Assembly (NCBI GenBank): GCA_029261295.1
Contig: JAJDBP010000012.1
Coordinates: forward strand, 1 to 64,000
Length of the DNA: 64,000 bases
Source of the DNA: Nitrospirales bacterium
GTDB taxonomy: Bacteria > Nitrospirota > Nitrospiria > Nitrospirales > UBA8639
Direction: 5' to 3'
The position numbers and the translations under genes are program-made. Shown here one piece after another: positions 1 through 64,000 of this stretch. The notes under the pieces were generated by a model that saw only the letters and a list, made by a program, of their open reading frames with translations, was not told the DNA's origin and made no database searches. The stretch's first letter is position 1. Each line of letters starts with the position of its first letter.

Positions 1-1
1 T

Positions 2-508
2 CAATTAGAACATATTGCCAAACTGATTAAAGTGCGAGATAGCAATATTAAGCGACAAATCTTTTTCTGTGCGACCGGAGGATTTGATACCCATTCCGAT
101 CAAGAACCAAAGCATTCCGGCCTCTTGGGGGGGGTCAGTGATGCGATGGCCGCCTTTTACCAAGAAACCGTCGCGCAAGGTGTCGCGAACCAGGTCACCT
201 CGTTTACACAATCTGATTTTAATCGAACCTTCCAGCCGAATCCGACGTTTGGTTCAGATCATGCGTGGGGAGGACATCATGTCGTGCTTGGAGGAAGTGT
301 CAACAGCGGCTTCTTTGGCGAATTTCCCAATTTAGAAGTCAATGGGCCGAGCTCAACCGATTCACGTGGACGTTGGATTCCCACCATTGGGATGGATCAA
401 TATGGGGCAACCCTAGCGACATGGTTTGGATTACCGGGCGCTGATCTCAATACGGTGTTTCCAAACCTAGGCAATTTCCCAACGGCCAATTTGGGGTTTA
501 TGTCTTAA
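2..508 (+). CDS. DUF1501 family protein, C-terminal part (truncated by window start)
   Basis: Frame is open from base 2 (QLEHIAKLIKVRDSNIKRQIFFCATGGFDTHSDQ...HAWGGHHVVLGGSV), typical of the DUF1501 C-terminus. Confidence 0.85.
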   Translation, partial: QLEHIAKLIKVRDSNIKRQIFFCATGGFDTHSDQEPKHSGLLGGVSDAMAAFYQETVAQGVANQVTSFTQSDFNRTFQPNPTFGSDHAWGGHHVVLGGSVNSGFFGEFPNLEVNGPSSTDSRGRWIPTIGMDQYGATLATWFGLPGADLNTVFPNLGNFPTANLGFMS

Positions 509-540
509 CGTTTCTGACCCTGATCGAGCCTTTGATAGAG

Positions 541-585
541 AACCCTTCTGGCTTTGTCCTTCGAAGCGAGAAGGGTTTCTTTTTG
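541..585 (+). terminator. Rho-independent terminator after the DUF1501 gene
   Basis: Stem AACCCTTCT (541-549) / AGAAGGGTT (569-577) followed by a T-rich run. Confidence 0.7.
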
Positions 586-771
586 TGTAAGATGACAGGC
601 ATTTTGGAAATGATGATCAAGTGGTAAGAATTTTCATTCGGCCCTTGATTCCTTGACCTATTGGCCCCTTTCCGCTAGGGTTTAAGGAGGCTGGAGGCTA
701 TTCCTCGTATTCCCCTCAATTTCCTTATCTAGATTTTCTATCCATCCCTCGAATTTTTCCTGGAGGAAAGT

Positions 772-2364
772 ATGCGCCCTCTTCGGGTGACAATAATAGA
801 TTTAGTCACAAAAGGTCCGACAGATTCCTTATATGCCCGTGTGATGAATCAGAATCTCGCGAGTATCATGCCGCAAGTCGTGGGCGTGTGGTGTGAGGAA
901 TTAGGTCATCATGTGCGGTTTATTTGTTATACCGGTCGGGAGGATCTGCAACAGGAATTATTAGAAGAAACCGATATTGTCATCATTGGGTCCTTTACCC
1001 GTTCGGCTTTAACGGCCTATGCCATCAGCAATCTCTTTCGATCTCGTGGGGCGGTGACTGTCTTAGGTGGCCCTCATGCTAGAAGCTATCCTCAAGATTC
1101 TGCCAAATACTTTGATTATGTGGTGGGTTTTACGGATAAACCCCTGATCAAAGACATTCTTTCTGATTGTGCCCCTCATCGGCCACAAGGGCAATATCTT
1201 CAGGCCAAACAACAACCGTTGGAACTGCCCGGAGTCAGGGAACGATGGAAGTTTATTGAGCCCACCATCGATAAGGCTCCAATGTCTTCCTTTAAAATCG
1301 TCCCCATGATAGGGAGCATGGGATGCCCGTATACCTGTGGGTTTTGTGTAGATGCTGAAGTGGATTACCAACCATTGTCATTTGATCAAATTAGTGAAGA
1401 TTTAAAGTTTCTCTTGACTAAATTAAAGCGCCCCATTGTGGCGTGGCATGATCCGAACTTTGGTGTCCGATTTCAAGAATATATGGATGCCATTGATACG
1501 GCCATTCCTCCTAATCGAATCGATTTTATCGCCGAAAGCACGCTCTCGATCTTAACGGAGCCCCATTTGAAACGAATGAAACAGAATGGGTTTCGAGCGA
1601 TTCTTCCGGGTGTTGAGTCGTGGTACGACATGGGAGGAAAATCGAAAACCGGCCGTCAAGTTGGGGAGGAAAAAGTCAAACAAGTCTCTGACCATATTAA
1701 TATGGTGCTGCGGTATATCCCCTATGTGCAGGTGAATTTTGTTTTAGGGTTGGACTCGGAACAAGGTTCAGAGCCCTTTGATTTGACCAAAAAGTTTTTA
1801 GATGCAGCACCAGGGGCCTTCCCAGCCTTTTCCTTGCTGACGGCCTATGGACAATCGGCACCCTATAACTTGACGCTTCAGCAGGATGAGCGGGTGATTC
1901 CCTTTCCGTTTCATTTCTTAGATAACAACCATTCCATGAATGTGAAACCTCTCAATTATTCATGGCCAGAGTTTTACGATCATGTGATCGATATTTCTGA
2001 GCATGCCTTTTCTTGGCCCATGATTGCCAAACGGTTTATGCGCAATCGAGGGATGATTCCTAAATGGTACAACTTGGTGCGGTCTGTTTCGACGGGGGGC
2101 TTTGGTCGGATTAATTACCATAAAAATATACGCGAACGTCTTGATCACAAACAGAGTATCAGGCCGTTTATGGAAGGCGACACCTCAGAATTGCCACCAT
2201 TCTTCCAACGAAAAATCCAAAAGAAATTGGGTCCATTGTGGGAGCTGCTTCCCGAAAATTCGATCATGCATGATCATCAGGCCTATCTGCATGCCACTCC
2301 CCCTTCTACGATCATGCCCCTTCCTCTTGAGCCTCCAGCGGCGTTGGCAGAAGCCTCGGTTTAA
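772..2364 (+). CDS. B12-binding-domain radical SAM protein
   Basis: CPYTCGFC (CxxxCxxC) cluster motif; N-terminal cobalamin-binding-like region (IVIIGSFTRSALTAY...VTVLGGPHARSYP). Confidence 0.8.
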   Translation: MRPLRVTIIDLVTKGPTDSLYARVMNQNLASIMPQVVGVWCEELGHHVRFICYTGREDLQQELLEETDIVIIGSFTRSALTAYAISNLFRSRGAVTVLGGPHARSYPQDSAKYFDYVVGFTDKPLIKDILSDCAPHRPQGQYLQAKQQPLELPGVRERWKFIEPTIDKAPMSSFKIVPMIGSMGCPYTCGFCVDAEVDYQPLSFDQISEDLKFLLTKLKRPIVAWHDPNFGVRFQEYMDAIDTAIPPNRIDFIAESTLSILTEPHLKRMKQNGFRAILPGVESWYDMGGKSKTGRQVGEEKVKQVSDHINMVLRYIPYVQVNFVLGLDSEQGSEPFDLTKKFLDAAPGAFPAFSLLTAYGQSAPYNLTLQQDERVIPFPFHFLDNNHSMNVKPLNYSWPEFYDHVIDISEHAFSWPMIAKRFMRNRGMIPKWYNLVRSVSTGGFGRINYHKNIRERLDHKQSIRPFMEGDTSELPPFFQRKIQKKLGPLWELLPENSIMHDHQAYLHATPPSTIMPLPLEPPAALAEASV

Positions 2365-2992
2365 GCGACAGTTTCCGAGCCGCTAATTTTGCCGTCACGA
2401 CATAGCGTAGCGGCCCTCCTGGTAGTACCGCATCAAATGGATAACAGGTAATGAGTTGTAACATGCCGCCTTCGTGATTCGATGTGAGTGTCACTTCTTG
2501 GCTATCCACCACCGCAGTATTTTCCACACTAAAGTTCAGCCAATTGCCTTGAAGTGTTTGCAGAGTCAGGACATCTCCCACCTGTAAATCTTGAACAAAT
2601 GAAAAATGCGTATCCCGGTGCCCGCTTAGGATAAGGCTCTCGGAGTCTTTGCCAGAAAATTTCCCCTTTCCAACTTTTCCCGGCCCAAAAGCTAGTGATT
2701 GTCCGCTGGCATCGGCCAGAATAATTTGGTTTGTACCCAGTCGAGGAATGGTGAGTTTTCCCACTGGCCAGGTATCCGCCCATGCCCAGGGTTTCACCGG
2801 TTGTTGAGAGGTGAGTGTCTCCTGCCAAGCCTGATGCAACAGCCATTGGGCCGTTACCGCCTTGAGGTGAATCCAGGCTCCCTGCCCAATGAGCCAGCTC
2901 CCTAGACCGAACAAGAGACTCGCAACAATCCACACCATGTGATGCCTTACCCGTGTGCGTGGTGGCGTCGTGACCAGATCCATGTCAGGCAT
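2312..2992 (-). CDS. Class GN (marine proteobacterial-type) sortase
   Basis: Sortase fold motifs (LILSGHRDTHFSFV, LQLITCYPFDAVLPGGPLRYVV with catalytic TxTC-like Cys and downstream Arg); directly downstream of a VIT/VWA protein. Confidence 0.85.
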   Translation of the reverse strand: MPDMDLVTTPPRTRVRHHMVWIVASLLFGLGSWLIGQGAWIHLKAVTAQWLLHQAWQETLTSQQPVKPWAWADTWPVGKLTIPRLGTNQIILADASGQSLAFGPGKVGKGKFSGKDSESLILSGHRDTHFSFVQDLQVGDVLTLQTLQGNWLNFSVENTAVVDSQEVTLTSNHEGGMLQLITCYPFDAVLPGGPLRYVVTAKLAARKLSLKPRLLPTPLEAQEEGA

Positions 2993-5043
2993 AACAGCAT
3001 ACTTCCTATGACAAGATACGCGGTGGCTGGTGTGGCGGTTTGCGGCCAGCCAAAAATGGCCTCCTGCTTCATGCCATTTGGTAAGTTGGTTTTCAGTCCG
3101 TGTGTGTGAAGAGGTTGAGCTTCAGGCCTGACCGGTGTCACGTCTACCGCCACAAGGCTGGTATAGCGACTAACCAAATGATGCTTGAGAGCAAGGTCGA
3201 TAATGGATTGTCTGAGCAGGGTTTTGTCTTTCTTTTGTGTCCCTTGATCCATGAGTTGGGCAATCTTTTGCCGCGCCCAATGAACTGCGATTCCGCCTCG
3301 TGATTTTGCATCAATGAGCGATTGAGTCGTCTCCCAAGGCCTGCCTCCATGTTTTCCCGTGATGGTGATCGACGTAGGCAGGGTTGTCGTTCGAAAAGCG
3401 ACAGTTAGAGGTTCGCCGTTATAGAGGTCGGGCAATGGATCAGGAAGAATCTCCGCGATTGTGGAATCTACAGATTGAATGGTGATGTCAGTGAGGGCCG
3501 GGTGTTCCAATTTGAGGAAGAGGTTGTTCATTTTTTCTTGCACCTCGGTGGTCGAGCCAACATAGGTGAAGGTGCCTTTCCCAAATTGTGCGGCCTTTCG
3601 CATAAAGTGCCCATTGGGGGCGGACCCTATGCCTACCGTAAAAAGACGAGTGTTGGCTAATTCTCGTTGGACAAGTGCAAATAGTGCCTCTTCATTGCCG
3701 ACAAGGCCATCGGTCATGAAAATAATTTGCCGTAGCCTGAGGGATTCTTCCGAATCCGAGGGGCGTGTCAGAGCTTGCCTGAGAGCCGGGAGCATTTCTG
3801 TTCCGCCGGTAGCTTGTAATCCCTTTAGATAACGCTGCGCTTCATGAATTCGTGAGCCAGAAGCCTGGCGGGCAATGGGATAGAGGCTATGAGTGACGGA
3901 ATTAAATTGAATAAGGTTGAATGTGTCTTGGGGAGTTAAGCGACTCAGTGCTAATGAGAGTGCGGCTTTGGCTTGTGTCAGTGATTTGCCACCCATCGAC
4001 CCTGAGGTGTCGATGACAAAGACGACTTCTCGTGGAATCGTGATGGTTTTCGAGTCAGAGGAGGTTGGTGGCATGAGTTGCAGAAAGAGAAACGTCTCGC
4101 CCTCGTGTTGTTCGGTAAACACGCTGGCTTGTGGGGTTTCATGGGAAAGGGGTGTCCAGATGAGTTCAAAGTCTCGTTCTGCATAGGTCGAGACATCTTG
4201 AAGGGACACGTGATAGGAGTTGGTCTCTTGTTTGGTCAGTGTGATGGGATGCGTGGGCGATTCAATATTCTGAAGAAGCATGCCCGGAGCCAGATCAATG
4301 TGTAGAGCAATGGGATTGATGAGCCCACGCGAAGGATGTTGCACCGGCGGAGTGATACGTGAGGCATCCGGCACCTGATCGGTATTGGGTGCCCACCCGA
4401 GGCCCTGGGGTGATGAAGAATCTTCTTCTATATCCTGAGGTTGGCCGGGAATGTAGCGCGGCCCCACCACCATCGGAAAACGAAGTGAAAATTGGCCTTG
4501 GTCATACCGCACAACCTCTTGGTACTCAATCTCGATAATAATAGGGGCGTTCGGAGCAATGTTGGCTACAGATGTCGTAAAGATATTCGGACGTTCTTGT
4601 TCTACCAAGCTGGCACGCTGGCCTTTCGCTTTGGCCTTGGCATAGGTCTTTTTGGCTTGTGCCCGTTCTTGAATCTGACCTTCGATGATTTGTTCTCCAA
4701 TCTTCATGCGTAAGTGATCCACGGCGGCTTGATTGGGCAAGGGAAACACATACACCCCTTCCGCCCATTCCTCACTCGGGTTGCTGAATTCTTGAGACAC
4801 CGTGGTACGGGCAATGAGTCCACTAATAGTCATGGTCACCGTCGTATTCAAAAGTGGGGCGGATATTGGATTTTTCCCTGTGGCGGTTTTCAGCAACACG
4901 CCACCCTTGGGTTTTTTGCCCACAGATTCTTGTCGGGGTTCTTGTGTTGTTTGTGCTGCTACAGATGGAAGAGTCAGCCCTCCGATCCAACTGCTCATCA
5001 TGCAACACATCAAGAGAAATGCGTGAGGCCTTCGGGAATTCAT
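2947..5043 (-). CDS. VIT and VWA domain protein, sortase target type
   Basis: VIT domain (VSQEFSNPSEEWAEGVYVFPLP), VWA MIDAS (FVIDTSGSMGG), C-terminal PQTATPA + TM helix + basic tail. Confidence 0.88.
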   Translation of the reverse strand: MNSRRPHAFLLMCCMMSSWIGGLTLPSVAAQTTQEPRQESVGKKPKGGVLLKTATGKNPISAPLLNTTVTMTISGLIARTTVSQEFSNPSEEWAEGVYVFPLPNQAAVDHLRMKIGEQIIEGQIQERAQAKKTYAKAKAKGQRASLVEQERPNIFTTSVANIAPNAPIIIEIEYQEVVRYDQGQFSLRFPMVVGPRYIPGQPQDIEEDSSSPQGLGWAPNTDQVPDASRITPPVQHPSRGLINPIALHIDLAPGMLLQNIESPTHPITLTKQETNSYHVSLQDVSTYAERDFELIWTPLSHETPQASVFTEQHEGETFLFLQLMPPTSSDSKTITIPREVVFVIDTSGSMGGKSLTQAKAALSLALSRLTPQDTFNLIQFNSVTHSLYPIARQASGSRIHEAQRYLKGLQATGGTEMLPALRQALTRPSDSEESLRLRQIIFMTDGLVGNEEALFALVQRELANTRLFTVGIGSAPNGHFMRKAAQFGKGTFTYVGSTTEVQEKMNNLFLKLEHPALTDITIQSVDSTIAEILPDPLPDLYNGEPLTVAFRTTTLPTSITITGKHGGRPWETTQSLIDAKSRGGIAVHWARQKIAQLMDQGTQKKDKTLLRQSIIDLALKHHLVSRYTSLVAVDVTPVRPEAQPLHTHGLKTNLPNGMKQEAIFGWPQTATPATAYLVIGSMLLCLTWIWSRRHHAHG

Positions 5044-5094
5044 AGCAGCTCCTTTATCAATTGAACGCAGTTTTGCTTATACATTCTTGTCATC

Positions 5095-5146
5095 AAAAAA
5101 AGGAAGGCCCAGGCTGATCCTTTGGATAAGGGATCAGCCTGGGAAT
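5095..5146 (-). terminator. Rho-independent terminator of the OmpA-like gene
   Basis: 13-bp perfect stem CCCAGGCTGATCC (5108-5120) / GGATCAGCCTGGG (5131-5143); T-run on the minus strand from the A-run at 5095-5100. Confidence 0.75.
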
Positions 5147-5150
5147 AGAT

Positions 5151-6029
5151 TTACGGAAGGGAATTGGCGGGAGCGAACTGGTCAACCGCCACGAGTTCTC
5201 CAGGAATCTCTTCCTGGAGGGCGATCTCTTCTTCAGATCCTTTGGTGGGAGCAGAATCCACTATGGGCGGGGTCACTTTAGCCGTGGAATCTTCACGGGC
5301 ATCAGACGTCATGGAAAGGAGACTGTCATCCTGTTCATGACTTGGCTCGCTAAGAAACGCCACATGCGCCCGTCGGTTGTGTTCAAAACAATCTGGGGTT
5401 TGTTCCTGACAGACTGCTCCATCTTTTCCAAAGGATTGCACCTGGATCCGATCTTCAGGAATCCCCAGAGAGACTAAATAGGTTTTCACCGATTCTGCCC
5501 GCTTCAGCCCTAACACTCGATTGTAGGTATCAGGTCCCTGGGCATCGGTATGGCCGTCAATGTGTAGCGTGCCGGTCCATTCTCCTCCCTGAGCCTGGAC
5601 TTTGGTTTTAATCTGGTCTTTGGCTTGATTCGAGAGGACCCACAAATTGAAGCCAAAATGGACATCCATGTCTTCGGTTTCTTGTTGGGCTGTAGGAGAA
5701 GTGGACACCAACTGGAGAGATGGTTCTGTGCTAATCGGAGAGGAGGATTCGCTCGAGAGAGGGATCGCAGGAGAAGGAGTAGGATTGGCAAAAGCCTTGG
5801 ACATTTCAAAATTACTCACCTCCTTTGAGGCCTTTTGGGATGCCGTTGCCACTAAGGGCTCGTCTGCGGAATACATAAAGAGACCTCCGAGCCCAAGCGT
5901 TAAGACGATGAGTCCTCCCGCTAAGAGGGCGATTTCTTTGGTATCCGATTGTTCAACACCCGTCTGTAATGACGGTCGCAGTGGTTTGCCCGCTTCTGAA
6001 AGATTTGGGGTATTCGGTTTTTGATTCAT
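5151..6029 (-). CDS. OmpA family protein
   Basis: C-terminal OmpA-like domain (IDGHTDAQGPDTYNRVLGLKRAESVKTYL...FEHNRRAHVAF); N-terminal TM segment. Confidence 0.85.
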   Translation of the reverse strand: MNQKPNTPNLSEAGKPLRPSLQTGVEQSDTKEIALLAGGLIVLTLGLGGLFMYSADEPLVATASQKASKEVSNFEMSKAFANPTPSPAIPLSSESSSPISTEPSLQLVSTSPTAQQETEDMDVHFGFNLWVLSNQAKDQIKTKVQAQGGEWTGTLHIDGHTDAQGPDTYNRVLGLKRAESVKTYLVSLGIPEDRIQVQSFGKDGAVCQEQTPDCFEHNRRAHVAFLSEPSHEQDDSLLSMTSDAREDSTAKVTPPIVDSAPTKGSEEEIALQEEIPGELVAVDQFAPANSLP

Positions 6030-6450
6030 GCGTGTCTCCTTTGTTTAGCTGTCTGTTAACAATAGGGTTGGGGGATTCCATCTTTTTCTGATTTGTTGCC
6101 TCATCGTTCGCTTACAATGTCCTCACCTCCTTTCCGCGTGGCGTTATGAATGGAATGCACCTATCGCAAAGGACTTGCCAAACGTTGAAACTTAGAAAAT
6201 TCAATAAAATCAATGATTTGAAGAGGCACTGCAGTGGGGATTCGTGCGGGGATTGCGTGGATGCAAGCGGGGATGCGGGGACATTCACGCACTAAAATTG
6301 GATTGTTCTCCCCCGCCTTTGTAGGGCGGGGCTATGGGAGGTAGATTCTTGTAGTTGTTTTACTCTGGCTCGCTATGCTGGCAGTCTCTGGGATGTGGTT
6401 GGGGCTATGTGGCATTCATAACCGATCTCTCGAGCCTAAGTGGTCTTCTG

Positions 6451-6651
6451 TGATGCCGGGGTTCGTCCCGGCAGCCGACCCACTTTTGTTTGGGCAAAAG
6501 TGGGCAAAACCATGTTGGCCGTAGTGTGGCCCTTCGGGTTCCCTGTGCGGTTCGCCAACACCGGCGGCTCGCAAACTCGCTGCGCTCAAACAATGCGCAC
6601 CTTTTCTCCGGTGTTGGCTGCACTGCTCGGCCACACTACGAGGCCAGGGGA
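6451..6651 (+). repeat. Dispersed structured repeat, copy A
   Basis: Hairpins GCCGGG..CCCGGC (6455-6472) and CCCACTTTTG/CAAAAGTGGG (6479-6504); nested long stems GTAGTGTGGCC (6521-6531)/GGCCACACTAC (6629-6639) and GCCAACACCGG (6554-6564)/CCGGTGTTGGC (6608-6618); similar to 9739-9930 reversed. Confidence 0.85.
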
Positions 6652-6751
6652 ATCTGAAGAACCTGATTCCTTGATAACGGAGAATTAAATCGCAGCGACG
6701 GCCCGATGACTTTTCGAAGGGCTAAAACAGGCTCACTAGAGAGCCGCTTTA

Positions 6752-6786
6752 AGCCAGGGATTCAGCCGCGCCCAAGGCAGGGAGCC
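6752..6786 (+). repeat. Short repeat, copy 1 (GCCAGGGATTCAGCCGCGCCCAAGGCAGGGA)
   Basis: Near-identical to GCCAGGAACTCAGCCGCGCCCAAGGCAGGGA at about 7450-7480. Confidence 0.75.
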
Positions 6787-6976
6787 ATGGCAGTCTCGTC
6801 ATTCCTGCGTGTGGTTGGCAGGAATCCATCTTCTCTTCGTGATGGTCAATGGATGGATCTTAGTCATAGTTTCCAATGTGACGTTGCCAAGAAACCTATT
6901 TCCAGGCCAATACCTTGTCAGGGATGAAGGGGTCTGCTAATACAGATACAAGTGTCCTACAAATGGAGAAGTTCTC

Positions 6977-7252
6977 ATGAGTGCTAGTAACTTATTGCGC
7001 AACGTAAAGCCGGTTAATCTTCGCGAGGCACGAGGGCAACTGTCGAAATTGATCAGGTCGAAGGAACTTTCTGTCTTCCTCTCCAAGGGTAAACCAGTTT
7101 CGTTCCTTGTGCCCTATGAAGACATGTTGGACCTAGTTGAAACTCTGGATCAATTACAAGATAAAAAACTTCTTCAAGAAATTACACGAGCCCGGAAAGA
7201 ATATGCTCAGGGGAAAGCAGTTTCGGCAGAGCGTCTCCTGACAATTCCGTAA
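6977..7252 (+). CDS. Phd/YefM-like type II antitoxin (apparently orphan)
   Basis: VKPVNLREARGQLSKLIRS...LSKGKPVSFLVPYEDMLDLVETLDQLQD resembles the Phd/YefM fold. Confidence 0.7.
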   Translation: MSASNLLRNVKPVNLREARGQLSKLIRSKELSVFLSKGKPVSFLVPYEDMLDLVETLDQLQDKKLLQEITRARKEYAQGKAVSAERLLTIP

Positions 7253-7285
7253 AAAAATCCTACCGATTATCAAGAAACGATAGAT

Positions 7286-7440
7286 GCCGGGTTTCGGCCC
7301 GGCAGCCGAGGTCCTTTTGTTTCGGCAAAAGGACCCAAAACCACTTCTGCCCGGCCGCGGCTCCGGTGGGGTATCTTCGTCCCTGGACAAATCAAGATGG
7401 CGAATAACTCGCTCCGCTCAAACAGATTCGCCAAAGATTG
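7286..7440 (+). repeat. Dispersed structured repeat, copy C (degenerate 3' part)
   Basis: GCCGGGTTTCGGCCCGGC (7286-7303), GGTCCTTTTG (7310-7319)/CAAAAGGACC (7326-7335), then AACTCGCTCCGCTCAAACA. Confidence 0.75.
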
Positions 7441-7447
7441 GTATTTG

Positions 7448-7482
7448 GCCAGGAACTCAGCCGCGCCCAAGGCAGGGAATGT
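7448..7482 (+). repeat. Short repeat, copy 2
   Basis: GGCCAGGAACTCAGCCGCGCCCAAGGCAGGGA matches the copy near 6755. Confidence 0.75.
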
Positions 7483-7601
7483 CTACAGCTTTGTCTTTCT
7501 CTCTGGATGTTAGCTGGAATCCATTATCCCTTGACTTATTTCAGTTGAAAACAGAAGATCCACTGAGGAAACGCCAGTTGTTACTAAAGGACTTATAAAA
7601 G

Positions 7602-9503
7602 ATGGCCTACATCACAAAGTTTGAAATCGAGAATTTCAAAGGGATCGAAAGCCTTGAGCTAGAAGTCGCAGAAAAGCACAAGTGCCCAGTTGTTACTCTC
7701 GTCGGTCTCAATGAAAGTGGCAAAACGACAATTCTAGAAGCGATATCACATTTCGTCACGGCTGAAGGTACTATTTCGAAGGAACCGGGGAGAAAAAATG
7801 CAGCTAATCTTTTATCTTTGGTCCCGATAGCCAAAAAAGCAAATTTTTCTGGCATCATCGAAATTTCTGCCACCGTAATGATGGAGGATGCGGACAGGAG
7901 AAATGTTGAGAGCAACTTTGATAAAGCTGGTTACATAATCGATAGTGAACAATTACCGAAAAGTTTCACGATTACACGAAAATACTATTTTGCAGAGGGC
8001 GAATATAAAAAATTGACCAATATGTGGGATTTGGCATTCTTTGCGAAAAAAAAAGGTCGAGGGAAGATATTTCGGGAATATGTTCGGCCAAAGGAGGAAG
8101 AAATAAATGCAGGAACCCCTGACCTTTGGCAAAGTTGCGTGGAACTTATTAAAAAATCCTTGCCTACTATAGCTTACTTTCCAATGTTTTTAGTGGATGT
8201 ACCAGATAGAATCTATTTAACACAGTACGAAGATGAACATCCTAGCCAACGTTATTATCGAGAAGTTTTGCAAGATATCTTAGATAGTTTGGATGAGGAC
8301 CTAGACCTAGAGCAACACGTCGTAAAGCGGATTCGTAATTATCAGGAACAGGAGAGTAAGCCAAACTGGTTAACTCTTTTGTGGAGTCGACCCGAGAAAG
8401 GAATGATCGATTCAGTTGTTCAAAAGTTGTCATCAGCTATAAGTCGAGAGGTTATAGGAAGCTGGAAAAATATTTTCAATAGGCCTATTTCGGCAAAAAT
8501 GATCACTATTGATTGGAATGTCGATCTCGAAAAGGACTCTATCCCATACCTTACTTTTGGCATATCAGATGGTGAATCTAAATATGCACTACATGAGAGG
8601 TCATTAGGTTTCCGATGGTTTTTCCTTTTCTTGTTGTTTACACGTTTTAAGTGTGACAAGGAGCGTCCAACGCTCTTTCTATTTGACGAGCCCGCTGCCA
8701 ATTTGCATGCGCGAGCACAAACCGAGTTGTTGATGAGTTTCGGCAGAATAATTGAAAACCGAAATGGAATTATATATTCGACACATAGCGCACATATGAT
8801 CAACCCCCAATGGATACCCGCTGCTCAAATTGTCGAGAACACTGCCATTAATTATGACTCGGATGACGAAATGCTTAGCTTCTCAAGTCCTCCAACTTCC
8901 ATTACAGTGGTTCCCTATCGACGGTTTGCTTCTTTAAACCCTGATCGAAGCAGTTATTTTCAGCCTATCCTAGACAAGCTCGACCACATCTCCCCGAAAA
9001 TTTCTCCAGATGGTCCTGTTCTTGTTACTGAAGGGATCTCCGACTTTCACGCATTTTTGTTCTATTGTTCAGAACTCTTAACAATAAAAGGAATCTCCTT
9101 GCTGCCAGGACTTGGCGATACTCAACATGATAGCCAAATTGCTAATTTGATTGGAATGGGAAGAAACTTCATCGTTGTCCTTGACGATGACCAATCTGGG
9201 AACAGAGCGGCGAAAAGATATCGAGAGAAATGGCTGCTGGACTGTAATCATGTGGCAACATTGGGGGAACTGCATAGTGATGCAGCTGGGAAAAAACTGG
9301 AGACTATTCTTTCGAGCGAAACCCTCAGCGCTATATCAGCACATTTTTCACATACCGGGGCTCCAAAAAAGAAAGAAATCGGCCTGTACTTTTCAGAAGC
9401 AAACGCAGGCTTAATTCAAGACAAGAGTCCTAAGACTGCGGAAATGGTAAAAGATATCCTTAACGAAGCCGTGAAACGAATTTTAAATCAATCGACTAAG
9501 TGA
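7602..9503 (+). CDS. OLD-family ATP-dependent nuclease (AAA ATPase + TOPRIM)
   Basis: Walker A GLNESGKTT, Walker B LFLFDEPAANLHARAQ, TOPRIM-like VTEGISDFHAF and VVLDDDQSGNRAA. Confidence 0.85.
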   Translation: MAYITKFEIENFKGIESLELEVAEKHKCPVVTLVGLNESGKTTILEAISHFVTAEGTISKEPGRKNAANLLSLVPIAKKANFSGIIEISATVMMEDADRRNVESNFDKAGYIIDSEQLPKSFTITRKYYFAEGEYKKLTNMWDLAFFAKKKGRGKIFREYVRPKEEEINAGTPDLWQSCVELIKKSLPTIAYFPMFLVDVPDRIYLTQYEDEHPSQRYYREVLQDILDSLDEDLDLEQHVVKRIRNYQEQESKPNWLTLLWSRPEKGMIDSVVQKLSSAISREVIGSWKNIFNRPISAKMITIDWNVDLEKDSIPYLTFGISDGESKYALHERSLGFRWFFLFLLFTRFKCDKERPTLFLFDEPAANLHARAQTELLMSFGRIIENRNGIIYSTHSAHMINPQWIPAAQIVENTAINYDSDDEMLSFSSPPTSITVVPYRRFASLNPDRSSYFQPILDKLDHISPKISPDGPVLVTEGISDFHAFLFYCSELLTIKGISLLPGLGDTQHDSQIANLIGMGRNFIVVLDDDQSGNRAAKRYREKWLLDCNHVATLGELHSDAAGKKLETILSSETLSAISAHFSHTGAPKKKEIGLYFSEANAGLIQDKSPKTAEMVKDILNEAVKRILNQSTK

Positions 9504-9738
9504 AATTTTTGACAAAACTCCTTCTACTTCATGTCTGAATCGAGACCACTCAAAAAGGCAGAACAGTATAGAAAAAGAGGTGCCCTCTTCCTACCTCATT
9601 TTGCTCCCTTTCCCTAACCGACGCCTGCCATTCGGACCCATGGGCGGATGATTCTAAATCATTGGTGGGGCTTGTCTGCACGTAGCGAATTGATTTTCCA
9701 TAATACGTTGACGCCTTGTTTTTGCCTGTTCCCCTGGC

Positions 9739-9930
9739 CTGGTGGTGTGGCCGAGCAGTGCAGGCGACACCGGAGAAAAGGCGCGCATTGTTTGAGCGTA
9801 GCGAGTTTGCACGCCGCCGGTGTCGGCGAACCGCACAGGGGACCCGAAGGGCCACACTACGGTCAACATGGCTTTGACTACTTTGGCCGAAACCAAAGTC
9901 GTTCGGCTGCCGGGACGAACCCCGGCATTC
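9739..9930 (-). repeat. Dispersed structured repeat, copy B (inverted relative to A, C and D)
   Basis: Reverse complement reads GCCGGGGTTCGTCCCGGC...ACTTTGG..CCAAAGT...GTAGTGTGGCC...GCCGACACCGG...CCGGTGTCG...GGCCACACCAC. Confidence 0.85.
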
Positions 9931-10071
9931 AATCCATCCCTTCAAAATTAAACTGTCAGTCTCATTATTGTTAGGCTGCACAACCGAGTTTTTCTGGACG
10001 CGAGTTGTCTCTTTAGGGATAATCTAGGAATCGTTTACTTTAATACCAATATGAATTAATGGAGCATTCTT

Positions 10072-10617
10072 GTGGCTGAGCAATACCCAGAACTGAGTGA
10101 TGAGTTAAGTAAATTTATTCTTGAACAAAAAGTGTTTTTTGTGGCGACGGCTGCGCCTGATGGGCGAATTAATCTTTCGCCGAAGGGGAAAGATTCTCTG
10201 CGTGTGCTTGGTCCAAATGAGATTCTCTGGATGAACTTGACGGGAAGTGGGAACGAAACCGCGGCACATCTCTCCGAAGCCAATCGAATCACCATGATGT
10301 GGTGTGCGTTTGAAGGGCCACCTCAAATCCTTCGTGTTTATGGGTCGGCAAAGGTCTTTCATCCGAGAGATGCTCGTTGGGCAGAGTTTTCCGCTCAGAT
10401 CCCTTCCACCCTCGGAACGCGACAGTATTTCTTAGTGACCATTGATTTGGTCCATACTTCTTGCGGATATGCTGTGCCTTTTATGGACTATGTAAAAGAT
10501 CGTCCCGTGCTGACAAAGTGGGCTGAGAATAAGGGGGAAGAAGGGATTGCCGAATACTGGAAAGAAAAAAATCAGTTGAGCTTAGACGGAAAGCCAACCG
10601 GGATTTTTGGCTCCTAA
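10072..10617 (+). CDS. Pyridoxamine 5'-phosphate oxidase-like family protein
   Basis: GTG start; VFFVATAAPDGRINLSPKGKDSLRVLG...TGSGNETAAHL flavin-split-barrel signature. Confidence 0.85.
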   Translation: MAEQYPELSDELSKFILEQKVFFVATAAPDGRINLSPKGKDSLRVLGPNEILWMNLTGSGNETAAHLSEANRITMMWCAFEGPPQILRVYGSAKVFHPRDARWAEFSAQIPSTLGTRQYFLVTIDLVHTSCGYAVPFMDYVKDRPVLTKWAENKGEEGIAEYWKEKNQLSLDGKPTGIFGS

Positions 10618-10775
10618 CACGGCCTATATGGCGCTTGAATTGATCACTGTCGTGAGTCCATTGCGGCGTCAATTTGAAGCTTCATGTACACCTTCTTGAA
10701 AAAGTAAAAATTATTTGAGAATCTACGGACCTTTTCTTTTTTGAAATAATAATCTATTAAAAATGGGAGTACGGA

Positions 10776-11147
10776 ATGACTCAGGTATCACTGTATGAAC
10801 GTCTAGGTGGGTATGAGGGTATCGTGGCATTTACGAATGATTTGCTGCCACGTATGAAAGCCGATCCGCAATTAGGGAGATTCTGGCAGAATCGTGGGGA
10901 CGATGGCCTTGCTCGGGAGCAACAACTCCTCATCGATTATTTGTGTGCCAACTCGGGCGGGCCGATGTACTACACTGGCCGGGATATGAAGCTCACTCAT
11001 GTCGGTATGAAAATCAGTGAACGTGATTGGTCGATCTTTCTCGAGCATGCCGGGGCGACGATGAAGGCTTTGCAGGTGCCGAAGCAGGAATGCGACGAGG
11101 TAGGAGCATTTGTGACGAGCTTGAAGCCTGATATTGTCGAAGCCTAG
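10776..11147 (+). CDS. Group 1 truncated hemoglobin
   Basis: SLYERLGGYEGIVAFTNDLLPRM...LIDYLCANSGGPMYYTGRDMKLTHVGMKISERDW. Confidence 0.88.
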   Translation: MTQVSLYERLGGYEGIVAFTNDLLPRMKADPQLGRFWQNRGDDGLAREQQLLIDYLCANSGGPMYYTGRDMKLTHVGMKISERDWSIFLEHAGATMKALQVPKQECDEVGAFVTSLKPDIVEA

Positions 11148-11202
11148 GTCGAGGTGCATTGAGATTTTATGTTCGGTAGTAATTTTGTCTTGAGACTTAT
11201 CA

Positions 11203-11474
11203 GGTGAGCGACTACATTGAATATCTGAAAGAGGTTTTTAGTGAATTCCACTCTGTTGCCTTCTATGCTAGGGACGCGCCAGTACTTCTTAGGGGCGGTT
11301 GATCTTGTCCAGACCTCCCGCGGTTTTGTGGTGCCTGTGATGGATTTTGTGGAAGACCGTAAAGTGCTTTCGAAGTGGGGGGGGAATCGAGGCGAAGAAG
11401 GAATCGCAGAGTATTGCCAAAAGAGAAACCAACTGAGCATAGACGGGAAACCCACTGAGATTCTTGTCGTTTAA
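11203..11474 (+). pseudogene. Chimeric pseudogene: TfoX 5' end fused to PPOX-family 3' end
   Basis: GTG-SDYIEYLKEVFSEFHSVA matches the tfoX start at 12582; after a frame change, MLGTRQYFLGAVDLVQTSRGFVVPVMDFVEDRKVLSKW...GEEGIAEY matches the C-terminus of the 10072-10617 product. Confidence 0.85.
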
Positions 11475-11546
11475 TTGGCTGTATGGGATGTAATGGCCCA
11501 TGTTTTGATCTACTCATTGGCATGCTTGCCGGAGTGTACTGCTAGG

Positions 11547-11670
11547 ATGAGCGAGTCTCTTGAATTTCTTGCAGAGGTGTTCAGGTAGTTCGGACCGATT
11601 TGACTTGAAATGGAAACGATTATGGCGTGGCATATTGCTCAAAAGAATTGATGATGGGTTATACAGATAG
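11547..11670 (+). pseudogene. Decayed tfoX N-terminal fragment
   Basis: MSESLEFLAEVFR*FGPI and then GVAYCSKELMMGYTD align to MSEYVEYLKEVFSEFGSV / GGYGIFHKGLMLGLVAD of the intact gene at 12582. Confidence 0.75.
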
Positions 11671-11897
11671 GAAATCGTAGGTGCCTGTCTTAGCTGATCC
11701 AGCTAATCTTTGTTGTGTAGCATTCTCAAAGTCAGGACGCAGTGTTTAATATAAAGAAAAAGTACTCAATGGTGCCAAAGGGGATTGAGTAACGAATATA
11801 TAAATTATTTCAAGTCGTTAACTCTCCCAAGCTTTGACGTCGAGGACACTGTGTATTCTTCGGCTGCTTAAGTTGCCCGTTATACCAAGAAGGGAAA

Positions 11898-12485
11898 GTG
11901 AAAATGCGCAAAATTATTATCAACTTGTTAGCGATTACTCTAAGCGCGTGCGCTGGTGTGCCTCAGGTGCTACTAATTCCTGGTGGTCAGAAGGTTACAC
12001 AGCCGGGTGTTTCATTCGTTGCTTCAGAAAATAAATCTTGGTCCGTATTAGTTCAATCTACGTACCAAGTCACTCTCAGAGCGAAAGGAGACAATCCAAG
12101 TGAAACCTTCGTAACCAGTGTTTCGACCTACCAAATCCCGAAGTTTTCATCACCTCAAGACTTTCTTTCCTTTGTGAAATCTGGCCGTGCTGCTGAACCG
12201 GAATCTGGAAGGTTTGAGGTAGTCAAGAACGAAGAACAGTTGTATGCAGAGCGGGCAGAAACATGCGTTAGACATGAAATGGAGTCAAAAGATTACGGAG
12301 CAAAGAGGGGTAACGACTATACAGTCATACAATATTTCGGAATGAATTGTATTCACCCAGAAATTTCAACGATCGGCATATTTGTCGAGCTTTCTCGCAA
12401 AGCTCCTCCTGGCATGGAGTATCCCCAATTTAAAGCTTTGGGTTCACAACTCCTCAAATCGGTTGAATTTATGGCATATCGATAG
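11898..12485 (+). CDS. Hypothetical lipoprotein
   Basis: Signal peptide with lipobox (IIINLLAITLSAC); no family recognised. Confidence 0.6.
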   Translation: MKMRKIIINLLAITLSACAGVPQVLLIPGGQKVTQPGVSFVASENKSWSVLVQSTYQVTLRAKGDNPSETFVTSVSTYQIPKFSSPQDFLSFVKSGRAAEPESGRFEVVKNEEQLYAERAETCVRHEMESKDYGAKRGNDYTVIQYFGMNCIHPEISTIGIFVELSRKAPPGMEYPQFKALGSQLLKSVEFMAYR

Positions 12486-12581
12486 GTGTAACTCGTGGTT
12501 CCAGTCGACCGTCCTCTTAGTCGATTAGAACGGTATCTGGGTTGGGAGCGTTAATCCTAATAAAGTATTCTGAGCAATCAT

Positions 12582-12920
12582 ATGAGCGAGTACGTTGAAT
12601 ATTTGAAGGAGGTTTTTAGTGAATTCGGCTCTGTGGCACCTCGCCGGATGTTTGGAGGGTATGGAATTTTTCATAAAGGGTTGATGCTCGGTTTGGTTGC
12701 AGATGATGTGCTGTATCTGAAAGCTGACGAATCGATAGCTCCGCATTTTACTGAGCGGGAATTAGAACAATTCAGTTACGAGAAAAATGGGAAAGCGTTT
12801 AAGATGTCCTACTACATGGCACCGGAAGATATTTTCGACGATTTAGAAGAAGCGAAGATTTGGGCCGAGCGATCTTATGCCGCAGCGGTTCGTTCCAGTA
12901 AACCCAAGAAAAAGAAATGA
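12582..12920 (+). CDS. TfoX/Sxy N-terminal domain protein
   Basis: MSEYVEYLKEVFSEFGSVAPRRMFGGYGIFHKGLMLGLVADDVLYLKAD. Confidence 0.88.
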   Translation: MSEYVEYLKEVFSEFGSVAPRRMFGGYGIFHKGLMLGLVADDVLYLKADESIAPHFTERELEQFSYEKNGKAFKMSYYMAPEDIFDDLEEAKIWAERSYAAAVRSSKPKKKK

Positions 12921-12932
12921 AGATATTTAGAA

Positions 12933-13036
12933 GCCGGGATTCGGCCCGGCAGCCGAGGTCCTTTGGTTTCGGCAAAAGTAGTCAAAACCATGTTGGCCGT
13001 ACCGGGGCATGACCGGACGGCAGGCGTCGGTTAATT
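12933..13036 (+). repeat. Dispersed structured repeat, copy D (internally deleted)
   Basis: GCCGGGATTCGGCCCGGCAGCCGAGGTCCTTTGGTTTCGGCAAAAGTAGTCAAAACCATGTTGGCCGTA, then GGCAGGCGTCGGTTA, which also flanks copy B (reverse complement near 9614-9632). Confidence 0.75.
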
Positions 13037-13127
13037 GAGATTCTCACAACTATAGTGTGCGCGGGCATTGCACAAGCTTACCTAGGGAGCTCTCGACAGA
13101 AGGGGCTGTATGGTCTAGGTTGAAGCT

Positions 13128-13526
13128 ATGAAACTTGAATGGAATCTTGGTGGTTGGTTTGGCGGTCAGCTCGGGGGTACGCTGTGGATCCTTATTGCAG
13201 CCGTACTTTCCGCTACCCGTGATCTCGAAACCGGGGCACTGGTATTTCTCACGTTTTTGATTCCCAATATCTTTGGAACTATTCTGTGGCACCGGCGTGA
13301 CCGATTATCATGCTATGTGGCTATTCAAATGCTTCTCCCACTTATAGGTATTTGTAGTTTCCTGGCGGTGTACATTCTCGATCGTTCCAACCAATGGCTC
13401 GCTATCCAAAGTGGTGGTCAGGTATCTGCTACGTTCACCTACGGCCTCATTCTCTTGGTCATCCCTCTACTTTTTCTGATTTTCTATTTTCGATTTGGTC
13501 GTCATTCCAATGAGCCTTCGGCCTAA
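13128..13526 (+). CDS. Hypothetical membrane protein
   Basis: Four predicted hydrophobic segments; no family recognised. Confidence 0.6.
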   Translation: MKLEWNLGGWFGGQLGGTLWILIAAVLSATRDLETGALVFLTFLIPNIFGTILWHRRDRLSCYVAIQMLLPLIGICSFLAVYILDRSNQWLAIQSGGQVSATFTYGLILLVIPLLFLIFYFRFGRHSNEPSA

Positions 13527-13792
13527 CCAATCGTTGGGGCGGACGCCTTCACTTACGCGTTAGCCTCAAAAAAAATGGCAGATGTTTCATCAAGTCGGTT
13601 GAATATCTTATAGAGATGTTCGAACAGTTCCGCCAAGCCATAGGTGTGTCAGTCGACAGGTCCTTTTCATCTCAACTCTGACAATCATCGTATTTCCTTA
13701 CATTCAGTTTTGCAGTTAGATGACTTATTGAGGCTTTTCTATTAAGGTAGGCAATTACTACCTAGTTTAATTATTTTCGGAATACGATCATT

Positions 13793-15001
13793 ATGAAAGT
13801 GCTGATGCTGACCAATGAATTTCCCCCATACACCTATGGTGGGGCGGGGGCGCATGTCGAGTATTTAAGTCGAGAGCTTTCCCGTATGTTTCCTGTGGAA
13901 GTGCGGTGTTTTGGCGATCAACATGTCGATCAGGGCAATCTCAAAGTTAGAGGATTTCCTCTGGGAGAGGTGCCTTTTGGCGCCCCAAAACCTCTGCATT
14001 CCGTGTTTGGGGCGGTGCAGCGGTGCTGGCAGATGAATGCAGATGGATTAGATGCTGATTTGGTCCATTGCCATACGTGGTATAGCTTGCTCGGGGGGAT
14101 TTTGGCCAAGTTAAATTACGGTATGCCCTTAGTGGTCACCACACATTCCTTGGAGCCGTTGCGTCCGTGGAAACGCGAGCAACTTGCTGGCGGCTATGAT
14201 TTTTCATTATGGGTTGAGAAAACAGCTTTAGAAATGGCGGATGCGGTTATTGCGGTTTCACAGGGTACGAAGAATGACATTCTCAAATTGTTTGATGTGC
14301 AAGAAGAACGGGTCCATGTGATTCATAACGGGATCGACCTTCATGAATTTAAAAAAGTTGAAAGCTCTGAGGTCTTGACCCGTTATGGAATTCCCACGCA
14401 TACGCCTTATCTGTTGTTCGTCGGGCGCATTACCCGCCAAAAGGGGATTATTTATTTATTAGAGGCGCTCCACCATTTAGACCCGGATTTTCCGGTGGTC
14501 CTTTGTGCGAGTTCGCCGGATACCCCTGCCATTGCGGCGGAGATGAAAGAGGCGTTAGAAAGTGCCTCAGCGCATCGTGAGCATATTTATTGGATTCAAG
14601 ATGTGTTGGACAAGTCGAGTCTCATTGAATTGTATTCCCACGCCGGGGTGTTTTGTTGCCCCTCGATTTATGAACCCTTTGGCATTATTAATTTAGAAGC
14701 GATGGCTTGTGGAAAACCTGTCGTGGCTTCGGCCATTGGAGGTATTCCCGAAGTCGTGGTGGAAGATGAGACGGGCTTTTTAGTGCCAGTTGAACAATAT
14801 GAAGAAGCGCCGTTTACCCCTAAGGACCCTAAGACGTTTGCTCATGACTTAGCAGAGCGGATCAATCAACTGATGCGAGATCCAGCTTTGCGCCAACCCA
14901 TGGGGGAAGCTGGACGTCGTCGAGCAGAAAAACTGTTTAGTTGGGAGGCCATTGCGCAACGCACCAACGCGTTGTATGAAAAAGTGATTGATGAAGCTTA
15001 A
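13793..15001 (+). CDS. GT4 family glycosyltransferase / glycogen synthase-like
   Basis: MKVLMLTNEFPPYTYGGAGAHVEYLSREL; LLFVGRITRQKGI; PSIYEPFGIINLEAMACGKPVVAS. Confidence 0.88.
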   Translation: MKVLMLTNEFPPYTYGGAGAHVEYLSRELSRMFPVEVRCFGDQHVDQGNLKVRGFPLGEVPFGAPKPLHSVFGAVQRCWQMNADGLDADLVHCHTWYSLLGGILAKLNYGMPLVVTTHSLEPLRPWKREQLAGGYDFSLWVEKTALEMADAVIAVSQGTKNDILKLFDVQEERVHVIHNGIDLHEFKKVESSEVLTRYGIPTHTPYLLFVGRITRQKGIIYLLEALHHLDPDFPVVLCASSPDTPAIAAEMKEALESASAHREHIYWIQDVLDKSSLIELYSHAGVFCCPSIYEPFGIINLEAMACGKPVVASAIGGIPEVVVEDETGFLVPVEQYEEAPFTPKDPKTFAHDLAERINQLMRDPALRQPMGEAGRRRAEKLFSWEAIAQRTNALYEKVIDEA

Positions 15002-15067
15002 AAAGGTTTTGGGAGTGATGGTGTTGAAAGATGGGATTGTGTTGCTGCCCCCGAGGCTGGCGCGTGA

Positions 15068-15304
15068 TTAGGACTCTGGGTCACGGCCTGTCTGAAACAT
15101 GGTTTCCAGGCGTCGGACTTCTTCCTTGCGTCGATGACGTTCTTCCACCATTAAGGAAATTAACGAATTCCAAAAGGCGACTTCTGAAGGTGAACCATCA
15201 GTAATCCTTTGATCTCGCCATTCTGTGGCAAAGCGGGTATAGACACGAATTTCACAGTCATTAAAGCTTTGTAAGGCATCGATCAATTCATCTTCGGCAT
15301 GCAT
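15068..15304 (-). CDS. Small conserved hypothetical protein, paralogous to 15706-15972
   Basis: Shared motif YTxFxxEfRDQRixxGSxxEvxFWNslxxLxxeERxRRxxexRRLExMxxTGxDPE with the downstream ORF. Confidence 0.7.
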   Translation of the reverse strand: MHAEDELIDALQSFNDCEIRVYTRFATEWRDQRITDGSPSEVAFWNSLISLMVEERHRRKEEVRRLETMFQTGRDPES

Positions 15305-15411
15305 AGGTCAACGCACCTTCCTGCTAGTCAATAATGGTTCTATTGATTCTTCGCACATGCATAGGGTTATCGGCGGATTGGAAATCGTTCCTTAGCCAAA
15401 AAGGAATTCTG

Positions 15412-15678
15412 ATGAACAAAAAAAAGATGAATTTTCGTTTGTCCCTACGTTTACGAAATCTGACCCGTTGGATGGGGTTGGCTGTGGTGCTGGGAGTGCT
15501 CCTCGCATGTGGAGAAGATCCGCAACAATTATTTGAAACAGCACAATTCGAAGAACAACAACATAATCCCACTCATGCCAAAGAGCTCTACGAACGTATT
15601 CTTCGGGATCACGGGACAAGTGCCATGGCCCAAAAGGCGGAGGAACGTTTAAAGGAATTACAGAAAGAAAAGCCGTGA
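15412..15678 (+). CDS. Small TPR-like lipoprotein
   Basis: Lipobox-like VLLACGE; LFETAQFEEQQHNPTHAKELYERILRDHGTS. Confidence 0.6.
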   Translation: MNKKKMNFRLSLRLRNLTRWMGLAVVLGVLLACGEDPQQLFETAQFEEQQHNPTHAKELYERILRDHGTSAMAQKAEERLKELQKEKP

Positions 15679-15705
15679 GGCTCGATGAGAGGTAGGGAGA
15701 GAAGC

Positions 15706-15972
15706 TTAACTGTAAGGCTCTGGGTCTACGCCAGTTCGATACATATATTCTAAACGCCGAATATCCTGATCCCGCCGCATTCGTTCATCAATACACAGAT
15801 TCACAACGGTATTCCAGAACCCAGCTTCTGCCATTGATCCTGCTTCCATCCGTTGGTCCCGAAATTCACTAGAAAAGCAGGTATAGCGTTGTAAGTCTGC
15901 ATCTTCGAAATCTTGAAGAAAATTGGTAAGGTCTTCTGTATGAGTGTAGGGGCCGTTGGTGTCGCTCATATG
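15706..15972 (-). CDS. Small conserved hypothetical protein, paralogous to 15068-15304
   Basis: Probable start at MSDTNGPYTHTEDL; aligned motif with 15068-15304. Confidence 0.7.
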   Translation of the reverse strand, partial: HMSDTNGPYTHTEDLTNFLQDFEDADLQRYTCFSSEFRDQRMEAGSMAEAGFWNTVVNLCIDERMRRDQDIRRLEYMYRTGVDPEPYS

Positions 15973-16025
15973 CTCTCCTATGCATATGGTATCGGTTGGT
16001 GCCCCAGGAATTCTTGAGAGCAAGT

Positions 16026-16178
16026 ATGAAAATTATTGAAGCCAGAGATGAGAAAATGGCCAATAGATGGGTGGCGAAAGGCCAAATTTTAGTCGTTATT
16101 TTAGATTATGTGTTGTTAGGGTTTCTGGTGGTTTGGTTTTCTTACGTAACAAAGGATGTCGTTTTAAAAAACGATTAG
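16026..16178 (+). CDS. Possible small single-TM protein
   Basis: MKIIEARDEKMANRWVAKGQILVVILDYVLLGFLVVWFSYVTKDVVLKND; one hydrophobic helix; overlaps the GT2 stop by a few bases. Confidence 0.3.
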   Translation: MKIIEARDEKMANRWVAKGQILVVILDYVLLGFLVVWFSYVTKDVVLKND

Positions 16179-16870
16179 CGAACATCGGCAAAAAATGCGG
16201 GTGTGAAGGTGGGGAGGCCATATTCGACATGAAGAATGATCATGAGGACTCGGATAAAACTTTTGCCGATTCCCATTTGAATAAATTTTCGTGCGTCCGT
16301 CATGACCGCCGATGGCAAAAGTCTTGGGGTGGTATACGTGAGCAATTGTTCACCCATTCGGACATCTTCTAGCATAGGCACTAAAGGGAATCCTCCTACT
16401 TGTTGAAAAAGCCCTTCTCGAACAAAGAGTGCCTGGTCTCCGTAGATAATTTTTGAGCGATGACATCGGAAATTATCTAACCAAGAAATCACACGAAGAC
16501 GCCAGTCGTGGCCTGAAAATTGATGTTGGAATCCTCCCGCCTGCCAGCTTGTATCTGATTCAAGTTCATTGAGCTGTTTGATGGCTCCAATTGGCAAGAT
16601 GGTATCGGCGTGAAGGAACATTAACCAGCTGTTACCTGAGCCATGTTGACTTTGCACGTACTTAGCCCCTGCATTCATTTGTGAGGCACGGCCCTTTGGG
16701 GCGGTGACCCAGGTAATTTCCGCGTGGCTTTCGACGATTTTATGCGTATCATCACGACTTCCCCCATCAACCACTACGATTCTATACTCGCCGGTTTGTT
16801 GTAAGACTGATGTCAGTGTGTGGGGGAGGGCTCGTTCTTCATTATAGGTGGGAATAATGATCCAGATCAT
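16175..16870 (-). CDS. Family 2 glycosyltransferase, TIGR04283-like
   Basis: WIIIPTYNEERALPHTLTSVLQQ...VVDGGSRDDT...APKGRASQMNAGA...LMFLHADTILP. Confidence 0.85.
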   Translation of the reverse strand: MIWIIIPTYNEERALPHTLTSVLQQTGEYRIVVVDGGSRDDTHKIVESHAEITWVTAPKGRASQMNAGAKYVQSQHGSGNSWLMFLHADTILPIGAIKQLNELESDTSWQAGGFQHQFSGHDWRLRVISWLDNFRCHRSKIIYGDQALFVREGLFQQVGGFPLVPMLEDVRMGEQLLTYTTPRLLPSAVMTDARKFIQMGIGKSFIRVLMIILHVEYGLPTFTPAFFADVR

Positions 16871-16894
16871 GATAAGGGTTTCATTCTCATGATT

Positions 16895-17572
16895 TTATAT
16901 ACTCGGAGATGCGACTACATTGATGGCCTGTGGGGATTCTATCTGTAGCCAGGTGGGAAGACTTTCATGGAAATCTTGCCAGTAGGCTTGTGGGTCTTCA
17001 TCAATCGAATAAAACGCTTCTTGGGCTGAGAACAGAAGTGTCTTCGCCACTGGAAGGTATTTCTGTGTTCGCTCATGCAGTGAATCATAAGATTCCTCGT
17101 CTTTTTCCAGCATGTTGGCGAGGACGCGCTCTCCAAATTGGTGGTGAGCTTCTTCTTGATGAATCAACAGACGTCTCAGTCTTTGAAAGGGTGCTCCACG
17201 TTTCACTAAGCCTGCCTCAATTCGTTTTAATATGGCTTCTCCTAATCCCTCCAGAATTATCTGTTCTCCAATAATCGTTTCTGCAAAGTCTTGTCGAGTG
17301 ATCGCGGTCTCAAGAAGGTCTCGATACGTGTTCATATGTTCCGACATGGGTGATGGGTGACTGGAGTGTGGAGTGAGCCAACGAATGGCCCCTTGAAAGA
17401 TGAAGGCATGATACCCTTCTTGTCGGGCTTGTCCCACCAAAAAGGTTTTCATTCTATGATCAGGAGCAATGGTCACTTGGGCTTCTGCGCAATCATGTGC
17501 TAATTGTTCCCCCAAGACCATAAACGTGAGTAGTTGGGCAAGGTGTGTGTGTTCTCCAGATTGAATGAGCAT
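16895..17572 (-). CDS. Ferritin-like diiron protein
   Basis: Likely start at MLIQSGEHTHLAQLL; two ExxH motifs (EGYH, EEAHHQFGE) plus upstream Glu helices (GEQLAHDCAE, GEQIILEGLGEAIL). Confidence 0.65.
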   Translation of the reverse strand: MLIQSGEHTHLAQLLTFMVLGEQLAHDCAEAQVTIAPDHRMKTFLVGQARQEGYHAFIFQGAIRWLTPHSSHPSPMSEHMNTYRDLLETAITRQDFAETIIGEQIILEGLGEAILKRIEAGLVKRGAPFQRLRRLLIHQEEAHHQFGERVLANMLEKDEESYDSLHERTQKYLPVAKTLLFSAQEAFYSIDEDPQAYWQDFHESLPTWLQIESPQAINVVASPSI

Positions 17573-17576
17573 ATGG

Positions 17577-18569
17577 TTATCCAAAAGTTGCTTGAGGGAG
17601 CGCTGTTGGTGTGCGCAACGCGGCAATAGGGTGGCGAAGATTCGATCCGACGACACGGCTACAGAGCATATTGCACGCTGACTTGTCTGAACATTGCTGA
17701 ATATTGAGATAATCTAAATTCGTAAGAATTTCTGAAAAGGAAGTGGATAACAGATTTCCGGAATGTGGCAGAGCCAAACAAGGCGCGACGTTTCCTGAGG
17801 CATCGATAGCAATGCTGTAGCGTCCTGCATCACAGGTCGGCAGGGGCTGGTCGTTGAGCCATTGAATATTGTCTTGAAGATAATTCCTGAAATACCCTTT
17901 TGGAACCAAGCGCGATTCCAGCACTTCTTGGAAGACAGCCGCCGCTGTGGCCTTTTTGTATTGAAGTGTCAGGTCGACCTTGCCATACCGAGAAATATCC
18001 CAATGATAGGCTCCGAGAACCGGAATCATTCCATGATTGCGAGCGAATCGGACGACATCTAGAACATCCTTACGGTTTACCTCACTGACAATGCATGTGA
18101 GGTATTTTGGATGCGGGTAGTCATTGAGTAATTCAATGCCCTTTAACACGAGGGGTAGTTGGTCTGCTCCCCTTATGGTTCTATAGTGTTGACGATCTAA
18201 GGTGTCGAGACTGATGGAAAGACTGATCGGGTGATTCGCGAAGCGTCCAAGAAGATCAGGAGTGAATTTTGTACCGTTCGTGATAAGGCTGATGGTAAAT
18301 CCAAGGGAAGATAAATCATCCAAGATATCAGGGAGGTCTTTTCGTAAGAGAGGTTCCCCGCCTTGGACGAATACCACTCTGAGGCCTTCGTCATAGAGAT
18401 GTGAAAACACCCGGAAGATTTCTTCCCGACTCATTTCATAGCGACCTTGGTTGAGAGGAAGATCGCAATAGCCACAGACAGAATTGCAGCGAAGCGTGAC
18501 TTCAAAAATGGCTAAAATCGGCCGTTTTTGCAGCAGGTTTTTAAGGGGCTTGAGGTAAGGTTGAAGCAT
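17577..18569 (-). CDS. Radical SAM/SPASM protein
   Basis: CNSVCGYC cluster motif, GGEPLLR, SPASM-like CDAGRYSIAIDASGNVAPC...C..C...C. Confidence 0.88.
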   Translation of the reverse strand: MLQPYLKPLKNLLQKRPILAIFEVTLRCNSVCGYCDLPLNQGRYEMSREEIFRVFSHLYDEGLRVVFVQGGEPLLRKDLPDILDDLSSLGFTISLITNGTKFTPDLLGRFANHPISLSISLDTLDRQHYRTIRGADQLPLVLKGIELLNDYPHPKYLTCIVSEVNRKDVLDVVRFARNHGMIPVLGAYHWDISRYGKVDLTLQYKKATAAAVFQEVLESRLVPKGYFRNYLQDNIQWLNDQPLPTCDAGRYSIAIDASGNVAPCLALPHSGNLLSTSFSEILTNLDYLNIQQCSDKSACNMLCSRVVGSNLRHPIAALRTPTALPQATFG

Positions 18570-18610
18570 ATGGATAGAAGTTCTATTAATTAAAATTACA
18601 GGACGAGGAG

Positions 18611-19414
18611 TTATGCCGCTGGGCCTATTTCTAGTTGAGTCACAATTTCCGTCTGTTTGATTAATGCAAATAAGTCTGAGACCGTGGTGGCGGTGATATC
18701 GGTAAATTCTTGTAACGTGCGATCGAGTGATTCTTCGATACTGGCTCCCGAGATGAGATGGCGTAGGAGCAGGTATTCGGGTTCGCGCAACTGTTTAATA
18801 TAGACCTGTTGTTGGTGTTTGTAGCACAGTAGCCATTGAGGTTGGTTCCAATCGTTTTCCGGCAATGAGGTTTGTGTCGTTCCTCTCGCTTTCCACACAT
18901 CATAGACTGAAAAAGATGATCGAAAGAGGCGAGCAGAAGGGCCAAAAGCTAATCGCAAATTTCCCGACATGGGGTGTTCTTGGAATTGCTCTGGCGTTAG
19001 TGCCGTATGTGGGGGCAGATGAAAAACTTCTTTGAAAAGCCATTCAAATCGTGCCAAATCTCCTAGAAAGGGAAGATCGGAAAAGGGTTGCCGCCTGTCT
19101 AGGAAATCGGGAAAAGTTTTTCCGAAGTCGGAAAGGTTATAGGACGTAGAGAAATGTTCGAGTAGGAATTCTTTGGCTAATTGAAAATAGTGTTCGTCCC
19201 CTGCGACCCACCATACGGCTTCAAAGGTTTCCCCTAATGCTTCCGTGAGCCGTACGATGTGTCCGGTGCGGTATACATCCACTGCGGCACCTGGACCTAA
19301 TGCTCCGCCCGGAATAATTCCGTTAAGGAGCGTTGGGTCAACCTGAGTGTCTTCGGGCCTAAGAGAGGCTTGTGAAAACAGCTGTTGAAACTGGTTGAGT
19401 GTGAGTTTGGCCAT
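18611..19414 (-). CDS. bufC: DUF2063 family protein (BufC-like partner of MNIO)
   Basis: Likely start MAKLTLNQFQQLFSQASL; DUF2063 pattern (YRTGHIVRLTEALGETFEAVWWVAGDEHYFQLAKEFL); follows the DUF692 gene. Confidence 0.8.
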   Translation of the reverse strand: MAKLTLNQFQQLFSQASLRPEDTQVDPTLLNGIIPGGALGPGAAVDVYRTGHIVRLTEALGETFEAVWWVAGDEHYFQLAKEFLLEHFSTSYNLSDFGKTFPDFLDRRQPFSDLPFLGDLARFEWLFKEVFHLPPHTALTPEQFQEHPMSGNLRLAFGPSARLFRSSFSVYDVWKARGTTQTSLPENDWNQPQWLLCYKHQQQVYIKQLREPEYLLLRHLISGASIEESLDRTLQEFTDITATTVSDLFALIKQTEIVTQLEIGPAA

Positions 19415-20231
19415 GGTGATACGTCCAAATATGAGCCGCTTTTTTTGCTTCTTCTTCGAGCTGTGGAAATTCAGGAATATCTTCATCCCATTCAATCAAT
19501 ACGGGTACGTTTGGAGCACGGGCGATGAGTGAAGAAAACAAATCCCAAACCTCCGGGTAGACTGGTTTCGAATGTGTGTCAAAGAGATGGGTCCCCATAT
19601 CCGTATACCCTGCTAAATGAACTTGTCCAATGATATGTGTTGGAATTCCATCCAAGAATAGTGCTGGATCAAAATGATGATTTTTGGCATTGACGTAAAG
19701 ATTGTTCAGGTCTAACAGAATTTGGCATCCAGAACGGTCGGCTACGGCTTGTAAGAAATCCCACTCTGTATAGTCGCCGCAGGGTAACCGAAGATAGGTC
19801 GACACATTTTCCAAGAGGATGGGTCTTTGTAAATAGGTTTGAACGTGGTCGACATGTTCGACAATGAGATTTAATGCCTCTTCGGTAAACGGTATCGGGA
19901 GAAGATCGTGCAAGTTCTGTTGTTGTAATCCTGTCCAACAAAGATGATCGGAAACAATAAAGGGATCAATCCGATTCACGAGCGTGCGAAGATTCTCTAG
20001 ATATTTGGGGCGAAGTCCTTCCGCGGACGCAATGGAAAGAGAAACCCCATGCAAGGCCACGGGGTAATCACTTCGGATGAGCTCCAACATATGGAGGGGG
20101 CGTCCCTTTGTGTCCATATAGTTTTCACTCACGGCCTCGAACCATGAGATCGATGTCTGAGGTCGTGGCTCGAGAAAGGGATAGTGGGTGGGACGAAGTC
20201 CCACCCCTATGTTTGGTTGTTTCTCCTTCAT
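19359..20231 (-). CDS. bufB: DUF692/MNIO family enzyme (BufB-like)
   Basis: GVGLRPTHYPFL, SWFEAVSENYM, HGVSLSIAS, VSDHLCW, LLENVSTYL, DLNNLYVNAKNH, GQVHLAGY, LIEWDEDIP. Confidence 0.9.
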   Translation of the reverse strand: MKEKQPNIGVGLRPTHYPFLEPRPQTSISWFEAVSENYMDTKGRPLHMLELIRSDYPVALHGVSLSIASAEGLRPKYLENLRTLVNRIDPFIVSDHLCWTGLQQQNLHDLLPIPFTEEALNLIVEHVDHVQTYLQRPILLENVSTYLRLPCGDYTEWDFLQAVADRSGCQILLDLNNLYVNAKNHHFDPALFLDGIPTHIIGQVHLAGYTDMGTHLFDTHSKPVYPEVWDLFSSLIARAPNVPVLIEWDEDIPEFPQLEEEAKKAAHIWTYHHGQTHTQPVSTAVFTSLS

Positions 20232-20235
20232 GCCA

Positions 20236-20520
20236 TCAGTATGCCCCAGGCGTGGAGCTTTCTTTTGCCATGTAAGTTCCACCCTTGGTGTCACAATCGG
20301 CTTTACTCATACTCATCCAACTTTTACCCTTGCAGTCATTTTTCCCTTCACAGGAGTTGGCAAGCGTTTTACATTCGCCCTTGCCTTTACAGTCATTGAC
20401 GCCATGACATTGGCCCTTGGCCATTTCCCCCATGCTTGCAGAGTCATGCGAATGGGCACACCCTGAAGCAATAAGCAATCCTGAAAGTGCAGCGCCTAGT
20501 AAGAGTGATTTTTGTGTCAT
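20236..20520 (-). CDS. bufA: Bufferin-like Cys-rich RiPP precursor
   Basis: Signal/lipobox-like IASGC, then QCHGVNDCKGKGECKTLANSCEGKNDCKGKSWMSMSKADCDTKGGTY; immediately upstream of MNIO. Confidence 0.82.
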   Translation of the reverse strand: MTQKSLLLGAALSGLLIASGCAHSHDSASMGEMAKGQCHGVNDCKGKGECKTLANSCEGKNDCKGKSWMSMSKADCDTKGGTYMAKESSTPGAY

Positions 20521-20729
20521 GTGAACGGCCTCCAATATTTGTAGAATATTAAAAAATCTGAGGTTTCCTGTTCATAAATGAGGAAAGCCTCAGTTTGGTC
20601 GATTCCATACCGATCAGTCCCTGATTTTGGCTAGGTGTTACATAGTTTTACCGTTTTATCGGGAAAAAGGCTATTTGGGCTTTGTCCACGAGGATGCAAA
20701 TCATACAACATGTTTGAAATAGACCATTT

Positions 20730-21515
20730 CTAGGATTCTTGATGAGGGGGAAGACCGTTGAGATTCCAATCATATTCAAGGAATTCGATGGTGTAGGGTG
20801 TGTGGCGAAGATCTTCCGCTAACTTCTGGTCTGTGACGAATTGTGCGACATAATTGAGCAGAGACCCTGAATGATTGATGAAATCTTCAGGGAACCAATC
20901 AAAAATTTTGGAAAGATAGGCGATCTTTTTTTTCTGATCGAAATGGTTTCGTGATGGATCATTGATGAATTCTTTGGCACTGAGGGTGAGCTGCTGATCG
21001 ATGTTCTCAGCAGTATAAGCCCATGGTTGTAATTTCGGACAAGATTGCGAGGCGCATACAATGGCAAAATGAATACGAGGTTCTTGGAAATCCGGAATGA
21101 GAATTTCTCGTTCAAGATCATATAAATTTATGGGCTCGCCTCCCACGAGATAATCCTGACTAATAAAATAGGTATAGCGTCCCGAAAAGGAGGAGGGAGA
21201 GAGCCCATTGAGAATTCCCTTGATGGCAAAGGCGTTATACGCATTGATCCAGAATGCCAGACGATGATTTGGTGTAGGGAGTTGTTGTGGTGCGAGATGC
21301 TGGAGTTCAATGAGATATGAGGAAAACTGTTGATCGGAAGCCAATGCAGGGTAATTGACTACCCCATCATTGATATTCTGCTGAAGACTTTGATCAAAAT
21401 TGTGATGAGTAAAAGAGGACGGCTGAATTGGCTGTTGCGGTGAAAAAGTTTTCGGAACCGATGAGCAGCCAATAAGATTGAGTATGGCGATAGAAAGAAT
21501 AATCCAGTTTTTCAT
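20730..21515 (-). CDS. DUF547 domain lipoprotein
   Basis: LAFWINAYNAFAIKGIL...GGEPINLYDLEREIL...RIHFAIVCASQSCPKL; lipobox LIGC. Confidence 0.88.
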   Translation of the reverse strand: MKNWIILSIAILNLIGCSSVPKTFSPQQPIQPSSFTHHNFDQSLQQNINDGVVNYPALASDQQFSSYLIELQHLAPQQLPTPNHRLAFWINAYNAFAIKGILNGLSPSSFSGRYTYFISQDYLVGGEPINLYDLEREILIPDFQEPRIHFAIVCASQSCPKLQPWAYTAENIDQQLTLSAKEFINDPSRNHFDQKKKIAYLSKIFDWFPEDFINHSGSLLNYVAQFVTDQKLAEDLRHTPYTIEFLEYDWNLNGLPPHQES

Positions 21516-21730
21516 GTAGTGACCCCCTGTTGTTTTGGTCAGTTGAACAGGATTTCTGTTACAGAGGTTTCTTGATGGAAAAGACCAAATATGTGGATTG
21601 ATGCTCTATCGGAGACAAATAGAGAAGGATTGGAATAGGGAGGGATCCTCGAAAGGTCTTGAAGCGGAGAGGAAACATACCAATCTGAGGAAAGATAAGC
21701 TCAGGAGAATTTTCATCTGAATATATTATT

Positions 21731-22060
21731 CTAAAGCCGAATGCTATTGGAAAATGTATGTATGACTGTGACTCCCGCGATGATCAACCCCATACCAATC
21801 ACGGCTGGGGCATCAGGGATTTCACGAAACATGATCATTCCTACGAGGGCCACCAGAACAATGCCTATCCCTGACCAAATGGCATAGGCAATGCCTACTG
21901 TCATGTGCCGTAAGACCAAGCTTAAAAGATAGAAGGCTGCGCCATATCCCAATACTACCAATATGCTGGGCCCTAGTTTTGTGAACCCTTCGGCGCTTTT
22001 GAGCGCGCTGGTGGCAATGACTTCTGCCAAAATGGCGATAAACAAATAAAGATAGGTCAT
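21731..22060 (-). CDS. SMR family multidrug efflux transporter
   Basis: YLYLFIAILAEVIATSALKSAEGFTKLGPS...GIAYAIWSGIGIVLVALVG. Confidence 0.9.
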   Translation of the reverse strand: MTYLYLFIAILAEVIATSALKSAEGFTKLGPSILVVLGYGAAFYLLSLVLRHMTVGIAYAIWSGIGIVLVALVGMIMFREIPDAPAVIGMGLIIAGVTVIHTFSNSIRL

Positions 22061-22157
22061 GGTTGCTGTCCTTTGGGTGCTTTTTGAAAAGTGAGCGTTA
22101 GATTGGTGAAAAGTTGCGGATTCTCAAAAAGTGGTTAGTCTCTGCCGCTCTAGTTGG

Positions 22158-22799
22158 TTAGTTGTGCTGGTATCGATAATGGCCGGTGATGGAAAAATTA
22201 AACAACATGTCTTCTAGTTTTGGGCCTTCTCCAATGTTATGCACAATCATTGGCCGTTTAGTTTCGGGAGCCGTGACATCTGTGACGATGCCAATATGGG
22301 GGAGGCGATTGTTGATCATCCAAGTGACGACGTCTCCAGCTGTATAGTCGGATCCTGCCATGGAAATAGGGAGAGACTTTCCATGACGTGTAAAGAATGT
22401 CTGTAGATTTGGAACTCGACGGTGGTCGATATTGGAGTCGGGTTTGTGAAGCCCCCAACGCTTTGGGTAGTCCTCAAAATGAGCTTGCATATCTTCATGG
22501 ACTAATTGTTGAAGATCTATCCCTAAGGCTCGGTACGAACGAATAACAACATCAGTGCAGACGCCAACTTGATCGGGCACATCTCCCATGGGATAGGGAA
22601 TCTTGCGATATTTGCCATCGTAGGTGACGTGATGATTCGTTCGTTCTATGGCGGCTTGAACTAAATTATTGGTCAGAGCATGATCTCGTTTTTCTTGACC
22701 AAAGCCTACAGAATAGATTCCGCCTAGAAGTATGACTACGAGGAAGGCCAGTCTTCCTTGTTGTACGGTTGGCTTACTGAGAGTCGTTGGAGAAGGCAT
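22158..22799 (-). CDS. DUF1287 domain protein
   Basis: VTYDGKYRKIPYPMGDVPDQVGVCTDVVIRSYRALGIDLQQLVHEDM. Confidence 0.88.
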   Translation of the reverse strand: MPSPTTLSKPTVQQGRLAFLVVILLGGIYSVGFGQEKRDHALTNNLVQAAIERTNHHVTYDGKYRKIPYPMGDVPDQVGVCTDVVIRSYRALGIDLQQLVHEDMQAHFEDYPKRWGLHKPDSNIDHRRVPNLQTFFTRHGKSLPISMAGSDYTAGDVVTWMINNRLPHIGIVTDVTAPETKRPMIVHNIGEGPKLEDMLFNFSITGHYRYQHN

Positions 22800-22896
22800 G
22801 TGATTTCCTCGGGGATTAATCCATAAAGCTAGTCTATCAGAAGAATAGGTTGCTATTGATTCGCTGCAAGATTCTCAATCAATATGGCTCACTTTT

Positions 22897-23697
22897 TTAG
22901 CTGGCGTTGAGCATGCGAATTTCCCTTTGTGGGAAAGGAATTTGAATGCGATCCGTGCCGAAGGCCTCAACGATAGCTTGATAGAGCTCTGCTTGTGCGG
23001 GCACAAAATCTGCTACAGCGACCCAAGGCTTGACGGATATATTAATGGAAGAATCCCCAAGTTCTCCAACACCAATCACGGGAACGGGGTCTTGTACCAC
23101 GCGCGTATTCCCATTGACCACTCGCTGGATCGTCGCCAAGGCTTGGGTGAGATCTGTCGCGTAGGCCACGCCCACCGTCAAATTGAGTTGGCGAATCTTT
23201 CCATAGTTATGAAGGATTTCTCCGATAATTTTTCGATTTGGTATGACGACGATGGATTGATCGATGTGCAACAGTTTGGTGGTGAAAATATCAATAGACT
23301 GGACTTCGCCATGTTCTCCCAAAATATCGATGAATTGGCCTACCCGAAAGGGCTTGGTAATGATGATACTCAAGCCCGCGAACAGGTTCAGAAACACTCC
23401 TTGAAGGGCTAAGCCAATTCCTACTCCGGCCACACCCAGTCCGGCAATTAAGGGGAAAATCTGAATGCCAAATTGTTGCAACATAATTAAGAGGGTAAAA
23501 AGAAATATGATACCCTTGACGACCCGAACCAGTAGCAAGCGTACTGGAGGCTCCATTTCCAGTTTCCCCAATGTTTTATGGGTATATCGACCTGCCGATT
23601 TGGCTAGGAATGCCCCAACCCCCAAAATGAGCAGTCCGCTTGCTGCCTGTAGTCCATACTGAATGACTAAATCCATACTAATGTCAGTCCCAAACAT
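22897..23697 (-). CDS. MscS-family mechanosensitive channel
   Basis: MscS signature GLAGVGIGLALQGVFLNLFAGLSIIITKPFRVGQFIDI. Confidence 0.88.
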   Translation of the reverse strand: MFGTDISMDLVIQYGLQAASGLLILGVGAFLAKSAGRYTHKTLGKLEMEPPVRLLLVRVVKGIIFLFTLLIMLQQFGIQIFPLIAGLGVAGVGIGLALQGVFLNLFAGLSIIITKPFRVGQFIDILGEHGEVQSIDIFTTKLLHIDQSIVVIPNRKIIGEILHNYGKIRQLNLTVGVAYATDLTQALATIQRVVNGNTRVVQDPVPVIGVGELGDSSINISVKPWVAVADFVPAQAELYQAIVEAFGTDRIQIPFPQREIRMLNAS

Positions 23698-23920
23698 GTG
23701 TATCCCTCCGGGTAAAGGTGAAGAATTTTTCTCATTTGATTAAGGTTGTTTACGAGAATAACTAATGAGGAGATTCCGGTCTAGAAAGAGTGGAAACATT
23801 ATTTTTCTTTGCTCCTAATGGCTTGCTTAAAATTTGAAAATTCGATATTAATCCTCTCTTTGAGGATTGTGTATTCAAAAAGGGATCATTGGGAATATTT
23901 TTTCGGATAGGAGGCTCCTC

Positions 23921-25579
23921 ATGAAACATCAAACATGTTCCTCCAGGTTTTGGGTCTTAATTCTTTTGGCCATCGGATGGGGCTTCCCAACTCTTTCTCA
24001 AGCAGAAGTGAAAATTGTTCGGCTTCAAGAAGGCTTGGGGAATCATCATTTTCCGGTTTCAACTGCCGTCTCCATGGCCCAGAGATATGTCGATCAGGGC
24101 ATGGTTCTTATGTATGGGTTTAACCATGCTGAAGCCGCACAATCGTTTCAATATGCACAAAAGCTTGATCCCAATTGTGCGATGTGTTTTTGGGGAGAGG
24201 CCTTAGTGCTGGGTCCGAATATTAATGCGCCCATGCCTGATTCGGTCATTCCTCAAGCCTATTCAGCTATTCAACACGCCATGGATTTACGTGAGCAGAC
24301 AACTGGAAAGGAACGGGCATTAATCCAGGCCCTTGCCAAGCGTTATGCTTCCAAAGGATTAGCTGATCGTTCAGTGCTGGATGTGGGATATGCTGAGGCC
24401 ATGCGACACGTGTTTGTTCAATTTCCGGAAGATGCCATTATTGGAGCTTTGTTTGCTGAGGCCTTAATGGATTTACATCCATGGGATTTTTGGACAAAAG
24501 ACGGTGAAGCCCGACCTTGGACTGCAGAAATCGTTTCGACGTTGGAACGAGTGTTGGATCTGAATCCCAACTTGCCTTTAGGGCACCATTTGTATATCCA
24601 TGCCGTCGAAGCTTCTCCGCATCCTGAAAAGGCTCTGGCGAGTGCCTCTCGATTGCCAGCTCTCGTTCCCGGTTCTGGCCATTTGGTTCATATGCCAGCC
24701 CATATTTATATCCGTGTAGGACGCTATTTGGATGCTGCCCACGCTAATCAACAAGCCGTCAAGATCGATCAACATTATTTGAATCACGCTCACACGGAAA
24801 GTATTTATACGGCCGCCTATGTCCCGCACAATTATCATTTTTTATGGGCAGCAGCGAGTAAACTTGGACAGCAAAGAGTCGCTCTTCAAGCCGCCAAAGA
24901 TACCGCATCCAAAGTGAGTCCTGAGGCTATGCGGGATCCAGCTTTTGCCGGAACTTTACAACATTTTTGGTTGATGCCACTCTTTACCAAGGCGTTATTT
25001 GGACAATGGGAGGAAGTGCTTCAGGAGCCTGTGCCGTCGGCTGATTTGGTCTACCCTGCAGGTATTCGGCATTATACTAGGGGGTTGGCGTTCCTTCGTG
25101 GAGGTAAATTAGAAGAGGCTGCTAGGGAGCTTGAGGCATTAAAAAGGGTGGTTACCGATCCAGCCATTGTCCCTTTAACTATTTTTGATTTAAACGACAT
25201 CTCTCACATTTTGAAGATTGCCCAAGCGGTTTTGTCAGGAGAAATTTCCGCTGAACAGGAAAAATATGGTAAGGCCGTCACTCATTTGGAAGAGGCCATA
25301 CGCTTAGAAGAAGCCTTAAATTATACTGAACCCAAAGATTGGTATCTCCCCCCGCGTCAAGTTTTGGGAGCGGTTTTATTAAAAGCGAATAGGCCGGAGG
25401 AAGCAGAGGAGGTCTATCGCCAAGACCTAAAAGTTCACCCACAGAATGGTTGGTCTCTTTTTGGATTGGTTCAAAGCCTGAAAGTTCAAAATAAAGTTGA
25501 GGAAGTGACGGTTGCCGCGCTTGAATTTGCAAAATCTTGGGCTGACGCTGATGTGACTTTGACCAGTTCGCGGTTTTAA
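23921..25579 (+). CDS. TPR-repeat protein with signal peptide
   Basis: Start at MKHQTCSS after an AGGAGG-like RBS; FNHAEAAQSFQYAQKLDPNCAMCFWGEALVLGPNIN. Confidence 0.8.
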   Translation: MKHQTCSSRFWVLILLAIGWGFPTLSQAEVKIVRLQEGLGNHHFPVSTAVSMAQRYVDQGMVLMYGFNHAEAAQSFQYAQKLDPNCAMCFWGEALVLGPNINAPMPDSVIPQAYSAIQHAMDLREQTTGKERALIQALAKRYASKGLADRSVLDVGYAEAMRHVFVQFPEDAIIGALFAEALMDLHPWDFWTKDGEARPWTAEIVSTLERVLDLNPNLPLGHHLYIHAVEASPHPEKALASASRLPALVPGSGHLVHMPAHIYIRVGRYLDAAHANQQAVKIDQHYLNHAHTESIYTAAYVPHNYHFLWAAASKLGQQRVALQAAKDTASKVSPEAMRDPAFAGTLQHFWLMPLFTKALFGQWEEVLQEPVPSADLVYPAGIRHYTRGLAFLRGGKLEEAARELEALKRVVTDPAIVPLTIFDLNDISHILKIAQAVLSGEISAEQEKYGKAVTHLEEAIRLEEALNYTEPKDWYLPPRQVLGAVLLKANRPEEAEEVYRQDLKVHPQNGWSLFGLVQSLKVQNKVEEVTVAALEFAKSWADADVTLTSSRF

Positions 25580-25837
25580 ATCTGGTTTGATGTCTCGGAT
25601 ACGTGCCTACCCGTAGGCGTCACGATATGAGACCTTGATCAGGAGGTTGCTGGTAGGTTTTCCCTTTTTGGATCTTCCTGGGATTTCTTCTCTTTTCTCT
25701 TTCCGTTCATTCAAGTTCTTTGTCCGACTTTCCGAAATAATCCTTCAGTAGTTATTCGCCCTGCTCGACATGCCGAGGAGAGGCTGACGATTTTTGGCTG
25801 GACCTATTATTTTTCAATTTTCTGACTGGAGACATTC

Positions 25838-26479
25838 ATGAGTCGGCGATCGATTGGAATTCCTTGTTCAACTCAGTCCAATGGTAGTAATGGGAATGGG
25901 ATGACTCGGATAGAAGCCATTGCCGAACGACGCTCAATTCCCGGCGTGATGTTATTTGCCGGAACAGGTGATGTCCTCTTTATGAATGCGGAGGCGGAAT
26001 TATTGAGCCGTCAAATCATGGGGGCTCGAATTGGGTCTGGCGATCAAGAAATTTTTCCTACAGAAGTCCGGGATTTGTGTGCGTCCTTGCGCAATTTACT
26101 TCATGATGGAGAGCAAGAGGATGTAGAAGGTCAACATGAACTCAGGAGAGTGACGGGAGATGCACAGGCGCCGGTGTTGTTGCGCGGTTTTCCTTTGGCG
26201 CCACATTCTCCCAATGATGATGCATGTATGTTGATCCTTATGGAAAAGATTGGGCGAGAACGTCGAATTGTCCCAGATCAAGCGAAAGATCAGTTTCGTT
26301 TAACGGATCGCGAAGTAGAAATAGTGAAATACATCAGCGAAGGTTGGACGAATAAGGAAATTGCACGACATTTAGATATTAGCGAACATACGGTAAAAGA
26401 ACATGTCCGACATTTGTTGAAAAAGACTAAGAGCACAACTCGAACTGGTATTTTGGCTCAAATTTTTCAAGATACCTAA
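25838..26479 (+). CDS. LuxR-family transcriptional regulator
   Basis: LTDREVEIVKYISEGWTNKEIARHLDISEHTVKEHVRHLLKK HTH. Confidence 0.88.
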   Translation: MSRRSIGIPCSTQSNGSNGNGMTRIEAIAERRSIPGVMLFAGTGDVLFMNAEAELLSRQIMGARIGSGDQEIFPTEVRDLCASLRNLLHDGEQEDVEGQHELRRVTGDAQAPVLLRGFPLAPHSPNDDACMLILMEKIGRERRIVPDQAKDQFRLTDREVEIVKYISEGWTNKEIARHLDISEHTVKEHVRHLLKKTKSTTRTGILAQIFQDT

Positions 26480-26565
26480 AGCGTCCTTCCTTATATTTCT
26501 CGTTTTTTTTCTTGCAAATTTTATTGTTCTTGATTCTCACGGGCATCCCGTAGATAATCTTCGCC

Positions 26566-27276
26566 ATGTCTTTTTTTTGGCCCCAATGGCCTTTTACCCT
26601 ACTCGTTGTTTTGGGAGTTCCGTCCCTGAAAGAAACCACTCAACTGGATGAGGCTGGTTTAGTTCAGGCACTTCAACGTGGTGATGAACAGGTCTTTTCT
26701 GCCGTGATGGACTCGTATTCAGGTTCGTTGCTGCGCTTGGCCATGGCTTTTGTTCCTAGCCGGGCGGTTGCAGAAGAGGTGGTGCAGGAAACCTGGATGG
26801 GGGTGTTGGAAGGAATTGGGCGGTTTGAAGGACGCTCATCCTTTAAAACATGGTTGTTCCGTATTCTCACTAATCGCGCAAAAACACGCGGTACCCGCGA
26901 GCGTCGTTATGAGCCCTTTGGATTGCCTGGTTCAGATGCTGATGGAGACGAAGGGCCTTCGATTGAAGATTCCTTGTTTGTCACAGAAGGCTCTGAATCC
27001 GGTCATTGGGCAGATCCTCCACAAGGGTGGGAGGCTGATACACCTGAGCGGGCCCTATTATCTAAGGAATGCCGTACGGCGATTGAAGAGGCCATCAATG
27101 AATTACCTGACAACCAGCGGCAAGTTATTACATTACGGGATGTTGAAGGAGTGAGCGCCGAAGAAGTATGTAACGCTCTTAACATTAGTGAGACTAATCA
27201 GCGAGTATTATTGCATCGAGCCCGAACCAAAGTGCGTCGAGTGTTAGATCCTTACGTGCGTGGAGAGAATAGGTAA
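26566..27276 (+). CDS. ECF-type RNA polymerase sigma factor
   Basis: Sigma70 region 2 (AEEVVQETWMGVLEGIGRFEGRSSFKTWLFRILTNRAK) and region 4 (LPDNQRQVITLRDVEGVSAEEVCNALNIS); exact start uncertain. Confidence 0.88.
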   Translation: MSFFWPQWPFTLLVVLGVPSLKETTQLDEAGLVQALQRGDEQVFSAVMDSYSGSLLRLAMAFVPSRAVAEEVVQETWMGVLEGIGRFEGRSSFKTWLFRILTNRAKTRGTRERRYEPFGLPGSDADGDEGPSIEDSLFVTEGSESGHWADPPQGWEADTPERALLSKECRTAIEEAINELPDNQRQVITLRDVEGVSAEEVCNALNISETNQRVLLHRARTKVRRVLDPYVRGENR

Positions 27277-27281
27277 GCGGA

Positions 27282-27590
27282 ATGGATAAGAATTTCAAAC
27301 AACAACTAATGAGCTATATGGCCGGGAATTTCACTTGTAAGGAAATTGCCGCTCTCATTACCGATTATCTGGAAGGGTCTTTTACGCTGAGTCAGCGCCT
27401 TCGTTTTCAGATGCATATTGGTTTGTGTGTTGCCTGTCGAAATTATTTGAGTCAGATGAAATATACGGTTGCCACCTTGGGGCAATTGCCTTCTGAGCCC
27501 GTGCCTCCTCAGGTTAAGGAAGAATTAATGAAACGTTTTCGGACGTGGAAACACGAACAATCCTCCCAGAAACCTTCATTGGATATCTAA
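27282..27590 (+). CDS. Zinc-finger (ZAS-type) anti-sigma factor
   Basis: HIGLCVAC (HxxxCxxC) motif; directly downstream of the ECF sigma gene. Confidence 0.8.
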   Translation: MDKNFKQQLMSYMAGNFTCKEIAALITDYLEGSFTLSQRLRFQMHIGLCVACRNYLSQMKYTVATLGQLPSEPVPPQVKEELMKRFRTWKHEQSSQKPSLDI

Positions 27591-27700
27591 GAGCTTTTTC
27601 TCTCTGCACGCCTAAAGGTTAATGGTGTTGGATTGGTGAACAGAAGATTCGTCTGCTGTATTTTTGGCCAATTTTCGATAAATATTTCGAAAAGGAGTTC

Positions 27701-28285
27701 ATGATGGCACTGAAAGAATCTACCATGTTGGCGTTAGGGACGCCCATGCCCTCTTTCGCCTTGCCAGATGTGTGTACTCAGAAGATGATTTCTCCTGAAG
27801 TGTTTGAAGGGAAGATTGGGGCCCTTGTCATGTTTATTTGTCGGCATTGTCCTTATGTCGTGCATGTACAGGATGAACTGACCAGGTTAGGACGGGAATT
27901 TTATGAAGGAAAAAACTTAGGGATTTTGGCAATTAGTAGCAATGATGCTCATAGGTATCCTGCTGATTCTTCATTGCGGCTCAAAGAGATGAGTGAACAA
28001 TTGGGATGGACATTTCCTTTTTGTTATGACGAGACGCAGTCCGTGGCGAAGGACTTTACGGCGGCCTGTACGCCAGACTTTTTTGTCTTTGATAGCCAAA
28101 GACATCTGGTCTATCGAGGTCAACTTGATGCTTCTCGACCAGGGAATAAGACGCCGGTGACAGGCGAGGATATACGTCTCGCTCTTGATGCCGTTTTGGC
28201 TGGACATTCTGTGCCTGGGAAGCAACGCCCTAGTGCAGGATGTAATATTAAATGGAAATCTGGTAACGAACCGGTATATGCGTGA
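27701..28285 (+). CDS. Thioredoxin-like / AhpC-TSA family protein
   Basis: FALPDVCTQKMISPEVFEGKIGALVMFICRHCPYVVHVQDEL. Confidence 0.85.
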   Translation: MMALKESTMLALGTPMPSFALPDVCTQKMISPEVFEGKIGALVMFICRHCPYVVHVQDELTRLGREFYEGKNLGILAISSNDAHRYPADSSLRLKEMSEQLGWTFPFCYDETQSVAKDFTAACTPDFFVFDSQRHLVYRGQLDASRPGNKTPVTGEDIRLALDAVLAGHSVPGKQRPSAGCNIKWKSGNEPVYA

Positions 28286-28345
28286 ATGAGAGGATGAGAG
28301 AATTTTGAAAAAAATAGGTGTTGAGGAGTGAAAAAATGTTGGTGA

Positions 28346-29167
28346 TTAGTTCTTGTCTATTTTCTCTTGTTTCTGCGCAGATTTCTTGAACGTGATATCT
28401 CCATAATAGGCGATGGCACTTTCCCTCGTATTATCGGTATCGGTCATAATGGCCACCCCTGAAATTTTGGGTGGTTCCTCTCCAAACGCTTTCTTGTAAT
28501 CCTCATAGACATTCCGTTCTTCGGTAATCCATTCGTGTAGTCGAGATTCTCCGCTTTCAATCACGAACATTTTGACTCGATCGGTGTAAGGATTAGGTAC
28601 GATGATACCAGTCGGGCTTTTGCTTTCCCAGATATAGGTGATGGCCGAAATTGGAGGGTAATGGCCGTAGAGAAGTTTTGCGGCTTCATATTTGGCTTTC
28701 TCCAGGAATCCCACTCTGTTGCTGTCATATTCAAATGTAATATAGAGCCGAGCGGGGTAATCGTCTCCAGATTTTTGTGTCACATCACCATTTTGCAAAA
28801 TGTTCTCGATTTTCCATTTCCACTGGACGATGGGATATTCTTTGGGGTCGATGGCGACCTCTGTAGTAAGACCCGAAGAAGATTCTTTGCTGGTTGCTTT
28901 GACGGCAACTTGTTCTCCGTTCCTGACCAATTCATATTCCGTGTGTGTTGGGATTTTTTCAAAGGTGAGTGGTTCCCAGCCGCTAGGAAGGGGGTCCCCT
29001 GGTTGGGCCTGGGAAAAAGTTCCAATTAGCAATTGATCTGCCGATTCTGCGAAGGCGTTAGATAAATGGGTGACAGCTAAGGCCGACCCGAATATTATGG
29101 AAGCGAGAATCTTAGAAGCTTTTGTTAGCGGCATACATCTTTCATTTAGCACGATTAGCGTGTCCAA
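28346..29167 (-). CDS. DUF3047 domain protein
   Basis: LPSGWEPLTFEKIPTHTEYELV...IVQWKWKIENIL...DDYPARLYITFEYD. Confidence 0.8.
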   Translation of the reverse strand: MDTLIVLNERCMPLTKASKILASIIFGSALAVTHLSNAFAESADQLLIGTFSQAQPGDPLPSGWEPLTFEKIPTHTEYELVRNGEQVAVKATSKESSSGLTTEVAIDPKEYPIVQWKWKIENILQNGDVTQKSGDDYPARLYITFEYDSNRVGFLEKAKYEAAKLLYGHYPPISAITYIWESKSPTGIIVPNPYTDRVKMFVIESGESRLHEWITEERNVYEDYKKAFGEEPPKISGVAIMTDTDNTRESAIAYYGDITFKKSAQKQEKIDKN

Positions 29168-30708
29168 GAAAAGAGCTTATGGAGGAACTGCTTTTTCCCT
29201 TCGCCGAGGGTGGTTTTTCTCCAGGCATTTGCGGTCTTTTTGATTACTTCAGCCTGAGTTGGGTAAGGATGAATTGTCCCTGCGATGGTATTCAATCCGA
29301 GACTGCCCTTCATGGCCAATGTATATTCACTTATCATGTCCCCTGCATGGGTGGCCACGATTGTAGCACCCACAATTTGGTCTGTCCCTTTCTTGACATG
29401 AACCCGCGCAAAGCCCTCATCTTCCCCATCCAGAATTGCGCGATCGACCTCTGATAGTGGAAAAGTAAAGGTATCAATGAGGACACCCTTGGCTTTGGCA
29501 TCATATTCGTACATGCCGACATGGGCGATTTCTGGTTGCGTATAGGTTGCCCATGGAATAATGAGATTTTCTGTGCTGGCATAGCCTAATCCTAAGGGAT
29601 GCGGGAATAAGGCGTTTTGTATCACAATTTGGGCCATAGAATCTGCGGTGTGAGTGAATTTGAAGGGAAAGCAAATATCGCCTGCCGCATAGATTCTAGG
29701 GTTGCTGGATTGAAGACGAGCATTAACCTTCACTCCTGTTTGGTGATCAAAATCTACCCCAACCTCTTCTAACCCAAGGCCTTCTACATTGGGCGCTCGT
29801 CCGACTCCGACAAGAATTTCATCTACCACGATTTCTTGATTGGTCCCGTTGCTTTCATATTGAATGACTTTTGTGTTGTTTCGTGCTTCCACCGCTTTCA
29901 CTTTGGAATCAAACACAAATTGGACTCCGTCATGCTTCATTTGTGTTTGGACGATAGCGGCAGCGTCACTATCTTCACGAGGAAGAATATGATCAGCGCG
30001 TTCAAAGAGAAATACTTCGCTGCCAAAACGGGCAAACGATTGGGCCATTTCACATCCGATGGGGCCGGCTCCAATGATCCCTAATCTGGGAGGCAATTCT
30101 GTTAAGGAAAAAATGCTTTCGTTGTTCAAATAGCCAACTTTCTCTAGACCCGGAATTGGAGGGGCCGCAGCTCGGGCTCCTGTACAAATCACCGCTTTTG
30201 AAAATTGCAACGTGGCGCCATTGACCTCAATAGTTTTGGCGCCAGTGAATCGACCATTCCCGATAAACACATCCACGCCAAGTTTGGTATAACGATGTGC
30301 GGAATCAACATGGCTGATCCGTGCGCGCAGTTTTCGCATACGAGCCATTGCCGCTCCAAAGTCACGTTCAAGATTTTGGGGAACCTGCACGCCAAATTGT
30401 GCGGCTTCTTTCACTGCTGTCCATGCTTTGGCGGCCCGGATTATCCCTTTGGATGGAACACAGCCGACGTTTAAGCAATCGCCACCCATGAGATGGCGTT
30501 CAATGAGGGCTACTTTCGCGCCCAGAGCTGCACCGATAGCTGCGGTGACCAACCCAGCCGTCCCTGCTCCAATAATCACTAAATTATAGGGTCCTGATGC
30601 CGTCGGATTCTTCCAGTGAGGGGGATGAACATTATTAATTAACTCTTCATTGAATTGATCGTGGGGAAGAATCAACGGTGAATCGTTTGGTGTGTGCTCA
30701 GTCTTCAT
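29155..30708 (-). CDS. Mercuric reductase-like FAD-dependent disulfide oxidoreductase
   Basis: GAGTAGLVTAAIGAALGAKVALIERHLMGGDCLNVGCVPSKG redox motif; no C-terminal vicinal CC. Confidence 0.85.
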   Translation of the reverse strand: MKTEHTPNDSPLILPHDQFNEELINNVHPPHWKNPTASGPYNLVIIGAGTAGLVTAAIGAALGAKVALIERHLMGGDCLNVGCVPSKGIIRAAKAWTAVKEAAQFGVQVPQNLERDFGAAMARMRKLRARISHVDSAHRYTKLGVDVFIGNGRFTGAKTIEVNGATLQFSKAVICTGARAAAPPIPGLEKVGYLNNESIFSLTELPPRLGIIGAGPIGCEMAQSFARFGSEVFLFERADHILPREDSDAAAIVQTQMKHDGVQFVFDSKVKAVEARNNTKVIQYESNGTNQEIVVDEILVGVGRAPNVEGLGLEEVGVDFDHQTGVKVNARLQSSNPRIYAAGDICFPFKFTHTADSMAQIVIQNALFPHPLGLGYASTENLIIPWATYTQPEIAHVGMYEYDAKAKGVLIDTFTFPLSEVDRAILDGEDEGFARVHVKKGTDQIVGATIVATHAGDMISEYTLAMKGSLGLNTIAGTIHPYPTQAEVIKKTANAWRKTTLGEGKKQFLHKLFSWTR

Positions 30709-30716
30709 GGAGTGCC

Positions 30717-31511
30717 TCAGGTTTTCTCATTGGAATGAGACGATTGGTTTTCAGTAGATTCGGAAGAATCAGAAGATGTATGGGTCCATTTTCGGTAAGC
30801 CATGGGCATGAGAGCTAAGAGTCCTAGAAGGGTAAAGGCTAAAAGGACTGGTGGACTAGCAATTTCACCCAAAGAGTTTATGGAGCCTAGTTGCCGGCCG
30901 GCGAAGGCGAAGACAAAGCTGCCAGGAATGATTCCAAGGGAGGTGGCAAGCATATAAGTGCCCAGCTTGACCCGTGTGAGACCCGAAACAAGGTTCACAA
31001 GGAAGAAGGGAAATGCTGGAATGAGGCGCAGGGTCATAAGATAGCTAAATGCATTTTTTGCAAACCCAGCTTGTATGGGCCCCAAGCGGTTACCAAATTT
31101 TCTTTCCACCCAATCTCGTAATAGATACCGTGCGGCTAAAAAAGCTAAGGTGGCCCCAGCTGTCGCACCTATATTGACAATAACGGTTCCCATTACGCTG
31201 CCGAAAAGGAAGCCTCCGGTCAATGTGAGAATAGCTCCCCCTGGTAAGGAAAAAGTCGTTTGAAGAATATAGACAAGAATGAATACCGCAACTGCCAGCG
31301 CATAGTTGGACTCAGTATATGCGAGGAGAAAGTCACGGTTGGCTTTGAGTGATTCGAGTGATAGGTATTGGCCTAAATCAAAATATATGAAGGCCCCTAT
31401 GCCTACAAGAAAGATGATCCCGGTCAGGATCTTGCCTGTGGGTGAATGAGAGGTTTCGTTTTCTGGTGTGTTTGGTTGAGCCATGTGGGACTCCATTATG
31501 TTGGTTTTCAT
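30717..31511 (-). CDS. TVP38/TMEM64 (VTT) family membrane protein
   Basis: LPGGAILTLTGGFLFGSVMGTVIVNIGATAGATLAFLAARYLLRDWV. Confidence 0.88.
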   Translation of the reverse strand: MKTNIMESHMAQPNTPENETSHSPTGKILTGIIFLVGIGAFIYFDLGQYLSLESLKANRDFLLAYTESNYALAVAVFILVYILQTTFSLPGGAILTLTGGFLFGSVMGTVIVNIGATAGATLAFLAARYLLRDWVERKFGNRLGPIQAGFAKNAFSYLMTLRLIPAFPFFLVNLVSGLTRVKLGTYMLATSLGIIPGSFVFAFAGRQLGSINSLGEIASPPVLLAFTLLGLLALMPMAYRKWTHTSSDSSESTENQSSHSNEKT

Positions 31512-31722
31512 AACAATACTCCAGTAGTAATCCTAAATTAATATGATCGTTTTTGGCCTTATCGTATTGAGCGCGATTTCCTATAGTCTGAGCTTTGAGA
31601 CATTTGTTACGAAGTTCATATGAATGTTATGACAATACTCAAGTTTTATAATGATAGGGCTGTTTTGTCAGACCATTTGGCCGGGTATTTGATCTGACGG
31701 TAAAAATTGTAAGAATACTTGG

Positions 31723-32478
31723 GTGATACCGATGCTCCAGCGTTTTGGGAAATGGATTTTAGTTTTGCTGGCACTCGCTGGGATCTATCTGGCTGTTCAA
31801 AATTCGTTTCTCCAGGACATTGTTCATCCAGAGAAATTAACTTCCTTTTTCCGTGATTTGGGTCTGGCGGGTCCCTTTGCCTTGATGGCCATGATGACTT
31901 TGGCTGTTGTCGTGAGTCCGATCCCTAGTTTGCCAATTGATTTAGCGGCTGGGGCTGTTTATGGACCTTTTTGGGGGGCTGTGTATGTGTTAATAGGTGC
32001 GGAGGGTGGAGCCGTTTTGAGTTTTCTTATCGGGAGGAGACTTGGACGGGATTTTATTAAGCAGTGGCTGAAACATGATATTACGTTTTGTGAGAAATGT
32101 TCGGATCACCATTTATTTGGCCTCATGGTGTTGGCGCGGTTCGTGCCCGTTTTTTCATTCGATATTGTCAGTTATGGGGCTGGGTTAACCAATATAAGCC
32201 TTAAATCTTTTGCTATGGCAACCTTTCTGGGAATGGTTCCTCCTACTTTTGCCTTTACTTATTTAGGAAGTGCGGTCGTCAGCGTTCAATGGCCCATGAT
32301 ATTGGCTGGAGTTCTGCTTGTTGCCATTTTTCTTTTTTTACCAAAATGGATAATGAGTCATCGATCGTCTTGGTGGGTGGGTATGTTATTAGGAAAACCA
32401 CCGGAGATGGCCGCTCAAATTGATGTGCAACCCAAGCCCAATCACTGTAGTTGGTGTGGTCAGTCAGTGAAAGAATAA
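31723..32478 (+). CDS. TVP38/TMEM64 (VTT) family membrane protein
   Basis: IPSLPIDLAAGAVYGPFWGAVYVLIGAEGGAVLSFLIGRRLG. Confidence 0.85.
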   Translation: MIPMLQRFGKWILVLLALAGIYLAVQNSFLQDIVHPEKLTSFFRDLGLAGPFALMAMMTLAVVVSPIPSLPIDLAAGAVYGPFWGAVYVLIGAEGGAVLSFLIGRRLGRDFIKQWLKHDITFCEKCSDHHLFGLMVLARFVPVFSFDIVSYGAGLTNISLKSFAMATFLGMVPPTFAFTYLGSAVVSVQWPMILAGVLLVAIFLFLPKWIMSHRSSWWVGMLLGKPPEMAAQIDVQPKPNHCSWCGQSVKE

Positions 32479-32487
32479 TTCCACGGA

Positions 32488-33906
32488 TTATTTCAACTGA
32501 GGCAGTTGGTCTGCGAGTTCCTCCGCTGGATAGGTCAAGATCTCTGCGAGCGTTGGATGGTAATGAGGAATCCTGAGTAGGTCTCGTGCCGTCCCATGGA
32601 AATGCATGAGGGTGATAATTTCATGAATGAGCTCAGAGGCTTCTGGGCCAACAATATGTCCTCCGAGAATTTCACCTGATTGGGGATGACAAAGAATTTT
32701 GACATGACCATGTAATTCACCTAAGCACAGTGATTTTCCATGGTCGTTAAAGGGATACGATGCAGCTAGAAATGGTATTGAAAGATCCCTGCATTCTTGT
32801 TCCGATAATCCCACGCTAGCCATTTGAGGATCGGTGAAAGTGACCTGGGCTTTGAGCCGATCATCATATTTTTTCAGGGGCTGATCTTGATGGACGGCAT
32901 TCCATCCTGCGATTTCCCCCTGTTCAATGGCAATATGTACGATTTCATGCCATCCGTTCACATCACCTACGGCAAAAATATGTGGCTGCGAGGTTTGCAT
33001 CGTGTCTTTCACGACAATCGCCTTTTTCTGAACTTCGACCTGAGCTGCTTCCAATTGTAAACTATCGATATTGGGACGACGTCCAAGAGCTTGTAGGATG
33101 GAAGTGGCCATGACCTGCCGAGGCTTGCCTTGCTCCAGAAAATGAACCGTTTTTTGGCCATCAGAGGATTGAGTCACTTGCTTCAGTGAGGTGTTGGTAA
33201 AGATGGTCATGCCTTCTTCGCGGAGCTTCGTTTCTATAGGAAGGGTTAAATCTTGGTCTACTTGTGACAAGATATGTTTGCTGCGTTGAATTAAGCTGAC
33301 CTTGACCCCGATGCGTAAGAAAAACTGGGCTAATTCTAAGGCCACTGCCCCTCCACCTAGGACAATCATGGATTCTGGAGGAGTACGAAGTTCGAGGGCA
33401 TCATCACTGGTGAAATAGCCTGCTTCTTCTAAGCCAGGGATAGGAATATGAGAGATGACGGATCCTGTGGCAATAATAAAGGCCTTGGCGGTCAGTTGAT
33501 GTGGGCCAACTTGGACGAGCGTTGAAGAGAGGAAATGCGCTTTTTCTTGATAGAGCGTAAATCGGGGATGTTGTAAGGCCGCAACTCGATAGTCGGTGAA
33601 TTCCTTGATTAAGCGATTTTTTCGATCAATAATAGCGCTGAGGTTGGCGTGAACTTTTGTGGGGTCTAGGCCAAATTCTGGTGCTCGACGGATGAGGGCA
33701 GCAATATCAGATGAACGGAGCATAGCTTTTGTGGGCATACAGCCGCGCAAAATACAGAGACCGCCCAGCGGGCCATGATCAATTATTCCGACATTAGCGC
33801 CTTCCGCTTGGGCCGTGCGTGCAGCTGCATAACCAGCTGAGCCGCCGCCGATAATCAGAACATCATGAGCGATGGTGGATGCCGATGTTTTTGAAGATCG
33901 TGTCAT
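32488..33906 (-). CDS. Dihydrolipoamide dehydrogenase/mercuric reductase-like flavoprotein
   Basis: Likely start MTRSSKTSASTIAHDVLIIGGGSAGYAAARTAQAEG; redox motif GGLCILRGCMPTKAM. Confidence 0.85.
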   Translation of the reverse strand: MTRSSKTSASTIAHDVLIIGGGSAGYAAARTAQAEGANVGIIDHGPLGGLCILRGCMPTKAMLRSSDIAALIRRAPEFGLDPTKVHANLSAIIDRKNRLIKEFTDYRVAALQHPRFTLYQEKAHFLSSTLVQVGPHQLTAKAFIIATGSVISHIPIPGLEEAGYFTSDDALELRTPPESMIVLGGGAVALELAQFFLRIGVKVSLIQRSKHILSQVDQDLTLPIETKLREEGMTIFTNTSLKQVTQSSDGQKTVHFLEQGKPRQVMATSILQALGRRPNIDSLQLEAAQVEVQKKAIVVKDTMQTSQPHIFAVGDVNGWHEIVHIAIEQGEIAGWNAVHQDQPLKKYDDRLKAQVTFTDPQMASVGLSEQECRDLSIPFLAASYPFNDHGKSLCLGELHGHVKILCHPQSGEILGGHIVGPEASELIHEIITLMHFHGTARDLLRIPHYHPTLAEILTYPAEELADQLPQLK

Positions 33907-33936
33907 ACGTGTAACTACTGTAGGGAAGAGTGAATC

Positions 33937-34377
33937 ATGGAACTCCCATTTCAAACAAGAAAAAATTTTTGGCAGGTCGGAATGATTTTCATCGTGTGCG
34001 CATTGGGAATAAGTGGGTGCGTTTCGCAGCCGCTGCCATTGGCCATGTTGCCTATGGTCGAACCACAAGCGGCAGAACTCAACTTAAAAGGTATTGACCA
34101 GTATCAAATTGGTGAATGGGAGGCTGCGCTTCATTTCTTCCAGTCAGCCATTCAAGTGAACCCCATGCTCGTTGAAGCTCATTTTAATGCGGCGTTGGCT
34201 CTTCATCAATTAAAACGTCATCAAGATGCGACTGCCTATTTTAAACGAGCTGGAGTATTAGACCCCGAAAACCGTTCTATTATATCCTCGACTCTGTATC
34301 GTAATCATCTAGGATTATCCTCCACCTTTGAGCGGCATATTAGTGGTGGGTATCGATATCAAGGGGAGGAAGAATAA
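33937..34377 (+). CDS. TPR lipoprotein
   Basis: Lipobox ISGCVS; TPR KGIDQYQIGEWEAALHFFQSAIQVNPMLVEAHFN. Confidence 0.75.
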   Translation: MELPFQTRKNFWQVGMIFIVCALGISGCVSQPLPLAMLPMVEPQAAELNLKGIDQYQIGEWEAALHFFQSAIQVNPMLVEAHFNAALALHQLKRHQDATAYFKRAGVLDPENRSIISSTLYRNHLGLSSTFERHISGGYRYQGEEE

Positions 34378-34402
34378 GGAGAAAAAATATTTTTCTCGGA
34401 TT

Positions 34403-36361
34403 TCATTTTGGGGGTTGGGTCTTTTGGCTCGTGAGCTCTTGAATTTTCGCAATAAGGATCTCTACCTGAAATGGTTTTTGAATAAACGCATTGATGCCGG
34501 ATTGCGAGAAATGTTTCATGGCTTCTTCCTCAGGATACCCGCTGGACACTAAGATCGGCACCTTCCGGTCTTTTTCTCTAATTTTTTCAGCCAACTTTCC
34601 TCCATCAACATGCGGCATGGTGAGGTCAAGGAACACAAGAGCGATCTCCTCGCGATAGCGTTCAAAAATTTGCTCACCTGCTTGACCATCCTGAGCTACC
34701 AAGGCATCAAAGCCAATTTCTTTCAGAATGAGAGAGCATGCGGTCCTCACTTCCTCCTCGTCATCGACAACCAGTACTTTGGAATGGATGGTTCGGCTCG
34801 CTGGTTCTAGGGGTAACGTCAAAGAGGGAATACTCGGTGATGAAGGTGTGTGGGTTGTGGGAAAAAGAAAAATAAATTCAGTGCCTTGGCCAGGGTTGCT
34901 TTGCACGGCGATTGTGGCGCCATGTCCACGAACAATTCCTAATAACGCAGCTAACCCTAACCCGCGCCCCGGAAATTTTGTTGAGAAAAATGGGTCGAAG
35001 ATCTTTGGGATCAATTCGGGTTTCATCCCATTTCCCGAATCCTGAATCTTCAATAAGACGCATGGCCCGGAAGGAAGGTCCCCCATGATATGGTAATGAC
35101 GAAAATTTTCCGTAGAGATATCCGCAGCGCTGGTACTAATGTGAATGACTCCCTTTTGGTCTCCAATAGCTTCCGCGGCGTTGGTCACAGTATTCATGAG
35201 CATTTGCCGAAGTTGAGAACGATCTCCGCGGATAGGTGGAACGTTAGGTGATAAGTGAAAGGTGAGGGTAATCCTCTTCGACACGGTTGAGCGTAGAAAG
35301 GACTTGCTGTCTTTGAGAAATTGCTGAAAATTTACCGTTTGAAAATCTAATTGTGTTTGACCTGCAAACGTCAGCATTTGGTTGGCCAGCTCGCCTCCAC
35401 GAAGTCCAGATTTTTCAATGATCTGTAAGTGCTCTCGAATGGGAGAGTCAGGTGAAAGCAACCGTAGGGCCAAACCTGCTCTTGCTACGACAGACATCAG
35501 TAAATTATTGAAGTCGTGTGCAATCCCTCCTGCTAACACTCCCAAGCTTTCCTGCTTTTGGGCATATTGGCGCTCCATTTCATGGCGTTCCCGGTCTTCC
35601 TCAGCCTTTCGCCGTTCGGACAGATCTCGTAATGAGGTGAGATAGGCAGGGGCATCTTCCCATTCAATGGGGATGACTCTCATTTCCACAGGTTTCGCTT
35701 GTGTGTCGGGATGGTGAATGAGAATTTCTTTGGTCTCTCCGTGGATTAATTGATGTTCAAATGGTGATCCGACAAGTTGTTCGTTTGAACATTGAAATAG
35801 GTGTTCGGAAGCCGGATTGGTAAAGAGGATACGCCCATCCATGCCAACGACGACCAAACCATCTCCAGAGGATTCCCAAATGGTATTGGACTGACGCTCA
35901 AGGGCTTGAATGCGTTTTATGGCGGATAATTGATGCAGGGCTTGTTGAACATGTCGCCAGAGGAGTTCTGGGGATAGGGTGTTGTAGATGAAATAATTAT
36001 GGGCTCCTAACTTCAGGGCTTTGGCTGCGACTTCTTCATTGGCCATTCCTATAAAAAAAATAAAGGGTGGCTTAGAGATGGGGGAGGCCTGGTTCATTTT
36101 TTCTAAGAAATCTAACCCAGTCATATCAGAGAGCTGGCTGTCGATAAGCATGCCCTGAGGCGGGGTGAGTTGGCAGGCTAATAAGGCCTCCTCGCCAGAC
36201 TCCATTTCTTGGATATTCACATTATTCTGGGCGGAGTCCTGAATCCACCGACTAAATTCCCCTCGGCGGTTTTGGCTGGATCCGATAATGAACAGGCGGA
36301 AGATGGTAGTAGGAAGTTCTGATATTTGAGCGGTCATGGCCAACTCAGATTTTTTGAACAA
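34403..36361 (-). CDS. Hybrid sensor histidine kinase (REC-PAS-HK-REC)
   Basis: PAS region, GGIAHDFNNLLMSV H-box, GRGLGLAALLGIVRGHGA, C-terminal REC (VLVVDDEEEVR...VFLDLTMPHVDGG). Confidence 0.88.
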   Translation of the reverse strand: MFKKSELAMTAQISELPTTIFRLFIIGSSQNRRGEFSRWIQDSAQNNVNIQEMESGEEALLACQLTPPQGMLIDSQLSDMTGLDFLEKMNQASPISKPPFIFFIGMANEEVAAKALKLGAHNYFIYNTLSPELLWRHVQQALHQLSAIKRIQALERQSNTIWESSGDGLVVVGMDGRILFTNPASEHLFQCSNEQLVGSPFEHQLIHGETKEILIHHPDTQAKPVEMRVIPIEWEDAPAYLTSLRDLSERRKAEEDRERHEMERQYAQKQESLGVLAGGIAHDFNNLLMSVVARAGLALRLLSPDSPIREHLQIIEKSGLRGGELANQMLTFAGQTQLDFQTVNFQQFLKDSKSFLRSTVSKRITLTFHLSPNVPPIRGDRSQLRQMLMNTVTNAAEAIGDQKGVIHISTSAADISTENFRHYHIMGDLPSGPCVLLKIQDSGNGMKPELIPKIFDPFFSTKFPGRGLGLAALLGIVRGHGATIAVQSNPGQGTEFIFLFPTTHTPSSPSIPSLTLPLEPASRTIHSKVLVVDDEEEVRTACSLILKEIGFDALVAQDGQAGEQIFERYREEIALVFLDLTMPHVDGGKLAEKIREKDRKVPILVSSGYPEEEAMKHFSQSGINAFIQKPFQVEILIAKIQELTSQKTQPPK

Positions 36362-36711
36362 TGAGGGTGATGAGACTTCTCATGAATCGACCGTACGAGT
36401 GTTATTCACTTAAATTTATTAGAGTTAGATTTCTAAGAATAGTCAAAGTTCTTTAGTAATTCAAAGCTACGCGGTTGGTTTGAGAGAAAAAGAAGGAAGG
36501 GATGAATAGAATTGATCTTACCTGTGCAGCAAATCCGATTCAATAGATTGTTTTCTTTATGGAGCCCTCAAAAAGATGAGAAGGGGAGTGAGGGGGTGGG
36601 AATGAAGATGGGGGGTGAGGGCAAACAGGCCGGAATAAACCTGAGGGAAAGTATAGACTCAGGGGAAAGGGGCGGTAAGGCTTCCTGGGCTTTACTCTTC
36701 CATTGCGTCTT

Positions 36712-38394
36712 CTAACAGGTTTGAACCATATGATGAGCGCTCTCGTTGGCTGGGAGAGGAGGGGCAATCCAGTAGCCCTGCATAGCATCACATCCATGCT
36801 CTTCAAGGAAATCAACCTGTTCTTGAGTTTCTACACCCTCTGCAATGACTTGAAGCCCTAAATTCTTTCCAAGTGTAATGACTGCCTGAACAATTGCCGC
36901 GTCATTGGGGCTATGTGGGAGTTGCTGAATGAGGCTTTGATCTAGTTTGATTCCATCAATTGGAAAAGATTTGAGGTACCGTAATGAGGCATAGCCAGCA
37001 CCGAAGTCATCAATATAGAGATGGACCCCCATGGCTTTTAATTCACGCAAAGTCTTGATTGTTTCCTCTGTTTCTTGAATTAGAAAGGTTTCGGTCAACT
37101 CTAACTTAAGGTTTTCTGGATCCAAGTGTGAGCGTTTGAGAATATCTTGAATGAGAGCAGGTAAATTTCCTTGATGAATTTGTCGAGCCGACAAATTGAC
37201 GGCTACGTGAGGAGAGGGGAATCCTTGTTTTTCCCAGTATTTGGCTTGTTTGCTTGCAGCCCGTAAGACCCACTCGCCAATTGGAATAATCATACCGTTT
37301 TCTTCAGCTTGTGGAATAAATTGATTGGGTCCTATGAGTCCCTGATAGGGATGGTGCCACCGCAGGAGCGCTTCCATTCCAATGATTTGTTTAGTCCGAA
37401 GATTCATTTGCGGTTGGTAGTGAAGCAGGAATTCCTTTTTGGCCAGGGCTCGACTCAATTCGACTTCAAGTGTTGAACCATCCAGCCCCGCAGTCTTCAT
37501 TCCAGCCGTATAAAATTGATAATTATTTCCCCCTTGAGCTTTGGCTCGATACATGGCTGCGTCGGCATGAGAGAGAAGTTCCTGAGGGTTAGCGCTGTCC
37601 CAAGGGTAGATGGTGACCCCAAGGCTTCCCGTCACCTGCAATTGATGGTGATTCACAATGATGGGTTGGGCTAGGAGTTGCAGAATACGTTGGGCCACAG
37701 CGGCGACGTCTTCGACGGATATAATTTGTTCAAGTAAAATCGCAAATTCATCTCCACCTAATCGTACTCCTGTATCAATCTCTCTAATGCATTTCTTTAT
37801 TCGTGTGGCAACGGTTTTGAGTAAGGAGTCACCGCATTCATGCCCAAGTGAATCATTAATGGCTTTAAAATGATCGAGATCTAAAAACATGAGAGCCATA
37901 GCCATATCATTACGATTGCAGCGGGCCACGGCACAGTTGAGGCGTTCATAGAAAAGGCCACGGTTGGCTAATCCTGTAAGGTGGTCATAATGAGCTAATT
38001 GTGTAATGCGTTGGGTGGCTCGGTGCCGTTCCATGGCGTAGCGGATGGCACGACACAAAGTGGAGCTACTCGTTTGACCTTTGATGAGATAATCCTGGGC
38101 CCCGCTTTTTACAGCATGAATCGCTTGTGCCTCATCTTCAATTCCGCTCAGAATCAAGATGGGGGCTCCAGGGCAATATTGAATAAATTGAGGGATCGAT
38201 TCAAAGCTTTGCCCTTCGGGTAAATGCAAATCCAAGATAATAGCTTGAAAGGTTTCTCGTTGAACCAGATCTAAGGCTTCACTAACTGAAGGTCGTTGCT
38301 CAAGTGTAAATTGATTTTGGAGCCCTTCCTTCAACATTTTACTAATTCTTAAAGCTTCGTTTTGATCATTTTCCACCAAAAGGAGCTTAATCAT
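36712..38394 (-). CDS. Response regulator with GGDEF and EAL domains
   Basis: REC LLVENDQNEALRI; intact RLGGDEFAILL; intact GMEALLRW. Confidence 0.92.
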   Translation of the reverse strand: MIKLLLVENDQNEALRISKMLKEGLQNQFTLEQRPSVSEALDLVQRETFQAIILDLHLPEGQSFESIPQFIQYCPGAPILILSGIEDEAQAIHAVKSGAQDYLIKGQTSSSTLCRAIRYAMERHRATQRITQLAHYDHLTGLANRGLFYERLNCAVARCNRNDMAMALMFLDLDHFKAINDSLGHECGDSLLKTVATRIKKCIREIDTGVRLGGDEFAILLEQIISVEDVAAVAQRILQLLAQPIIVNHHQLQVTGSLGVTIYPWDSANPQELLSHADAAMYRAKAQGGNNYQFYTAGMKTAGLDGSTLEVELSRALAKKEFLLHYQPQMNLRTKQIIGMEALLRWHHPYQGLIGPNQFIPQAEENGMIIPIGEWVLRAASKQAKYWEKQGFPSPHVAVNLSARQIHQGNLPALIQDILKRSHLDPENLKLELTETFLIQETEETIKTLRELKAMGVHLYIDDFGAGYASLRYLKSFPIDGIKLDQSLIQQLPHSPNDAAIVQAVITLGKNLGLQVIAEGVETQEQVDFLEEHGCDAMQGYWIAPPLPANESAHHMVQTC

Positions 38395-38997
38395 GTGTCT
38401 GCCTTTCTCTCACTTGCTGGTTCATTAAGGTCCTTCAATTATGACGGTCAATATTTTCTTTCTAATTACTTTTTCGGGTTTTCTGAGTCTTTCTTAATGA
38501 TTAATGAAAAATAAATTGTAGCGATGAGCGGGGATGTGAGAATTTTATTGCTATAAAATTCAATAAAATTAATTGGTTAGATGTTTTTTGTCTCATATGG
38601 AAATAAGGCTGCGGTTGTTGTCTAGTTGTAAGTACGTAATTATATTTTCAATCAATTTTGGTGCAGATGAACCTCATTTCCTTTACTTTTTAGAGTAAAT
38701 TTTCGTAAGGTGTTTTCAAATTACGCCTTTTCACTATTTTTTCAATTTCATTTAATCAATAGGTCTATTTTCTGGTTTCGCATTCTGCTGCGAATCACCT
38801 AATGTTTTATGGTATTTCGTGGGGAATTTGTTGAGGAGTATGGCCAGGACAGATTGAGCCGCTATTGATTCATGAAATTATGTTTCTTGACTGGAAATTT
38901 GAAGCGATAGTAATGCCCATTTGCCCTGCATGCTCATGGGGTCTTCAAAATAGTGTTATGATTGAGATGCGTTTTTAATTTTCTTAAGGAGCCACGT

Positions 38998-40824
38998 ATG
39001 GGAAAAACGACAACATTGGTAGAGGTGATTCAGCGACTGATTGAAGTGGGTCGTCCCAAGGGTCATATCACCTTGAAGGATTTGACGAATGTATTGCCTG
39101 CCGATCAAATCACCTCGGAACAATTACATGCGATTTTGGGTGCCTTAACTGAAGCGAGCATCCAGGTAATTGATCCTTCCAAACGGACTGTGTTGCAGTT
39201 GGCTTCATTGAAGAAAGGTGCGGGTGTTGAGGATTCAGAAGATGGGGAGGAGGAGACTGATTCCTCTTTAGACATTGATTTAACTCCTGGAGAGCCCACG
39301 CGTATTGATGACCCAGTTCGCTTGTACTTAAAGGAAATGGGACGTGTTCCCCTCTTAACTCGTGAAGGCGAAATTGAATTAGCTAAACATATTGAAGAAG
39401 GAAAGCGAGATCTCGCCTGCTCAGTCTATGGGATGCCTGTCAATATTCAACATCTTGAGTCACTTCATGAACAATTGAAACTTGAAGAAATTCGAGTGCG
39501 AGATATTGTGTTATTGCAAGAAACCTTAGAAGACGATGATGCTGCAGATGAAGACGCTGCGCCGAGTGATCCTGAGGATGAAGAGCTTCGACTTCGAACG
39601 CTTGAGGGTTTGAGTACGGTTCGGAAACTCGGGCGAAATCTTCTTTCTCTCTATATTCAAAATCGAGAAGGGGGAACGGTTAAAGCCAAACAAGCTCATA
39701 TTGATAAACGATTAAAGACCGTAATCGACAACTATGTTGATCAAATTGAGTCATTAAATCTGCATCAACGGGTGAAAGATGCCATGTTAATGCGGATAAA
39801 AGGTTTAGGCCAAGACATTCGAGCTGCTGATCTGGTGATTACGCGAAACACCAAGAAGTTAGGCTATGCGGGGCAGGATGGCATTCAGGTTATTGGGAAG
39901 AAGCCAAAAGTTGTGAGCAAAGCATCTAGCAGTCGAAGAAAGACTCAATTGGCTCCTGAAGAAATTGAACGCCTCAAGAAAGAGACTCAGGCTGCCAAGG
40001 AAGTCATTTCCCACATTCAAGATGATGTGCTTGCCATGCCAATGGAAGAGTTTAAAGCCGCATTGGTTATTTTAGCGAATGCGGAAGAAAAGGTGAAACG
40101 AGGCAAGGCCAAATTAATTGAAGCCAATTTGCGCTTAGTCGTCAGTATTGCTCGAAAATATACGAATCGAGGTCTTCAATTTATAGATTTAATTCAAGAG
40201 GGTAATATTGGATTAATGCGTGCAGTGGATAAGTTTGAGTATCAACGGGGGTATAAATTCAGCACCTATGCGACCTGGTGGATTCGGCAGGGTGTCACTC
40301 GTGCGATTGCGGATCAAGCGAGAACTATTCGGATTCCTGTGCATATGATTGAAGCCAATACCAAGCTTGCACGAACTGCTCGACAATTAGTTCAACAATT
40401 AGGACGGGAGCCGACTCCCGAAGAAATTGCTGAACGTATGGGATTAACCCCGGAAAAAGTACGCATGATGTTGGATATTTCTAAGGGTACTATTTCTTTG
40501 GAAACCCCAATTGGGGAAAAGGAAGATAGTCAATTAGGGGATTTGATTGAAGATAAAAATGCCGTGTCTCCGATGGATGCGGCCAATCGATATGATTTGC
40601 AACGTCAAATTGCCAATGCTTTAGGGGTGTTAACGCCACGAGAAGAGACGGTTATCCGGAAACGTTTTGGGATTGGTGACAGCACGGATCATACCTTAGA
40701 AGAAATTGGACAAGATTTTGATGTGACGCGTGAACGGATTCGTCAGATTGAAGCGAAAGCTTTGAAAAAGCTGCGCCATCCAAGTTGTAGTCATAAACTC
40801 CGGAGTTTAGTTGATCATCTTTGA
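38998..40824 (+). CDS. rpoD: RNA polymerase sigma factor RpoD-like
   Basis: Region 2 [55 protein letters not shown]; region 4 at the C-terminus; AAGGAG upstream of ATG 38998. Confidence 0.9.
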
Positions 40825-40850
40825 TCCAGACCTATCCTGGAATGTGAGAA

Positions 40851-40886
40851 AAGGCCTCGTCATTTCTGTGGCGAGGCCTTTTTTTT
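40851..40886 (+). terminator. Rho-independent terminator after the sigma factor gene
   Basis: AAGGCCTCG (40851-40859)/CGAGGCCTT (40872-40880) plus T8. Confidence 0.9.
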
Positions 40887-41003
40887 GATATATCGTTAAG
40901 TATACTGCACTGATTCATTATAGATATTTTATGAGTAGACATTTATCATGGCGTGGGTTCGCCCTTCTCCCTTCTAACCTCTAGGTGGTACCATTTCATT
41001 ACT

Positions 41004-41678
41004 ATGCGTATTCTAGTTGTTGAAGATGAACCAAAAGTGGCGTCATTTATCCGACGAGCATTAGAAGAAGAAAGTTATGCCGTCGATGTCTGTGCCGATG
41101 GAGCCGGTGGATTAGATTGGGCACAAACGGTCAATTACGACCTTATTGTTTTAGATTTAATGCTGCCAGGGTTGCCAGGGGTGGAGGTATTGAAACGTGC
41201 ACGTGCGGCTGGCGTGAAGACCCCGGTCATGATTCTGACGGCACGTTCAGAGGTGGATCAACGCGTTAAAGGTCTTGATGCGGGGGCAGATGATTATTTG
41301 ACCAAACCATTTGCGATTGAAGAATTGCTGGCCAGGGCACGAGCCCTCCTTCGTCGTTCCGGTGGTGCTCCCTCTGGAATTTTGCAAGTTGATGATGTTG
41401 TCCTGAATCCAGTGACGCGAGAGGTGACTTGTGGCGAGCAGCGGTTAGAATTTACGACTAAGGAATATGCACTTTTAGAATATCTCATGCGAAATGCTGG
41501 TCGAGTGTTGACACGCTCGATGATTGCGGAACATGTCTGGGATTTAGATTTTGATACCTTCACAAATGTGATTGATGTGTATATTAGCTATTTGCGCAAT
41601 AAGATCGATAAAGGGCGTGAACGGAGTCTCATTCAAACTATTAGGGGGAGTGGATATATGATGAGGTCTGATGGGTGA
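41004..41678 (+). CDS. OmpR-family response regulator
   Basis: MRILVVEDEPKVASFIRRALEEESYAVD; winged-helix C-terminus. Confidence 0.9.
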   Translation: MRILVVEDEPKVASFIRRALEEESYAVDVCADGAGGLDWAQTVNYDLIVLDLMLPGLPGVEVLKRARAAGVKTPVMILTARSEVDQRVKGLDAGADDYLTKPFAIEELLARARALLRRSGGAPSGILQVDDVVLNPVTREVTCGEQRLEFTTKEYALLEYLMRNAGRVLTRSMIAEHVWDLDFDTFTNVIDVYISYLRNKIDKGRERSLIQTIRGSGYMMRSDG

Positions 41679-43087
41679 CTAATACCTCGATCCGCGTTCG
41701 TCTCACTCTTTGGTACGGCTCAGCTTTAGCTCTTATTCTGCTCCTTTTTGCCGTCGCGTTATATTTGGTGATGTCACGGGCGCTTCGAGAACAAGTAGAT
41801 GCATCGCTTGATGAAGCAGCTGCGGTGGCCATCCGAACTCTCGGAGAACATCGATTTGGGCCTTTCCTCATTTTCGAAGATCTTTCTCAAGAATTCCCAG
41901 AGTTGGCTTTATTAGATAAATTTTTCCAAATATTTGGGCCTGCCGGGCAAGTTACGATTCAATCCTCCAATATTCAAAGTCGAGAAATTCCGCTGAGTCA
42001 AACAGCATTTCGGGCTTCGCTTGAGGGAAAATCTACTTTCGAATCAGCTCAATTTGCGAAGGGTGTCTCTCTTCGGTTGCTTTCGGTTCCTATTCGTCAG
42101 GATGAGCAACTCGTCAATATTTTGCGTGTAGGAACATCATTGAGGCCATCTGATCGCATGTTACGACGATTATTGGTTGGGTTGTATATTGCGTCTCCGG
42201 TCGCATTGCTTGTGTCCTTAATGGGGGGATGGTTTTTGGCAGGAAGAGCCTTACGACCCGTGCATGCGATCACCCAAGCTGCTCGTCGTATCACCGCAGG
42301 TGACTGGAGCCAACGAATTCTGACGCCGCAGTCGAATGATGAAATTGGACAGCTAGCCTCAACCTTTAACGATATGATTGGTCGATTAGAAGTGTCATTT
42401 AAGCAAATTCGCCAATTTAGTGCTGATGCCTCTCATGAGTTGCGTACACCCCTAACCATTACCAAAGGTGAAACCGAATTAGCATTACGCCGTCCTCGTC
42501 AGGCGGAAGATTACCGAGTGGTATTAGAAAGTAATTTAGAAGAGATTGATCGTATGAGTCGTATCGTGGATGAATTACTTTTTTTATCCCGTGCTGATCT
42601 AGGGGAAATTAAGTTGAAAATGCTTCCCGTGCAATTAGATGATCTCTTTCGCGAAATTCACCAGCAGGCTGCAGTGTTAGGAAAAGACCGCTCGATTCAA
42701 ACCGTGATGACAAAAGTTGAACCAGTTGTGGTTGAAGGTGATGATCTGCGGTTACGTGAATTATTATTGAATCTCGTTGACAACGCCGTGAAATATTCTC
42801 AAACAGGACAAACCGTAGAGTTGGCCTTGGTCGTCGTTGGGAGTCAGGCCAAGATTATTGTTCAGGATTATGGGATTGGTATTGCCTCAGAGAGTCATGA
42901 TCGGGTCTTCGATCGTTTTTACCGTACAGACGAAGCTCGTGCCCATGCTGCCAAAGGAACGGGCTTGGGATTGGCTATTTGTAAGTGGATTGTTGAGGTC
43001 CATCATGGAAGCATTGAGCTTCAAAGTACTGTTCAGGGTGGATCCTGTTTTACAGTTTTCCTACCATTGTCTTCAGTTAAAGTCTGA
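41675..43087 (+). CDS. Sensor histidine kinase with HAMP domain
   Basis: GTG start overlapping the upstream stop (GTGA); HAMP; FSADASHELRTPLTITKGE; GTGLGLAICKWIVEVHHG. Confidence 0.9.
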   Translation: MTNTSIRVRLTLWYGSALALILLLFAVALYLVMSRALREQVDASLDEAAAVAIRTLGEHRFGPFLIFEDLSQEFPELALLDKFFQIFGPAGQVTIQSSNIQSREIPLSQTAFRASLEGKSTFESAQFAKGVSLRLLSVPIRQDEQLVNILRVGTSLRPSDRMLRRLLVGLYIASPVALLVSLMGGWFLAGRALRPVHAITQAARRITAGDWSQRILTPQSNDEIGQLASTFNDMIGRLEVSFKQIRQFSADASHELRTPLTITKGETELALRRPRQAEDYRVVLESNLEEIDRMSRIVDELLFLSRADLGEIKLKMLPVQLDDLFREIHQQAAVLGKDRSIQTVMTKVEPVVVEGDDLRLRELLLNLVDNAVKYSQTGQTVELALVVVGSQAKIIVQDYGIGIASESHDRVFDRFYRTDEARAHAAKGTGLGLAICKWIVEVHHGSIELQSTVQGGSCFTVFLPLSSVKV

Positions 43088-43226
43088 AGATTCTGTTCCT
43101 TCCTGCAAATTCCATTAAAAAGTTTTAATGTTCTCTTAATTTCCCTTTCATGCCGGGGTGGTACGTTTATACCTGAAAGATGGAATTGGTACTAACGCGC
43201 ACGCCATTTTTGAAAGGGGGCTTGTG

Positions 43227-44477
43227 ATGACCACACTTCATGCAATTCCGACCTTACCTCAGACCCAGAAGGATCATGCACCATATCTCCAGAAACGTCG
43301 CGTGATAAAACGAGCGGCCTCTTTGTCTCGAACGTCTTCTAAGAAAAAAAATGCGAGTTGGGAGGAAGGCGACCCAGGTAAACAATCGGTAGAGCCGGCT
43401 TCAGTGAATTTAGAGTCCTTGTATTTCAAAGGATTCCGTTCACGCCCCCTGTTGGCTGCTGATGAGGAACTGAAGTTGGGAATACGTTTGTATGAGGGCA
43501 CCGTCCAACTTCGAACATTTCTCGAGCAGTCCTTGGTCTTAGCTGAAAAGTTGAAAAAATATCCTGAAGGTGAGTTGGTGACTGAACAATTGCGAAAGTT
43601 TATAGATTTGAAAGGCTATTCTTCACCGGTAATCGATGAATGCCTTAAATGTGTCGGGATCTTGGAGGGTCTCGCTGGCGCGAAAGGAAAAGCTGGGCAA
43701 AAAATGATCCAGAAAGCTGCAGCATTAAGTTGTTCAATCCAGAGCGTTCGATTGGAAATTGAAGAGCCAAAGGATAAATTAGTTCAACGCAATCTTCGTC
43801 TTGTCGTGAACGTGGCAAAGCGATATCTGGGACGAGGGCTGAACTTTTTAGACCTGGTTCAAGAAGGCAATATTGGCTTAATGAAAGGTGCCGAACGCTT
43901 TGATCATACTCGGGGGTTTAAGTTCAGCACCTATGCCACCTGGTGGATCCGACAAGGGATTACGCGGGCGATTGCAGATCAGAGCCGAACCATCCGAGTC
44001 CCGGTTCATACCAATGAAGCCTCGACGAAAATTGCAAAAACAGCGCAACGACTTGCGCAACAATATGACCGAGAGCCGACCTTTGAAGAAATTGGACACG
44101 TGTTAGATATGACGAGTGAGCGGGTGAAAGAAACATTAGAGGCTTTTCAGGAACCTATTTCATTGGATGCTCCATCGGTGGATGGCGAAACGGAATTAGG
44201 GGAGTTGCTCCCGGATTTGGACGGGGTTTCACCTGATGAGGAGATTTCCCGTAAATCCGATGCCCAATGGTTGGCTAAAATTTTTCAAGTACTCAATCCG
44301 CGTGAAGAACAAGTTGTTCGTTTGAGATTTGGGATCGGAGGGGATGAGCCGTGGACCCTGGAACAAGTAGGCCGATCCATGTCGGTGACCCGCGAACGGA
44401 TTCGCCAAATTGAAGTGGTGGCTTTAAATAAACTGAAAGACTCCCATGTTAAGGCGATGCTAGCTGAGATAAAATAA
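43227..44477 (+). CDS. Sigma-70 family RNA polymerase sigma factor (RpoD/RpoS-like)
   Basis: [56 protein letters not shown]; region 4 present. Confidence 0.9.
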   Translation: MTTLHAIPTLPQTQKDHAPYLQKRRVIKRAASLSRTSSKKKNASWEEGDPGKQSVEPASVNLESLYFKGFRSRPLLAADEELKLGIRLYEGTVQLRTFLEQSLVLAEKLKKYPEGELVTEQLRKFIDLKGYSSPVIDECLKCVGILEGLAGAKGKAGQKMIQKAAALSCSIQSVRLEIEEPKDKLVQRNLRLVVNVAKRYLGRGLNFLDLVQEGNIGLMKGAERFDHTRGFKFSTYATWWIRQGITRAIADQSRTIRVPVHTNEASTKIAKTAQRLAQQYDREPTFEEIGHVLDMTSERVKETLEAFQEPISLDAPSVDGETELGELLPDLDGVSPDEEISRKSDAQWLAKIFQVLNPREEQVVRLRFGIGGDEPWTLEQVGRSMSVTRERIRQIEVVALNKLKDSHVKAMLAEIK

Positions 44478-44562
44478 ACAACTAAGGTAAATAGCCTAGG
44501 AAGAAGAATGATGTTATGATAAGTCTGTAAACACGTCTTGTTGGGGATAGCAGGTTGTTGTT

Positions 44563-44600
44563 ACAAAAGCAGGAGTGCTTTCGCTCCTGCTTTTGTCGTT
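44563..44600 (+). terminator. Rho-independent terminator
   Basis: ACAAAAGCAGGAG (44563-44575)/CTCCTGCTTTTGT (44584-44596). Confidence 0.75.
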
Positions 44601-44811
44601 TGGGAGGGTGTTCATCGATAGAATGAGGTTCAAGCTAGAGAGAAAGGGGAATGATTAACTTGGTAGGAATTCCCTCTAGATTTGTTTGGGTTAATCAATA
44701 TTTGATTCCAGGTATGTCAGGTCCAGAAGCGAAGAGTGATCTCTATCATTGGGCCTCCTGCCTCAACATGTAATTGCCGATGAGAAGGTAGGTGATAAAG
44801 AGGGCCGGTCT

Positions 44812-45243
44812 ATGCCTATTGTGATAAATGCTTTCACATCCATTCCAGATTCAGAAATTCAGTTTTCTGCAGCAAGAAGTACAGGTCCAGGTGGTCAAAA
44901 TGTGAATAAGGTGAATAGTCGTGTCATTTTGGAATTTGACCTTCAGGCTTCTTTGGCCTTCACTCCATATCAAAAACGAAGGATAATTGGCAGTTTGGGG
45001 CCTCGCATGAACAAGCAAGGGATCTTGCGCATGCAGGCGCAGAGGCATCGATCTCAGCTAGCCAATCGCACAGAATTAATTGAACGGTTTGTGGAATTAC
45101 TGCAGAAATCATTACAGCCCACGAAATATCGAGTTCCCACTCGAGTTCCTACTCGTATAAAGGAAAAGCGATTGGAAAATAAAAAGCAGCGAACTCAGAC
45201 GAAACGAGTTCGGCAATCTCCACGAAATTTTGATGATGCCTAA
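44812..45243 (+). CDS. arfB: Peptidyl-tRNA hydrolase ArfB-like (RF-1 domain)
   Basis: GGQ motif in SAARSTGPGGQNVNKVNSRVILEFDL; basic C-terminal tail; likely start at MPIVINAF. Confidence 0.88.
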   Translation: MPIVINAFTSIPDSEIQFSAARSTGPGGQNVNKVNSRVILEFDLQASLAFTPYQKRRIIGSLGPRMNKQGILRMQAQRHRSQLANRTELIERFVELLQKSLQPTKYRVPTRVPTRIKEKRLENKKQRTQTKRVRQSPRNFDDA

Positions 45244-45284
45244 TTTATGGTGACAATGTTCGAAAAACCCCAAAGGAACGCTCA

Positions 45285-47333
45285 ATGACGAATCCTCCTC
45301 TCGCGAAGATCATTCCCCATCGCTTGGAACAGCACGGGCAGGTTCGAGTTGATAATTATTATTGGCTCAATGATCGTTCCAATCCGGAAGTCCTGGAGTA
45401 TCTACAAAAAGAAAATAATTTTGCCACGGCACAGATGCTACATACCGCTGATTTGGAAGGGGCCTTGTTCGAAGAAATCAAAGGGCGAATCAAGCAAACA
45501 GATCTCTCTGTACCCTTCAAGCAGGGAGATTATGTCTATTATGTTCGGTACGAAGAGGGCAAGGAATATGCCCTGTATTGTCGAAAAAAAGGCTCGATCG
45601 CGAGTCCTGAAGAAATCATGATTGATGGTAATGAACTTGCTGAAGGACATGAGTTTTTCTCCCTGGGAAATTGGTTGGTGAGTTCCGGTCAGGATATTTT
45701 GGCCTATGCGATGGATACACAAGGGCGTCGTATTTATTCCATTAGCTTCAAGAATCTGACGACAGGAGAAATTTTGACAGATGTGATCCCAACCGTTACG
45801 GGAAACATGGAATGGGGAAACGACAATCGAACGCTCTTCTATTCAAGGCAAGATCCCGAAACCCTACGGTCCTACCAGATTTATCGGCACGTGTTGGGTA
45901 CTGATCCAGAGAAAGATGAGTTGGTTTTCGAGGAACCGGATGAAACCTTTTCAGCGTTTGTGACGAAATCCAAGTCGAAGCGGTTTCTCCTGATAGGGGC
46001 ACACCAAACTGTGAGCAGTGAATATTGGTACTTAAATGCGGATACACCTGGAGGGACATTCCAAGTCTTTTGTCCGCGTGAGCGGGAGCATGAATATGAG
46101 GTTGATCATCTGGGGGAATATTTTTATATTCGCACGAACGACCAGGCCAAAAACTTTCGACTGATGAAGGCCGCAGTGAATGCAATCAATAGGGGACAAT
46201 GGAAAGAAGTAATTCCGCATCGTGCTGAGGTGTTCTTAGAAGGGTTTGAGTTGTTTCGTGAATATTTAGTCGTCGAAGAACGGAAACAGGGTCTCATTCA
46301 TTTGCGAATCCTTCCGCATTCAGGAGGATCAGAACATGAGTTAGATTTTGGCGAATCAGCCTATCTTGCAGCATTGGGTGACAATTATGAAATCGACACG
46401 CCTTATCTGAGGTTTGGGTATACCTCCATGACTACGCCTATGACAATCTATGATTATCATATGGACACACGAGAGAAGACTTTCCTGAAACAGGAAGAAG
46501 TCCTGGGTGATTTTCACAGTGGTCATTACCAAACTGAGCGGCTTTTGGCTCCGGCTGAAGATGGGACCCATATTCCTATTTCACTGGTCTATCGCAAAGG
46601 ATTTTCAAAGAACGGGTCGCATCCGCTGCTGCTCTATGGCTATGGATCTTATGGGGCGAGTATGGATGCCAGTTTTAGCTCGGCACGGCTCAGTTTGTTA
46701 GATAGAGGATTTGTCTATGCCTTGGCCCATATTCGTGGTGGAGAAGAGCTGGGGCGGCAGTGGTATGAAAATGGCAAATTACTCAATAAGAAAAATACCT
46801 TTACAGATTTTACGGCTTCTGCAGACTTTCTCGTTCAACAAGGGTATGCCAATGCAAGCAAGCTCTATGCGATGGGCGGAAGTGCCGGCGGTCTGTTGAT
46901 GGGTGCGGTGATGAATATGCGGCCGGATTTATTTCAGGGCATAGTGGCCCAGGTGCCTTTTGTGGATGTCGTCACGACAATGCTAGATCCGGATATTCCT
47001 TTGACGACAGGCGAGTACGACGAGTGGGGTAATCCGAATCAGCGGGATTCCTATGATTATATGTTGTCGTATTCCCCGTACGATAATGTGCAAGCGGTAG
47101 CTTATCCGCATTTGTTAGTCACAACTGGTCTGCATGATTCACAAGTGCAATATTGGGAACCAGCAAAGTGGGTGGCGAAGTTGCGCGCGGCCAAAACCGA
47201 TGATCATCGAATTATTCTTAAAACTAATATGGACGCTGGGCATGGCGGTTCGTCAGGACGATTTAAACGCTATGAAGAAATCGCGATGATTTATGCGTTT
47301 CTGTTAGACCTTGCCGGAATGGGCGGTTCATGA
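45285..47333 (+). CDS. ptrB: Oligopeptidase B / S9 family peptidase
   Basis: GGSAGGLLMGAVMNMRPDLF nucleophile region; YGSYGASMDASFSSARLSLLDRGFVYALAHIRGGEELGRQWYENGK. Confidence 0.9.
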   Translation: MTNPPLAKIIPHRLEQHGQVRVDNYYWLNDRSNPEVLEYLQKENNFATAQMLHTADLEGALFEEIKGRIKQTDLSVPFKQGDYVYYVRYEEGKEYALYCRKKGSIASPEEIMIDGNELAEGHEFFSLGNWLVSSGQDILAYAMDTQGRRIYSISFKNLTTGEILTDVIPTVTGNMEWGNDNRTLFYSRQDPETLRSYQIYRHVLGTDPEKDELVFEEPDETFSAFVTKSKSKRFLLIGAHQTVSSEYWYLNADTPGGTFQVFCPREREHEYEVDHLGEYFYIRTNDQAKNFRLMKAAVNAINRGQWKEVIPHRAEVFLEGFELFREYLVVEERKQGLIHLRILPHSGGSEHELDFGESAYLAALGDNYEIDTPYLRFGYTSMTTPMTIYDYHMDTREKTFLKQEEVLGDFHSGHYQTERLLAPAEDGTHIPISLVYRKGFSKNGSHPLLLYGYGSYGASMDASFSSARLSLLDRGFVYALAHIRGGEELGRQWYENGKLLNKKNTFTDFTASADFLVQQGYANASKLYAMGGSAGGLLMGAVMNMRPDLFQGIVAQVPFVDVVTTMLDPDIPLTTGEYDEWGNPNQRDSYDYMLSYSPYDNVQAVAYPHLLVTTGLHDSQVQYWEPAKWVAKLRAAKTDDHRIILKTNMDAGHGGSSGRFKRYEEIAMIYAFLLDLAGMGGS

Positions 47334-47499
47334 AAATAATATTGTACGGTCCTTTTTCTGTCTTGTTTTTCTTGCCAGGTAGTTGACTTTTTCTCTTTTC
47401 TGATTATCTGTTAATCAACAACGACACAGCCTTCCCAGCTGGGTGAGTGAAGGAAATGAATGAAGTTGATGACTATCATCAAAGAAGGAGGGAACCGCT

Positions 47500-47940
47500 A
47501 TGTTGGTAAAATGGAATCCTTATACGGAATTAGAGCGAACCGTGAATGGGTTATTTGATCAGCCATTTGGATTGCGCCCGATTTGGGACGATAGGAATGA
47601 GGAGGCTCGGACTTGGCAGCCACCGGTCAATGTGTATGAAGACAAAGATCATTTGTCGATTGAAGCGCAATTGCCTGGTATTGATCTGAAGGACATTGAG
47701 TTGTCGGTCAAGGAACAGACGTTGGAGGTGCGAGGCGAACGGAAGGATGAAGCAGAAAAATCAAAAGATGGATACCATGTTCGTGAAGCTCGTTATGGGA
47801 ATTTTTCCAGAAGCTTTGTGCTCCCAAGTACTGTGAATCCCGATGAGGCGAAAGCCACTTATGATAAGGGGGTCTTAACGATTTCGATCCCCAAACAAGA
47901 AAAGGCGAAACCTCGAAAAATTCAGATCGAAGTCAAATAA
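47500..47940 (+). CDS. Hsp20/alpha-crystallin family chaperone
   Basis: WQPPVNVYEDKDHLSIEAQLPGIDLKDIELSVKEQTLEVRGERK. Confidence 0.92.
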   Translation: MLVKWNPYTELERTVNGLFDQPFGLRPIWDDRNEEARTWQPPVNVYEDKDHLSIEAQLPGIDLKDIELSVKEQTLEVRGERKDEAEKSKDGYHVREARYGNFSRSFVLPSTVNPDEAKATYDKGVLTISIPKQEKAKPRKIQIEVK

Positions 47941-47967
47941 CCTTCGCTGATTAGGAGTTTTCAACAG

Positions 47968-48010
47968 TGGCCGGTATGACCTCTCGGGAGGTCATGCCGG
48001 CCATTTTTTT
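47968..48010 (+). terminator. Rho-independent terminator after hsp20
   Basis: 16-bp stem TGGCCGGTATGACCTC (47968-47983)/GAGGTCATGCCGGCCA (47988-48003) with one G-T wobble, plus T7. Confidence 0.92.
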
Positions 48011-48189
48011 GAGGAAACCGGCGAATGGTTATGAGCGAGGACCCTAGAGTCAATTGAGGAAAATACATTTTTCCTTGAATTCTGTATTTTCGACTTCTTC
48101 ATACAAGAAGGTAATCTTTACAAGTCCTTCCGTTTTTTTGATTAAAAAATCTCTTGCCAGATGCCTGAATATTCTCTACATTCTTAATC

Positions 48190-48906
48190 ATGATCGCTCG
48201 GCCCTTTCGGGCAAAAATCCAACAAATTAGGCATTTGACTCCTGATATTCGAGAAATGACCCTGGAGATGGTTGAGCCATCATCATTGTCTTTTCAAGCT
48301 GGGCAAGCCATTGCTGTATCCGTACCGGATGAGGTTTCTGGTTCACCCCTGCTCCGATATTTTTCATTGGCCTCTCCCCCTTGTTCTTCGACCCATTTGG
48401 TTTTATTACTGAATAGCCAGGATCGTGGGAAGGGCTCGACTTTCTTGCTGGAAAAAAATATTGGCGTAGAGGTTCAAATCTTTGGTCCTTGCGGATCGTT
48501 TCTTCTTCAACATGAGCCGGGGAAAGAATTATTATTTGTGGGTACCGGAACAGGGGTTGCTCCATTATGGTCTATGATGGCTACCCTCTTGGAAAAAGGA
48601 ACGTCCCAACCGATTAAGCTGCTCTGGGGGTTACGAGGCGAATTAGACCAATATTATCTTCAGGAGTTGGAGGCGTGGACCACTCAACATAAAAACTTTT
48701 CCTATGTTCTTACCTTGTCGAAACCCAACGAAACCTGGGAAGGGAAGCAAGGACGTGTGACGGATCTTCTTCAAGACCTGACAAGTGTGAATAACTTGGC
48801 TGTCTATGTTTGTGGAAATCGGGCGATGGTGAATGAAGTGAATACCTTATTGATGGAAAAAGGGAAATGTTCCATTTATCGAGAACGACATTCGGAGACC
48901 CATTAG
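48190..48906 (+). CDS. Ferredoxin-NADP reductase-like FAD/NAD oxidoreductase
   Basis: LLRYFSLASPP FAD motif; LLFVGTGTGVAPLWSMM; VYVCGNRAMVNEV. Confidence 0.88.
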   Translation: MIARPFRAKIQQIRHLTPDIREMTLEMVEPSSLSFQAGQAIAVSVPDEVSGSPLLRYFSLASPPCSSTHLVLLLNSQDRGKGSTFLLEKNIGVEVQIFGPCGSFLLQHEPGKELLFVGTGTGVAPLWSMMATLLEKGTSQPIKLLWGLRGELDQYYLQELEAWTTQHKNFSYVLTLSKPNETWEGKQGRVTDLLQDLTSVNNLAVYVCGNRAMVNEVNTLLMEKGKCSIYRERHSETH

Positions 48907-48946
48907 TCAACTGAATTGCTTGAACTTTGTGGAGAATTTTTAAGAG

Positions 48947-50137
48947 ATGAATGAAAGTCTGGATCTGTCCAATCTCGTCACTCTTGCCTGTGGTGAAATA
49001 AGTGGTCATTCAGATGTTGGGCTCTATGTTCATATTCCGTTTTGTGTGAAGCGGTGTCACTTTTGTGCCTTCTACTTAGTCATACAGAAGGAAAGTCGCA
49101 TTGAGCGTTTTATTCAGGCCCTTGAAGGTGAGGTAGCCTCCTACGGAGATCATCTTAGTGATGCAGGGAAATACGTTTCGACCGTGTATGTTGGAGGTGG
49201 AACACCGACGGCCTTATCTTTTACTCAGTTGTCAAATATCTTGGCCAAAATCAGATCAAGAATTTCTTTGACCGACGATTGTGAGGTCACGGTAGAAGCC
49301 ACCCCGGAATCGTTAACATCTGAATATCTGCATGGGCTTCTTCAAGCAGGAGTCACTCGACTGAGTATGGGACTTCAGACCTTCGACCCAACAGAGAGGT
49401 CGTGTTTGGGACTTTCAAGTACACTTGAGGAGGCGACAAGAGGAATTCAATTGGTGAAACAGGTGGGATTCACTAATTTCAATTTGGATCTAATCTATGG
49501 AATTCCTGGCCAAACAAGCATGACTTGGGAACGAACACTTCAACGGGCATGTGAATACGATCCTGCCCACCTGTCCTGTTATGCCCTTTCTGTTGAAGAA
49601 GGCACCAGCTTTGATGCCGCGTTGCAACGGGGTGAGTTGAAGCAAGTTGAGACGTATGCCGAGAGGGTGCTTTTGGAACAAGCGGTGGAGCACTTAGAGG
49701 CTGCAGGATATGCCCACTATGAAATATCCAATTGGTCGAAACCTGGTCGTGCTTGCCGGCATAACCTGCGTTATTGGCAAGGGGAGGATTATCTGGGGTT
49801 AGGCCCTAGTGCCCAATCGTTTTTTGCAGGATATCGTTTTGGAAATGTGTCGAACCTTGAACAGTACTGCGGGACCTTAGAAAATAGTCAATCTCCTATT
49901 ACTCAACCAGAACAATTATCCATCATTCAACGAAACAAAGAACGGGTTGTATTTGGATTGCGAATGTTGGATGGCGTGCCAAATAATCTGGTGGAAACCA
50001 ATAAACATGACCCGATTTGGGCGGCTTCTCTTGCTTCCTTTCTAAATGAAGATTATCTCGTTCAGACTCACGAACGTCTGGCTCTGACGGTCAAAGGCCG
50101 ACAGTTTGCCGATGAAATAGGCTCTCAATTACTGTAG
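48947..50137 (+). CDS. hemW: HemW-like radical SAM protein (coproporphyrinogen III oxidase-like)
   Basis: GLYVHIPFCVKRCHFCAFY; YVGGGTPTALS; DLIYGIPGQTSMTW. Confidence 0.9.
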   Translation: MNESLDLSNLVTLACGEISGHSDVGLYVHIPFCVKRCHFCAFYLVIQKESRIERFIQALEGEVASYGDHLSDAGKYVSTVYVGGGTPTALSFTQLSNILAKIRSRISLTDDCEVTVEATPESLTSEYLHGLLQAGVTRLSMGLQTFDPTERSCLGLSSTLEEATRGIQLVKQVGFTNFNLDLIYGIPGQTSMTWERTLQRACEYDPAHLSCYALSVEEGTSFDAALQRGELKQVETYAERVLLEQAVEHLEAAGYAHYEISNWSKPGRACRHNLRYWQGEDYLGLGPSAQSFFAGYRFGNVSNLEQYCGTLENSQSPITQPEQLSIIQRNKERVVFGLRMLDGVPNNLVETNKHDPIWAASLASFLNEDYLVQTHERLALTVKGRQFADEIGSQLL

Positions 50138-50173
50138 GTAGTTAGCTGCGGTTGTAGTCCGAATTTTTTCATT

Positions 50174-50713
50174 TTATGCTGATAGGCCAAAGAGACTGAG
50201 GATGGTGGAACCCAGCCAAACAATGAAGCTGAGTGTTATGCCAAGCAAGAAGAGCATCGCCAAGACAATAGTTCCAACATATACCCAATCAATCAGCGTC
50301 GTGACGGGAGTGGTCGTTTGAGAATGTCGATAGAGGAGTTGGGCATTTTGGAGATTACTTTTAAACCAGATCGAAAAGAGATCCCCGATGATGGGAATAG
50401 CGCCGACTATCATATTAATGACTATATTTAGGGACATTCTCAAGATAACAATTCGAGGAACACCTGCTTTGGTGGCTAAAAAAAGGAGAGACGATCCAAT
50501 CCCATTACTGATAAGGTCGCCTATTCCTGGAATCAGGCCAATGAGGGGATCCAACCCAATTTTAATAGTTGTTCCTGGAATGGTCATGGAAGCATCAAGT
50601 AATTGGCCTAGTGCTTGAGCAATCTGGCTAATGTTATTATTACCCGTGGCTTGGGAATGCTGCTCGGCTGATGAGTGATGTGTTGAATGTGTGCGATTTG
50701 CCATGTTTTTCAT
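50174..50713 (-). CDS. DUF4112 domain protein
   Basis: IKIGLDPLIGLIPGIGDLISNGIG...IVNMIVGAIPIIGDLFSIWFKSN. Confidence 0.85.
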   Translation of the reverse strand: MKNMANRTHSTHHSSAEQHSQATGNNNISQIAQALGQLLDASMTIPGTTIKIGLDPLIGLIPGIGDLISNGIGSSLLFLATKAGVPRIVILRMSLNIVINMIVGAIPIIGDLFSIWFKSNLQNAQLLYRHSQTTTPVTTLIDWVYVGTIVLAMLFLLGITLSFIVWLGSTILSLFGLSA

Positions 50714-50839
50714 ATTACCAGTATTGATTGGCCCATAGTAAGCATAATGAATTTTCTGGATCTTTAAGAAAGATAACTCGATCGCAGCAATTCTTTATTA
50801 CACAAATCTAACTCCTCGCTCAAAAATGAAATTCTTGCC

Positions 50840-52375
50840 GTGAATCCTCCTAGCTCTCTACCGATTGTTCCTACCCCTGAAGCTCCAGCAGGTCCAATAG
50901 TCCCCCAGCATCGCTTATCAAAAAGTCGATTTTTAGCCGGCCTGCAATGTCATAAGCGCTTGTATTTGGAGATACATTCGCCAGAATTAGCCACTCCGCC
51001 GACACCAGACCGACGAGCAATCATGGATATGGGAACGGATGTGGGGGTATTGGCCAGAGAGTTTTTCTCAGGTGGTGTGTTGGTGGAAGAAACCCATCGC
51101 CAAATCCCTGCAGCTCTGACTCGAACAGCCCAGCTGGTGGCCGACCCTACGGTGCCAGCAATTTTTGAAGGGGCTTTTGTGTGGCAGGGTATTGTTGTTC
51201 GTGTGGATGCCATTGAACGCCTTGATGCTACACGTTGGCGGTTAATTGAGGTGAAGGCGACCTCAAAGGTCAAAGCGACGCATCTTGATGATTTGACGAT
51301 TCAGTCCGCCGTCTTGGAGGGAGCAGGTCTTCTCATCGATGGCTGTTATTTGATGCATCTCAATACTCAGTATGTGTTTCTGGGAGGAGACCTGAATCTC
51401 GCAGAAATGTTTGCGCTGGATAACATGACTGATGAAATTCGAGCACGACGGCCTCTTGTTCAGCCACAGCTTGAAGAGATGTGGGAGGTGTTACAGCAAC
51501 CAGAACCCCCGGCTATTGACCCAGATGGACATTGTTATCAACCCTATGAATGCCCATTTTGGGATTATTGCACTAAAGAAAAATCAGCGCGTTGGGTCTT
51601 TTATCTTCCCGGTGGTTCAAAGCTTCAGAAAGCTTTGATGCAAGAAGGGGTAGACAATATTGATGATATTCCAGACCATGTTCAATTGTCTGATATTCAG
51701 CAACATGTCAAAGCGAATGTAGAATGGATTTCACCTCTGTTGCGTACCCGCCTCCAGTCTGTCCGGTATCCGGTTCATCATTTAGATTTTGAGACCTTTA
51801 TGCCGGCCATCCCGGTGTTTGCGCATACGCGGCCCTATCGACCGATTCCATTTCAATGGTCTAATCATATTGAATATGAAGATGGGACGGTCGTGCATCA
51901 TCAGTTTTTGTGCGTGGATGGTCGTGACCCTCGAGAGGAATTGGCTCAGAAGTTGTTGGACAGTTTAGGTGAAGCCGGAAGCGTGTGTGTGTATTCGGAG
52001 TACGAGCGGTTTCTCCTCTTTGCGCTTGGAGATTTTTTGCCTCATTTAAAGCCGGCCTTATCGAAAGTGGTGCGGCGTTTGTGGGACCTTCTTTCCGTCA
52101 TTCAGCAACATTATTATCATCCTGAATTTGAGGGATCCTTTTCCATTAAAAACGTTTTGCCGGCTTTGGTGCCCAAGCTAGCCTATGATGATTTAACCAT
52201 TCAAAATGGTGCCGTGGCGGCTGTCATGTACCAAAAAATGGTTTTTTCTGAAACTGATTTGATGGAACGGGCACAGATTGCTCAGGCCTTGGAGGAATAT
52301 TGTGGACGAGATACCTGGGCCATGGTGGAATTGCGCCGTGTTCTCATGGGACGAGTAGAAGGGGCATTTCTGTAA
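50840..52375 (+). CDS. DUF2779 family protein (Cas4-like N-terminus, RNase H-like C-terminal region)
   Basis: KSRFLAGLQCHKRLYLEIH; RLIEVKATSKVK PD-(D/E)xK-like; CYQPYECPFWDYC; HHLDFETFMPAIPVF. Confidence 0.85.
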   Translation: MNPPSSLPIVPTPEAPAGPIVPQHRLSKSRFLAGLQCHKRLYLEIHSPELATPPTPDRRAIMDMGTDVGVLAREFFSGGVLVEETHRQIPAALTRTAQLVADPTVPAIFEGAFVWQGIVVRVDAIERLDATRWRLIEVKATSKVKATHLDDLTIQSAVLEGAGLLIDGCYLMHLNTQYVFLGGDLNLAEMFALDNMTDEIRARRPLVQPQLEEMWEVLQQPEPPAIDPDGHCYQPYECPFWDYCTKEKSARWVFYLPGGSKLQKALMQEGVDNIDDIPDHVQLSDIQQHVKANVEWISPLLRTRLQSVRYPVHHLDFETFMPAIPVFAHTRPYRPIPFQWSNHIEYEDGTVVHHQFLCVDGRDPREELAQKLLDSLGEAGSVCVYSEYERFLLFALGDFLPHLKPALSKVVRRLWDLLSVIQQHYYHPEFEGSFSIKNVLPALVPKLAYDDLTIQNGAVAAVMYQKMVFSETDLMERAQIAQALEEYCGRDTWAMVELRRVLMGRVEGAFL

Positions 52376-52525
52376 AGTCGTAAGATCAATTGCGTTGACC
52401 CATCCATTTGGCGCTGGTAGAATTTGCAGCATCCTATCGTGTTCAGACTCCATTCGATTTCCCTATGCCGTCGCGAAAAAACGTTCTGAGTTTTCTGGAT
52501 CTGACTTCTTTGGCTTACAGCTAAC

Positions 52526-52969
52526 ATGTTATCAATTTTGGTATTGCATGGCCCCAACCTCAATTTGCTCGGAAACCGGGAGCCGTCGGTCTATGGGGCG
52601 ACGACATTAGACGAAATTAACGACAGCCTCATGACATTAGGGAAAGAGCTAGGTGTTTCAGTTGAGGCGAGACAATCGAATGTTGAAGGTGAGCTCGTGA
52701 CCTGGATTCAACAAGCCCCATCAAACTTTCAAGGACTGTTATTTAATCCTGCCGCTTATACGCATACGAGCATTGCTCTTCGCGATGCGATTGTGGGCGT
52801 GGGCTTGCCCATGGTTGAAGTACATTTGTCAAACATTCATGGTCGAGAATCATTTCGCCGTCAGTCATATTTAGCGTCGGTATCATTAGGCCAAATTTCC
52901 GGATTTGGTCCGCAAAGTTATGCTCTGGGTTTGCGGGCGCTTGTGCATGCGCTCGACGACAAACCGTAA
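52526..52969 (+). CDS. aroQ: Type II 3-dehydroquinate dehydratase
   Basis: [50 protein letters not shown]. Confidence 0.95.
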
Positions 52970-53008
52970 AATATAATGGTGTACATTTTTTAGTCAGGAG
53001 TATCAGAC

Positions 53009-53569
53009 GTGATTTCAACAGCCGATTTTCGAAATGGAGCTCGACTTGAGCTGGATGGGCAACCCTTTCATATTGTGGAGTTTCAGCATGTAAAGCCAGG
53101 GAAAGGCCCGGCGTTTGTCCGGACAAAGCTCAAGGGATATAAAACAGGAAATGTGATTGATCGCACGTTTCGCTCTGGAGAGAAGTTTGAGGAGCCCAAT
53201 TTAGATGAGTGCGAAATGCAATTTCTCTATAGTGGTGGGGATGAGTATTCGTTTATGGATACGTCCAGCTATGAGCAGGTATCATTCTCAAAAAGCCAAT
53301 TGGGGGAAAATGTCGACTTGTTGAAAGAAAATACCCTTGTCCAAGTGTTGCTGTATCATGGTGAGCCCATTTCCGTAGAATTGCCCATATTTATGGAACT
53401 CAAAGTGGTGGAAACTGATCCTGGTATTCGTGGGGACACCGCATCAGGCGGGACGAAGCCTGCCACAGTGGAGACCGGGGCCACCATTAAAGTGCCGCTC
53501 TATCTTGAGTCTGGAGAAATCATTAAAATTGATACCAGAAGCCGGGCTTATGTGGAGCGCGTGCGTTAA
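53009..53569 (+). CDS. efp: Elongation factor P
   Basis: ISTADFRNGARLELDGQPFHIVEFQHVKPGKGPAFVRTKLKGYKTGNVID. Confidence 0.96.
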   Translation: MISTADFRNGARLELDGQPFHIVEFQHVKPGKGPAFVRTKLKGYKTGNVIDRTFRSGEKFEEPNLDECEMQFLYSGGDEYSFMDTSSYEQVSFSKSQLGENVDLLKENTLVQVLLYHGEPISVELPIFMELKVVETDPGIRGDTASGGTKPATVETGATIKVPLYLESGEIIKIDTRSRAYVERVR

Positions 53570-53607
53570 GACTCTCATTCTTAATAGGGTAAGACACATT
53601 AAAAATT

Positions 53608-54066
53608 ATGCCTGATTCATCGCGACGTGAAATTGAAGATCTAGTCGAGCTTCTCAATCGGTATCACCTCACAGAGTTGGAGCTTGAAAAAAAAGGTGTG
53701 CGGATTCGAGTGCGGCGTGACCTTGCTCCCACGGCAACCTCATCTGCTATTGAGGTAGGGAGCACCTCGGAATCTCCCTCTTCTTCGTTATCGCAACAGG
53801 CGTCACCATCTGCGGAAACTTCACATTTTCTCACTATCACCTCCCCCATTGTGGGCACGTTTTATCGAGCCTCGTCTCCGGATGCCGATCCGTACGTCGA
53901 AGAAGGGGCCTTGGTGAAAAAAGGGCAGGTGCTGTGTATTGTCGAGGCCATGAAGCTCATGAATGAAATCGAAGCCGAGGCAGATGGCAAAGTCATCAAA
54001 GTGCTTGTCGACAGTACGACGCCAGTTGAATTTGGCCAACCACTTTTCTTAATTGATCCTCTCTAG
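53608..54066 (+). CDS. accB: Acetyl-CoA carboxylase biotin carboxyl carrier protein
   Basis: [46 protein letters not shown] (EAMKLMN biotinyl site). Confidence 0.96.
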
Positions 54067-54174
54067 CTTGGCTATGGACGGGTTCTTGTTCTCTGGTGAT
54101 CAGCCCGTACAATTTTCTTTCAATTTTGGCACTGTTCAAAAAACTATGTTTGTTGTGTTCGTTGGGGATGGACT

Positions 54175-55524
54175 GTGTTTAAAAAAATATTAATTGCCAA
54201 TCGTGGAGAAATCGCCCTACGGGTAATCCGTGCTTGCCGGGAATTGGGCATCCGCACGGTGGCAATCCATTCCGAAGTTGATGGCGCCTCCTTACATGTT
54301 CGCTATGCCGACGAACACGTCTGTGTGGGTCCGGCCGAAGGGGGCATGAGTTATCGAAATATTCCCAATGTCTTAAGCGCTGCAGAAATAACCGGGGTTG
54401 ATGCGATCCATCCGGGTTACGGTTTTCTTGCCGAAAATGCGCATTTTGCAGAAGTGTGTGAATCCATTGGGATTACTTTTATCGGACCGTCTTCCGAACA
54501 TATTGCGTTATTAAGTGATAAATCTCAAGCCAGGGCCCATATGAAAAAACATGGGATTCCGGTCTTGCCAGGGAGCGACGGGGAAATTGAAGATCCCAAA
54601 GCTTGTTTGGCCATTGCGAAGAAACTGGGATTTCCCGTTATCGTGAAAGCCTCGGCGGGTGGTGGGGGGCGTGGAATGCGGGTGGTCTGGCATGAAGAAG
54701 ATTTAGAGCAGGCCGTCGATTCAGCGCAATTAGAAGCGCATACGGCCTTTGGCCATGGCGGTGTCTATCTCGAAAAATTCTTTGAAGATCCGCGGCATAT
54801 TGAATTTCAAATCATGGCAGACCAGGATGGCCAAGTCGTCCATTTTCACGAACGCGATTGTTCTGTGCAGCGCCGTTACCAAAAAGTGATCGAAGAATCC
54901 CCCTCACCGGCCTTAGATGAGACTCTACGAAAAAAAATGGGGCAGGTAGCCGTGCAGGTGATGAAATCCGTTAAGTATAGAAATGCTGGGACCGTGGAAT
55001 TTCTCATGGATGATACCGGCAAGTTTTACTTTATGGAGGTCAATACGCGAATTCAAGTGGAACATGCCGTCACCGAGATGGTCACCGGTGTGGATCTCAT
55101 CAAAGAGCAAATTCGGATAGCCGCAGGGCAGCCACTATCGTATCGCCAAAAGGATATACAATTATTGGGGCATGCCATTGAATGTCGTATTAATGCAGAA
55201 GATCCAATCAGATTGACGCCATGTCCGGGAACCATTACAAAGTTTTGTGCACCAGGAGGGCCGGGCATTCGAGTCGATACCGCAATGGATACAACTGGAG
55301 TGGTCTCTCCGTTTTATGACTCGATGATTGCCAAACTGATTAGCTACGGCCGGGATCGAACAGAAGCCTTGGCCAGAATGCGCCGAGCGTTGGATGAGTT
55401 TGTCATTGAAGGAATTTCCTGTAACATTCCGCTTCATCGGCGCATTCTTGATCATCCAGAATTCCAGAAAGGTCCGATCTCTACCAGATTCTTAGACCGA
55501 TTATTGACGTTGCAGTCGGTATGA
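54175..55524 (+). CDS. accC: Acetyl-CoA carboxylase biotin carboxylase subunit
   Basis: MFKKILIANRGEIALRVIRACRELGI...HPGYGFLAENAHFAEVC. Confidence 0.96.
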   Translation: MFKKILIANRGEIALRVIRACRELGIRTVAIHSEVDGASLHVRYADEHVCVGPAEGGMSYRNIPNVLSAAEITGVDAIHPGYGFLAENAHFAEVCESIGITFIGPSSEHIALLSDKSQARAHMKKHGIPVLPGSDGEIEDPKACLAIAKKLGFPVIVKASAGGGGRGMRVVWHEEDLEQAVDSAQLEAHTAFGHGGVYLEKFFEDPRHIEFQIMADQDGQVVHFHERDCSVQRRYQKVIEESPSPALDETLRKKMGQVAVQVMKSVKYRNAGTVEFLMDDTGKFYFMEVNTRIQVEHAVTEMVTGVDLIKEQIRIAAGQPLSYRQKDIQLLGHAIECRINAEDPIRLTPCPGTITKFCAPGGPGIRVDTAMDTTGVVSPFYDSMIAKLISYGRDRTEALARMRRALDEFVIEGISCNIPLHRRILDHPEFQKGPISTRFLDRLLTLQSV

Positions 55525-56183
55525 CTTCTCTCCAAACTTCCCGTCTTCCTCGACATTCACATCTCAACGGGTTGTATCTCATTGCGGACGAACGTTGGAC
55601 CTCTAGTTGCTCATTGCCAGAAGTGGTACAGGAAGCTGGACGGGTAGGGGTTAAGCTCGTGCAATACCGCAATAAAACAGGGTCCATGCAACAGGCTCAT
55701 GCTGTTGGGTGTGAACTGCGGACGATGGCTAAAAAATGGGGAATGCTATTTATTGTGAATGATCGCTGCGATTTAGCAATGGCCGTTGAAGCTGATGGCG
55801 TTCACCTTGGCCAAACAGACCTTCCAGTTGCCCTTGCCCGCAACTTGGTGGGTCCAGATATGCTGATTGGCCTATCCACGCACAATGCCGAACAGGTTCA
55901 AGCGGCCACGAATGAGGATGTTGATTACCTAGGATTTGGGCCAATCTTTCCGACAGACACAAAGTTGAATCATGATCCCGTGGTGGGCCTTCAGGGACTT
56001 AAGGATATTCGTGCTCTGACGTCACTTCCAATTTTTGCTATTGGAGGAATAGTGCCTGAATCGGTAAGCCAACTATGCCAGGCCGGAGCTAATGGAGTCG
56101 CAGTCGCATCGGGAATCCTCGCGGCTTCAGATCGCCCACAGGCCTTTAAGCAGTTTCTTGCTCCGTTTCACTTAAGCACCTAA
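55521..56183 (+). CDS. thiE: Thiamine phosphate synthase
   Basis: ATGA overlap with accC; LFIVNDRCDLAMAVEADGVHLGQTDLPV; YLGFGPIFPTDTK; IFAIGGIV. Confidence 0.92.
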   Translation: MTSLQTSRLPRHSHLNGLYLIADERWTSSCSLPEVVQEAGRVGVKLVQYRNKTGSMQQAHAVGCELRTMAKKWGMLFIVNDRCDLAMAVEADGVHLGQTDLPVALARNLVGPDMLIGLSTHNAEQVQAATNEDVDYLGFGPIFPTDTKLNHDPVVGLQGLKDIRALTSLPIFAIGGIVPESVSQLCQAGANGVAVASGILAASDRPQAFKQFLAPFHLST

Positions 56184-56889
56184 CAAGCCGCTGTATTTCA
56201 GGATTCTCTGCTACCTGTGTGATGCCTTTCAGCCAGTGTGTTTTTAGCTCTGGGAGAAAGACTATCGGACCGAAGACCGAAACTGACGATTCTTCCCGAA
56301 TGAGTTCAATCGTGGATTCCTGTTGTTCTTGAATCATAGCGGTGCGGTTCTGTGAATGCGGTTCATTGAAAACGATACCGCAGATCTGAATTCCTGCTTG
56401 TTGTAGTGCTCTCACTGTGAGTAGACAATGGTTGACGCCTCCTAAGTTGGTGCTTCCTACGATCAAACAGGGAATGTTGAGAGACGTGATTAAGTCTCGC
56501 ATCGTGCAGTGAGGTGCAATGGGAGTAAAGATTCCTCCTGCGCCCTCAATCAGCAGACATGAATACAGTTGCCGGAGTTCACCCACATGAGAATGAATAC
56601 GGGACGGGTCAATCGTGGTACCTATTTTTCGAGAAGCGGCCAATGGGGCAAGAGGCTTGGAAAGTGCATAGAGACAGACAGAGTCGAAGGATGGGGGAGG
56701 CGTGAGAAGGTTTCGTAACCGCTCACTATCCGAATCTGTACGCGTTGTAACGTCGACCCCGGTCTCAATGGGTTTCAGGACACCCACGGCATGGCCTTGT
56801 TGTTTTAGAGCTAGAAGCAAGGCAGCAGTAATGGTTGTTTTTCCCACACCGGTATCGGTTCCTGTAATAAAAATTGATGGACAGGGCAT
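56146..56889 (-). CDS. bioD: Dethiobiotin synthase
   Basis: IFITGTDTGVGKTTITAALLLALKQQGHAVGVLKPIETG; LIEGAGGIFTPI. Confidence 0.94.
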   Translation of the reverse strand: MPCPSIFITGTDTGVGKTTITAALLLALKQQGHAVGVLKPIETGVDVTTRTDSDSERLRNLLTPPPSFDSVCLYALSKPLAPLAASRKIGTTIDPSRIHSHVGELRQLYSCLLIEGAGGIFTPIAPHCTMRDLITSLNIPCLIVGSTNLGGVNHCLLTVRALQQAGIQICGIVFNEPHSQNRTAMIQEQQESTIELIREESSVSVFGPIVFLPELKTHWLKGITQVAENPEIQRLVRCLSETEQETA

Positions 56890-56932
56890 GGCAGAGCGTA
56901 CCTTATTTTGGGAACTGAGTTGATGAAAAAAA

Positions 56933-57730
56933 TTACCAAATACGGTTATCTACATTCCAAATTTGTCCTGAAATATCTTTCATCGAAGCTAAATGAATGA
57001 CGGTTGACGCCACCAGCTCTAAGGCAGGTGTTCGATTGAGAAGGTGCGTCTGATGAGTCAATGCTGAATTGATTCCAGTCGCTGATAAGGGCGAAGAATG
57101 CCAGCCTGGGAAAATGGCATTCACCCGGATGTTCCAGTCCCCCCATTCACGGGCAGTGGTTTGCATCAATCCCAATAACCCGGCTTTGGAGGCCGCATAC
57201 GCAGCCTGCCCAGCCATGCCGTGCTCGCCTGAAAGTGAGCCAACGAGAATGACGGCCCCATCTCGTTGGCTTTCAAAGATGGGTGCTGCTTCTTTTAACA
57301 CATGAAACGCTCCCGTGAGATTGGTGTGAATGGTGTGGTCCCAGACATCAGAAGTCGTTTTGACTAAGAGTGCTGAAGGTGCAATACCAACCGCCCAGAC
57401 CAAAAGAGTGAGAGATCCATGGTCTTGGACAAAAGAATGTAAAATTTCAGTAATGTGTTTTGGGTCATTTACATCACTTTGGTAAAGACGGGCCTTCGCA
57501 CCTAGGCCTTTGATTATGGAAGCCGTTTCTTCAGCAACTTCACGGTTATGGTGATAATGGATTCCTACCGACCATCCCTGGCGCCCACATTCAGTGGCAA
57601 TTGCCTGACCAATGATGCCGGACCCTCCAAATACTAATATGTTTGGAAGTGTCTCTTTTTCCCTCTTGGTATTTTCTGAACGAACCATACCTGTCATTTT
57701 CTTTAAATGAAGTGATGTAACACAAGTCAT
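56933..57730 (-). CDS. SDR family oxidoreductase (FabG-like)
   Basis: VFGGSGIIGQAIATECGRQG; AYAASKAGLLGLMQTTAREWG YxxxK; start uncertain. Confidence 0.85.
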   Translation of the reverse strand: MTCVTSLHLKKMTGMVRSENTKREKETLPNILVFGGSGIIGQAIATECGRQGWSVGIHYHHNREVAEETASIIKGLGAKARLYQSDVNDPKHITEILHSFVQDHGSLTLLVWAVGIAPSALLVKTTSDVWDHTIHTNLTGAFHVLKEAAPIFESQRDGAVILVGSLSGEHGMAGQAAYAASKAGLLGLMQTTAREWGDWNIRVNAIFPGWHSSPLSATGINSALTHQTHLLNRTPALELVASTVIHLASMKDISGQIWNVDNRIW

Positions 57731-57778
57731 TTTTCCTTCAGTAAAATTTTCGGTAAACTTGCTGGGTTTGAAGACGCT

Positions 57779-58636
57779 ATGATACGTTCTATAGTGTCAG
57801 ACATGATGAAATTTTCCCTACTTCCCACATCCAATTGCCTAATTTATCGGCTCTTTCTTTTTGAAGTTTTGTGGATTGCTTTGACTTTTCCGGCTTATGC
57901 GGCCGATCCCTCTTCGGTTCTTATTGAGAATGTCCATGAATATTTCCCTGATCATGTTGGGAATGAATGGGTCTATGGTGGCACGATGAATGAGGGGGGG
58001 ATGGTTCAGATTGCTGAGAAGAACACACAGTTTACCAATGTGTCCAAAGTCATGGGAGAAGAGACTATCGAAGGGTTAAAGGTGGCGGTTTTCCATGATA
58101 CGAATCCAGGGAATCAAGGACCTTCGGATAGTTATTATCGCCGTGATGCGGCCGGAATTCGATATTACGGTTCCAAGCCTGGCACGACCCTGGAACGTCA
58201 ATTGGTGCCTTACCAGATAGTCCGGTTCCCCTTAGAAATACCTAGCTCGTTTCATCAATTTCATCGAAAAGGGCTGAAACTCGGTATGGATATTGATCGA
58301 GATGGGGAGTCTGAAAAGGTTGATATTGTGGCCATCTCATCAGCTCTGGGATTGGAGAGAGTGAGTGTTCCTTCAGGAACGTATTCTAAGGCGATTCGGT
58401 TAGAAGCCAAAATGACAATGCATGTGCATTTAACCGGGAGTGGGAAGACGATTCAGGGGACGGATACCATGACGGTGTGGTTCGGGCGTGGGGTAGGGCT
58501 TCTTAAGTATATTGAACGTCAAACCATTCCGTCGTTTCGAAGCGAAAATGAACGTGTCATTGAAGTCACCGAAGTTTTGGAAAAGGTCACCCTGGCGACT
58601 GACGTGGCAGTATTGCCTAAGTATCATTCTCCTTAA
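57779..58636 (+). CDS. Hypothetical secreted protein
   Basis: Signal-peptide-like N-terminus; YFPDHVGNEWVYGGTMNEGG; no family recognised with certainty. Confidence 0.6.
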   Translation: MIRSIVSDMMKFSLLPTSNCLIYRLFLFEVLWIALTFPAYAADPSSVLIENVHEYFPDHVGNEWVYGGTMNEGGMVQIAEKNTQFTNVSKVMGEETIEGLKVAVFHDTNPGNQGPSDSYYRRDAAGIRYYGSKPGTTLERQLVPYQIVRFPLEIPSSFHQFHRKGLKLGMDIDRDGESEKVDIVAISSALGLERVSVPSGTYSKAIRLEAKMTMHVHLTGSGKTIQGTDTMTVWFGRGVGLLKYIERQTIPSFRSENERVIEVTEVLEKVTLATDVAVLPKYHSP

Positions 58637-58815
58637 CCTCATTTTCTTTTCCTGAAGACTCTCTCTTCAACTGCTCTTGATGAAAGTGGTATCTCTAAAC
58701 TTTCCTGCCGATTAACCCATCTTTTGGTTTCCTCAGGAATGAGTTCTTTGTCGCCTGGTTTCTTTGCTCAGGAGCAGAGAATCTTAAAATTCCAACTAAA
58801 ATGCATCGGGTGAAA

Positions 58816-59970
58816 TTAGTTTACACAGTGAGAGAGTCGTTGCCCCGAAATACTGCCGTGCGGTCCAAGGGAGTTGGTGAAGGTTCCTTCTAGTCGGGTA
58901 TCACGATTACTGAGTAAGAGGCTATCTTCCTGAATGCCTTGCGGAAACGTCCATTTGAGATAGACTGTGTCTCCGTGAATCAGAATAGTGGTTGGTTGAA
59001 CTTGAGCGACGGGGGCAAGTCCTGGAGGGTTGAACGTCATCGTGGTTTTATGATCACCATGGTTTTGGTGATTATGGATAATCCATTTCCATTTGCCACA
59101 AAGTCTCATCTTCGCCTGGTTGGTCTGCTCATCTTGGTGCCATTGTTGTATGTGATACCAAGACTCCCATGCAACAGTATAGGCTTGAGCTTCAACTTCA
59201 AGAGCTTGAGTTAATAGATAGGCATGAAAGATGGGGAGGAGTTTTTCTGTCATATATTGTTGGACGTAGGACTGTTTTTGAGAAGCAGGGATAGGCGGTT
59301 TGTCCTGTTGATCTTTTTGCTGCCAATATTCGTATAGTTTTCCCTTGAGGGCTTTTAACTCACCATTGTTCAAAAGATTTGTCCATGAGAGGCTATCCAT
59401 TGTTGAATGAGAGTGGTCGTGGAAGGAGACAAATTGGGCATAATCATTTTGCACTGGAAGAGGTGGGAGTTCTTTTGAAAGTGTTTTCGATAGCTGAACA
59501 AGGAAATCCAGAAGACTCTTAAAATTTTTGAGTGAAGATTTGGAAATGATCCATTCCTTTTGTGTGTCTGTTTGAAGATTCGGTGAAAATGCTTGCGTAT
59601 TCATAGGACCATCAGACATCTCGCGAAGTTTCTGGATATTTGCAATGGTGGCCATGGCTGCCCAAAAGGTGGTGATAGTGCCTTGTATTTCTGCGGGAAC
59701 GGGATTTGAGATACGTTGTTTCCGTGATGGTTTTCGTCGGGTTGGAGAATGCCGTGCTGGATGCAACTTGGGGATGAAGCTTTCATTGAATTGTAACGCT
59801 TCTTGATCAGAGGAAAGCGTTACGATTTTCTCGTAATGGTTCTTTAAGATTATTCCTGGATCCTGGAAGTCAGTGTTGTGGGCACTACCTAAGGAAAGAG
59901 CCCCCAGTCCCCAGAGGAAGACAGCTGTAGCAGAGACAGTGAGCCACTTCCATGAATTTGGGAGTGACAT
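58816..59970 (-). CDS. Hypothetical secreted protein
   Basis: Long ORF with N-terminal hydrophobic segment; no family recognised. Confidence 0.6.
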   Translation of the reverse strand: MSLPNSWKWLTVSATAVFLWGLGALSLGSAHNTDFQDPGIILKNHYEKIVTLSSDQEALQFNESFIPKLHPARHSPTRRKPSRKQRISNPVPAEIQGTITTFWAAMATIANIQKLREMSDGPMNTQAFSPNLQTDTQKEWIISKSSLKNFKSLLDFLVQLSKTLSKELPPLPVQNDYAQFVSFHDHSHSTMDSLSWTNLLNNGELKALKGKLYEYWQQKDQQDKPPIPASQKQSYVQQYMTEKLLPIFHAYLLTQALEVEAQAYTVAWESWYHIQQWHQDEQTNQAKMRLCGKWKWIIHNHQNHGDHKTTMTFNPPGLAPVAQVQPTTILIHGDTVYLKWTFPQGIQEDSLLLSNRDTRLEGTFTNSLGPHGSISGQRLSHCVN

Positions 59971-60044
59971 GAGATTTCCGGGTAGGCCGATGGGGAAAAG
60001 GAATCCTTTTGAAGAAATTTGTTATTTTTCCAAGACGAGATGAC

Positions 60045-60863
60045 TTAGGCTTTTTTTATCAGATTTTCCATGAAGTCCAACCCTTTTTGGATGGCTGTTT
60101 CCATATCAGCTACTCGATGATTCGGTGAGTTGGGATACCAGAATCCAGGGGACGCGTCGGCATAGGTCTGTAGCTCAACAGTTTTCCCAGCTTCTTTGGC
60201 TGTGTGACAAAAGTGGTCGAGTTCTTCTGCAGAGGATTGTGGGGTTTGTCCGGCCTGTTGCAACAGTAAAGGACAGTAGAGACCCTGAGCTGTTTCTGTG
60301 CCAGCGGGGAGCGTTCCTCCTATCGCGACGGCTGCTTGGAGTCGACGACGATGTGCCGCTACTTTAATCGCCAATGTTCCGCCCATCCCAAAGCCAACGA
60401 CACCATGTCCATTGCGCACCGTTCGTTCCAGGAGGGTATCTTCTGCAATGTTGGTATTGAGATATTCAAAGCAGGCATTGATGTCCTGAAGGGCTTGCTG
60501 CTCGTTGAGTTTTTCCATCAAAGCTTCAGCCACTTCTGCATTCGCTGTGACCATTCCTCCCATACGGCCATAGAGGTTCGGAATCATCACGATATACCCA
60601 TGGCAAGCCAGTCCCTTAGCTAACTCTTGTATGGAGGCTGTCAGGCCCCATTGATCATGTAAGAGCACCAGGGCAGGAAGAATTTTCCCGGTTATCTGGG
60701 GCGCATATTGAATTCCTTCAACCTGAGGGACTTTATGCATTCGCGTTTCAGCATAAGGGTCGACCATCATATCTTTATGGGTTTCAAAAATCCCTGTGCT
60801 ATTAAATCTCATGAGCGTATAGCCGATTTGATCAATGGAATAGGCTGTTTCTTTTTGAGTCAT
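60045..60863 (-). CDS. Dienelactone hydrolase family protein
   Basis: LPALVLLHDQWGLTASIQELAKGLACHGYIVMIPNLYGR; VGFGMGGTLAIKVAA; PGFWYPNSPNH. Confidence 0.85.
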   Translation of the reverse strand: MTQKETAYSIDQIGYTLMRFNSTGIFETHKDMMVDPYAETRMHKVPQVEGIQYAPQITGKILPALVLLHDQWGLTASIQELAKGLACHGYIVMIPNLYGRMGGMVTANAEVAEALMEKLNEQQALQDINACFEYLNTNIAEDTLLERTVRNGHGVVGFGMGGTLAIKVAAHRRRLQAAVAIGGTLPAGTETAQGLYCPLLLQQAGQTPQSSAEELDHFCHTAKEAGKTVELQTYADASPGFWYPNSPNHRVADMETAIQKGLDFMENLIKKA

Positions 60864-61191
60864 GTGGGCTACCTTTTGAAAAATTTAAATATCGGTGTAG
60901 AATAAAAACATTTGAATTTATTCAAGAAAAATGTGAAAAGACTATATCGGTGAAATCTTAATGCTGTCAATTGACTGGACTTAACCTCATTTTTGAAGGT
61001 TGCTATTTTCATTTTTCTCTTCTGAGGACCATCTAGATTATTGTGATGCAGGATTTTAATCCGACTGGAGCCCCTAGTTTTAAGACTTCGACTCTGCCAA
61101 GATATAATAATTACTTAAGGAAACTTAATGGGAATTTAAAGGCCAATCTCTTGCAAATTACAATAAAATATTCAGGGAAGGGAGTTTTTAT

Positions 61192-63486
61192 ATGCCACGG
61201 ATAATGTTGCCAAAATTGTTTCTTTGCCTGGCCTTGCCATTTTTCTTGGTGAGCTTAGGTAATTGTACTCAAATATCGGCTGAAGAGAAAAAGGCAACTC
61301 ATTATGAGCGGGGGATGGCCTATTTTAATGATGAAAAATATCAAGAGGCCCTGATCGAATTTAAAAATATTATTCAGTTGGACCCAAAGGATGCGAATGC
61401 GTATCACCAGGTGGCGCTTATCCAAATGAAAATCGGCGGGCTTCCCGCTTTACAAGCCGCATTCGGTGCACTCTCAAAGGCCGTGGAGATTGATCCAACA
61501 ATTCAAGATGCCCAATTGAAATTAGGGGAGTTATATCTGCTGTCCCAAAAACCAAAAGAAGCCAAGAAGCATGCAGATATTGTTTTGACCTCTTCTCCTC
61601 AAGATCCTAAAGGGCATTTATTGAGAGGGCGGAGCCTTATTATTGAAAAGGAATTTGAAAAAGGGATTTTGGAATTAAAAAAGTCATTGGAGCTGGACCC
61701 AGATAATGAGCAAATTTACATTGATTTGGCTCAAGCCTTTTTTGCGTTGAAAAAGCCTCAAGAGGCGAATGGGATTCTAGAACAAGGATTTAAACGTAAT
61801 AATACGTCCATTAAGCTAATTCTTGCAAAAGGAGACTTGCTTCTCTCTCAGGGAAAACAAGCTGAAGCTGAAGTTCTTTTCCAACGAGCCCTAGAGCTGG
61901 ATGCAGATAATGACGTCCTATATGCCAAATTAGGGAAATACTACTTAGCTACCCAAAAATGGAAGCAAGCGGAAGAGGTATACCAAAAATTTGCGAAACA
62001 AAAGCCCAAAAGTGAGACGCCTCAAATTCTATTGGGGGAATTTTATACCTTCCTCGGAGGCGGAGAAAAGGCATTAGAACATTTCCAGAAAGCCGAGGCC
62101 CTGAATTCTACTTCAATACCCGCCCGCAATGCCCTGATCAATTTTTATTTGGATAATCGAAAATGGGATGATGCGGAAAAGATAATTTCTGTGGCCAATC
62201 AAAAAACCCCCAAAGATTCATTCGTTCGAGTTTTTCAGGGGCGGTTGCTTCTGGGAAAAGGAAAAGCTGACGAAGCGATTCCTCTTTTTCAAAAGGTGAT
62301 CAAGGATGACCCAAATCAAGCCATGGCTCATCAATATTTGGGTGTGGCCTTTGCTACAAAAAAGGATATTGCTCAAGCGCTTCAGTCTCTCAATGATGCC
62401 GTGAAGCTGGCTCCACAGGATCGAGGCATTCGTAAAGCCTTATCGTTGGTCCGCCTGGCAGAAGGCTCCTATAGTTTGGCAATTGAAGAAGCGCAAATGG
62501 CTATTAGGCTTAACCCTAGAGATGTACAGGCGGTTCATTTGCTGGGTCAGGCCTACTTAAGGCAAAAGGATATTTCTAAAGCAAAAAAGGTCTATGAGGC
62601 TATTGTGAAACAAATTCCACAAGACCCAGTGGCGCATTATCAATTGGGTCTCATTGATCGTCAAGATAAAAAATATGACGAGGCTATTACTCATTTTGAA
62701 GAGGCACTCACAAGAAATCCAAATTTGGCTCAAGCCCTAGGGCAAATAGCCAGTATTCGAGTGAGTCGCGGTGAAGCGAAACAAGCTCGTGAGCGAGTAC
62801 AAAAGCACATTGATGGAAACCCAGATAATCCCTTCTTGTATAACTTACTTGGTGGATTGTGGATGAAAGCGAATCAAGCTGACAAAGCTGAGACAGCCTT
62901 TAAGAAATCCCTAGAGCTCAATGATCAATTGCAAGTCTCCTATATGAATCTTGCGGAGCTGTATCGGAGAACGAAAAGAACTGCGCAAGCGGTGAAGGAA
63001 TATGAAAAACTATTAGAAAAAAATCCTAAGGCTGCTTCTGCCCACATGATTTTAGGGATGATTGCTGAACAGCGTAAGGAAGTCGAAGCTGCTCAATTGC
63101 ATTATCGAAAAACATTAGCCATAGAGCCAAAATTTTCTCCAGCTGCTAATAATCTTGCGTGGCTCATTTCGGAGCATGGGGGCAACTTGGATGAGGCACT
63201 GACGTTTGCAGAAAATGCGAGAGTTCAGCAAAGAGATAACCCTCATATTGCTGATACACTTGGATGGATTTATTACAAAAAAAAGGCCTATTTGAAAGCG
63301 ATTTCGTTACTTGAGGAAGCGGCGGAAAAACTTCCTGAAAATCCAGAGGTCTTGTACCACCTGGGAATGACACAATTTAAAAATGGAGATCGCTTGAAAG
63401 GGAAAAAAACGTTGGAGGCCGCCTTTCAGTTAAGTCCATCATTTCCTGGGGCAGAAGACGCTCGGGCCACACTGGAAATGTTATAG
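61192..63486 (+). CDS. Large TPR-repeat lipoprotein, PEP-CTERM-system PrsT-like
   Basis: Lipobox-like LGNC; about 20 tandem TPRs; overall arrangement resembles TIGR02917-type proteins. Confidence 0.7.
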   Translation: MPRIMLPKLFLCLALPFFLVSLGNCTQISAEEKKATHYERGMAYFNDEKYQEALIEFKNIIQLDPKDANAYHQVALIQMKIGGLPALQAAFGALSKAVEIDPTIQDAQLKLGELYLLSQKPKEAKKHADIVLTSSPQDPKGHLLRGRSLIIEKEFEKGILELKKSLELDPDNEQIYIDLAQAFFALKKPQEANGILEQGFKRNNTSIKLILAKGDLLLSQGKQAEAEVLFQRALELDADNDVLYAKLGKYYLATQKWKQAEEVYQKFAKQKPKSETPQILLGEFYTFLGGGEKALEHFQKAEALNSTSIPARNALINFYLDNRKWDDAEKIISVANQKTPKDSFVRVFQGRLLLGKGKADEAIPLFQKVIKDDPNQAMAHQYLGVAFATKKDIAQALQSLNDAVKLAPQDRGIRKALSLVRLAEGSYSLAIEEAQMAIRLNPRDVQAVHLLGQAYLRQKDISKAKKVYEAIVKQIPQDPVAHYQLGLIDRQDKKYDEAITHFEEALTRNPNLAQALGQIASIRVSRGEAKQARERVQKHIDGNPDNPFLYNLLGGLWMKANQADKAETAFKKSLELNDQLQVSYMNLAELYRRTKRTAQAVKEYEKLLEKNPKAASAHMILGMIAEQRKEVEAAQLHYRKTLAIEPKFSPAANNLAWLISEHGGNLDEALTFAENARVQQRDNPHIADTLGWIYYKKKAYLKAISLLEEAAEKLPENPEVLYHLGMTQFKNGDRLKGKKTLEAAFQLSPSFPGAEDARATLEML

Positions 63487-63775
63487 CATAGGTTTGAGGG
63501 GGAGAGCCTTTTCATCTCTCTTGTGACAGCTTGATGGTGGCTGAGGTCGGGCTTGCTTTCTTCCTTTCTCGGTCTGATTCCTTTCGGCGTACAACCGTAG
63601 TTTCGTTAAGAAATTCTGATGTTCCCCTTATTTTGCCGGAATCTTTAACTCTAGACCCTGCTAGAAGAGTTCATTAGGGAATATTGCCAGGGAGTATGCA
63701 TCTCATGTAAAATACCCCGTCATCTATTTTGAGGAAAAATTGGTGGCCTTTTCACCAAGAAAGGACATATTCATA

Positions 63776-64000
63776 TGGAACGGCGAGTGACTTCCCATAC
63801 GGAAGAAGAAGAAATGAATCAACGCCGCCGTCTTCTTACCCTTGCTCGCAAGGGGGACCAAAAATCTATTGAACTCTTGTTTGAACTCTATCAAGTCAAA
63901 GTTTTTTCCGGGGATGCCTTAAAAAAGAAAAAATTGCCTTCGTTTCCTATTCCTAAAGCTTCAAATGGTTCGGGGAAGACTGGAGGAAAGGGAGCCAAAA
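63776..64000 (+). CDS. Hypothetical protein, N-terminal part (truncated by window end)
   Basis: ATG with open frame to window end: MERRVTSHTEEEEMNQRRRLLTLARKGDQKSIELLFELYQVKVFSGDALKKKK. Confidence 0.5.

Follow-up and report, generated by a model that had tools for sequence, protein, structure and literature searches.

A double-hairpin repeat at the edges of OLD nuclease and toxin-antitoxin gene cassettes in a Nitrospirales bacterium and its congeners

A question still unanswered is by what route small defence and toxin-antitoxin genes come and go from chromosomes when no plasmid, phage or integron carries them. It is posed in concrete form by a Nitrospirales bacterium (GCA_029261295.1), in which an OLD-family nuclease gene and an antitoxin gene that has lost its toxin lie between inverted copies of a repeat. 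The locus sits in a 64,000-nt stretch of contig JAJDBP010000012.1 (positions 1 to 64,000), here called the window. The window's own 4.06-Mb genome (G000) was compared with those of congeners (labelled G005 to G019), with one genome per species, which makes every comparison one between species only. A preliminary description of the window had proposed that the segment between the repeats could have moved as a cassette or could flip.

Layout of the locus

The large inverted pair named in that description is confirmed. Repeat copies A (6453-6652, plus strand) and B (9729-9928, minus strand) are both full-length A-type copies of 200 nt, 91% complementary and 3,076 nt apart, with a longest exact match of 26 nt. 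The head of A (about 6452-6514) is followed by a long-stem tail, and the head of B (about 9867-9929) faces outward. The pair encloses the three features attributed to it: a Phd/YefM-like antitoxin gene (6977-7252, plus), a third repeat, copy C (7283-7345, plus), and the gene for a 633-aa OLD-family ABC-ATPase/TOPRIM nuclease (7602-9503, plus). The antitoxin call is weak but credible, its Phd_YefM match (E=0.0025) falling under the Pfam gathering score. Copy C is direct to A and related to it over the first 63 nt or so, which form the double-hairpin head; its tail (7346-7535, plus) is of another type, common to G005 and G009. A leftover of a C-type tail 3' of A (6721-6783, plus; 76% to 7416-7478) is a sign of earlier recombination. 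A fourth head of the family follows a TfoX_N gene (12930-12992, plus); all four copies have the 63-nt two-hairpin head in common, and their tails differ.

On the left the locus is bordered by a gene for an OmpA-family protein (5151-6029, minus; Pfam OmpA, E=2.7e-12), syntenic in congeners, and on the right by a PNPOx-like gene (10072-10617, plus; Pfam PNPOx_N, E=2.2e-11) that is 78-86% identical in congeners. The window also holds a chimeric pseudogene between globin and TfoX genes (11180-11474), in which the beginning of the TfoX_N gene (resembling 12558-12637) is fused to a PNPOx-like C-terminal part (resembling 10400-10600). Farther along, 40234-40737 and 43899-44399 form a tandem duplication that has diverged (71% over 196 nt, with a 45-nt motif present three times) and resembles sigma-factor-type coding sequence.

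The repeat family

Copies A, B and C are members of a genome-wide repeat family, a point absent from the preliminary description. BLAST finds 40 matches to copy A in the 4.06-Mb genome, and the repeats far exceed chance expectation. The repeat is a mosaic in which a 63-nt two-hairpin head (TGCCGGG..CCCGGCA, then GGTCCTTTTG..CAAAAGGACC) is followed by one of several tails. In the second stem of the head 94% of cells are paired, against 84% in shuffles, and 6 of the 10 pairs show double, compensatory changes on both sides. The single-strand fold of copy A has a z of -5.

A covariance model of the head counts 44 in G000 and, in four well-assembled congeners, 56 (G009), 80 (G010), 91 (G019) and 99 (G014). 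The count for G000 is probably too low, because several of its contigs (C1, C10, C30, C31 and C33) end at or near repeat copies. The head is found in all 20 congeners sampled and, across 118 relatives and 246 genomes from the phylum, is restricted to this taxonomic family, in which its occurrence is patchy (0-99 copies).

Familiar identities for such a repeat were considered and rejected. Against a known Rfam RNA, a search at thresholds up to E=1 gave no match; against a bidirectional terminator, terminator- or promoter-like sites are no commoner in it than in shuffles. Spread by plasmids or phages was likewise set aside: the plasmid search gave no match, the phage search gave two weak 38-nt matches, both in Acinetobacter phage contigs, and viral contigs gave none. 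No published description of the repeat was found in the open-access literature.

Cassettes bracketed by the repeat

Repeat copies are intergenic and many are solitary. Away from the locus in the window, heads occur in clusters, and the one- or two-gene cassettes that they bracket are rich in toxin-antitoxin genes. Gaps of less than 6 kb between heads number 57 in G019 (10.1 expected) and 51 in G010 (7.1 expected), and 90 of 108 neighbouring heads lie on the same strand. A Pfam tally of 145 bracketed proteins, in which orthologous cassettes are counted more than once, is led by DUF433 and ParE (7 each), Phd/YefM and DUF2283 (5 each), Unstab_antitox (4), CopG (CopG_antitoxin), VapB and MNT (3 each), and HepT and BrnT (2 each); the congener regions were picked by clustered heads, not by cargo. 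Among 104 control genes located farther than 1.5 kb from any head, no toxin-antitoxin family is among the 25 commonest families (singletons unlisted). Bracketed genes are also shorter (median 135 vs 269 aa), and restriction, TIR and GmrSD genes and a second OLD-like gene are bracketed as well.

Two further loci illustrate the cargo. A second array in G000 (C10, 108000-127617; L110) places each cassette between heads and carries MNT with DUF1456, a type ISP restriction enzyme, ParE with its antitoxin, and VapB. Another OLD-like ATPase gene lies between heads elsewhere in G009 (L157:3547-5412); the G000 counterpart of that locus (L109) has a 757-aa TIR-WD40 protein instead.

One slot in eight species

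The OmpA-like and PNPOx-like genes enclose a hotspot. In eight species its borders are kept, heads stand at its edges, outward-facing in every species checked, and the innermost cargoes are unrelated: all eight differ and none occurs in the hotspot of another species. With heads written as forward or reverse, G000 reads forward head, Phd, forward head, OLD, reverse head. A single gene between a forward and a reverse head is found in G009 (DUF4062) and G005 (UPF0489). In G006 and G007 the borders lie partly on separate contigs, two contigs each: G006 has phd-parE, forward head, TIR, forward head, two genes, reverse head, and G007 has DUF2283 with its partner plus phd and a forward head, then forward head, 280-aa gene, reverse head. 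The remaining three are arranged as follows: G010 runs forward head, two genes, two reverse heads, BrnT/BrnA, two reverse heads; G017 forward head, 225-aa gene, reverse head, BrnT/BrnA, reverse head, DUF2283 pair, two reverse heads; and G019 forward head, dehydrogenase, forward head, 183-aa gene, reverse head, Phd, BrnA, two reverse heads, IS110, reverse head.

Copy B has its orthologue at the same place in G009, to which B and its flank align unbroken around a different cargo, and the left head is resident in relatives as well; it is the contents that change. The proposal of a mobile cassette holds in part. The cargo is accessory, has repeat edges and is replaced by other cargo in congeners, but nothing indicates that the block from A to B moved as a whole. 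Comparison of the species shows that borders and outward heads are kept and cargo is replaced, as in an exchangeable slot. Comparing the locus in relatives, as had been suggested, reveals that copies of this repeat enclose other cargo there, and gives no sign of inversion.

The antitoxin gene offers the closest view of one such replacement. An intact phd-parE pair is present in G006. The gene was correctly described as an orphan antitoxin in the window, where the ParE toxin gene is absent from its side because parE is truncated at head C; about 30 nt of it are left (7253-7282, plus). A six-species alignment shows this remnant ending in ACGATA directly before GATGCCGGG, the start of the head, and parE is cut at this same base in G000, G007, G010, G017 and G019. 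Beyond the head there are three tail types and, where the contig continues (that of G007 ends at the junction), different cargoes. A shared parE junction 5' with swapped tail and cargo 3' locates exchange within the repeat, with the switch in the head. As the alignment reads, one ancestral parE junction was kept 5' and everything 3' of the switch replaced.

Units and switch points

Other comparisons show whole units. In G005 the left flank of A runs directly into the head and tail of C, with the switch in hairpin 1, which makes A plus Phd one extra unit in G000. Relative to G019, G010 has a single extra unit of repeat plus 241-aa gene (1,627 nt), in register. In the large opposed arrays of these two species (the arrays are about 90% identical), a block of head plus 312-aa gene begins at the head and precedes katG in one species but follows it in the other; two further cassettes stand in swapped order. 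Taken together, the comparisons show that cassettes come and go in register with the repeat and that sequence switches fall inside it.

Of three mapped switch points, two lie in hairpin 1 and one further in, between about +25 and +200; cases 3, a and c were left out of the mapping, their flanks being non-alignable. A fixed crossover nucleotide was considered and dropped, since three cases are too few to claim one.

The arrays themselves (G010 C1, 1.400-1.450 Mb; G019 C1, 3.428-3.465 Mb) each consist of two opposed rows of heads, 10 and 14 heads in G010, around a 10-15 kb core that in G010 holds type I restriction and McrBC-like genes; cassette order differs between the two species.

How the cassettes may be exchanged

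The reading we favour, with moderate confidence, is that A, B and C are dispersed, family-specific repeats edging an exchangeable slot, that Phd and OLD are separate cassettes, and that exchange proceeds by homologous recombination. Resident repeats would recombine with copies on incoming DNA or elsewhere in the chromosome, heads and tails would serve as portable homology arms, and cargo (toxin-antitoxin, restriction and OLD-, TIR- or DUF4062-type genes) would be retained by addiction or phage selection. All five genomes tested carry a ComEC-type gene for DNA uptake; its family, PF03772, is common, also matches in E. coli and is no proof of competence. Three observations count against homologous recombination. 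Perfect identity between heads of different types spans only 12-13 nt (12 nt for A with C), short for RecA-type recombination; the paired changes in hairpin 2 are not needed under plain homology; and, of the three switches that could be resolved, two are located in hairpin 1.

Poor identity between head types combined with conserved stems leaves room for a structure-specific enzyme. A dedicated putative recombinase or transposase might recognise the hairpins of the head in their folded, single-stranded form and insert or excise units of head, tail and gene, an integron-like system without a recognised integrase. We regard this as an alternative of low probability. The compensatory changes, the start of units at the 5' end of the head, the long same-orientation arrays (those 90 of 108 neighbours) and the low identity between head types would all be expected of it, but the switch points do not share one position and the obvious enzymes do not fit. 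The integron integrase model TIGR02249 has no match above cut-off in five genomes, a Y1 transposase is absent from G019 despite its 91 heads, and the two full-length Y1 genes of G000 have no heads nearby. That the head is, specifically, the recognition site of a putative structure-specific recombinase shuffling such cassettes at many slots, in a non-integron system specialised in toxin-antitoxin and anti-phage genes and confined to one bacterial family, is a speculative proposal that we consider unlikely.

The repeats might instead be passive MITE- or REP-like insertions in dispensable DNA, coinciding with cassette edges since both avoid essential sequence. Their intergenic and often solitary placement, the REP-like structure of the head and the IS110 element in the G019 hotspot suit this explanation; it is nevertheless improbable, as repeat-plus-gene units are gained and lost in register, outward heads mark the hotspot in all species checked, and the common parE junction with swapped tails already strains it.

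A composite transposon, in which A and B are the terminal inverted repeats of a block (A, Phd, C, OLD and B) that arrived in one piece, would explain the inverted, outward-headed and 91% alike arms and the low GC of the OLD gene. It is very unlikely, given that B and its flank align unbroken to G009 around other cargo, the left head is also resident, the A-B segment contains no transposase and copy C bears the ancestral parE junction; a MITE-flanked unit falls by the same observation that the arms stay in relatives and the contents change.

Recombination of A with B that flips the Phd-OLD segment as a switch, the other half of the original proposal, is suggested by geometry alone (inverted arms of 200 nt that match exactly over at most 26 nt) and is scarcely credible, since no adjacent invertase gene is seen and the relatives contradict it: Phd in four species, BrnT/BrnA in three and DUF2283 with its partner in two keep the same orientation.

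A structured repeat at cassette edges, at many loci and throughout a genus, is a handle by which the cassette pool can be read off. The repeat could also guide a search of the innermost slots for new defence genes and help to distinguish RecA-based recombination from recombination by a dedicated enzyme.

The OLD nuclease

The innermost cargo in the window fits the class 1 OLD nucleases by its predicted motifs. The ABC ATPase motifs are present (Walker A/B, H loop), with GLNESGKTT at residue 35 and LFLFDEPAANLH at 358, followed by TEGISDF at 476 and VVLDDDQSG at 525. The TOPRIM residues (TEGISD 476, DDD 528-530, KLETIL 564) are assigned by motif only, the last glutamate by eye. Pfam AAA_15 matches at E=4e-24, Toprim_2 falls under its cut-off, and PADLOC reports matches to AriA, Old, PtuA and GajA models. 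A PARIS (AriA-AriB) or Gabija (GajA-GajB) system was rejected, as no AriB or GajB partner ORF is found at 5800-10700. Like class 1 enzymes such as Thermus scotoductus OLD and P2 OLD, the protein has an N-terminal ABC ATPase, a C-terminal TOPRIM with E-x3-D and D-rich motifs, and no UvrD-like helicase neighbour (PMC7049728); no UvrD/Rep helicase gene lies directly downstream, the next gene being the PNPOx-like one. Unlike those references it is distant, with no match among PDB sequences at E 0.01.

The gene has a GC content of 41%, against 46% for the window. No close relative was found in 98 relatives and none in viral contigs. Its nearest named relative is 32% identical and belongs to a Patescibacteria type I restriction locus, where it sits between hsdM and hsdS (L083:5995-7803). 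Single-sequence structure prediction reached a pLDDT of 34. A role as a stand-alone anti-phage nuclease, suggested by its family, is plausible.

Comparison with known systems

Three known systems resemble the repeat and its cassettes in part. Like REP/BIME elements with their RAYT transposases, the repeats are dispersed, intergenic, modular palindromes with compensatory stem changes (PMC2817692). Unlike REP/BIME, the heads are longer and, in alignments, have no GT(A/G)G tag. A REP/RAYT system was rejected because the Y1 genes are not flanked by heads (L119-L124) and G019 has none.

Integron attC arrays are similar in having folded sites between one- or two-gene cassettes, long arrays, a richness in toxin-antitoxin genes and reshuffling. 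The present cassettes differ in occupying several separate loci, with both repeat orientations and no single attI-like platform seen, and an integron was rejected on the search for IntI-type tyrosine recombinases already described.

A parallel in layout is Neisseria meningitidis, where minimal mobile elements (MMEs) are sites at which strains carry different whole-gene cassettes between one pair of conserved genes, and where the small palindromic repeats of NIME/dRS3 arrays are thought to promote recombination with acquired DNA (PMC3898611). The eight species compared here likewise differ in the whole-gene cassettes that one pair of conserved genes encloses. Unlike in Neisseria, the cassettes are edged by the repeat itself, a double hairpin of 63 nt whose tails can be exchanged, the cargo consists mostly of toxin-antitoxin and defence genes, and the comparison runs across species rather than strains.
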